DNA from: a virus
Reading direction: 5' to 3' (one strand)
IMG/VR virus record: IMGVR_UViG_3300035698_020697
Location: 1 to 27,971 of that record
Length of the DNA stretch: 27,971 nucleotides
In this document: positions 1-27,971 of the stretch, piece by piece
Layout of the letters: each line of letters starts with the position of its first letter
Numbering within the stretch: the stretch's first letter is position 1
Program-made: the position numbers and the translations under genes
Notes under the pieces: generated by a model
Told to the model about the DNA's origin: nothing
What the model saw: only the letters and a program-made list of their open reading frames with translations
The model's database searches: none

Positions 1-932
1 CCAATCTCCCTTCGCCTGCGCTCCAGTAACTTGCGACCCCAGAGCTCAGGCCAAATAGACTCTATGGCCTCGGTGACGTCATAACGGGTAACAAAATATT
101 CAGGGTTTCCCATAAGGTTATGAGAAAGGTCAGCCTTGTGCCAGAGGGTGCAAATGTAAACGACCCGAGCTTGAGGCGTCAGTAGCTGCGTCCAGTCGCT
201 GAACCACGCCTCCTTTACCGACCGACGGAGAGCAGGGAACTGAAGTGCGTTGCGACGGTCACAGACATCATCGGCGATGAGGAGGTCACAGCGCCCACCC
301 GTAGCGGTCGAGCCGATTCCAAGCGCCTCAATGGAAGCATCCCTGTGCCGAGCCGTTCTTTTGATGACGACCTTGTGCTTGGTCCAGTCACCGCGAGGGC
401 CAGGTACAAGGTGAGGAAACACCTCATGCACCCTTGGATTATATTCGATGTGCTGGACGATCTCGAACAGCCGTTCCGTCGCCTTTGAATCAGCGGCGCA
501 AACGATCTTGATGCGTAGGTTTGGATTATTTCCAAGCTCCCATAGGATCCGTCCAACGACCTGAGATGTCTTTCCATGGCTACGGGGAGCGATGATGAGA
601 TTGCGGTCGTGATCACTGATAGTTTTCTGCCAGATCTCATGGAACCATGTCTGCTTGAATGGAACTCCGTCGTCATCCTCGAAGCAATATTCAATGAACG
701 CACTCGGGTCTTCCCTGCATTCAAGTATATTATATTTACGTTGAGCTTTCGCCCGGTCCCGCTCTACCTCCAGCTCCTCCTCTGTCAGTGGTTCTATCTC
801 GGATTCGCCGAATAGCGTCAAGTGAGAGACAGGCGGGATATAGAGCGGGTGAACGGGTCCATAGGCTGTAGTGATCTTCGCGATCTCGTCAGCCAAGTCA
901 TTCACTTTTTGCATGTGTTCTTTTAAGGACAT
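1..932 (-). CDS. terL: Terminase large subunit, N-terminal ATPase part (cut by left edge)
   Basis: TerL is the motor that pumps phage DNA into the procapsid and cuts it with a C-terminal nuclease. About 310 residues are visible from the ATG at 932-930; the reading frame runs open off position 1, so the nuclease domain lies outside. A Walker A motif, APRSHGKTS, sits near residues 115-123. A Walker B motif, CDLLIADDV, sits near 215-223. A coupling motif, VVYICTLWH, follows near 258-266. The first ~65 residues are a charged leader before the ATPase. The gene closes a run that includes the probable small terminase about 660 bp upstream. The motif order makes the family call firm; headful versus cohesive-end packaging cannot be told from this part. 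Confidence 0.93.
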   Translation of the reverse strand, partial: MSLKEHMQKVNDLADEIAKITTAYGPVHPLYIPPVSHLTLFGESEIEPLTEEELEVERDRAKAQRKYNILECREDPSAFIEYCFEDDDGVPFKQTWFHEIWQKTISDHDRNLIIAPRSHGKTSQVVGRILWELGNNPNLRIKIVCAADSKATERLFEIVQHIEYNPRVHEVFPHLVPGPRGDWTKHKVVIKRTARHRDASIEALGIGSTATGGRCDLLIADDVCDRRNALQFPALRRSVKEAWFSDWTQLLTPQARVVYICTLWHKADLSHNLMGNPEYFVTRYDVTEAIESIWPELWGRKLLERRRREI

Positions 933-960
933 CTACCCTGCTCGCCTCGGCGATCCTTGC

Positions 961-1278
961 CTAATGGCCATTGCTACCTAGTTTGATTGGAGTAGTTGGT
1001 TCTTCATGTTCAGTGGGCAGTGGTTCAACAATGATCGACAGGCTTGCACGGACGATCTCCCGTGCCCTTGCTCGCCCAAAGCCAGCTTGCCGCACCTGCT
1101 TCACGCTTATCACCTGGGCCTCCTTGGTTACCATACCGGCGGTATGGCCATCGGCCAGTTGAACCAAGCCCCCGGTCGCCTCGCGTAGGCGGATAATGTC
1201 TCCAACCTTGGCTTCTTTCCAGCCGATCCTTTCCCAGCCCTCGCCCTTCACAAAACGTTCCATCACCCGGTCAGCCAT
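961..1278 (-). CDS. Hypothetical protein, 105 aa, next to terL
   Basis: I do not recognise a family. The ATG at 1278 follows the strong site AAAGGAGG with 6 nt spacing. The start overlaps the end of the preceding gene by 8 nt, which suggests translational coupling. The middle (VGDIIRLREATGGLVQLADG, about residues 26-45) alternates hydrophobic and polar residues as a small beta-barrel would. A helical basic stretch (RARAREIVRA) follows. There is no signal peptide or membrane segment. Its place between the terminase genes suggests a packaging-associated or late regulatory role, but this is inference from position only. Confidence 0.75.
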   Translation of the reverse strand: MADRVMERFVKGEGWERIGWKEAKVGDIIRLREATGGLVQLADGHTAGMVTKEAQVISVKQVRQAGFGRARAREIVRASLSIIVEPLPTEHEEPTTPIKLGSNGH

Positions 1279-1570
1279 GAGTAACCTCCTTTGGCAACAT
1301 TTTCACAAGCCTTTGAATCTCCCAAATTCTCGTTGCAACCCGTGGTGGCCAATCACCTTTTGTTGCCACAAGTTCGGTCACTATAGTTTTGATATCTTCA
1401 ACGATTGCGCTTGTGTCGTGAACATGTTCCTCCAGTGCATCCACCCGCTCGCTGTCCCTTATCAAGTCATGCAAGTATGCCCGTTCGGTTAATCCCGTGG
1501 CTTTGTTTGTTCTGGTTACGTGCGACTTGTTTGCATTCAGCTTCTCAGTCACGCTATGCCAGATACCCAT
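1271..1570 (-). CDS. Hypothetical protein, 99 aa, mostly helical
   Basis: No family recognised. The ATG at 1570 follows GGAGGGCATC. The sequence looks helical and possibly coiled-coil in its middle (SERVDALEEHVHDTSAIVED, about residues 39-58), a stretch rich in charged residues and regularly spaced aliphatic ones. It contains no cysteine and no membrane span. It lies 17 nt downstream of the small terminase gene and overlaps the following 105-aa gene by 8 nt, so it belongs to the packaging operon. A role as a small structural or assembly helper is possible but unsupported. Confidence 0.75.
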   Translation of the reverse strand: MGIWHSVTEKLNANKSHVTRTNKATGLTERAYLHDLIRDSERVDALEEHVHDTSAIVEDIKTIVTELVATKGDWPPRVATRIWEIQRLVKMLPKEVTHG

Positions 1571-1587
1571 GATGCCCTCCAGTTTCC

Positions 1588-2406
1588 TCAGTAGTTTTTC
1601 TTATCGCCATCCGATCCAGTATCAGAAAAGCTCACACCAGCCAGGACACCAGCCAAGCGGTCCGGACGGATGCCCTTCTTCAGGTACAAGCTCAGCTCCT
1701 CTTTGCTCGCCGATTCCAAGGGATCCGCCATTACAGCATGCTCCATCCTTGAATCGCTTCCGCCGAAGAAGAAGCTTTCAGCCCTTCCCAACTTGTCGAT
1801 CGCTTCAATGACGTCCTTTATGGTTTTCTCGTCAACAATGACTTTCGTCCGCTTTACCTCAGAGACTGACCCATCCGCAGCCTTGACTTTTTCACTGTAG
1901 ACAACAGTTCGCCCAAAGGAGACAGCTTGGCTCAGCTCAGGCAAAGCAGCGCTCACCTCAGCCTTCACCTTGAGCAACATCGTGAGGGTTTCTTTGTTGG
2001 CGGTAGCAAGATCCCGGTCCTGTTTGGCCTGGGACTTCTTTTGCGCCTTCAGGTGTCGGTCCTTGATCGGTGGCATGCCCTTGTCAGGGTAGCCGACCTC
2101 GACATACTTCTTAGCCGTAGCGAAGTTAACTTTGCAAGCCGTCGCGACACCGTTGATCGATGGAGTCTTGAAGTACGCCCTGGCCATTTCGTTGTACTTC
2201 TCAATACTTATCATCTGCCCGAGCTTGTTACCGTCCACCCTACCCTTGCTCCCGGTGCCTTTGGGAACAGGGTTGCGCGTTTCGCCTTTTTCGGGCGTCT
2301 TCTTAGGGCGAGTCTGTGTTCTGGTGGGTCCAGCCTTTGGAGCTCCCCGCTTCTTTGGCGTCGTCTTAGGCTTCGGGGTTTTCCGCTTCTTTGTTTCTTC
2401 GGCCAT
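1588..2406 (-). CDS. terS: Probable terminase small subunit
   Basis: TerS recognises the phage packaging site and hands DNA to TerL. The first ~55 residues are very rich in Lys, Pro, Arg and Thr (KKRKTPKPKTTPKKRGAPKA), a disordered DNA-binding leader. A helix-turn-helix-like segment follows at about residues 80-110 (SINGVATACKVNFATAKKYV), typical of TerS DNA-binding domains. The central part is helical, which would suit ring assembly, and a glycine/acid-rich tail ends the protein. Length (272 aa) is long for TerS, mainly because of the leader. The start ATG follows AAGAGGGACATC. The call rests on the HTH plus position two genes before terL; a different HTH regulator is the main alternative. 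Confidence 0.65.
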   Translation of the reverse strand: MAEETKKRKTPKPKTTPKKRGAPKAGPTRTQTRPKKTPEKGETRNPVPKGTGSKGRVDGNKLGQMISIEKYNEMARAYFKTPSINGVATACKVNFATAKKYVEVGYPDKGMPPIKDRHLKAQKKSQAKQDRDLATANKETLTMLLKVKAEVSAALPELSQAVSFGRTVVYSEKVKAADGSVSEVKRTKVIVDEKTIKDVIEAIDKLGRAESFFFGGSDSRMEHAVMADPLESASKEELSLYLKKGIRPDRLAGVLAGVSFSDTGSDGDKKNY

Positions 2407-2430
2407 GATGTCCCTCTTGCTACTTATCTT

Positions 2431-2598
2431 CTACCACCTTCGGGCGTACTGATTAGTCCAGATTGCATAGAACATGGTAACACAGAGAATCGCTTCTGTC
2501 GTTGTCCACAAACCAAGCGATTCTCCTACGGCAGCGCCGAGCATGTACCCGGTTCCCTTTGCGCACGTCCATAGGACCGTTTTGTCGCTCTCTCTCAT
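2431..2598 (-). CDS. Small membrane protein, 55 aa
   Basis: This short gene starts at an ATG (2598-2596) preceded by GAGGACCAT. It encodes two hydrophobic stretches, GYMLGAAVGESLGLW (about residues 17-31) and AILCVTMFYAIW (about 36-47), joined by a short turn. That fits a hairpin of two membrane helices or one helix plus an amphipathic segment. A longer reading of the same frame exists but overlaps the zinc protein upstream and lacks a ribosome site. It lies between a zinc-ribbon gene and the small terminase. A holin-like role is conceivable from size and topology, but the second helix is short and the endolysin is about 15 kb away, so I do not assert it. Confidence 0.6.
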   Translation of the reverse strand: MRESDKTVLWTCAKGTGYMLGAAVGESLGLWTTTEAILCVTMFYAIWTNQYARRW

Positions 2599-2605
2599 AT
2601 GGTCC

Positions 2606-2899
2606 TCACTGTGTACGTGTGTGGGCGTTTGGGAATCTTCCAACCATGGGCATCGTCTCAATGCGAACGGTTTGACAAGGCAGAGTCTGGATATTGCGCT
2701 CGCAGTGGTAACACCGAAGAAGCAACTTTGCCTCCGCTGGCTCCTTGGCGTTTTCATCGAGCACGGTCGGAGCCTGCTCCCCGGCGAAGGAATAGAAGTA
2801 AACGCTTCCGCAGCCCTGGCAGACGGCGATAGACTCCTTGTCTTCATCCGGGCGAAAGAAGACCCGCTTCAAAGTGTGACTGATGGTGCCGCGAGCCAT
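2606..2899 (-). CDS. Small zinc-ribbon protein, 97 aa
   Basis: Two CxxC knuckles (CQGC at about residues 27-30 and CYHC at about 62-65) are separated by about 31 residues, as in a zinc ribbon. The segment between is rich in Glu and Ala. The ATG at 2899 follows the end of the preceding gene by only 3 nt, and the site GGAAGG lies within that gene's last codons. No enzyme motif is visible. Such proteins in phages are often nucleic-acid or protein adaptors; no specific role can be assigned. Confidence 0.75.
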   Translation of the reverse strand: MARGTISHTLKRVFFRPDEDKESIAVCQGCGSVYFYSFAGEQAPTVLDENAKEPAEAKLLLRCYHCERNIQTLPCQTVRIETMPMVGRFPNAHTRTQ

Positions 2900-2902
2900 G
2901 GC

Positions 2903-3142
2903 TTACGTCCTTCCTGTTGGTCTTGGAAAAGGAAACTTCTCTGCCCAGTGGGTTACGGCAAATTCTGAATACTTGACGAAGGTTTCCTCGACGGAGTCCT
3001 CTTCATCTGGGCCGACCGCCACCACGACGTTGGGCAAGCCCTTGAAAAGCTTGTAGGCATGGAGATCCCGGTCAAACCTGCTACGTGAAGGGATCACAAT
3101 CGCCTTGTCGGGAATCGAGGTTACTATCTGAGGCCTTCCCAT
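2903..3142 (-). CDS. 79-aa protein resembling the N-terminus of a GT-A glycosyltransferase
   Basis: I chose the ATG at 3142-3140. It lies 1 nt after the stop of the radical-SAM gene and uses GGAAAGGATG within that gene's end; a longer reading of the frame would run 138 nt into that gene. Residues 13-20 (KAIVIPSR) followed by a helix and then PNVVVAVGPDEED (about 37-49) match the first beta-alpha-beta of GT-A-like nucleotide-sugar binding folds, including those Iyer and colleagues linked to phage base modification. Known enzymes of this class are 200 or more residues, so this is either a fragment, a minimal domain or a chance likeness. Catalytic DxD is not evident; EED at 47-49 is the nearest. 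Its tight link to the radical-SAM and ParB-like genes implies shared function. Confidence 0.55.
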   Translation of the reverse strand: MGRPQIVTSIPDKAIVIPSRSRFDRDLHAYKLFKGLPNVVVAVGPDEEDSVEETFVKYSEFAVTHWAEKFPFPRPTGRT

Positions 3143-3143
3143 G

Positions 3144-4541
3144 CTACATCCTTTCCTTGTCCACGCGATAAACAACATCGCCCTTGTCATCCACCCTGAC
3201 AGCTTTGAGTGCTCCCTCGAAATACTGGTACGGGGAATGAGCCGACTTTGGATCGTTCCAGGCGTTTCGAACGTAGTCATATATCGTCATGGTATGTCTC
3301 GCAGACTTACGCTCACTGCTACCCGTATTGAATCCCGTTGCGAGCCGCCACAAGAACTTTTTCATCCAGGCAGCATCAGCACTGATGTCAGACCAAGCGA
3401 CCTCACCATTCTCCCGCTTCATGGCGATGACAAGGGCGTTCGTAAACTGGCCACGATTCCAATTCCATTCATCGGTGAGCCCGCAGCAGGACCCATGGGC
3501 ACATTGCTCTTTGAAATGAGCATCGGAAACATAAAATCGCAACCCCAACTCTCCACAGAGGTCACGCATTTTATATATATAGTCACGTTTGATATTACGG
3601 TTCAAGCGCAAGTACCCTTGCCCTGACGAATACCTCCGATACCTGGAAAGGAGATCGTACCCGATGATTTTGCTTATCTCCTTGTACCGCTTTAACAGCG
3701 CCTCACTCGCCCGTCCCTCTACACAGAAGAATTCCGTTGAAACCGCTCCCGCTCCCGCATCAGCAGCTGCCCTGATCAAGTCAAGGTACTTGGGATCACT
3801 CATCCCAATAACAAACGGCCTGAGGCGAAGTGTAGGAGGAGAGCCACCCATCTTGGCTACGCGCTCCATGGCTTTCAACCGCGCATAGGTAGAGGGCACA
3901 CCTCGCTCCATATCCCGGACCTGCTTTGGATCCATTCCGATAATGGAAAACTTGATGTTCCACTTTTTATTGTCACGAAGCAGCTCCATGTATCGCTCGT
4001 CCTGAGTCCACCACGTAGACTTTGTGGAAAAGCACAATGGATAGTCGATCTCCCGAAAGAACCGCATCAGGGTAAGGGTGACGCCGAACGCCTTTTCATA
4101 GCTATCAAACTGATCCGAAAGCCCTCCCCATTGCATAGTTTTCCGGTCCTTGATGTAATCAGCGAACTGGCCACCATGCTTATCGGGATCAGAAAACATT
4201 CGGATAATTTTATCCACATTTACCGACCGGACCTTCCGCGCGAGATAGTTATTCTTGGAACCCCCAATGGAACGCTGGAAAAAAGAAAAACAATATAAAC
4301 AATTGTAGGAACAAACTGAATAAGAGTCAAACGTCATCGGCATGGAGCAATCAAGTATCTCCTGACTCCATCGTGGTGAGTCATAATACCTGTCCGGAGC
4401 GAGGGTGGCCCCGTCCTTGGCGGTAGCGCCAAAGCGGGCTTTGAATTCCTTGGAAGCATACTTGTCGGTCAACCGAGGCTTAGCCTTACGAAGAGCGGCA
4501 AGATGCTTTTTCACTTGCCTCTTGGGCGCCTGCTTCTTCAC
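3144..4541 (-). CDS. Radical-SAM enzyme, 465 aa
   Basis: Radical-SAM enzymes use a 4Fe-4S cluster to split S-adenosylmethionine and start radical chemistry. The cluster motif CSYNCLYC (C77, C81, C84; CX3CX2C) is present after a ~70-residue basic leader. GGLSDQFD (about 139-146) sits where the fold usually has its SAM-binding GGE-like loop, and TIM-barrel-like strands follow (FSIIGMD, LRPFVIGMSD). A second set of cysteines, C329, C347, C352 and C353, may bind another cluster or a metal. The overall pattern is closest to spore-photolyase-like radical-SAM proteins, but the substrate is not readable. The GTG start at 4541 overlaps the stop of the ParB-like gene as GTGA, so the two are translationally coupled. 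A GT-A-like small gene follows after 1 nt. Confidence 0.85.
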   Translation of the reverse strand: MKKQAPKRQVKKHLAALRKAKPRLTDKYASKEFKARFGATAKDGATLAPDRYYDSPRWSQEILDCSMPMTFDSYSVCSYNCLYCFSFFQRSIGGSKNNYLARKVRSVNVDKIIRMFSDPDKHGGQFADYIKDRKTMQWGGLSDQFDSYEKAFGVTLTLMRFFREIDYPLCFSTKSTWWTQDERYMELLRDNKKWNIKFSIIGMDPKQVRDMERGVPSTYARLKAMERVAKMGGSPPTLRLRPFVIGMSDPKYLDLIRAAADAGAGAVSTEFFCVEGRASEALLKRYKEISKIIGYDLLSRYRRYSSGQGYLRLNRNIKRDYIYKMRDLCGELGLRFYVSDAHFKEQCAHGSCCGLTDEWNWNRGQFTNALVIAMKRENGEVAWSDISADAAWMKKFLWRLATGFNTGSSERKSARHTMTIYDYVRNAWNDPKSAHSPYQYFEGALKAVRVDDKGDVVYRVDKERM

Positions 4542-5254
4542 TCGCCTGCGCCTTCATCCTCGCTTTCGTTTCCGAATTTGTTCACGATCCAATCAGTAAA
4601 CAAATCACTCGAAACACGCCGAAGGTTACGCTCCTTCCCATCTACCACGCCGAGCAGGTCCAAGAACTCGTCCCTCTTCTCGTTGTCCTCGAAATTGATA
4701 ACGATGACCGGCCTGTTCCCCGCCTGCTGTCCGCCCAGGGTTACCTTGCCTAACGCTGTTGGCAATCCGGCGTCGGGCCAGACGGCAAGCCCTTCGCGGA
4801 TAGAGCCGGAAAGCTTAGCAAGGCTAGCAAGGGCGTCCGATCCTTCTTCAGCGCCTTGCTCAAGTTCGCTGAGCAGGCTTTCCAGTTTTCCCTCGTCGAT
4901 TTCAGCCAGTGCCCCAATTGCATCATGGGTGGCCAGAATGCCTCTTGCTTCCGCTTCGCTCACGTCCACGATGAGCACGGGCACCATGTAATCAGGGTCC
5001 AGCTCTTCTTGTCTCAGGTGGCCGTCGATTAGTACCAATTCAGGCTTGTAATTCTTCGGTTTCCGTCCCTTGCCTGCGTACGGTCTTTCGAAGGCTATCA
5101 TAGCCCCAGCCACGCCGAAGGAATCAAGCGCTTCCCGCATGGCAGTCCGTTGTCCCTCTGGGTGGACCCGCCAGTTATCCTCATTCGCTATAAGGTCACC
5201 AGCGCGAACGCTCCTCAATTCTTTCACTCGATTTTTGGGTTTCTTAAGGCTCAT
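4538..5254 (-). CDS. ParB/sulfiredoxin-fold protein, 238 aa
   Basis: The ParB N-terminal fold binds or cuts nucleic acids or hydrolyses nucleotides, and in phages it often sits beside DNA-modification or packaging genes. Motifs are clear: NWRVHPEGQRTAM (residues 27-39), LIDGHLR (75-81) and VPVLIVDVSEAEA (about 91-103). The C-terminal part (about 180-220) holds a second small domain with PVIVINFEDNEKRDEFL, seen in other phage ParB-like proteins. The ATG at 5254-5252 follows GGAGGAGAGAGCCC; the frame extends farther upstream but without a ribosome site. This is the first gene after the strong terminator at 5383-5427, so it opens a separate unit with the radical-SAM gene. A partition role is unlikely, since no ParA is seen. 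Confidence 0.85.
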   Translation of the reverse strand: MSLKKPKNRVKELRSVRAGDLIANEDNWRVHPEGQRTAMREALDSFGVAGAMIAFERPYAGKGRKPKNYKPELVLIDGHLRQEELDPDYMVPVLIVDVSEAEARGILATHDAIGALAEIDEGKLESLLSELEQGAEEGSDALASLAKLSGSIREGLAVWPDAGLPTALGKVTLGGQQAGNRPVIVINFEDNEKRDEFLDLLGVVDGKERNLRRVSSDLFTDWIVNKFGNESEDEGAGE

Positions 5255-5287
5255 GGGCTCTCTCCTCCGCTGTCTGTCTGGTTTCTT

Positions 5288-5303
5288 CAAAACGCCCGTT
5301 TTG
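5288..5303. repeat. Perfect 16-bp inverted repeat upstream of the ParB-like gene
   Basis: The sequence CAAAACGCCCGTTTTG has 7-bp arms around a CC centre. It lies 34 bp before the ParB-like start codon, downstream of the strong terminator, where an operator for the packaging-side operon would sit. The core AAACGCCCGTTTTC recurs at 15960-15973 inside the HNH gene. A bound regulator is not identified. Confidence 0.45.
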
Positions 5304-5382
5304 CACAAAGCATCGCAAAAGCGTCGTAACAGTGCAGCAAAGGGTAACAGGAATAAGTACACCAAGCAAGAGGTTTTAAAGC

Positions 5383-5427
5383 AAAAAAAAACCCCCCCAA
5401 AGCTGCTACCAGGACAGCTTTGGGGGG
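5383..5427 (-). terminator. Strong intrinsic terminator of the early/middle operon
   Basis: Read on the minus strand, CCCCCCAAAGCTG (5427-5415) and CAGCTTTGGGGGG (5405-5393) form a perfect 13-bp stem with a 9-nt loop. A run of nine T residues (5391-5383) follows. This is a textbook Rho-independent terminator for transcripts coming from the MazG-like gene. On the plus strand no T tract follows, so it acts in one direction only. Confidence 0.93.
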
Positions 5428-5536
5428 AAATGAAACTGGAACGGAACGGTTTGGGTTATCCTCACCTTCCTTTCACTTTTACAATAATCAAAAAAACAAA
5501 TCGAGAACCGAAGGCTTAGCCTACCACGAAACCTCT

Positions 5537-6292
5537 TTACAGCCTCTTGTTTGCTTCCGCTGTCATCGCATCAACAGCCTGGACAATCTGGTGAATACCG
5601 AAATCAGTTGAGATGCCTCCTCGGTTTTCTCGGACCATTCCACAATACCAAAGGGCCATCAGCGCCCGATAGTCCTGGTCGGCACTCCTGTAGTTCATCA
5701 GAAACTCAGGTGAAAACTCGGTTTTTTCTATATTCACCATTTCCACTGAAACAGGCGTTCCGTCTCCACAGATGGACGTTCCTTCACCGGTGGCAAAGGT
5801 ACACATTTCCAGGGCCAGCCGGATTGACCCATACTCCGAGGACGTAACCTTAAACGTCCTTCCACTTTCCGACACCTGTTCTCCTTGCGCCAGCAAAACG
5901 CCTTCCACATCAGCCGGTTCATAGGTGTCAGGCTTGACGAACTTTCCTGCTTTGTTGTATTCGCCGCCTCCCTTTGTCATGTTTGATCGGTGGACCTCAG
6001 CAAGGACGGGAACGATATCGATTCCGCACCGGAAGGTAAGCTGGGTAGCAACCACGATCAAGTCAGCAACCCCGTCCGCTATTTCCGTGAGATTACCAGA
6101 GGCGACCGCCCTTGTGATTTCCGCCGCCTCCTCGTGTATCAAGGCCAAGCACTCGACCATTTCCTGAAACGTAGGAAGCAAGGGCGCATCCGGAGCCACC
6201 TGTCCCATCACGTCTGTCCGGAATTTGTCGATCGCCCGAAGGTCAAAAACGTCCCTGATGTCAAAACCCTGTCCTTCTTTACCGTGTTGCAC
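5537..6292 (-). CDS. MazG/HisE-type nucleotide pyrophosphohydrolase with C-terminal extension
   Basis: All-alpha NTP pyrophosphohydrolases cleave (d)NTPs to monophosphates and pyrophosphate with Mg2+. The N-terminal ~110 residues show the metal-binding pattern EExxE (E54, E55, E58) and ExxD (E70, D73), with a further D77, in HEEAAEI and EIADGVADLI. The family's VHRSNMTKGGG loop (about 100-110) and KFVKPDTYEPADV follow. About 120 residues after this do not belong to the core fold and are unassigned. I chose the GTG at 6292-6290, which sits 7 nt after GGGAGG; a TTG 18 nt upstream has no good site. It is the last gene before the terminator. Phage MazG proteins can lower host alarmone or clear modified or unwanted dNTPs; which applies here is unknown. 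Confidence 0.85.
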   Translation of the reverse strand: MQHGKEGQGFDIRDVFDLRAIDKFRTDVMGQVAPDAPLLPTFQEMVECLALIHEEAAEITRAVASGNLTEIADGVADLIVVATQLTFRCGIDIVPVLAEVHRSNMTKGGGEYNKAGKFVKPDTYEPADVEGVLLAQGEQVSESGRTFKVTSSEYGSIRLALEMCTFATGEGTSICGDGTPVSVEMVNIEKTEFSPEFLMNYRSADQDYRALMALWYCGMVRENRGGISTDFGIHQIVQAVDAMTAEANKRL

Positions 6293-6306
6293 GAATCGCC
6301 TCCCTT

Positions 6307-6510
6307 TCAAGAATATCGAAATTTTCCACTGCTCCGCACCGTTCCCTTGTGTGATTTTGCCTCATGAAAAATCGGGACATATTCAACCGTAACATCAAAC
6401 GGTTTCAGGCACTCCTCGTTCTTGCAGGTCCACTCCCCGTCTTCTACGGGATCGCCATCAGCCCAGACGTGGTCATGATGACACCACGGACAAGTAATAA
6501 CCTCAGGCAT
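6307..6510 (-). CDS. Small zinc-ribbon protein, 67 aa
   Basis: Two cysteine knuckles are visible: CPWC (residues 7-10) and CKNEEC (about 29-34). HH, HDHVW and several acidic residues lie between them. The layout is that of a small zinc ribbon. The ATG at 6510 follows AAGGGTGGGTAGAA. The gene ends 14 nt before the chosen GTG of the MazG-like gene, and its last codons form the upstream part of that gene's ribosome site. No known family can be named; an adaptor or nucleic-acid-binding role is possible. Confidence 0.75.
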   Translation of the reverse strand: MPEVITCPWCHHDHVWADGDPVEDGEWTCKNEECLKPFDVTVEYVPIFHEAKSHKGTVRSSGKFRYS

Positions 6511-6529
6511 TTCTACCCACCCTTTCTGT

Positions 6530-7138
6530 TTAATGTTTAGATTTTTCTATTCCCATGATCTCACCATAGGCTGCTTTGTATCCGCGTGAAAAGGCGTCGT
6601 GAAAAGAGACAACCTTCAAGTGGTCGTCGTCGGTTCCGTCAGTTTCCATTTCAAACGCCCAGCTTTCCCCGGCAACGACAATCGCACTCATTACTATTGT
6701 CGCATTGTCCGTGTTTGAAACCGCGTTCACCATGGCCTGCTCAAGGTGTACGAAATACTGTCTCCCATCCTCTGGTGTCATGAAGTGAAAATGGCTATCC
6801 TCCAATGTTTCCTGATTGAGCATCCTATGTATGGTCGAAGGATCGCGGTCGGTAGCAAGCCAAGCGTCGGCCATGCCTGAAATGGCTTCCGCTTCACCCG
6901 CCATCGCAATACCGTGAAGCTCCTCTATCTCCCTCTCTGTCCAGGATCTCAGCTCGTCATAGGAAGCCTGGAGCCGTTCCTTTTTAGCTGTTACCTCAGA
7001 AAGGGTCGCGCATAGCATCTCTATCAAACCGAACGGGTCAATCGTCCCCGCCTGCGAATGCTTGAACGCAAGCCCTCGGGCTAGGACTTCCGTAACTGTC
7101 AGTTCTTCACTTGCCGTTGCCTGGGTATTTCTTTTCAT
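6530..7138 (-). CDS. Hypothetical protein, 202 aa
   Basis: I do not recognise this protein. The N-terminal half is helical, with a Lys/Arg/Glu-rich stretch (VTAKKERLQASYDELRSWTE, about residues 49-68) that could form a coiled coil. The C-terminal half mixes strands and helices (NATIVMSAIVVAGESWAFEM, about 145-164), and no catalytic pattern stands out. There are no membrane segments. The ATG at 7138 follows AGGTGAA. The gene begins 5 nt after the YozE-like gene ends, so it is in the same operon as thyX and the MazG-like gene. Confidence 0.7.
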   Translation of the reverse strand: MKRNTQATASEELTVTEVLARGLAFKHSQAGTIDPFGLIEMLCATLSEVTAKKERLQASYDELRSWTEREIEELHGIAMAGEAEAISGMADAWLATDRDPSTIHRMLNQETLEDSHFHFMTPEDGRQYFVHLEQAMVNAVSNTDNATIVMSAIVVAGESWAFEMETDGTDDDHLKVVSFHDAFSRGYKAAYGEIMGIEKSKH

Positions 7139-7143
7139 TTCAC

Positions 7144-7356
7144 CTATCCTTGGTTAGCCTTTTCCCACTCCCACCACGCAAGCCTAAACGACGACCGCAT
7201 GGAGGGAGCAACATCATTTAGAATCAAAAGGAATTCAAGCCCTTCCCAGTTTGTCGCCGATCCAAGGGTTATATCATTCTTATATTCCCTTGCTGCCTCA
7301 CCGGTTCGGTCATCCCGCTCTGTCTGGGCAAGAATCCATTCTCCAAACTTTTTCAT
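7144..7356 (-). CDS. YozE-like SAM-fold protein, 70 aa
   Basis: The 70 residues match the size and layout of the YozE_SAM_like family: a helical start (MKKFGEWILAQTERDD), a polar middle with a conserved-type D..LGSATNWEGLEFLL segment, and a Trp-rich end (FRLAWWEWEKA). YozE-like proteins occur in Bacillota and their phages and have no settled function. The ATG at 7356-7354 was chosen because GGGAG lies 9 nt upstream and because the stop of the 44-aa gene overlaps it as ATGA. A longer GTG-initiated reading of the same frame would run through the 44-aa gene and was dismissed. Similarity is from recalled pattern only. Confidence 0.65.
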   Translation of the reverse strand: MKKFGEWILAQTERDDRTGEAAREYKNDITLGSATNWEGLEFLLILNDVAPSMRSSFRLAWWEWEKANQG

Positions 7357-7487
7357 TCTCTTTTCTCCCAGAAATGATGACTGGTAACCTGGCAAGGCAT
7401 TAATCCGTGAGCGACATGAAACAGCATCAACACAAAACACCTCCTTGCTACATTCAAATTTGCAAGGAGGTGGTCTTTATAGCTCAT
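7353..7487 (-). CDS. Small 44-aa protein between thyX and the YozE-like gene
   Basis: The ATG at 7487-7485 lies 7 nt after AGGAG and 17 nt after the thyX stop. The frame ends with TGA overlapping the next gene's ATG (ATGA), a coupling arrangement common in this operon. The protein starts MSYKDHLLANLNVARRC, followed by a hydrophobic stretch CFVLMLFHVAHGLM and a basic end. It could be a single short membrane-associated helix or a coupling peptide. An internal, in-frame GTG (7433-7431) has its own perfect SD, AAGGAGG, inside a hairpin arm, so a 26-residue shorter form is possible. No family is recognised. Confidence 0.55.
   Translation of the reverse strand: MSYKDHLLANLNVARRCFVLMLFHVAHGLMPCQVTSHHFWEKRE
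7438..7472 (-). promoter_or_regulatory. Perfect 11-bp hairpin hiding an internal Shine-Dalgarno
   Basis: On the minus strand CACCTCCTTGC and GCAAGGAGGTG pair perfectly around a 13-nt loop. The 5' arm copies the anti-SD of 16S rRNA, and the 3' arm carries AAGGAGG 6 nt before an in-frame GTG. TTTTGTGTT follows, so weak termination is an alternative reading. The hairpin lies inside the 44-aa gene, upstream of the YozE-like gene. Confidence 0.6.
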
Positions 7488-7504
7488 GGCACCGCTCCTG
7501 CTCG

Positions 7505-8287
7505 CTAAAAGGTGTCAGTCCCTACATCGTTGAAGATAACAGGCACTCTCTCTCGCAGAGCCAGTAGCAAGGGAATCATGATTTCCCGCATTTGAGGATG
7601 AGCCGCCTTTGACGTGCGGAGCTTAAGAATATGCATCCACTCCCTGAAGTTTGCGGTTATAACCGCTTCCGTCTTTGTGGAAAGCGGAAGAACCGACCGC
7701 GCCTGCTGAGGCGACCATTCTTGGGCAAGAAGATTAGTATAATCCGCTTCGGCCCTGTTCATGGCGTTAAACCATATCCAGTCTGGATTTCCTGGAGTTA
7801 CATCAATCTCAATTCCTTCCCCGTCTACGCCTATTCTCACAGGCCAATGCTCACCGCAGCCTTGATAGCCGCCTTCCTTATATTCACCAGGGACGAAGCC
7901 ACACCAGAACGGAATCACGAACCGACATCCTTTTTCGCCATAGTTGCAGTACCGGGTTGACTCCTGGCTCATAGCAAGGAGCCTGTGACGACCCGCCTCG
8001 TTAAGGATGCCTCTGTCATGGACAATGCGGACCGTCACCATGGAATGCTCGATGACAGAATGATGTCCTGTTCTCATGATCCTTTTGTAAACCCATTCTT
8101 CCGTTACCTGATCATGTAGCTCCTGGCAGTATTCGGTTTCGGGAATACCAGATGCTTTCATGAGTTTGCCGTAAGCCTTTCCATGCGCTTCGTCGCTCAG
8201 GTAGCAGGTTCTCCCCGCTGCTTCGATGATCTTAAGCGCCTTGGGGTCCACGTATTCGATGACAGCCGATGGCTTGACAAGAATCAT
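7505..8287 (-). CDS. thyX: FAD-dependent thymidylate synthase
   Basis: ThyX makes dTMP from dUMP using methylenetetrahydrofolate and FAD. The signature RHRX7S is intact: R100-H101-R102 with S110, continuing STRYCNY. Upstream, HHSVIEHSMVTVRI (about residues 75-88) is the family's EH..F-type strand. Downstream, ARSVLPLSTKTE and the helix with RTSKAAHPQMREI (about 228-240) match the dUMP-binding C-terminal part. Length (260 aa) is within the usual range. An insertion with several Gly and Cys (FWCGFVPGEYKEGGYQGCGE, about 127-146) is larger than in many relatives. The ATG overlaps the preceding stop as ATGA. It likely supplies thymidylate for phage replication; a hydroxymethylating variant cannot be excluded from sequence. 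Confidence 0.95.
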   Translation of the reverse strand: MILVKPSAVIEYVDPKALKIIEAAGRTCYLSDEAHGKAYGKLMKASGIPETEYCQELHDQVTEEWVYKRIMRTGHHSVIEHSMVTVRIVHDRGILNEAGRHRLLAMSQESTRYCNYGEKGCRFVIPFWCGFVPGEYKEGGYQGCGEHWPVRIGVDGEGIEIDVTPGNPDWIWFNAMNRAEADYTNLLAQEWSPQQARSVLPLSTKTEAVITANFREWMHILKLRTSKAAHPQMREIMIPLLLALRERVPVIFNDVGTDTF

Positions 8288-8799
8288 TCAGTGTCTCCCT
8301 TTTCGAGTCTGACAGATTTAATAGCTGCTATAAACTGTTCCGGCCGTAGCAAGCCCTCCTTGCCTACAGAAACGAATACTTGCTCCGGGCTTATCTTGCC
8401 TTCGTAGAACTCCATCTTTCCCGGAACTTGGTACAGATAATGGATAACGGTTGAATCGCCGATACCCTTTCCATCAGTCCAGGACCGGATAACGTGCCCG
8501 ACGACTCTCCCGTCGTGATCCCTCACCTCCGCGTCAAACACGTAAGCCGGATCCTCGTGAAGCCTTACCCACTCCGGATCATGCAGGTAAAGATAACTCT
8601 TCGAAATGTTGAAAAACCGAATACCTGCCATCCAGAGGTTAGTAGCGTTATTATTCATCACCATAAATACATGGGGTTTGTTTTCTTTCAGGTTCGCAAC
8701 GACGGCTTCGCCAAAAGAATCACCACAGGCAAAAACGTCGCCAAGCACTTCTACCGCCTCAGCCTCGGTACACTCGATCGCGTACACCAGGATTTCCAT
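8284..8799 (-). CDS. Hypothetical protein, 171 aa, coupled to thyX
   Basis: No family recognised. The first ~25 residues (MEILVYAIECTEAEAVEVLG) form a strand then a helix. A segment GEAVVANLKENKPHVFMVMN follows at about 29-48, and the rest alternates beta strands with charged loops. The end (LLRPEQFIAAIKSVRLEKGD) is helical. There are no membrane spans and no clear catalytic motif. The start has the site AAAGGAGGGATGGAAT before the ATG at 8799. The stop overlaps the thyX start as ATGA, so expression of the two is coupled, which hints at a shared nucleotide-related role without proving it. Confidence 0.75.
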   Translation of the reverse strand: MEILVYAIECTEAEAVEVLGDVFACGDSFGEAVVANLKENKPHVFMVMNNNATNLWMAGIRFFNISKSYLYLHDPEWVRLHEDPAYVFDAEVRDHDGRVVGHVIRSWTDGKGIGDSTVIHYLYQVPGKMEFYEGKISPEQVFVSVGKEGLLRPEQFIAAIKSVRLEKGDTE

Positions 8800-8817
8800 A
8801 TTCCATCCCTCCTTTCG

Positions 8818-9408
8818 TCAGCTTTTGAGATTCCCGAACGTTCCCGTTATGCTAATGCAATAGTACGTTCCTCTAGCCGCAGCTATTTTACATTCTGCGT
8901 GAATTATACCTGCTACCACCTCGTCTGTCGGTTCAAGCCCACAATCCTCCATGTCTCCAGCGATCTCCCTCCAGCGCTCAACCCTTGCCTTTACAGGGTA
9001 TTGCTTGTACAAGGCTATCGCTTTGCCTTCATACGACATGTCTGGATCGTCTGGCCCAAACGGGAAATACACTTTTCGGGAATTGGCGATAACACGCCTC
9101 ACTACCCGAGGTATCTGCTGGCCACTGACCACAAGGGTAGTTCCCAGGTTGGTCAACAGCGTAACCCCGAGCCTTGCCGCATTTTCAGAGTCTTGGTTGT
9201 AGGTCATTTCTTTATATTCAACAGGAGCAACCCTTAGCCTTATGACCATCGTAGCTCCTGGGCCAAAGCTAGACAGACAGCTCTTTACCTCCAGTACCAA
9301 GGCATATCTAAACGACGGGTATCCCATTCCGTTGACGCAATAAATGATCACGTCTCCAGGCTTGATCTCATTCCCCGCCCTGTCGTAAGGTTTTTCATTC
9401 TGGCTCAT
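8818..9408 (-). CDS. Hypothetical protein, 196 aa, with N-terminal beta-barrel-like region
   Basis: I chose the ATG at 9408-9406, preceded by GAGGAGGACAGCGG; a longer reading would overlap the nuclease gene by about 150 nt. Residues 12-40 (GNEIKPGDVIIYCVNG) resemble the start of an SH3/KOW-type barrel. A central strand-rich part (ATMVIRLRVAPVEY) follows, and then a helical segment with two Cys at about 164 and 179. No enzyme signature is visible. Start and the preceding stop overlap by 14 nt. The function is unknown. Confidence 0.72.
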   Translation of the reverse strand: MSQNEKPYDRAGNEIKPGDVIIYCVNGMGYPSFRYALVLEVKSCLSSFGPGATMVIRLRVAPVEYKEMTYNQDSENAARLGVTLLTNLGTTLVVSGQQIPRVVRRVIANSRKVYFPFGPDDPDMSYEGKAIALYKQYPVKARVERWREIAGDMEDCGLEPTDEVVAGIIHAECKIAAARGTYYCISITGTFGNLKS

Positions 9409-9970
9409 CCGCTGTCCTCCTCGTGTAAGGGAAACAAGGCTCCTCCAGAAACTTCCTCTGAGGTATGCGCCTCCAGGAAAACCTCGCCCAATCACCTCCG
9501 CTCCTTCGTGCAATACCCTTTCCGGTATCGCTCCATATCCGTTCAATTTCCAAAGCGGAATACATTCTAACTTCGCATGTTTCCATCATTCTGGAGACAA
9601 GGAATCTGGGCTCTACGGTAGTCGCCTTAAGCTTGTGCATGACAACCACGTAGTATCCGCCATCCCGTGTAAGGACCTCGTGCTGATCCGTTCGAAACAT
9701 CAGTCCGCGCCCAAATAACTGCATGGACTTTACCTCAACAAGCGCTCCATTTGAATAGAACCCGTCAGGCTTGTATCCGTTGATAATGTAGCTTCCGACA
9801 TTTCGAGTAAACCCTACGACGGTTTGGCTAGCAACAATCTCTCCAGCAGCCCCAAACAGGTTTGCCGTCCATCCTTTCGGGACTTCCTTTGGGATAACTC
9901 GCCCTGAAAGAACATCGTCGATACTAAACGGGTTTACCCTGTGATGGTTGGCCCTGTTACAGAGCGCCAT
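9395..9970 (-). CDS. PD-(D/E)XK-type nuclease, 191 aa
   Basis: The order GxxGE (FGAAGE, E44), then KPDG (D69), then ALVEVKSM (E79, K81), then a QHEVL helix (Q96) is the classic PD-(D/E)XK active-site layout seen in Holliday-junction resolvases and restriction-like nucleases. The distance D69-E79 (10 residues) is normal. The C-terminal ~90 residues are basic and hold many Arg (RRSGGDWARFSWRRIPQRK), suiting DNA binding. The ATG at 9970 overlaps the preceding gene by 14 nt. Candidate roles are recombination intermediate cleavage, host DNA degradation or mismatch-type nicking; the sequence does not choose among them. Confidence 0.7.
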   Translation of the reverse strand: MALCNRANHHRVNPFSIDDVLSGRVIPKEVPKGWTANLFGAAGEIVASQTVVGFTRNVGSYIINGYKPDGFYSNGALVEVKSMQLFGRGLMFRTDQHEVLTRDGGYYVVVMHKLKATTVEPRFLVSRMMETCEVRMYSALEIERIWSDTGKGIARRSGGDWARFSWRRIPQRKFLEEPCFPYTRRTADEPE

Positions 9971-10193
9971 TTTGCTTCCTGCTGGCTGGTACTCCAGCCT
10001 TGCCGAAAAGGCTTTCCGGCTGGAAGGCTATCTTGGACATCTCGGTGCCAACCTGCTTCGCGACAAGTGGGACATCTTTCCCATCAATCCCTCTCTCGGA
10101 AAGCAACCAAACCAGTTCGTCACCCTGGATAGCTTTCGCAGCTACATCGTGTATGAGCTTTAACGCTTCCGCTCTCATGACTTTGCTTTTCAC
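9957..10193 (-). CDS. Hypothetical small helical protein, 78 aa
   Basis: The GTG at 10193 lies 8 nt after AAGGAG, which supports it over the internal ATG five codons later. The sequence looks all-helical: KVMRAEALKLIHDVAAKAIQ, then a second helix ELVWLLSERG, then VPLVAKQVGTEMSKIA. Net charge is positive at the N-terminus and near the end. No cysteine or membrane span is present. It overlaps the nuclease gene by 14 nt, so it may be a partner or DNA-binding accessory. No family is recognised. Confidence 0.7.
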   Translation of the reverse strand: MKSKVMRAEALKLIHDVAAKAIQGDELVWLLSERGIDGKDVPLVAKQVGTEMSKIAFQPESLFGKAGVPASRKQNGAL

Positions 10194-10251
10194 CTTTTCA
10201 TCTCCTTTGATTTGCAGAACATGTTACCATAGTTATTTCAGAATTCTCTTT

Positions 10252-11223
10252 TCAAACGAGCACGCCTTCAAGCCCTTCGCTTACCAAGGCATTTACCGCC
10301 GCATCATCAAACCGCCATTTTACCACGTGAGTCCTGGCGATCGGTTGCCCTCGCATGTTGGTTCCGCAAGGGATAGTTCTCCAGGTGTCTTTGCTAGGAT
10401 TGTAAACAGCAGGTACAAGGTCTTTCCTTTTCCCTTCGTACTTTTTAGGAACCGTTCGCAAAACCAGAAGCGGTCTTGTAAAACCACACGACCCGGCTGG
10501 AACAGACAGGGCAGAGGGTTTCTTGTCCCGTACCAGATTCCACTTGAACTGATCAACGCTGGCGCCGTACCATCCCACCCATTCGATCTCATGAACCCTG
10601 ACGATAGGATCCGCCCGGGGATGGACCCTGTTGATCAGGCCAAAGGTTTTGACGAAGCCAGAAGCGCTTCCCCCGATGCATTCAAGTTCAGCACTTTCCG
10701 CGCTGATGGCCTTGAGCCGTTCATAGTAAAAGCCCTTGAAACAGATTCTGCCAATTGAAGGGCGCAACCGTCCGTCCTTAACAGTTTCAAGCCGGTCCCT
10801 CGTATACCTTCGGGTTCCCTTGTCTATGTCGCCATAGATTCCCTCGACAGAATAAAGACCGCGCATCTCGCCCTCAAGCCACGCAAGGAACTTCAGGTCG
10901 TTTGTGATGACAGACCCGACGCCACCCGTGGTTCCTATCGTCATCAGTGGTGTCTTGTCATCCATTCCGGAATCTGAACGTTCGTTAATTGCAGCCGTAG
11001 TTCCGCCCCAATCCCCCCGCATGAAATAGTCCCTCATCACCCGCTCAGGTTTTTGCTCAAAACGGATGTCGGCGTATTCGTTGTAAATGATAAACGGAGA
11101 GCTGATAGACAGAGACTCACCCCGAGCGCGTTTTCGATCCTTGGACGTCGCCTCGCTCGGCATCCGCCTTGTCTCCTTCTTCCTCCCTTCCATCAAAGCT
11201 TTTGCGGTATGTTGAAAAATCAC
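10252..11223 (-). CDS. ASCH-like domain protein, 323 aa
   Basis: ASCH domains are PUA-related beta-barrels that bind RNA or modified nucleotides; phages carry many. The N-terminus IFQHTAKALMEGRKKETRR (residues 2-20) matches the family's start, where a helix ends in KxxTRR. Near 155-220, IGRICFKGFYYERLKAIS, then SAELECIGG, then VRVHEIEWVGW match the barrel strands and the family's ending. The insertion between (about 30-150) and the basic C-terminal ~110 residues are larger than in typical 110-200 aa members. The GTG start at 11223 follows GAGAGGATGAGTC. The predicted role is binding a nucleic acid or a modified base; a nuclease or hydrolase activity, reported for some ASCH proteins, is possible. 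Confidence 0.6.
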   Translation of the reverse strand: MIFQHTAKALMEGRKKETRRMPSEATSKDRKRARGESLSISSPFIIYNEYADIRFEQKPERVMRDYFMRGDWGGTTAAINERSDSGMDDKTPLMTIGTTGGVGSVITNDLKFLAWLEGEMRGLYSVEGIYGDIDKGTRRYTRDRLETVKDGRLRPSIGRICFKGFYYERLKAISAESAELECIGGSASGFVKTFGLINRVHPRADPIVRVHEIEWVGWYGASVDQFKWNLVRDKKPSALSVPAGSCGFTRPLLVLRTVPKKYEGKRKDLVPAVYNPSKDTWRTIPCGTNMRGQPIARTHVVKWRFDDAAVNALVSEGLEGVLV

Positions 11224-11299
11224 GACTCATCCTCTCTTTCTGTTATCCCGTTCGATTTTTAAGCGTTCGCACTTTTTTCAAAGCAACCCCGTAAACGAC

Positions 11300-11467
11300 T
11301 CAGAAAAGCTTTAACTGCACAGGATTACCACTCACCAGCAAAAGCTCTGAATCGCCCGGTGAGCGCGAGCCCCGGCCCTGGCCATCGGCAGGCTGTCCGC
11401 GCTCCACCCTGGAAAACAGCTCGCCAATATCGCTGCCCCCAAGAAGCACATCTTGTATATGACCCAT
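11300..11467 (-). CDS. Hypothetical protein, 55 aa
   Basis: The ATG at 11467-11465 was chosen because AGGAGG lies 5 nt upstream; a start nine codons earlier lacks a good site. The first half (MGHIQDVLLGGSDIGELFSR) could form a helix pair. The middle is Gly/Arg/Ser-rich and probably disordered, and the end is hydrophobic (NPVQLKLF). The short end resembles clamp-binding peptides of the QLxLF type: QLKLF are its last five residues. This is notable because a sliding clamp-like gene is in the window. The function is otherwise unknown. Confidence 0.6.
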   Translation of the reverse strand: MGHIQDVLLGGSDIGELFSRVERGQPADGQGRGSRSPGDSELLLVSGNPVQLKLF

Positions 11468-11480
11468 ACGTTCCTCCTGT

Positions 11481-11711
11481 TCAGTCTCCTTCATTCCATC
11501 GCCACTGCCCTCGCCCTGTCTTTCCGCGAAATGAATGCTTATCAGGGAACAGCACATCGGAAAACTGGCCAAGCCCAGCACAATCCTCTACGTCAGGAAC
11601 CGTGTCGTAATCAACGTGGCATCCTGTCTCATCCCAGGTTTCCATAAGGCCAGGGTAGAGCGCCCTCATACGACTTTTTCTCTCCCTGCCCATTTTTGTC
11701 TTAGGTTCCAT
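11481..11711 (-). CDS. Hypothetical protein, 76 aa
   Basis: The ATG at 11711-11709 overlaps the end of the preceding nuclease-like gene and uses GAGGAG 10 nt upstream. The N-terminus is basic (KTKMGRERKSRMR). The middle is acidic (DETGCHVDYDTVPDVEDC), with two cysteines at about 38 and 50, and the end is again Gly/Arg/Trp-rich (RGQWRWNEGD). The charge layout suggests a small soluble protein. No known family is recognised. It lies 13 nt upstream of the 55-aa gene. Confidence 0.6.
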   Translation of the reverse strand: MEPKTKMGRERKSRMRALYPGLMETWDETGCHVDYDTVPDVEDCAGLGQFSDVLFPDKHSFRGKTGRGQWRWNEGD

Positions 11712-12309
11712 TGTTCGGTGTCTCCTCAAGAAAACCGCTACTGTCAAAGCGGAGGCTCGCCGGAACCGGTTTCTTACGAAGCCTGTACAAAAGCAAAACC
11801 CACAACTCCTCAGTCATTTCAAAAGCCGGGAAGGTTGTTCCCCCCATGAAATCTTTTGCGATCACGTTCAGCGGACAAACGACCCAAACAGGATCCGCCC
11901 TGTGATATCGGACAGCGAATAGTGGGATTTTCGAAGCATTAGCAAGGGAAATCATTGCACGGACCGAAGGATGCTTCTTGCTCTGAGGCTTCCCACCTTT
12001 ATATTTATATTCCACAAGGGCAATGGGGATGCCTTGATTGTATTCAATCATTAGAAAATCAACATCAACAGCGGGTGCATCCCATCCCCACATTCGATGC
12101 CGATCACTCAGCCAGCTATCGCGCCAACCAAGTCCCTCGGCCTTAACCTTGTCAACATCGTCGATATGTCCCACCATCAGCCTACCTTTTTCTTTCCAAG
12201 TCCCAGTTGGGCTACCGCCATTTTCAGTCCCATCATGTGAAGCCAGAGCCGGGTCTCGGACAAGGCTACCCTTCGCCAGGAGACCCTTGATCCTTGTCCA
12301 GGGTTTCAT
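11701..12309 (-). CDS. PD-(D/E)XK-like nuclease, up to 202 aa
   Basis: A core PD-(D/E)XK pattern is visible: DAPAVDVDFLMIEYN (acid at D82 or D84), then IALVEYKYKGG (E100, K102), then a helix with SVRAMISLANAS and a further strand FAVRYHRADPVWVV. This matches small restriction-like or VRR-type nucleases. The start is uncertain. The ATG at 12309 overlaps the preceding gene by 44 nt without a good site, while an in-frame ATG at 12177-12175 follows AAGGTAGGCTG and would give about 158 aa with the core intact. The protein lacks an obvious DNA-binding add-on. Its substrate is unknown. Confidence 0.62.
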   Translation of the reverse strand: MKPWTRIKGLLAKGSLVRDPALASHDGTENGGSPTGTWKEKGRLMVGHIDDVDKVKAEGLGWRDSWLSDRHRMWGWDAPAVDVDFLMIEYNQGIPIALVEYKYKGGKPQSKKHPSVRAMISLANASKIPLFAVRYHRADPVWVVCPLNVIAKDFMGGTTFPAFEMTEELWVLLLYRLRKKPVPASLRFDSSGFLEETPNNGT

Positions 12310-12976
12310 CTACCATTGCGGAGTAGTACTCCTGCGCCGTATCGGCGATGGCCATCAGTAACGACGCACAAGCAGCGAACCGGAAAATAGGTGTAAGAAA
12401 CTCCTGTTCGATTTTTGCAATGGCAAACTCCGCCCGGTCTTCTCCTGCCTCTACAGCATCCGGACACTTTTCATGATTAGCCTTCAACCACTCGACGCAC
12501 CGATGAGACAGGTCCTGGACAAGCGCTCCCTTCATCTGGAATTCCATGACCCCAACAGCGGAGGCCAATAGCTCATTCGCAGCGGAAACCTTCTCCATGA
12601 AATCCAATCCAAGAAGCTCCATGGCAACATGCGAATTCTTGCCGGTGATGTTGATAATGGAAAGGCGGGACTCTTCACGGTCCGAAGCGATGGATGTCGA
12701 AGCCTTTATATTCGTCTGTACCAACCTAGCTTCAGCACTCCTTTGAAAAGCCTGTTTTGCCGACTCGACGTTTTCATTGTCAACATCCGAAAACTCATCC
12801 CCGCGTTTACAAGACACCGAAGCGATCCTGTTCTTGGCGTAACGCTCTTCGCCCTCCCCGTAGACACAAAGCGCACGCATGATAACCTTTGCCTCATCGG
12901 CATCCAGCGCAACGAAAATCGTTTTCTTTCCGCTGGGGTCATTCGCCGTTTCGGTTTCACTTGGTTTATCAGTCAT
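12266..12976 (-). CDS. Hypothetical protein, 236 aa, helical
   Basis: I prefer the ATG at 12976, since GGAG lies 9 nt upstream; another ATG two codons earlier is too close to that site. After a polar leader the protein has KKTIFVALDADEAKVIMRAL (about residues 17-36), a strand then helix. The remainder is largely helical, with a hydrophobic segment FRFAACASLLMAIADTA near 207-223 that is borderline for membrane insertion. Several Cys occur, without a metal-site spacing. The start overlaps the preceding gene by 8 nt. No family is recognised. Confidence 0.68.
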   Translation of the reverse strand: MTDKPSETETANDPSGKKTIFVALDADEAKVIMRALCVYGEGEERYAKNRIASVSCKRGDEFSDVDNENVESAKQAFQRSAEARLVQTNIKASTSIASDREESRLSIINITGKNSHVAMELLGLDFMEKVSAANELLASAVGVMEFQMKGALVQDLSHRCVEWLKANHEKCPDAVEAGEDRAEFAIAKIEQEFLTPIFRFAACASLLMAIADTAQEYYSAMVDETLDKDQGSPGEG

Positions 12977-13325
12977 TGCCATCGTCTCCTTCCACGTCAA
13001 CCATCGCCTCCTTCAAAAGCCGGTCGCCCTCAACGGCAAGGAATAGCGCTTTTGCAATAAATAAATGAGCATCGTCCTTTTCCTTCTTCGAAATATCGAC
13101 CTTCAAGCCTCCTTTTTCATTCTTGCAAGCGGAATACATCTGAGCCATCAGGCGATACACACCATCTGCTACACAAGCCCTGATGGCATCATCTTCGGAA
13201 ACCATTGTTCCGATCTTGACACCATCCTTGAAAATAAAATACCGTTCGTTTCCAGGGTCGGCGAGGCGATTTTTCCCGTACGTCACATGGGTAAACACTT
13301 CAGTCTTATTCTTGGCATCTCCCAC
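12969..13325 (-). CDS. Hypothetical protein, 118 aa
   Basis: A GTG start at 13325 lies 9 nt after AAGGAG. The N-terminal half has a strand-turn-strand with RYFIFKDGVKIGTMVSEDDA (about 28-47), followed by helices (AIRACVADGVYRLMAQMYSA). A Lys/Glu/Asp-rich stretch and a final helix (AHLFIAKALFLAVEGDRLL) complete it. The end is strongly acidic. No catalytic or metal motif is visible. It is the first gene after the DUF5131 gene, separated by 20 nt, and is coupled to the 236-aa gene. Confidence 0.68.
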   Translation of the reverse strand: MGDAKNKTEVFTHVTYGKNRLADPGNERYFIFKDGVKIGTMVSEDDAIRACVADGVYRLMAQMYSACKNEKGGLKVDISKKEKDDAHLFIAKALFLAVEGDRLLKEAMVDVEGDDGND

Positions 13326-13345
13326 AGTATTCGCTCCTTTCGATA

Positions 13346-14173
13346 TTATGTTCTTGAGCGCAAGCCCTCGGGGAACGCTTTTCTGTCCTGCATCACACCA
13401 GCGTTTTCCTTGAACAGAACAGGGAACCCGAGCCTGTCCGCGCTTTCGACAACTCGCATAATCATATTATACGCCCTGCCATGCACGTTGAAGGATCGCA
13501 CAAGGTTGTACTTCTCAGAAGTTTGCCCGGTCATCCCGCCAACCACGAGCCAGAATTGCTTTCCCGTTCCTTTCGCAACCGTCATGACTTCTATAATTCC
13601 ATCCGCAACCTTCGCGCTTCCGCCCATCACAGGCTCAAGAGACACGAACAGCTTTTCACAACAGGAAGGGAGCGTCGCTAAGCCAACAAGCCTATCCTGC
13701 TCAAGTGCTTCCTTTTCAGGGTCGTAACTATCCGAGGTAACGCTTACGCCGACCCATGCCCCAGCGCTACCTAACAAACCAGCTCCAGTCCTGGCAGTGG
13801 TGTCGATCCTAAGTCTCGCCTTCGTGAGAACGACATAGTCATGATGGTTTGCATCCCTAATTATCGCGGAAACGGCTGAGGGAACATCACCAGGATTCAT
13901 CACCTCGCCGGTTTTGTAATTCGTCCATATCCAGCTTCCGAGTAGGTCACCCATCGAGCCAATGAAAACAATTCCGGGTATCTTGGTTTTCCTTGGCTCC
14001 TTGCAGCGGTCCGGATGGAAGTACGGGCTAAAACCCGTAACTTTATAACGAGTGTTCGCCTTGGACAAGCGGTCCTCTATAAGGTTCTGGGCATAGCAAA
14101 ACGGGCATCCGTGGTTGCAGCCGGTTATAATGCTCCACGAATAATCAGCCCAATCGATAGCGGTCTTATTCAT
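13346..14173 (-). CDS. DUF5131 (phage Gp37/Gp68-type) radical-SAM protein
   Basis: This family (Gp37_Gp68, DUF5131) is widespread in phages and bacteria and has no settled reaction. The motif order is intact: IDWADYSWSIITGCNHGCPFC with C19, C23 and C26 (CX3CX2C), then FIGSMGDLLGSW, then WVGVSVTSD, then SLEPVMG, then VVGGMTGQ and FPVLFKENAG at the end. Each has a counterpart in canonical members (FVNSMSDL, WLGVSVE, SIEP, VGGESG, FFKQ). Length (275 aa) is normal. The ATG at 14173-14171 overlaps the preceding zinc-protein gene by 8 nt; the much longer frame upstream is not supported. It is the second radical-SAM gene of the window. A base or RNA modification role is an inference only. Confidence 0.88.
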   Translation of the reverse strand: MNKTAIDWADYSWSIITGCNHGCPFCYAQNLIEDRLSKANTRYKVTGFSPYFHPDRCKEPRKTKIPGIVFIGSMGDLLGSWIWTNYKTGEVMNPGDVPSAVSAIIRDANHHDYVVLTKARLRIDTTARTGAGLLGSAGAWVGVSVTSDSYDPEKEALEQDRLVGLATLPSCCEKLFVSLEPVMGGSAKVADGIIEVMTVAKGTGKQFWLVVGGMTGQTSEKYNLVRSFNVHGRAYNMIMRVVESADRLGFPVLFKENAGVMQDRKAFPEGLRSRT

Positions 14174-14924
14174 CTCCGTCACCCCACCACGTTCCATTCG
14201 CCGTGTCCATTTCGCCAAACGTACAAGGACCGCACATCCCCGTAACACGGTGAACAGGTGTCGCGCAGCAAACCGTACAATGCCTTGAATGGTCAGGTGT
14301 GTTGCACTTGTTACACAAAAAGGAAACCGGGTCAAACTCGTCCACTTCCTGAAGGATAGATCGGCGCTCAGCCCGAGGCATCTGAAATTTCTCCCTGCAA
14401 TTGCCACACCTGACTTCCACAAGTTCGTCATCAGATCCCATCGCGCCCTTCCTTTCGGGTTTCTTGTCCATGTTGAAACCGAACCCGAGGTCCTTGCCTT
14501 CCGGAAATACCCATAGCCACCGAATATTCGCCTCATCAACCAGTAACGCCTCCGGAGGGTAGAACTCAATTGCAAGCCTGAATGTTCCAAAGAGAGCATT
14601 CTTTATTTTCTGCAAAGCCGACCAATCCCTCACCGCCCGCTCATCGTTTCTTCGAACAGCAACACTCTCGATCTTACATTCTTTTCCATTGCTGTCCATG
14701 TATGAAGATCCGCCATAAACCTGAACGGTATATGTGGCATTCGCATACATAGAAACAAGTCCATCAGGAGCACTGGCAGAGCGCTTGGCCCGCTCGGTAA
14801 CATCCTTCCATCCCGTGACATTTCCGGAATTGTTAGGATCAGCTTGTATCCGCCTAAGGGTCTTTTTTCGAATACGCTTTTTAGCCCTTCGTTGTTGTCT
14901 CGTGTCCAGTGGTCTCTTGTCCAA
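14166..14924 (-). CDS. Cysteine-rich zinc-finger protein, about 252 aa
   Basis: The C-terminal 80 residues carry four CxxC pairs (C173/C176, C204/C207, C216/C219 and C231/C234), enough for two zinc ribbons. The N-terminus is extremely basic (RQQRRAKKRIRKKTLRR, about residues 9-25). The middle has a strand-rich part with TYTVQVYGG and an LVDEANIRWLWVFPEG segment. I chose the TTG at 14924, 5 nt after AAGGAGG; an ATG at 14939 is the alternative but lacks a good site. The start overlaps the preceding gene by 44 nt, and the end overlaps the DUF5131 start by 8 nt. Linkage suggests it may serve the DUF5131 protein, for example as a substrate-binding partner. Confidence 0.7.
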   Translation of the reverse strand: MDKRPLDTRQQRRAKKRIRKKTLRRIQADPNNSGNVTGWKDVTERAKRSASAPDGLVSMYANATYTVQVYGGSSYMDSNGKECKIESVAVRRNDERAVRDWSALQKIKNALFGTFRLAIEFYPPEALLVDEANIRWLWVFPEGKDLGFGFNMDKKPERKGAMGSDDELVEVRCGNCREKFQMPRAERRSILQEVDEFDPVSFLCNKCNTPDHSRHCTVCCATPVHRVTGMCGPCTFGEMDTANGTWWGDGDE

Positions 14925-15564
14925 GGTCGCCTCCTTCATTTTTGATATTCCCCATCTTCGCCAGGATTGAGCCAAGCTCCGACAAGGGAGAATCCGTAGA
15001 CCCGCCTTCCATCGTCTCATAAGCGAACATCACCGCAAGATCCGCCCTTTTGTCAGCGAGATAATCTGCGATGGAAACTGAGTCGATAACAGCGGTAAGC
15101 TTCAGCCCTATGACGGCGCCATGGATCGCCCGGATCTTCCTTCGGGCAACACTATCGGTGAGCAGGTTCAACAAGCTCACTCCCTCGATCACGGTTCCAG
15201 GATTCAGCAAAACCTCCTTGGCTTCCTCAGCCGCGATGGCCACCTGGATGCGGCGAATATTCAACTTCTCGTCTTCGCCTGTAAGCCCGATTGCAGGAAG
15301 AACCGAAAGGGCAAACCATGGCTCCCGCCCTCCTGGAGGTGAAGCGGAAGAATCCTCCTCAACAGATGGAACCATATCGATCGGAACAGCGTCTGCAAAC
15401 GCCTTCTCCAAACCGATTGCGTCCTTATGTTCATGACTGTCCTCATAGGCTATCCCGCCTGCTACAGCCTCCTCCTGTGCCGCCTTGGCGATGGCTACTT
15501 TCATTCGGAAGTACTGTTCTTCCGGCAACGGAACCATGTACACTATTTTCTTCTTGTCCGGCAT
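14881..15564 (-). CDS. Hypothetical protein, 227 aa
   Basis: No family recognised. The ATG at 15564 lies 6 nt after GGAG. The N-terminus KKIVYMVPLPEEQYFRMKVA is a strand then a helix. A polar, Pro/Ser-rich segment separates it from a second part holding LNIRRIQVAIAAEEAKEVLL (about 101-120) and AIHGAVIGLKLTAVIDSVSI (about 145-164), which look like alternating strand and helix. The last ~35 residues are polar and Gly/Thr-rich. No membrane helix or catalytic pattern is obvious. Confidence 0.68.
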   Translation of the reverse strand: MPDKKKIVYMVPLPEEQYFRMKVAIAKAAQEEAVAGGIAYEDSHEHKDAIGLEKAFADAVPIDMVPSVEEDSSASPPGGREPWFALSVLPAIGLTGEDEKLNIRRIQVAIAAEEAKEVLLNPGTVIEGVSLLNLLTDSVARRKIRAIHGAVIGLKLTAVIDSVSIADYLADKRADLAVMFAYETMEGGSTDSPLSELGSILAKMGNIKNEGGDLGQETTGHETTTKG

Positions 15565-15582
15565 GATTGCTCCATTTGATTA

Positions 15583-16005
15583 TTAGTTATCTTCTACAAT
15601 TCGAATGTACCTTAGAAGGTGGTCTTGGATTGCTCCCTCGCATTTCAGTTGCACCACTTGACCCGCATCCCAGATACTCATTTCCTCACTACTGGAAGGA
15701 TTAACGTTTATGTCGATAAGAACGTCTGCCCTGTCTGCTAATCCATGCCTCATACGATGATGCCTTACACAAAGAGGAACGGCCTCATAGTCAGTGGAGT
15801 TCGATCCGCCCATGCCCTTCGGCGGTTCATGATGAGCCACAACCGGATATATGGCTTCGCAGACAACGCACGTCTGTTTTCTAATCCACTTCAGATACCA
15901 TGGAGCTTTGCTCCTCCCAGGTGATTTGCTTGGATATATCTCCACTGGCTCCGGTCTAGAAACGCCCGTTTTCGGACGCTGTTTTATTGGGGTTTTCAAT
16001 GGCAA
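15583..16005 (-). CDS. HNH endonuclease-like protein (DUF968/RAP-like), 140 aa
   Basis: HNH nucleases cut DNA with a His-metal finger. The finger is visible: CVVC (C46, C49), VAHHEPPKGMGGS (H58, H59), then D72 and VPLCVRHHRMRHG (C79, H82, H83, H87). The spacing with the G-x-G-G and D is typical of short phage HNH/DUF968 proteins, some of which act as Holliday-junction nucleases. The N-terminal 40 residues are basic and likely bind DNA. The TTG at 16005 lies 7 nt after AAAGGAG, so I accept it as the true start. Packaging HNH proteins usually sit next to terL; here it is about 13 kb away, favouring a recombination or degradation role. Confidence 0.82.
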   Translation of the reverse strand: MPLKTPIKQRPKTGVSRPEPVEIYPSKSPGRSKAPWYLKWIRKQTCVVCEAIYPVVAHHEPPKGMGGSNSTDYEAVPLCVRHHRMRHGLADRADVLIDINVNPSSSEEMSIWDAGQVVQLKCEGAIQDHLLRYIRIVEDN

Positions 16006-16027
16006 TTCTGATCTCCTTTCGATAGTT

Positions 16028-16561
16028 CTAATATTCCGCTAGCTTGCCATCCTTCGAAAACAGGATAGGCTCCTTTGGGGAAGCCTCTGGTAAATTCCAA
16101 GGGCCATATGATCCTTGATCAAGAGCTGTCCAAACCGCGTTTTCGATGGAATATTCAAACGATTGCATCCTGTCTATGTGCCCGAGGGAGTAGTAGCAGC
16201 ACGCAGGAAGAACAAGCCCTTTTCCTTTTCTCGCCTCGCAGTCAAGGACCATCCTTTCGGGTTGCCCATCCCAGAAAGAAACCCACTCAACCCAGGCATG
16301 GGCATGCTTTGCATAGGGTTTACACGTAAGTTTGGGAAAGCCATGGACAAGGCGCAATGACAACACTTCGTCTCCCTTGTCCAGGCTAAGGCTGGATAAC
16401 AAGCTAAAGGCAAACCTGTCCAACGAATACTTCACAAGGTTGCCAATTCCCATCAGGTCCACACATCGCGAGACATGTTCGACTTGCTGATGTCTTGACA
16501 AGTAACAAAGGGCCAAGAAGGATTTCTCATAACACCTTCCGCCTGTCACCAAAGCAGCCAC
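16028..16561 (-). CDS. Transglutaminase/papain-like fold protein with Cys-His-Asp triad, 177 aa
   Basis: The order GGRCYEKS (C10), LVHGFPKL (about 71-78), HAHAWVEW (H86/H88) and RMVLDCEA (D107) matches the Cys, His and Asp of transglutaminase-like and papain-like hydrolases. The C-terminal half (LPACCYYSLGHIDRMQSFEY) is not assigned. The GTG start at 16561-16559 follows GAGGAG within the end of the preceding gene. It could be a peptidase, a peptide-linking enzyme, or a deamidase that modifies a host protein. Endolysin activity is unlikely without a wall-binding domain. The triad is only inferred by spacing. Confidence 0.6.
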   Translation of the reverse strand: MAALVTGGRCYEKSFLALCYLSRHQQVEHVSRCVDLMGIGNLVKYSLDRFAFSLLSSLSLDKGDEVLSLRLVHGFPKLTCKPYAKHAHAWVEWVSFWDGQPERMVLDCEARKGKGLVLPACCYYSLGHIDRMQSFEYSIENAVWTALDQGSYGPWNLPEASPKEPILFSKDGKLAEY

Positions 16562-16565
16562 GGGC

Positions 16566-16871
16566 CTACTCCTCGACGCCGAAGTCGGAAGCCTCAAGCG
16601 GTTCTATCGAGCCGCCTTCGCCCAAGGCGTTATATGCCTCGATGATCTCATTTTGCTTGGCCAGGATAATATCCAGCACAGCCCCGAGCTTTGAGTACTC
16701 AAGAACCTTCACCCCGGACTCCGCCCAGGCTGTCCCGGTTTCCTTCGGTCCCTGGCTTGTGTGTACTATTGACCCAGGCGTTCCCAATCCCTGCTGAATA
16801 TAATCTCCAGCGGTATTAGCACCAGCTTGGACCAAGGACATGAGGACTTCCGCCATCTCAAGAGTAGGCAT
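16566..16871 (-). CDS. Hypothetical protein, 101 aa
   Basis: The ATG at 16871 follows GAAAGGTTTACC. An N-terminal helix (MAEVLMSLVQAGANTAGDYI, about residues 6-25) is followed by a Gly/Pro/Ser/Thr-rich segment (QGLGTPGSIVHTSQGPKETG). A second amphipathic helix (LGAVLDIILAKQNEIIEAY) and an acidic tail (SIEPLEASDFGVEE) end it. There is no Cys. It ends 4 nt before the GTG of the Cys-His-Asp protein, so a substrate or inhibitor relation to that protein is a plausible idea, unproven. Confidence 0.65.
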   Translation of the reverse strand: MPTLEMAEVLMSLVQAGANTAGDYIQQGLGTPGSIVHTSQGPKETGTAWAESGVKVLEYSKLGAVLDIILAKQNEIIEAYNALGEGGSIEPLEASDFGVEE

Positions 16872-16886
16872 GGTAAACCTTTCTAT

Positions 16887-16964
16887 TCACTGTTTTGAAT
16901 TCATATATGCTTCTTCTTCAGGAGTGATTCTCCACCCATTCCGAAGTCGAACAGGTCTTTCCAT
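16887..16964 (-). CDS. Possible 25-aa overlapping frame
   Basis: An ATG at 16964-16962 opens a frame starting MERPVRLRNGWRITPEEEAY that runs out of phase through the end of the 46-aa gene. It stops about 15 nt before the next start. The composition looks protein-like, but no SD is present, so translation would depend on coupling. I list it as weakly supported. Confidence 0.2.
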   Translation of the reverse strand: MERPVRLRNGWRITPEEEAYMNSKQ

Positions 16965-17058
16965 TGTCTATATCAACACCACCGCGCCGAGCCTCAGCCT
17001 CAGCATGACACTCGCGCAACGTCTTTTTCATCCGCTCATCTTCTTTCCAATCAGTCAC
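16918..17058 (-). CDS. Small 46-aa acidic/basic protein
   Basis: A GTG at 17058-17056 overlaps the stop of the 133-aa gene as GTGA and follows AAAGGAGGAGGCG. The product starts VTDWKEDERMKKTLRECHAE and continues with an alanine/arginine-rich helix. Two Cys (about 17 and 36) and a polar end (WVENHS) follow. It is mostly helical and soluble. Coupling to the upstream gene supports expression. No family is recognised. Confidence 0.5.
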   Translation of the reverse strand: MTDWKEDERMKKTLRECHAEAEARRGGVDIDNGKTCSTSEWVENHS

Positions 17059-17456
17059 CGCCTCCTCCTTTGCTTCTTCACCCTGTCCGCAAGATTCTCA
17101 GACCGTAACCGCTCCAGCCTTAGCCTTTTCTTAAGCGCTTTCACTTTTGCTTTTTCTGGCGACATGCCTCTTTTCACGAGCACTTCGATTTCCTTTTTGT
17201 CAATCTTCTCAGGCTCCACGACAAACCGCTTATAAAGCTTATTCAACCAGTTGAATTGAGCCACAGAAAGCGAAAATGCAGAACTGGCCATGATCTTCTT
17301 TGACATTTCTACCACGAAGTCATGAGCCTGCTCGCTCCAGGCCATTATGTCCCGCATACAAGATTCGCTCTTGCCGAGTTTGGTTAACATGAAAATCGAA
17401 TTATTCCGCCTCATGCCGCCTTCAATCTTAGCCTTAGATTGATTAAAGCTTGGCAC
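17055..17456 (-). CDS. Hypothetical basic helical protein, 133 aa
   Basis: A GTG start at 17456 lies 6 nt after AAGGAG, inside the end of the endolysin gene. The N-terminal half holds helices (ESCMRDIMAWSEQAHDFVVE, about residues 31-50, then FSLSVAQFNWLNKLYKRFVV). The C-terminal 50 residues are extremely basic (KAKVKALKKRLRLERLRSEN, then KKQRRRR) and may form a coiled coil or bind nucleic acid. There is no signal peptide, so a lysis role despite the neighbour is unlikely. No family is recognised. Confidence 0.7.
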   Translation of the reverse strand: MPSFNQSKAKIEGGMRRNNSIFMLTKLGKSESCMRDIMAWSEQAHDFVVEMSKKIMASSAFSLSVAQFNWLNKLYKRFVVEPEKIDKKEIEVLVKRGMSPEKAKVKALKKRLRLERLRSENLADRVKKQRRRR

Positions 17457-17457
17457 C

Positions 17458-18468
17458 TTATTCTCCTTCCTCCGTGCTCACAACAGAGAAACGGCTGTCA
17501 CGAACGAACCCAGGCCACAACGTATAGCCTGGATCGATCTTGTTTTGCTGGACCATGTAGTGACCAACCACGCCCGGAAACTGCATAAGCGAAGGGTGGT
17601 AGCAGCCAGCCACGCCGACCTTGTCATTATAACGACTCGGCATGGCAACATCCGACCCTGGAAACCCGGGAAGGTTTTTAGGAATGTTAACCGCGTCACA
17701 GATACTTGAAACAAGCTCCAAGACAGCCATTTTCTGAGCTTCCGTAAAGTCCCGGTACGTATGCGGTCTGCCTCCGTTGGGCCTGCTTGACGTGACATGG
17801 CGACGCCCTGGGCCTTCCTCACCCGTATGGAGGTGATAAGGATTGTTAATTTCAATCCCAATTTTACCAGCGTTTCCACTGGCGACATGTTTGCCATCAA
17901 GCCCCATGTCCAGGTGCTGCGAGACTATTCCGTACTTGTCTAACGTGAAATGAACCGAAAGTCCGCGCTGGGCAAGGACCTGGAAGCATTGGGCTGACGA
18001 CGAGCAGACGTCCCAATGGAGGACAACCTGTCGGACTATACTGGAGTCATGGGTCATTCGCATTCTGTAAGCATTTGAATTAAGGCCAAAGTCCTTCGCG
18101 GTCCCACACCTTGCCAAAGGAAGGACATGTTGAACGATGGACAAGCCCTTGGCCGATGGCGTTATTCGCTGGCCTCTATACGCCAGCACGTTTCCTTTGT
18201 GTACCACATCCACCGAATAGGTCTGCAAAGCCTTTTGAACAGTTTCAGCGCCAACGACGCCATCCGGCAAAAGCCCCATTTCTCGCTGGAAAGCCATCAC
18301 GACCAAAGGAAACGATTCTACGAATGGTCCAGGAAGAGGATGCCTTATCCTCATAACCTCAAGCGCTTCATCCCATCTTGGAATCGTTCTTGAGAAGTGA
18401 TAGTTCAAGCGAAGGGCTTTCTCCACTTCCTTCCAGTACGCTTTCGATCCCTCTCTGGCTTTAATCAT
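17458..18468 (-). CDS. Endolysin: N-acetylmuramoyl-L-alanine amidase with peptidoglycan-binding domain
   Basis: This enzyme cuts the bond between N-acetylmuramic acid and L-alanine in peptidoglycan. The N-terminal ~85 residues carry a PG_binding_1-like motif (AFQREMGLLPDGVVGAETVQ, about 59-78). The catalytic part is Amidase_2-like, with zinc ligands predicted at H151 (VVLHWD), H303 (VVGHYMVQQNK) and D312 (KIDPG), and with the family's HVASGNAGKIGIEINNPYH segment. No signal peptide is seen, so export would need a holin. The start ATG follows AAAGGAGTCTTGGA and overlaps the preceding gene by 8 nt. Its location among unknown genes, with no holin beside it, is unusual but seen in some phages. A tail-associated amidase is an alternative. 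Confidence 0.85.
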   Translation of the reverse strand: MIKAREGSKAYWKEVEKALRLNYHFSRTIPRWDEALEVMRIRHPLPGPFVESFPLVVMAFQREMGLLPDGVVGAETVQKALQTYSVDVVHKGNVLAYRGQRITPSAKGLSIVQHVLPLARCGTAKDFGLNSNAYRMRMTHDSSIVRQVVLHWDVCSSSAQCFQVLAQRGLSVHFTLDKYGIVSQHLDMGLDGKHVASGNAGKIGIEINNPYHLHTGEEGPGRRHVTSSRPNGGRPHTYRDFTEAQKMAVLELVSSICDAVNIPKNLPGFPGSDVAMPSRYNDKVGVAGCYHPSLMQFPGVVGHYMVQQNKIDPGYTLWPGFVRDSRFSVVSTEEGE

Positions 18469-19111
18469 TCCAAGACTCCTTTATTCTGAGCTTCTGTTTG
18501 TCGAATTCTCTTTTGTTGTGGTAGATTCGTTCGGCGTGCTTGTCCACCATTGCTATCGTTTTTGCCTGGATCCCTTCCCGAACACAATACCTCAACCAGT
18601 CTTCGATCTTCCCCCCGTCCTTGCTCAGGCTCCACGCAAGCAAAGCCTTTGCAGAGGCGACGATTTTCTTTTGTGTCTCATCATTGTTCGGCTGACCCGC
18701 GAAATGCGAAAGGACATGTTTCAACAGGCATTCATAGAAAAGCCGGTTATAAACAAAGTAGAATAGTTCACCTAGCCGCCTTGCCGCCTCATTATCTTGC
18801 AAACACTGAATGACCTCATTCGTACCAGCGCTTGACTGGAATATTTCGAAAATGATAGCTTCTGGCCGATCGCTTACAGGGCCAAGGGTGAAATACAGCT
18901 CACTTCCCTTGCTGATTATTTTCTCCTCCAAAAGCTTCATTACAGACGAACCCATGCCATCGCCGAAAAGCGCAGACTCATCCCCAGCCATAAGCGGAAG
19001 GCTCCCCGATATCGCATCCGGGGGGGCAGGTATGGGCAAAAGCCACTCGGCAAACGTATCAACCATGATTGGGAATATGCTAGTTACGTTACCCTGTCTT
19101 CTTTCATCCAT
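18461..19111 (-). CDS. Hypothetical protein, 216 aa
   Basis: The ATG at 19111 lies 5 nt after GGAGG. The N-terminal ~60 residues contain proline-rich loops (LLPIPAPPDAISGSLPLMAG, about 24-43). The C-terminal two thirds are helical with aromatic residues (ARRLGELFYFVYNRLFYECL), followed by a long charged helix to the end (RIYHNKREFDKQKLRIKESW). No signal peptide or clear membrane helix is seen. It overlaps the endolysin gene by 8 nt. No family is recognised. Confidence 0.7.
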   Translation of the reverse strand: MDERRQGNVTSIFPIMVDTFAEWLLPIPAPPDAISGSLPLMAGDESALFGDGMGSSVMKLLEEKIISKGSELYFTLGPVSDRPEAIIFEIFQSSAGTNEVIQCLQDNEAARRLGELFYFVYNRLFYECLLKHVLSHFAGQPNNDETQKKIVASAKALLAWSLSKDGGKIEDWLRYCVREGIQAKTIAMVDKHAERIYHNKREFDKQKLRIKESWND

Positions 19112-19124
19112 TAAAGCCTCCAGG

Positions 19125-19655
19125 TTATGTTTTAGAAAGCCTTCGCTCTATCGCCATCTTACAAGACAAAAAACGGGCGAGACAGATAGCGTCCGCGATA
19201 TCGGTGTCCTTCTTGGGAACAGTTATCCCGTGTATCTCATCCACAAAACGACGAGCCGCCTTTTTCAATTCCTCCCGCTTCATCTTTACACCTGTGATGT
19301 GGAGGGTTGCTGTCTGCCATGATTGCGGCTGGACATAAGCAAGCAAAGGAATTCCCTTGGATTCGGCGACGCCTTGCCATAGGCCAGACGACCGGGCGAT
19401 CTTTTTCAGGGTATTGACATTATCCCTCAAGAACTGATCTTCGATTACAGCGCCTATCCCTAATCCGTGGTCCTCAGCCACCTGGACGCATTTGTCCATG
19501 ACCTGAGCAATTTCAAGACCGGAATAATTTGACAAAACCCCGGATAGCAAAACCTGCTCCTTTGGCCTTGTTACGTCCGGGTGAAGAAGGGCGTAACCAC
19601 TTTTTGCTCCGGGATCAATTCCCAGGATCAGAACACCATTTTTTTTACTTCCCAT
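19125..19655 (-). CDS. ruvC: RuvC-like Holliday-junction resolvase
   Basis: RuvC-type resolvases cut four-way DNA junctions made during recombination and replication. The RNase H-like fold shows ILGIDPGAKSGYALL (D13), AVIEDQFL (E72) and KKDTDIADAICLA (D152 and D155), the expected acidic positions. Length (176 aa) is normal. The ATG at 19655-19653 was chosen because AAGGCC-type bases and a GGGAAGG site lie just upstream. The longer reading, starting 57 nt earlier, would overlap the preceding gene by 68 nt. It follows the primase-helicase block, in keeping with resolving branched replication intermediates before packaging. Confidence 0.88.
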   Translation of the reverse strand: MGSKKNGVLILGIDPGAKSGYALLHPDVTRPKEQVLLSGVLSNYSGLEIAQVMDKCVQVAEDHGLGIGAVIEDQFLRDNVNTLKKIARSSGLWQGVAESKGIPLLAYVQPQSWQTATLHITGVKMKREELKKAARRFVDEIHGITVPKKDTDIADAICLARFLSCKMAIERRLSKT

Positions 19656-20424
19656 CACTGGCCTTCCCTTCAGGCTCACCGCTATCAGCGGGCTTACCAT
19701 CAGCAGGATCACCGCTGCCAGAGCTTGAATCGACAGGAGCAGAGGGTTTACCCTTCTTCCGCTTCCTTATCGGCGTAGCCTTCTTCTGTGCCGTTCCATC
19801 GTATTCAGGAGGACAGTTTTTCAGGATCCAATCCCGGATATCATCTTCACCGGGCAATATTCGGGTCATCATTCTGGAAAAAACGAAAAGAGCAAGGTTC
19901 CGTAAAGCCGGACCCTTCACCTTCAACAGGGTGTCCTTGGTGATAACGCTAATCGCAGGAAGGACAGACTTCGAATTTCCAGCGAGGTATTCAGCCGCCA
20001 AATACTCCAGGACAGTACCCTTCCAGAGCCGCCCGGTCGCGCCGATTGATTTCCGAACAGAATCCATGGCTTGGTTGAAAACTTCCCGCTGTCCAAGTGT
20101 CAGGCGAAATCCAAGCGTAACATACCCTGCTGAAGCGGTAGGCCTGTTCTTCGCAGCGTTCTTTCTTTGATCCTCTGTAGTCTTGTAATCGTCAGGAGGT
20201 TTCCTCGAAGCCTTCTCGATCATTGTCAAAACAGCGCTATCAACATCCATGGTTCCGATGGTCGCATTCCTCACGTCAATAGCGGACCCACAGTTATCGC
20301 ATTGCAAGCTCGCCTTGTAACCGGCTTCCCACTTATTGAACGCAGCCGTCGCATGTCCGCAGGTAAGGCAAAATATCATGGTTGCCTTGGCCTGTCCTTG
20401 CACTTGAGTACTTACTTTAGGCAT
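19645..20424 (-). CDS. Zinc-ribbon protein with disordered basic tail, 259 aa
   Basis: The N-terminal 50 residues hold a zinc ribbon, CLTC (C19, C22) and CDNC (about 42-45). A central folded part includes ASAGYVTLGFRLTLGQREVF (about 98-117) and a helical region ending near residue 205. The last ~50 residues are low-complexity Lys/Pro/Gly/Ser (KKATPIRKRKKGKPSAP, then acidic Gly-rich repeats). The ATG follows AAAGGGAATATA. It lies 12 nt after the primase-helicase gene and overlaps the RuvC gene by 11 nt, so a replication or recombination accessory role is likely. No family name can be given. Confidence 0.75.
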   Translation of the reverse strand: MPKVSTQVQGQAKATMIFCLTCGHATAAFNKWEAGYKASLQCDNCGSAIDVRNATIGTMDVDSAVLTMIEKASRKPPDDYKTTEDQRKNAAKNRPTASAGYVTLGFRLTLGQREVFNQAMDSVRKSIGATGRLWKGTVLEYLAAEYLAGNSKSVLPAISVITKDTLLKVKGPALRNLALFVFSRMMTRILPGEDDIRDWILKNCPPEYDGTAQKKATPIRKRKKGKPSAPVDSSSGSGDPADGKPADSGEPEGKASDGK

Positions 20425-20436
20425 TATATTCCCTTT

Positions 20437-22575
20437 CTAATCATCCCACCATCGGGACCTGTCTTCTTCATCGCTTTTGGTTTCCCTTGTTAGAGGCAAC
20501 TCCTTTTGCTTAGGAACCGGCTTTTTTTTCTTTGGGGTTGCGCCTTCAGGGTCCAGGGTGGCTCCCGTCAACGCCTTCTTGGCCTCCTTGCGCAACCGCT
20601 TATCCTCAATCGTATCGTCCTGGCTCCAAGCAGTATACTCCAGGGTGTCCGGGTCAAACTTATACGCCACGGACCCTTCCCTTGCTCGCTCATCACGAGC
20701 CTTCAGGAGTGTTATAACAGATTTGCAAAGCCCTACGGATGTCCTGTCTTGATCCCTTGGCCTATGAGCACGAAGGGCGTTCGATACGATTTTTTTGATT
20801 TCTGAAGATCCTTTCAAATCATTCAAATCTGGAGGTATATCCTCACCCTTCCTGTTCGTCCGGAGTTTTGCAGGGTGAACCACAAGCAAGATATGAATAC
20901 CCAGCTTTTTGGCTGTTGCCAGTATTAGTTTCAAGGTTTCTTCAAGTAAAACCCGGTCATCAGCAAAGCCCTGAGCACTCTCAACAAAAAAGTGAAGGTG
21001 ATCCAGGACCACAAACCAAAGTCCGAATTTTCGCACTCCATATTCAATCGCGTCAGCAAGCTCCGAAAAAGGAAGGGATCCATAATGGTCCAGCAAGTAG
21101 AGCGGGTGCCTGGACAGCTCATGGAACGCATCCTCTCGATCAGATTGCATCATATTTTGAACCAACACTCCGCCCTGCATAGACACGAATTTACGAACAG
21201 TCTCATCAGTTGTCATTTCGAACGAAGCGACAAGAGCCGTGATACCAGCAGACGCGACATTCAATGCAATCTTACTAGCAAGGGTAGTTTTCCCCGATCC
21301 GGTGTCTCCTGTAATAAGCGTAACATTACCATCCATCAACCCAACCACAAGCTGATCGAGTTCTGGCATACCGGTTGAAACGCCATCCATTTTTTTCTGT
21401 GAAAAGATCCTGCTCAAGGAAGATGAATATTCGCTTACGTGTTTCACGATTTGGCTGGCATAAGACTGAGCAGACTCAATGGCGAAACCGACATCCTCAG
21501 CCGGGATCCCGTCTTGCAAGCAAGCATTCGCGTCATGAAGTGGAAGCTCAACCCGGTAGCATCGGTAGTTGCCAAGCGCCTCCGCTATATCAGCGGACGA
21601 AGTCTCTCCAGGTTCGTCCATGTCCATGCATATATATATTTCCTCGAAGTCCACGAATAGGTCCCGGTATTTCTCTATCAGCTTTGCGGTAGACTGAGCG
21701 CCTGACGTACCGGCGACGACCGGGTTGAATCCATACTGCGACATGGCAATCGCGTCCATCTCTCCTTCGCAGATATAGCAGCATTTCCATTTTCCCGCCA
21801 AAGCGTCTCCGTTGAAAAGAGTCGTTTCGCAGCCTTTCACCCGTTCAAATTGCTTTTCCGCTGGAGGAATGGTTCGGAATTTTATATTTTCCGGAATCCC
21901 GTCCTTGTAGACAGGCATTGTGGCATATTCGGAAAAAAGCATCTCGGTGTCTTTTGCCAAGGTTCCAGCGCATCCCTCTTTCGAGCATTTATCGGGCATC
22001 CTTGGCGACGTCCCTCGCTCCGTCGTCATCTTTCCGCAAACCTTGCATTTCCAACCAATCCTTTTCGCATATCCCAACTTGAATTTTGTAATTGTCTCTT
22101 CAGTGAAAGCCCTTCCTAGAAGATACTTTTTTACATTGTCGCTCTTCTTGAGCGCTTCCACAGAAAGCGCTATCGCCTTTGCCAAGCGCCCTTCCTTTGA
22201 TGTGGTATCCGCACCAGACGAAAGAGCGCCTTTCTTCCTCCGCTCCTTCGCTCGTTTCTTGAGCTTTTCAGCGATGCGCAAAGCCTTCAGTGTTTTGCCT
22301 GAATCCCGCTTCTGAGGAGCAGCACGGGTGAACACCTTGTCCAGATCGCCAAGCTCCCGCTTAAGCGTAAACAGGTTTCCCGATCTGTCGCAGCAATAGG
22401 TATTCCATTGCCCCGATACTATATTTATATAAAACCGCCTCTTTCCTTTCTTGGTTTCCTTCCCGCAAAGAGGACAGTGCGAAAGTATGGCCTGATCACC
22501 ACCAGTCTCATGGACAGTCTTCAGTATTGTGAATCCCTTTGATGCGATATACCCCCGGACATCAACTTCCTCCAT
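20437..22575 (-). CDS. Primase-helicase, T7 gp4-like, 712 aa
   Basis: This fused enzyme makes RNA primers and unwinds DNA at the fork. Domains in order: a CHC2-like zinc site (C34, C37, C61, C62); a second cysteine set (C177, C180, C197, C202); a Toprim domain with CYICEGEMDA (E270) and ICMDMDEPG (D318, D320); and a RecA-type helicase with Walker A ITGDTGSGKTT (421-431) and Walker B FVVLDHL (521-527). The C-terminal ~50 residues are basic and disordered (TPKKKKPVPKQKELPL). The ATG follows AAAGGAGATACCG. It overlaps the end of the preceding replisome gene by 14 nt. The second cysteine set is an extra zinc module compared with T7 gp4. Confidence 0.94.
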   Translation of the reverse strand: MEEVDVRGYIASKGFTILKTVHETGGDQAILSHCPLCGKETKKGKRRFYINIVSGQWNTYCCDRSGNLFTLKRELGDLDKVFTRAAPQKRDSGKTLKALRIAEKLKKRAKERRKKGALSSGADTTSKEGRLAKAIALSVEALKKSDNVKKYLLGRAFTEETITKFKLGYAKRIGWKCKVCGKMTTERGTSPRMPDKCSKEGCAGTLAKDTEMLFSEYATMPVYKDGIPENIKFRTIPPAEKQFERVKGCETTLFNGDALAGKWKCCYICEGEMDAIAMSQYGFNPVVAGTSGAQSTAKLIEKYRDLFVDFEEIYICMDMDEPGETSSADIAEALGNYRCYRVELPLHDANACLQDGIPAEDVGFAIESAQSYASQIVKHVSEYSSSLSRIFSQKKMDGVSTGMPELDQLVVGLMDGNVTLITGDTGSGKTTLASKIALNVASAGITALVASFEMTTDETVRKFVSMQGGVLVQNMMQSDREDAFHELSRHPLYLLDHYGSLPFSELADAIEYGVRKFGLWFVVLDHLHFFVESAQGFADDRVLLEETLKLILATAKKLGIHILLVVHPAKLRTNRKGEDIPPDLNDLKGSSEIKKIVSNALRAHRPRDQDRTSVGLCKSVITLLKARDERAREGSVAYKFDPDTLEYTAWSQDDTIEDKRLRKEAKKALTGATLDPEGATPKKKKPVPKQKELPLTRETKSDEEDRSRWWDD

Positions 22576-23548
22576 CGGTATCTCCTTTCGCTACTTTAAC
22601 CGCCTGGGTAGATGCTACCCTTGTGAAAAGTGGGTCTCCAGGAGTCTCTTCAACTTCCTCTGGCTCGAAATCCTCGGAAGGTCCTGTTCCGTAATTCTCT
22701 TCACGCCTCGTCATAAAAGTTGTGAAATGCTGCTGAAACATATCCAAGTGTTCCACGTCCCTGCATATCAGAGAAAGATCATTATATTTTATTCCAGCAT
22801 CGTTTTGACCCATGTGATGCTTGGAAACCCTGCAACCACGGACCGCCTCTATTAACTCCTTTAGAGAATACCCATCGCGCAGCCTCGCCCTTACAGTGCT
22901 TGCTCGTTTCGGCGACAATTTTGTGCTCGCTTGTTTTCCCATGACCCTGAGCCATTCCGCATAAACTTCTGCAACTTCCTCCTCAAATTGTTTCTTTTTG
23001 CCACTCGGCTTTTTTTTCTGTCCCGCCTTGTCTCCCGCAAGAATCTCCCTGTCCTGTTCGCCCGGTGCAAGGCCAGCAGGAACACGTTTTCCTATCCCTT
23101 TTCCGCCCTTCCAAGGATTGTCATCCATGAGCTCGTCAATCAAGCTTTGGGGCAAGTCCATCTCCTCCAGGATGGCCCTGGGGGGAGCGGGGAACCTGGA
23201 AGGCGAAGGGCTCTGTATGTACTGGTGGATAAGCAACCTCGGAAGGCATAAGTATTTTTCGCCCTTCGATTCGTACCGAACGACTCTCCCGATGCTTTCC
23301 AGCTCATCAAGCTGTCTGCCTACATTCGAAACGGTTATAGACTCGTCATAAAGGAAAGCCCAGGACTTCAACTTCGGTGGACTTCCAGAGCATCTAGCCT
23401 TGTCATCACAAAGGCACCAGAGAGATATGTAAAGGAGTCTCGTGTCAGGAGGAAGGCTACCGATCTTTTCATCGTCCCAAAATTGGGTACGGACGTACCG
23501 GTCCCTTGGCATAGATCCCTCCAAAAGTATTTTCTCGTTTTGCGCCAT
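22562..23548 (-). CDS. Replisome organiser / helicase-loader-like protein, 328 aa
   Basis: Residues 15-110 read as a winged helix domain (YVRTQFWDDEKIGSLPPDTR, with RLLYISLWCLCDD, and VGRQLDELESIGRVVRY), typical of phage replication initiators. A charged linker (KKKPSGKKKQFEEEV) follows. A C-terminal domain comes next with AEWLRVMG, TKLSPKRASTVRARL and IEAVRGCRVSKHHMG (about 200-260), the pattern of replication-protein-O-like or DnaD-like loaders. The end is acidic. The ATG follows AAGGGAAC. Its position directly before the primase-helicase supports a role in placing that helicase at the origin; an origin was not located in this window. Confidence 0.68.
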   Translation of the reverse strand: MAQNEKILLEGSMPRDRYVRTQFWDDEKIGSLPPDTRLLYISLWCLCDDKARCSGSPPKLKSWAFLYDESITVSNVGRQLDELESIGRVVRYESKGEKYLCLPRLLIHQYIQSPSPSRFPAPPRAILEEMDLPQSLIDELMDDNPWKGGKGIGKRVPAGLAPGEQDREILAGDKAGQKKKPSGKKKQFEEEVAEVYAEWLRVMGKQASTKLSPKRASTVRARLRDGYSLKELIEAVRGCRVSKHHMGQNDAGIKYNDLSLICRDVEHLDMFQQHFTTFMTRREENYGTGPSEDFEPEEVEETPGDPLFTRVASTQAVKVAKGDTDGGS

Positions 23549-23619
23549 GTTCCCTTATTTATATAATCCGGCCCCAAGAGCATTTGACTGGCCTTGAGAC
23601 CGGAATATTTTGGGCCGAC

Positions 23620-24171
23620 CTAGAAAGGTATGTCGTCTTCGGGGTCGTCACTCATGGTTCCGTCACCACTTTGGGTATTGGTGTAGCCGCCTCCAGCAGC
23701 CGCCTCGTCAAGCGCCTCCTGGACTTGCTCATCCTCCTCCGCCGTCGTAGCCGTCATTTCCGTAATCTTCACGCGGACCTTTCCGTCTCGCTTCTCCTGG
23801 CTTACGCGGACCTTGATGACTTTCCCAACGAACAGGGATTCGAAGTCTTCATCCGACTGGTGGTTTTCGTCGTCAGCTCCATTGTGATCCTCGGGAAGGC
23901 CAGTGACGAACTCGACGTCTTCATACCCGACAGCATCGGCGAGCTGCCCGATTCGCCAGAACGCGGTTTCCTTCATGGACAAGATGTCCCAGATTTTTCT
24001 TCCTACATGGGCATGCAGCGCTACCGCATAAGTCAAGTTGAGGTAAGGCCATCCGCCTTTTTCGGGCTTGGAGAACTTGCGCTCAAACTTCTCCAGGCGG
24101 ACGATGTATTCACCAGCATCCAAAGGATCGTATCCGTCGGAGTCCACAGTTTTCTGATTGAATTTAGGCAT
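23620..24171 (-). CDS. DUF669/SSB-like single-stranded DNA-binding protein, 183 aa
   Basis: The ATG at 24171-24169 lies 8 nt after AAGG; a longer reading lacks a site. The order GEYIVRLEKFERKFSKPEKG, then YLNLTYAVALHAHVGRKIWD, then a helix FWRIGQLADAVG, fits DUF669-type phage proteins, many of which act as SSBs. Strands IKVRVSQEKRDGKVRVKITE (about 119-138) extend an OB-like barrel. The end DDPEDDIPF matches the acidic SSB tip that binds partner proteins. It sits between the Sak4-like recombinase and the replisome organiser, so it likely coats single-stranded DNA for both. Confidence 0.75.
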   Translation of the reverse strand: MPKFNQKTVDSDGYDPLDAGEYIVRLEKFERKFSKPEKGGWPYLNLTYAVALHAHVGRKIWDILSMKETAFWRIGQLADAVGYEDVEFVTGLPEDHNGADDENHQSDEDFESLFVGKVIKVRVSQEKRDGKVRVKITEMTATTAEEDEQVQEALDEAAAGGGYTNTQSGDGTMSDDPEDDIPF

Positions 24172-24239
24172 CACAGGTCCTTTTTTATATTCAAGTTTTT
24201 GATTCAAGCCAAGGAAACACTTGGCGCTACAGAGAATTC

Positions 24240-24480
24240 CTACTCAGTTTTCGCCTTCGCCTTCGCCTTCGGTTTCGGCTTGGCCTTGGGTTTGGGTTTG
24301 GGTTTGGCGTCGACCTGGGCGTCAGGCGTGCTCTCGGGATCGGCCAGAGGCTTGGGTTTGACCTGAGCCTCAGCCTTGGGTTCAGCCTGGGCAGCGGGAT
24401 TGCCGTCAGGGACAACCTGGGCCTTGGCCTTGGCTTTGGCCTTTGCTTTGGGCTTGGGCTTGGGCTTGGCCGAAGCGCCA
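24240..24480. repeat. Low-complexity hexamer-rich DNA encoding the K/P/A tail
   Basis: Plus-strand units such as GCCTTC, GGTTTG and GGCTTG recur in two blocks, about 24244-24306 and 24418-24472. They encode Lys-Ala and Lys-Pro pairs on the minus strand. Such DNA can slip during replication, so tail length may vary between relatives. Confidence 0.75.
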
Positions 24481-25313
24481 TCACCACCTTCGCCTTCGGG
24501 ATCCTCGGGCATCTCTGGAATGTCGCCGATTCCTCCATACTCCCTGGAAAATACATCCCGGGCGACCACCTCTTTCATGGTAGCCATCCACTCCGTTATC
24601 CGAGGAAGCGCTCGCTTTGGAAGATTCGCATGTCCCTTGACAAGGAAGTTCGACGGTCCACGAAGCATCACCCGGTATCCTTCACCTCCAGGCGTGCGGT
24701 AGCAGCAGCCACAAAGGTTTGCCATACCCGCTATCTTGTTCGGCAATTTCTTTCCGTACACCTGAGGGATATGCAATTGAGCCTTGTCATCGGAATCGTC
24801 CGAAGTCTCGACGATCACGTTGTCCTGTAAGCAGATCAGGATTTTGTCAACCCCGGGAAGCTTTCGGAATTCGCGGACGAGATTGATGGTTTTGTCGATG
24901 ATCAAACCCCATTCGCCCTTATGCGGGGAATCCAGCTCTTTCCCGGTACTGGCGTCGATTTTCCCCGCCTTTCTCAAGACATCTTCGCGGAGGAAAAGCT
25001 GGGCGTCGGTAAGGCTGTCCAGGACAACCGTTTCCCATCGCTGAGGCCGACCCTCCTTTGTGGCTAAGGCTACGTCTTCGCGAACAAGGTTGAACGCATC
25101 CGCAATATCCTTGGTACTCTTAGCCCTGATGACGTCTGCGTCTGGATTTGCCGCAGCGATGGATTGCAAGCCGTTTTGCTCAGTTTGAATAATCAAGGGC
25201 TTGTTTGTCACGCTCGCAGCGGTCGTCTTTCCGGTTCCCGTGTCACCGAAAAGGAGAATGAGGATGCGATCATCCTTCGCAAGCTCCCTGGCGGTTTTGA
25301 TTTCTATAGGCAT
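24240..25313 (-). CDS. Sak4-like recombinase ATPase with long K/P/A tail
   Basis: Sak4-type proteins are RecA-fold annealing/recombination ATPases common in phages. Walker A LLFGDTGTGKTT (about 20-31) and Walker B ETVVLDSLT (94-102) are intact, and the core ends near residue 275. Residues 276-357 are a low-complexity tail of KPKPKAKAKA units, punctuated by acidic stretches (PDGNPAAQAEPKAEAQ). The ATG at 25313-25311 lies 9 nt after AAAGGA. The family usually lacks such a tail; it should be disordered and strongly basic, and may bind DNA or partners. Its neighbours are the AddB/Cas4-like nuclease upstream and the SSB-like protein downstream, an end-processing recombination set. Confidence 0.82.
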   Translation of the reverse strand: MPIEIKTARELAKDDRILILLFGDTGTGKTTAASVTNKPLIIQTEQNGLQSIAAANPDADVIRAKSTKDIADAFNLVREDVALATKEGRPQRWETVVLDSLTDAQLFLREDVLRKAGKIDASTGKELDSPHKGEWGLIIDKTINLVREFRKLPGVDKILICLQDNVIVETSDDSDDKAQLHIPQVYGKKLPNKIAGMANLCGCCYRTPGGEGYRVMLRGPSNFLVKGHANLPKRALPRITEWMATMKEVVARDVFSREYGGIGDIPEMPEDPEGEGGDGASAKPKPKPKAKAKAKAKAQVVPDGNPAAQAEPKAEAQVKPKPLADPESTPDAQVDAKPKPKPKAKPKPKAKAKAKTE

Positions 25314-25375
25314 ATTCACTTTTCCTTTCATTTCAGATTAGACATGCCGTTTATGGTTTCCTTGGTTCAGGCGGG

Positions 25376-26617
25376 TCAGGCTTTCTTTATTTCGGAATCT
25401 GAGACCTCGGGCAAGTCTCCCTCGTAAGATCGGAACCGGGCGTACTCGGATTCGGCGACATCAGGATCGAGACAGATATGACGGTAAGGACAAGGGCTCC
25501 CCGCCATCGGGTAACAGTTGGAATAGTTCCGGGTGAAGTTCAGCGGTCCAGCCTTCGACCGTAGCGCCCTTATCTGTTTTGATACCTCGTACCGGTCCGA
25601 TCGCCACTGCTCCACGTCTTCGTCAGGGACGTAAAGCTCAGCCCTCCAGTAGAAGTTATTGCCTCGCCCGTCTAATTTGTTAAGGATATCCTTGTACGCC
25701 TCTTCGTTTCCAGGATCGTGCTCATTGATAGCAGCACGGAAAATCTCAGGCAGCGTATCGACAGCCTGAATAGACAGCTTTCGCCCTTTCGTTTCTTTCT
25801 TTAGCACAGAAGGCACGGCAGGGATCTTTTTCCGTGCTACATCGTAAACCACTCCATGAACCTTAATACCGAGCGCCTGCTCGACGGCCCACTTGTATCC
25901 ACGAGGTTGGCTTTTCAGCGGGAGTTCCACGTTGAACGCTTCCACGTTTCCAGAGGCCGAAGTCTTGTGATCGACTATATAAATCAGGCCAGTCATACGA
26001 TCTTCCAAAAGAAGGTCCAGCTTAGCGACATAGGTAGTCGGGACAGGGTTGCCTTTGGGATTTTTGAACCGAACGGTAAGAGGAAGCTCGATGCCTCTAA
26101 CGATCCATCGTTTCGCATCCTCCTCAAAGTACAGAGCCGTGTAACCCGCCATCATGTTCTTAGCAAGCTCAGCCATGGCCTCGATGGAGTTCTTGTCCTT
26201 GTCGTCGATGGATGCGGAAACAGCCGTTTCCAGGTCGCCGGTAGCATTCGCATAATTCGAAAACGCTATTCTGCGCTCTTGCTTCCAGTCTTCGATGGTA
26301 TCTGCAAGGGCAAGCTGGACAGCCTCAACAGGCGGCAACTTGCCAGCAGAGCCACCGTCTCCGGCGTTTTTGATGATTCGCCAGTACTGTTCCTGGCACC
26401 TGTGATAAAGCGACCCAAACGTCAGCGGAGGCGCATCGTAGTGGGGCTTGAGTTTTTCGATATATGAAAATTCATACCTTTTCTGACAACTTCCGAACGC
26501 CGATGCGGCTGAGTCCGAAAGCATCAACGTGTTTCCTGGCTTCCTCCGCGAAAGACCGGGAGCAGGCTTTTTCACCTGTCCAGAAACGAGCGTTTTATCT
26601 TTTTTGAATTTGGGCAC
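25376..26617 (-). CDS. RecB/AddB/Cas4-like PD-(D/E)XK exonuclease with Fe-S site, 413 aa
   Basis: These nucleases resect DNA ends to give single strands for annealing. An N-terminal LSDSAASAFGSCQKRYEFSY (33-52) contains C44. The active site shows AKLDLLLED (D201) and IYIVDHKTS (D216, K218). Three more cysteines, C368, C376 and C382 (CYPMAGSPCPYRHIC), complete the one-plus-three arrangement that holds a 4Fe-4S cluster in AddB and Cas4. The GTG at 26617 lies 7 nt after AAGGAGG. It is the first gene of the recombination/replication block, followed by Sak4 and the SSB-like gene. A Cas4-like CRISPR role is unlikely, as no array or other cas gene is seen. Confidence 0.85.
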   Translation of the reverse strand: MPKFKKDKTLVSGQVKKPAPGLSRRKPGNTLMLSDSAASAFGSCQKRYEFSYIEKLKPHYDAPPLTFGSLYHRCQEQYWRIIKNAGDGGSAGKLPPVEAVQLALADTIEDWKQERRIAFSNYANATGDLETAVSASIDDKDKNSIEAMAELAKNMMAGYTALYFEEDAKRWIVRGIELPLTVRFKNPKGNPVPTTYVAKLDLLLEDRMTGLIYIVDHKTSASGNVEAFNVELPLKSQPRGYKWAVEQALGIKVHGVVYDVARKKIPAVPSVLKKETKGRKLSIQAVDTLPEIFRAAINEHDPGNEEAYKDILNKLDGRGNNFYWRAELYVPDEDVEQWRSDRYEVSKQIRALRSKAGPLNFTRNYSNCYPMAGSPCPYRHICLDPDVAESEYARFRSYEGDLPEVSDSEIKKA

Positions 26618-26650
26618 TGCTCGCCCTCCTTGTATTGTGATTCTGAAAAC

Positions 26651-26678
26651 GTTATAACCGACTTCTTTGTTGCCACAA
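26651..26678 (-). promoter_or_regulatory. Candidate promoter for the recombination/replication operon
   Basis: On the minus strand TTGTGG (26678-26673) and TATAAC (26656-26651) are 16 nt apart. The -10 box matches five of six consensus bases; the -35 matches three. It lies in the 96-bp gap between the regulator gene and the nuclease gene, just before the latter's SD, so it would drive the nuclease, Sak4 and replication genes. Confidence 0.4.
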
Positions 26679-26713
26679 AAAGCCGGAGCCTTTACTATTA
26701 TTCCGTTTCCTAT

Positions 26714-27013
26714 CTATGCCTCCTCCACCTCCTCTCCCTCGATCGGGCGAAGCAGCAGTGCTGAAGTCGTCTTAGACATCTCCGCCAGGATTTCAAGGGA
26801 TTTAAGTGTTATGTTACTCGAATGAAGAACACTTGAAAGCCAAGCCTTTTCTATCCCGTGTTTTTTTGCGACCTGGGCTTTCGTTTCTCCAAGAATAATC
26901 ATGCGAAGCTCGAAGTTCTTGCGAACGCCCAAAACGGTAGTTTTGAGCGTAGCCTCAGCCTTCGCATACAGCGCATCCTTTTTCTTCAAGTCGCCTTTTT
27001 TGTCTTTTTCCAT
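26714..27013 (-). CDS. Helix-turn-helix regulator, 99 aa
   Basis: The ATG at 27013-27011 lies 9 nt after AAGGAG; a longer frame upstream covers the promoter and operator and is not accepted. Residues 40-75 read as an XRE-type HTH: LGETKAQVAKKHGIEKAWLS, then SVLHSSNITLKSLEILAE, with the recognition helix at KAWLSSVL. The first 25 residues are Lys/Asp-rich, and the end is acidic (EGEEVEEA). The gene sits directly behind a promoter overlapped by a perfect 20-bp inverted repeat, so it probably represses its own promoter and perhaps the early operon. Confidence 0.8.
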   Translation of the reverse strand: MEKDKKGDLKKKDALYAKAEATLKTTVLGVRKNFELRMIILGETKAQVAKKHGIEKAWLSSVLHSSNITLKSLEILAEMSKTTSALLLRPIEGEEVEEA

Positions 27014-27057
27014 GTAGAGTCTCTCCTTGTACTCCCTTGAGCCAACCAGAAAAGCGG

Positions 27058-27086
27058 AAGGTAGCACACAGGCTCGTTTCTGTAAA
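27058..27086 (-). promoter_or_regulatory. Candidate promoter of the HTH regulator gene
   Basis: On the minus strand TTTACA (27086-27081) and TACCTT (27063-27058) are exactly 17 nt apart. The -35 box matches five of six consensus bases and the -10 box three. The regulator start codon is 45 bp downstream. The -35 box is the inner end of the 20-bp inverted repeat, so a bound repressor would block RNA polymerase. Confidence 0.5.
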
Positions 27087-27100
27087 GCCAAAGCTTTACA
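27081..27100. promoter_or_regulatory. 20-bp operator-like inverted repeat
   Basis: The sequence TGTAAAGCCAAAGCTTTACA has perfect 8-bp arms (TGTAAAGC / GCTTTACA) around a 4-bp centre. Arm length and spacing suit a dimeric HTH repressor. It overlaps the -35 box of the promoter before the 99-aa HTH gene, which points to autoregulation. Confidence 0.7.
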
Positions 27101-27153
27101 AAAAACTAGGTTGTCATAATTTTAACAGGGTAATCCTGAAATCATCCACCTCC

Positions 27154-27447
27154 TCACAAGCCCTGCCGGCTTTTTTTTATACCTCCGCAAGTCGTCTTCT
27201 CTGAAACATATTCCGTGGCATATCCCTCTCCTTTCGAGATTACGCACCGATCATCATCCGCACAAAACAGGTTCCCTTCCACGTCACAGGCGACGACTCG
27301 CCCTGATGGATGCGCCACGTAGACAACCTTCATCTCGGCAATATGCACCACTGCAAAAACAAGGAGCGCCAGGGTGAAGGCCAGAGAAACCAAAGTCACG
27401 ATCCACTTGGAAAGATCCTTGGAATAGAGTAGTTTTGCGCTATTCAT
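27154..27447 (-). CDS. Single-pass membrane protein, 97 aa
   Basis: The ATG at 27447-27445 overlaps the clamp gene's stop by 8 nt. One strong membrane helix covers WIVTLVSLAFTLALLVFAVV (about residues 15-34) after a short basic leader. The remaining ~60 residues (RVVACDVEGNLFCADDDRCV and the Cys-containing end) contain four cysteines and would lie outside the membrane or in the cytoplasm, depending on orientation. No SD is obvious, so coupling to the clamp gene is likely. The family is unknown; it might anchor or modulate a host process. Confidence 0.65.
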   Translation of the reverse strand: MNSAKLLYSKDLSKWIVTLVSLAFTLALLVFAVVHIAEMKVVYVAHPSGRVVACDVEGNLFCADDDRCVISKGEGYATEYVSEKTTCGGIKKSRQGL

Positions 27448-27971
27448 ATTCAAATGGTGCCCTATCCCTTTCGGTCTGTTCTCTTTCGAATTTAGTAGCT
27501 CCCAACCGAGTGGGCATGACAACTTCAAACCCTGTCCCATCCAGCGACTCAATCGTTAAAGGAGCAACCTCTGATTGACCGAAACGGAAAACGAATCCCC
27601 CAGCGCCAAGTATGTTTACAGCGTTTGAAAGATACCGGGTATTGACGCCAACAGGCCTCATCGCCGAAACCGCGTCTTTCCAAAAACGCCCGATCGCGGT
27701 CGCCCCGGAACAAGTAGAAACTTTCCCACCATTGGGGAGCTGTCCGGGTCGGGGCCTGTCCAAAACTATAAGCATGCACTCCTTGGCGGCATCCAGGGAG
27801 GCATCCAGGGAGGCATAAGGAATACACCGGAGAACACTATCAAAGCCGGACTGGCTCCTTGCTCGCGAAACAGAATGATACTCAGCCAGGACGCTCCCAA
27901 AACGTTTTCCTTCCTTGCTGTCAAAAGCAATCCCGACAGCAGCATCCGTATCATCTAGGATAATTTCCGTA
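27440..27971 (-). CDS. Sliding clamp-like protein (beta-clamp), C-terminal 176 aa, cut by right edge
   Basis: The beta-clamp encircles DNA and tethers polymerase. The frame is open through position 27970, so the gene starts outside. The C-terminal part has the family's layout. VNTRYLSNAVNILG (near the end) is the clamp's N.RYL.DAL helix. FVFRFGQSEVAPLTIESLDG is the strand pair with PL.I. VVMPTRL is the closing MP.R motif. A few residues after this are charged and not part of the fold. A 12-bp tandem repeat near 27788-27816 encodes an ASLDASLDA insert in the upstream part. It is the first gene of the visible early block. No clamp loader or polymerase is in the window. Confidence 0.72.
   Translation of the reverse strand, partial: TEIILDDTDAAVGIAFDSKEGKRFGSVLAEYHSVSRARSQSGFDSVLRCIPYASLDASLDAAKECMLIVLDRPRPGQLPNGGKVSTCSGATAIGRFWKDAVSAMRPVGVNTRYLSNAVNILGAGGFVFRFGQSEVAPLTIESLDGTGFEVVMPTRLGATKFEREQTERDRAPFEYE
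27788..27816. repeat. 12-bp tandem repeat inside the clamp-like gene
   Basis: Two full copies and a 5-bp partial copy of GGCATCCAGGGA lie head to tail on the plus strand. On the minus strand they encode ASLDASLDA. The repeat keeps the frame, so it looks like a recent in-frame duplication. Confidence 0.8.

Follow-up and report, generated by a model that had tools for sequence, protein, structure and literature searches.

Known routes to hypermodified pyrimidines in phage DNA

To our knowledge, the routes by which a pyrimidine in phage DNA receives a chemical handle are pre-replicative hydroxymethylases, the oxygen-using TET/JBP dioxygenases and, recently, carboxymethylation. Phage base-modification loci with ParB-like, radical-SAM and glycosyltransferase genes were reportedly described by Iyer and colleagues in 2013, and the radical-SAM enzyme of Pseudomonas phage M6 is said by Lee et al. 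to be an isomerase that works on an amino-acid adduct, later in the pathway. The handle that is phosphorylated by the kinase in M6-type phages is 5-hydroxymethyl-dU (PMC6449724). Rhodococcus phage Tonitrus encodes ParB, a TET-like enzyme, aGPT-Pplase2 and a 5-hmU DNA kinase (PMC11955845), and in many contigs ParBc proteins accompany CmoX, the C5-methyltransferase homologue of the CmoX/CmoY system for cytosine carboxymethylation (PMC12783734).

The locus described here consists of a ParB-like gene, a radical-SAM (rSAM) gene and a 79-aa ORF, and lies beside the terminase genes of a virus. It would work like a TET/JBP-type hypermodification locus, but we do not call it a member of that class, because a dioxygenase is absent from the window (the whole 27,971-base stretch that was analyzed) and is found in only two of 30 long records of its rSAM relatives. 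Both kinds of locus combine a ParB-like gene with either a TET-associated glycosyltransferase (TAGT) or a P-loop kinase and an amino acid:DNA transferase (ADDT), in the same order, and the TET and rSAM cassettes can share one operon; the difference is that a radical SAM stands where TET/JBP would be. Phage M6 (gp51-gp58) resembles our loci in its radical SAM gp53, similar to spore photoproduct lyase (SPL), and its kinase gp54, homologous to the families found here. In contrast to M6, which has the thymidylate-synthase-type gp58, the window fragment and 30 relative records lack a PF00303 enzyme, a ParB gene is always present, the amino-acid branch may give way to a TAGT, and gp53 is no more than a distant relative of the rSAM; the M6-type kinase and ADDT occur in most rSAM relatives and are absent from the window fragment. 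As in the CmoX/CmoY system, a handle-installing enzyme that works on DNA would have a ParB-type neighbor and be followed by a decorating enzyme, but the installing enzyme would here be a radical SAM. Loci for base modification that combine radical-SAM and ParB genes have reportedly been described before; the new part would be an oxygen-independent role of the TET type, for which the papers searched gave no precedent.

Organization of the locus

The window is a phage fragment (IMG/VR record IMGVR_UViG_3300035698_020697), and the features relevant to the locus are the following.

3..932, minus strand: large terminase subunit, 310-residue N-terminal part (profile match, E 2.7e-62)
1588..2406, minus strand: probable small terminase subunit, 272 aa (similarity to terminase-adjacent ORFs)
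2903..3142, minus strand: 79-aa ORF (hhalign score to the TAGT profile)
3144..4541, minus strand: radical-SAM enzyme, 465 aa, GTG start (ORF call, relatives, motif, model)
4538..5254, minus strand: ParB-like protein, 238 aa, ATG start (ORF call, phrog_498/620, hhalign)
5392..5428, minus strand: intrinsic terminator (15 pairs, 7-nt loop, nine T)

The coupled arrangement proposed in the initial annotation was confirmed. The rSAM start and the ParB stop share a GTGA overlap, the 79-aa ORF starts one base past the rSAM stop, and the strong terminator at 5428..5392 sits upstream of ParB, between the trio and a MazG-like gene. Terminator-like sites are no more numerous in this region than in shuffles, and this one is simply strong; what goes beyond chance expectation in the module is its conserved linkage across relatives. 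The position next to the terminase was equally well founded, as the large-terminase profile of the relatives matches 932..3, an ORF with relatives at 43-58% that ends, incomplete, at the window edge. The small-terminase-like ORF at 2406..1588 matches a terminase-adjacent ORF of locus L124 at 28% (E 4e-11), the ORFs that precede the large-terminase gene in L124-L127 and L129 at 26-28%, and, weakly, phrog_800 (E 0.043).

The ParB-like ORF matches phrog_498 (E 1e-7) and phrog_620, 'ParB-like partition protein' (E 3.7e-5), and had no match in Pfam. When compared with the ParB profile of the rSAM relatives it gave an hhalign E of 4.5e-6, against 0.36 or worse for unrelated profiles. A direct search for relatives of the window ParB found none, and plain BLASTP found no matches of the ParB, 79-aa or terminase ORFs in the rSAM relatives, so that profiles were required.

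Profile searches of the 28-kb fragment found no TET, ADDT, modification kinase, PF00303 enzyme or second TAGT. Upstream of the module lie genes for a MazG-like pyrophosphohydrolase (5537-6310) and the flavin-dependent thymidylate synthase ThyX (7505-8287), possibly pool-shaping genes, and another radical-SAM-like protein, assigned to DUF5131, is encoded at 13346-14599 (PF07505, E 7.6e-20).

Conserved linkage and exchangeable decorators

Linkage was counted in the 51 non-redundant relative loci whose upstream sequence was long enough. Every one of them (51/51) has a ParB gene no more than 4 kb from the rSAM gene, and the large terminase is located downstream in 34 of 38 non-redundant relatives, at a median distance of 583 nt. 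By clustering and profiles, the rSAM neighbors are MetK, ParB, ADDT, P-loop kinase, GNAT or TAGT, and the neighborhood continues with the small terminase, the large terminase and the portal. The third slot is variable: it holds a TAGT in 13 of the 51 loci, a kinase/ADDT in 33, both in one and neither in four, the two types being mutually exclusive (Fisher p 6e-8). Most relatives have a kinase and ADDT, often with a GNAT, adjoining the rSAM, and a ParB-rSAM pair occurs alone, with no decorator, in L069 and L096. The TAGT assignment is illustrated by L012 (PF20691, E 1.6e-21) and that of the ADDT by L079 (PF18724, E 1.1e-23; weaker elsewhere).

On a quick rSAM tree the partner classes are interleaved, at least 12 to 16 changes being forced by supported branches. 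As a ParB gene is present throughout, this indicates that the ParB-rSAM pair is constant and the decorator exchangeable. The linkage of three genes proposed earlier therefore stands for the first two and not for the third, which swaps between TAGT and kinase plus ADDT. The idea of DNA base modification itself is strengthened by the true TAGT, kinase and ADDT genes in the relatives' loci, and we consider the trio very probably a DNA base-modification module.

Several other genes recur near these loci. An S-adenosylmethionine synthetase gene lies within 6 kb of the module in 19 of the 51 non-redundant loci (e.g., L019:4417-5445), as if demand for SAM were high. In several TAGT-type loci a two-domain HAD-phosphatase and kinase-like protein is encoded between ParB and TAGT (L058:1229-2314; also L005, L045, and L057), perhaps as a supplier of sugar phosphate. 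The modification kinase family is labeled 'terminase small subunit' by PHROG 800 (L011:752-1342) and in the M6 record (gp54, L133:41685-42248), whereas profile comparison assigns these proteins to the kinase family; the label is a misannotation by which loci of this kind would be overlooked.

Distribution of the radical-SAM family

The window rSAM has at least 158 confirmed relatives in viral contigs, the best 80 of the 158 at 48-57% identity; a further 17 loci, 42-57% identical, lie on contigs of bacterial genomes. The bacterial hosts, which are mostly anaerobes, include Bacteroides, Prevotella, Phocaeicola, Selenomonas, Clostridia, and others, with Bacteroides fragilis S82 and Selenomonas ruminantium S137 among the strains. 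A search of 50,697 GenBank phage records with the B. fragilis member gave no match, which explains why the family has so far gone unnoticed; the window rSAM itself gave one weak partial match in the same set (24% over 39%, E 3e-4).

Other candidates were rejected as members: PA0069-like matches in Bacteroidota (91/296), where the B. fragilis S82 prophage is the sole clear member, and a distant rSAM in L121 (E 7e-43) with no ParB or decorator adjoining. Two rSAM loci with the same set of genes (L085 and L086) share a single contig of 78 kb in a Clostridia MAG (JAFYOI010000001.1), which may reflect a concatemer or prophage duplication.

A candidate for the first step of hypermodification

Known handle makers are scarce in the rSAM records. 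The thymidylate-synthase-type hydroxymethylase (PF00303) was found in none of 30 long rSAM records with a profile that was positive in nine control genomes, and TET/JBP was absent from 28 of the 30 with a profile positive in controls G025 and G026; these absences are soft, because the records are mostly fragments. TET was likewise found in none of nine searched bacterial genomes that hold an rSAM locus. The observation in the initial annotation that no hydroxymethylase is seen at this locus is thus correct, but it is no peculiarity of the window. Since the hydroxymethylase and TET are absent from nearly all rSAM records, the rSAM becomes a candidate for the first step. A Dcm-type methylase as a constant source of 5-methylcytosine was rejected (present in only 4/30 records), as was ThyX as a general explanation of the substrate (1/30).

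The gene orders of TET relatives are ParB-TET-TAGT (L109, L115) and ParB-TET-kinase-ADDT (L112). TET and rSAM lie in or beside one operon in the viral loci L079, L107/L080, L108, and L110, and in the two TET-positive rSAM records each of the two enzymes has its own ParB. In L107 and L110 the order is ParB-TET-ParB-rSAM-TAGT, and the alignment of L109 with L107 is interrupted by a gap of about 1.95 kb in L109, flanked by matching sequence and corresponding exactly to the ParB and rSAM genes; the two loci differ by a natural insertion or loss of a ParB-rSAM cassette. Among GenBank phages, TET was found in those of Pelagibacter, Nonlabens, Synechococcus, Caulobacter, Stenotrophomonas, and Methylophilales, whose hosts are aerobes. 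From the shared plan of the TET and rSAM loci and the oxygen habits of the hosts, we infer that the two enzymes do the same kind of job, activating a methylpyrimidine in DNA, TET with oxygen and the rSAM without it. The published Tonitrus, M6-type and CmoX loci are in keeping with this. A PLP-dependent ACC-deaminase-like enzyme is also encoded in the ParB-TET-ADDT-kinase operon of L079 (L079:10900-12042).

The ParB-like protein and the radical SAM would then form a two-gene cassette for DNA base activation in phages. The ParB-like protein would bind DNA and bring the rSAM to it or set its sites, and the 5'-deoxyadenosyl radical of the rSAM would functionalize the 5-methyl group (or C5) of a pyrimidine, most simply thymine, in phage DNA after replication. 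In most relatives the handle would next be decorated by the TAGT sugar transferase or by the DNA kinase and ADDT, with or without a GNAT acetyltransferase. Occupying the place of the TET/JBP dioxygenases in sister loci, the rSAM is probably their oxygen-independent counterpart. That it installs the handle as TET does is, in our judgment, evenly poised. The complete proposal, in which the ParB-rSAM pair in phages of anaerobic gut bacteria places a hydroxyl or equivalent handle on the thymine methyl group in DNA, as the oxygen-independent equivalent of TET/JBP and the first step of an interchangeable sugar or amino-acid hypermodification, is tentative and falls somewhat short of an even chance. 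Against a TET-like role of the rSAM weigh the coexistence of TET and rSAM in L079, L107/L080, L108, and L110, where the rSAM need not stand in for TET, the unusual chemistry of methyl hydroxylation by a radical SAM, the late-acting isomerase role reported for the distant homologue M6 gp53, and a window TAGT that is a 79-aa piece only. Action 'just before packaging', as suggested in the initial annotation, would follow from gene position only. If true, a radical-SAM route would explain DNA hypermodification in phages of strictly anaerobic gut bacteria and would be a novel radical reaction on DNA, open to direct test in the prophages of cultured strains, B. fragilis S82 and S. ruminantium S137 among them.

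Alternatively, the rSAM could be a late tailoring enzyme that, like the radical-SAM isomerase of M6, rearranges an amino-acid group on 5-hydroxymethyl-dU made by another enzyme, after the kinase and transferase have acted. The rSAM and M6 gp53 are distantly homologous (hhalign E 1.8e-6 with a score of 54, ten shuffles giving at most about 20), gp54 belongs to the kinase family of the rSAM loci (5e-14), and a kinase and ADDT, often with a GNAT, adjoin the rSAM in most relatives. However, M6 has its thymidylate synthase gp58, for which none of the rSAM records searched holds a PF00303 counterpart, and ParB-rSAM-only loci exist (L069, L096). Moreover, the 13 non-redundant TAGT loci include no kinase/ADDT, and in seven such records no ADDT was found anywhere in the available sequence (0/7, controls 4/4), so that all members are unlikely to share an amino-acid substrate. 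A late role of this kind is in our view unlikely.

The occurrence of TET and rSAM each with its own ParB, in L079 and L080/L107/L110, would also fit an rSAM that serves a second, separate base modification, unrelated to the products of the neighboring TAGT, kinase and ADDT. This would leave the TAGT or kinase with no known supplier of a hydroxyl group in the 28 of 30 records that lack TET, and we regard it as improbable.

The 79-aa ORF

The initial annotation took the 79-aa protein for a GT-A-like one, a reading that is weakly supported. Its hhalign score against the TAGT profile is 26, compared with a maximum of 17 in 100 shuffles, and it ranks top of the 108 window ORFs for this profile, above the others of its size class. 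The likeness is a short IPSxxR segment within at most the first 30-60 residues, and against two close TAGTs the comparison was weak, with hhalign scores not above those of shuffles. The central DxD-like and C-terminal KED segments are absent, the ORF stopping before the acceptor and metal-binding half; it is therefore unlikely to be a working GT-A enzyme alone. Its structure model is poor (pLDDT 67, pTM 0.48), and a direct search found no relatives. A match to profile A3 (3.6e-10) was discarded as circular, the ORF being included in that profile. Judged by sequence likeness, the ORF could possibly be an N-terminal remnant of a TAGT-type GT-A glycosyltransferase.

Most likely the window holds a ParB-rSAM core whose third gene is truncated or of a very different kind; it may hold the core only. 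With such a core and a short TAGT-like ORF, the product in the window phage may be an undecorated base. The ORF ending short of the conserved half, and the lack of any other TAGT, ADDT, TET or modification kinase in the window, could instead mean that the module is decaying and the modified base no longer made. Both the ParB and the rSAM of the window are full length, though, the rSAM with all its invariant residues, and loci with these two genes only are known (L069, L096); decay seems to us distinctly improbable.

Predicted fold of the radical-SAM enzyme

By sequence, the rSAM is only loosely placed. It matches PF04055 under the Pfam cut-off (E 5e-5) and otherwise PA0069-type families only, below their cut-offs, and a search for solved structures with its profile gave chance matches only. 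The CX3CX2C motif (C77, C81, C84) is invariant in 89/89 aligned members, as are C65, C273, C352, and C353. The AlphaFold model (pLDDT 90.3) has the partial TIM barrel of radical-SAM enzymes, with SPL, SuiB, PFL-AE, and others as top structural matches. The comparison with SPL gave a Foldseek E of 1.6e-9 and a Z of 19.8 over 279 aligned residues at 3.6 A, the next entry reaching 16.2, and SPL is thus the closest solved fold to the predicted structure.

SPL (SplB, COG1533), which acts on a thymine lesion in DNA and has thymine in DNA as its substrate, shares the CX3CX2C motif with the rSAM. Unlike SPL, to which it is about 15% identical, the rSAM has an extra C-terminal part with the invariant C352-C353, its context is phage modification with no repair neighborhood, and the position of the SPL H-donor cysteine would, we presume, fall at the invariant G139-G140. 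That the rSAM is an SPL-type DNA-repair enzyme near the packaging genes, as this fold could suggest, is hardly credible given the constant ParB, the base-decorating neighbors, the exact exchange of the cassette beside TET, and sequence matches confined to PA0069-type families below cut-off.

The same slot in sister phages

Base modification is independently supported by other modification sets, each with a ParB gene, in the same slot of related phages; L124, L125, and L129 are among the window's nearest terminase relatives. In L124 (3255-7953) and L129 (3634-7848) two further kinds of radical SAM, a ParB and a full TAGT precede the terminase. One radical SAM in each is of the phrog_9298 type, and in L129 this protein also has a weak match for B12 binding; the other radical SAM gives a SPASM match in L124. 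Neither stretch contains a TET or an SPL-like rSAM, and these enzymes are perhaps another way of making the handle. A ParB beside a closely matching terminase is what L126 and L127 show. The slot beside the terminase is thus an island of base-modification genes in which ParB is the one fixed element. At the place of the trio, L125 carries genes for PTPS/QueD, FolE, QueC, a QueE-like protein and a DpdA-like transglycosylase (L125:4141-7993), a 7-deazaguanine DNA modification set by domain search, followed by ParB and the large terminase.
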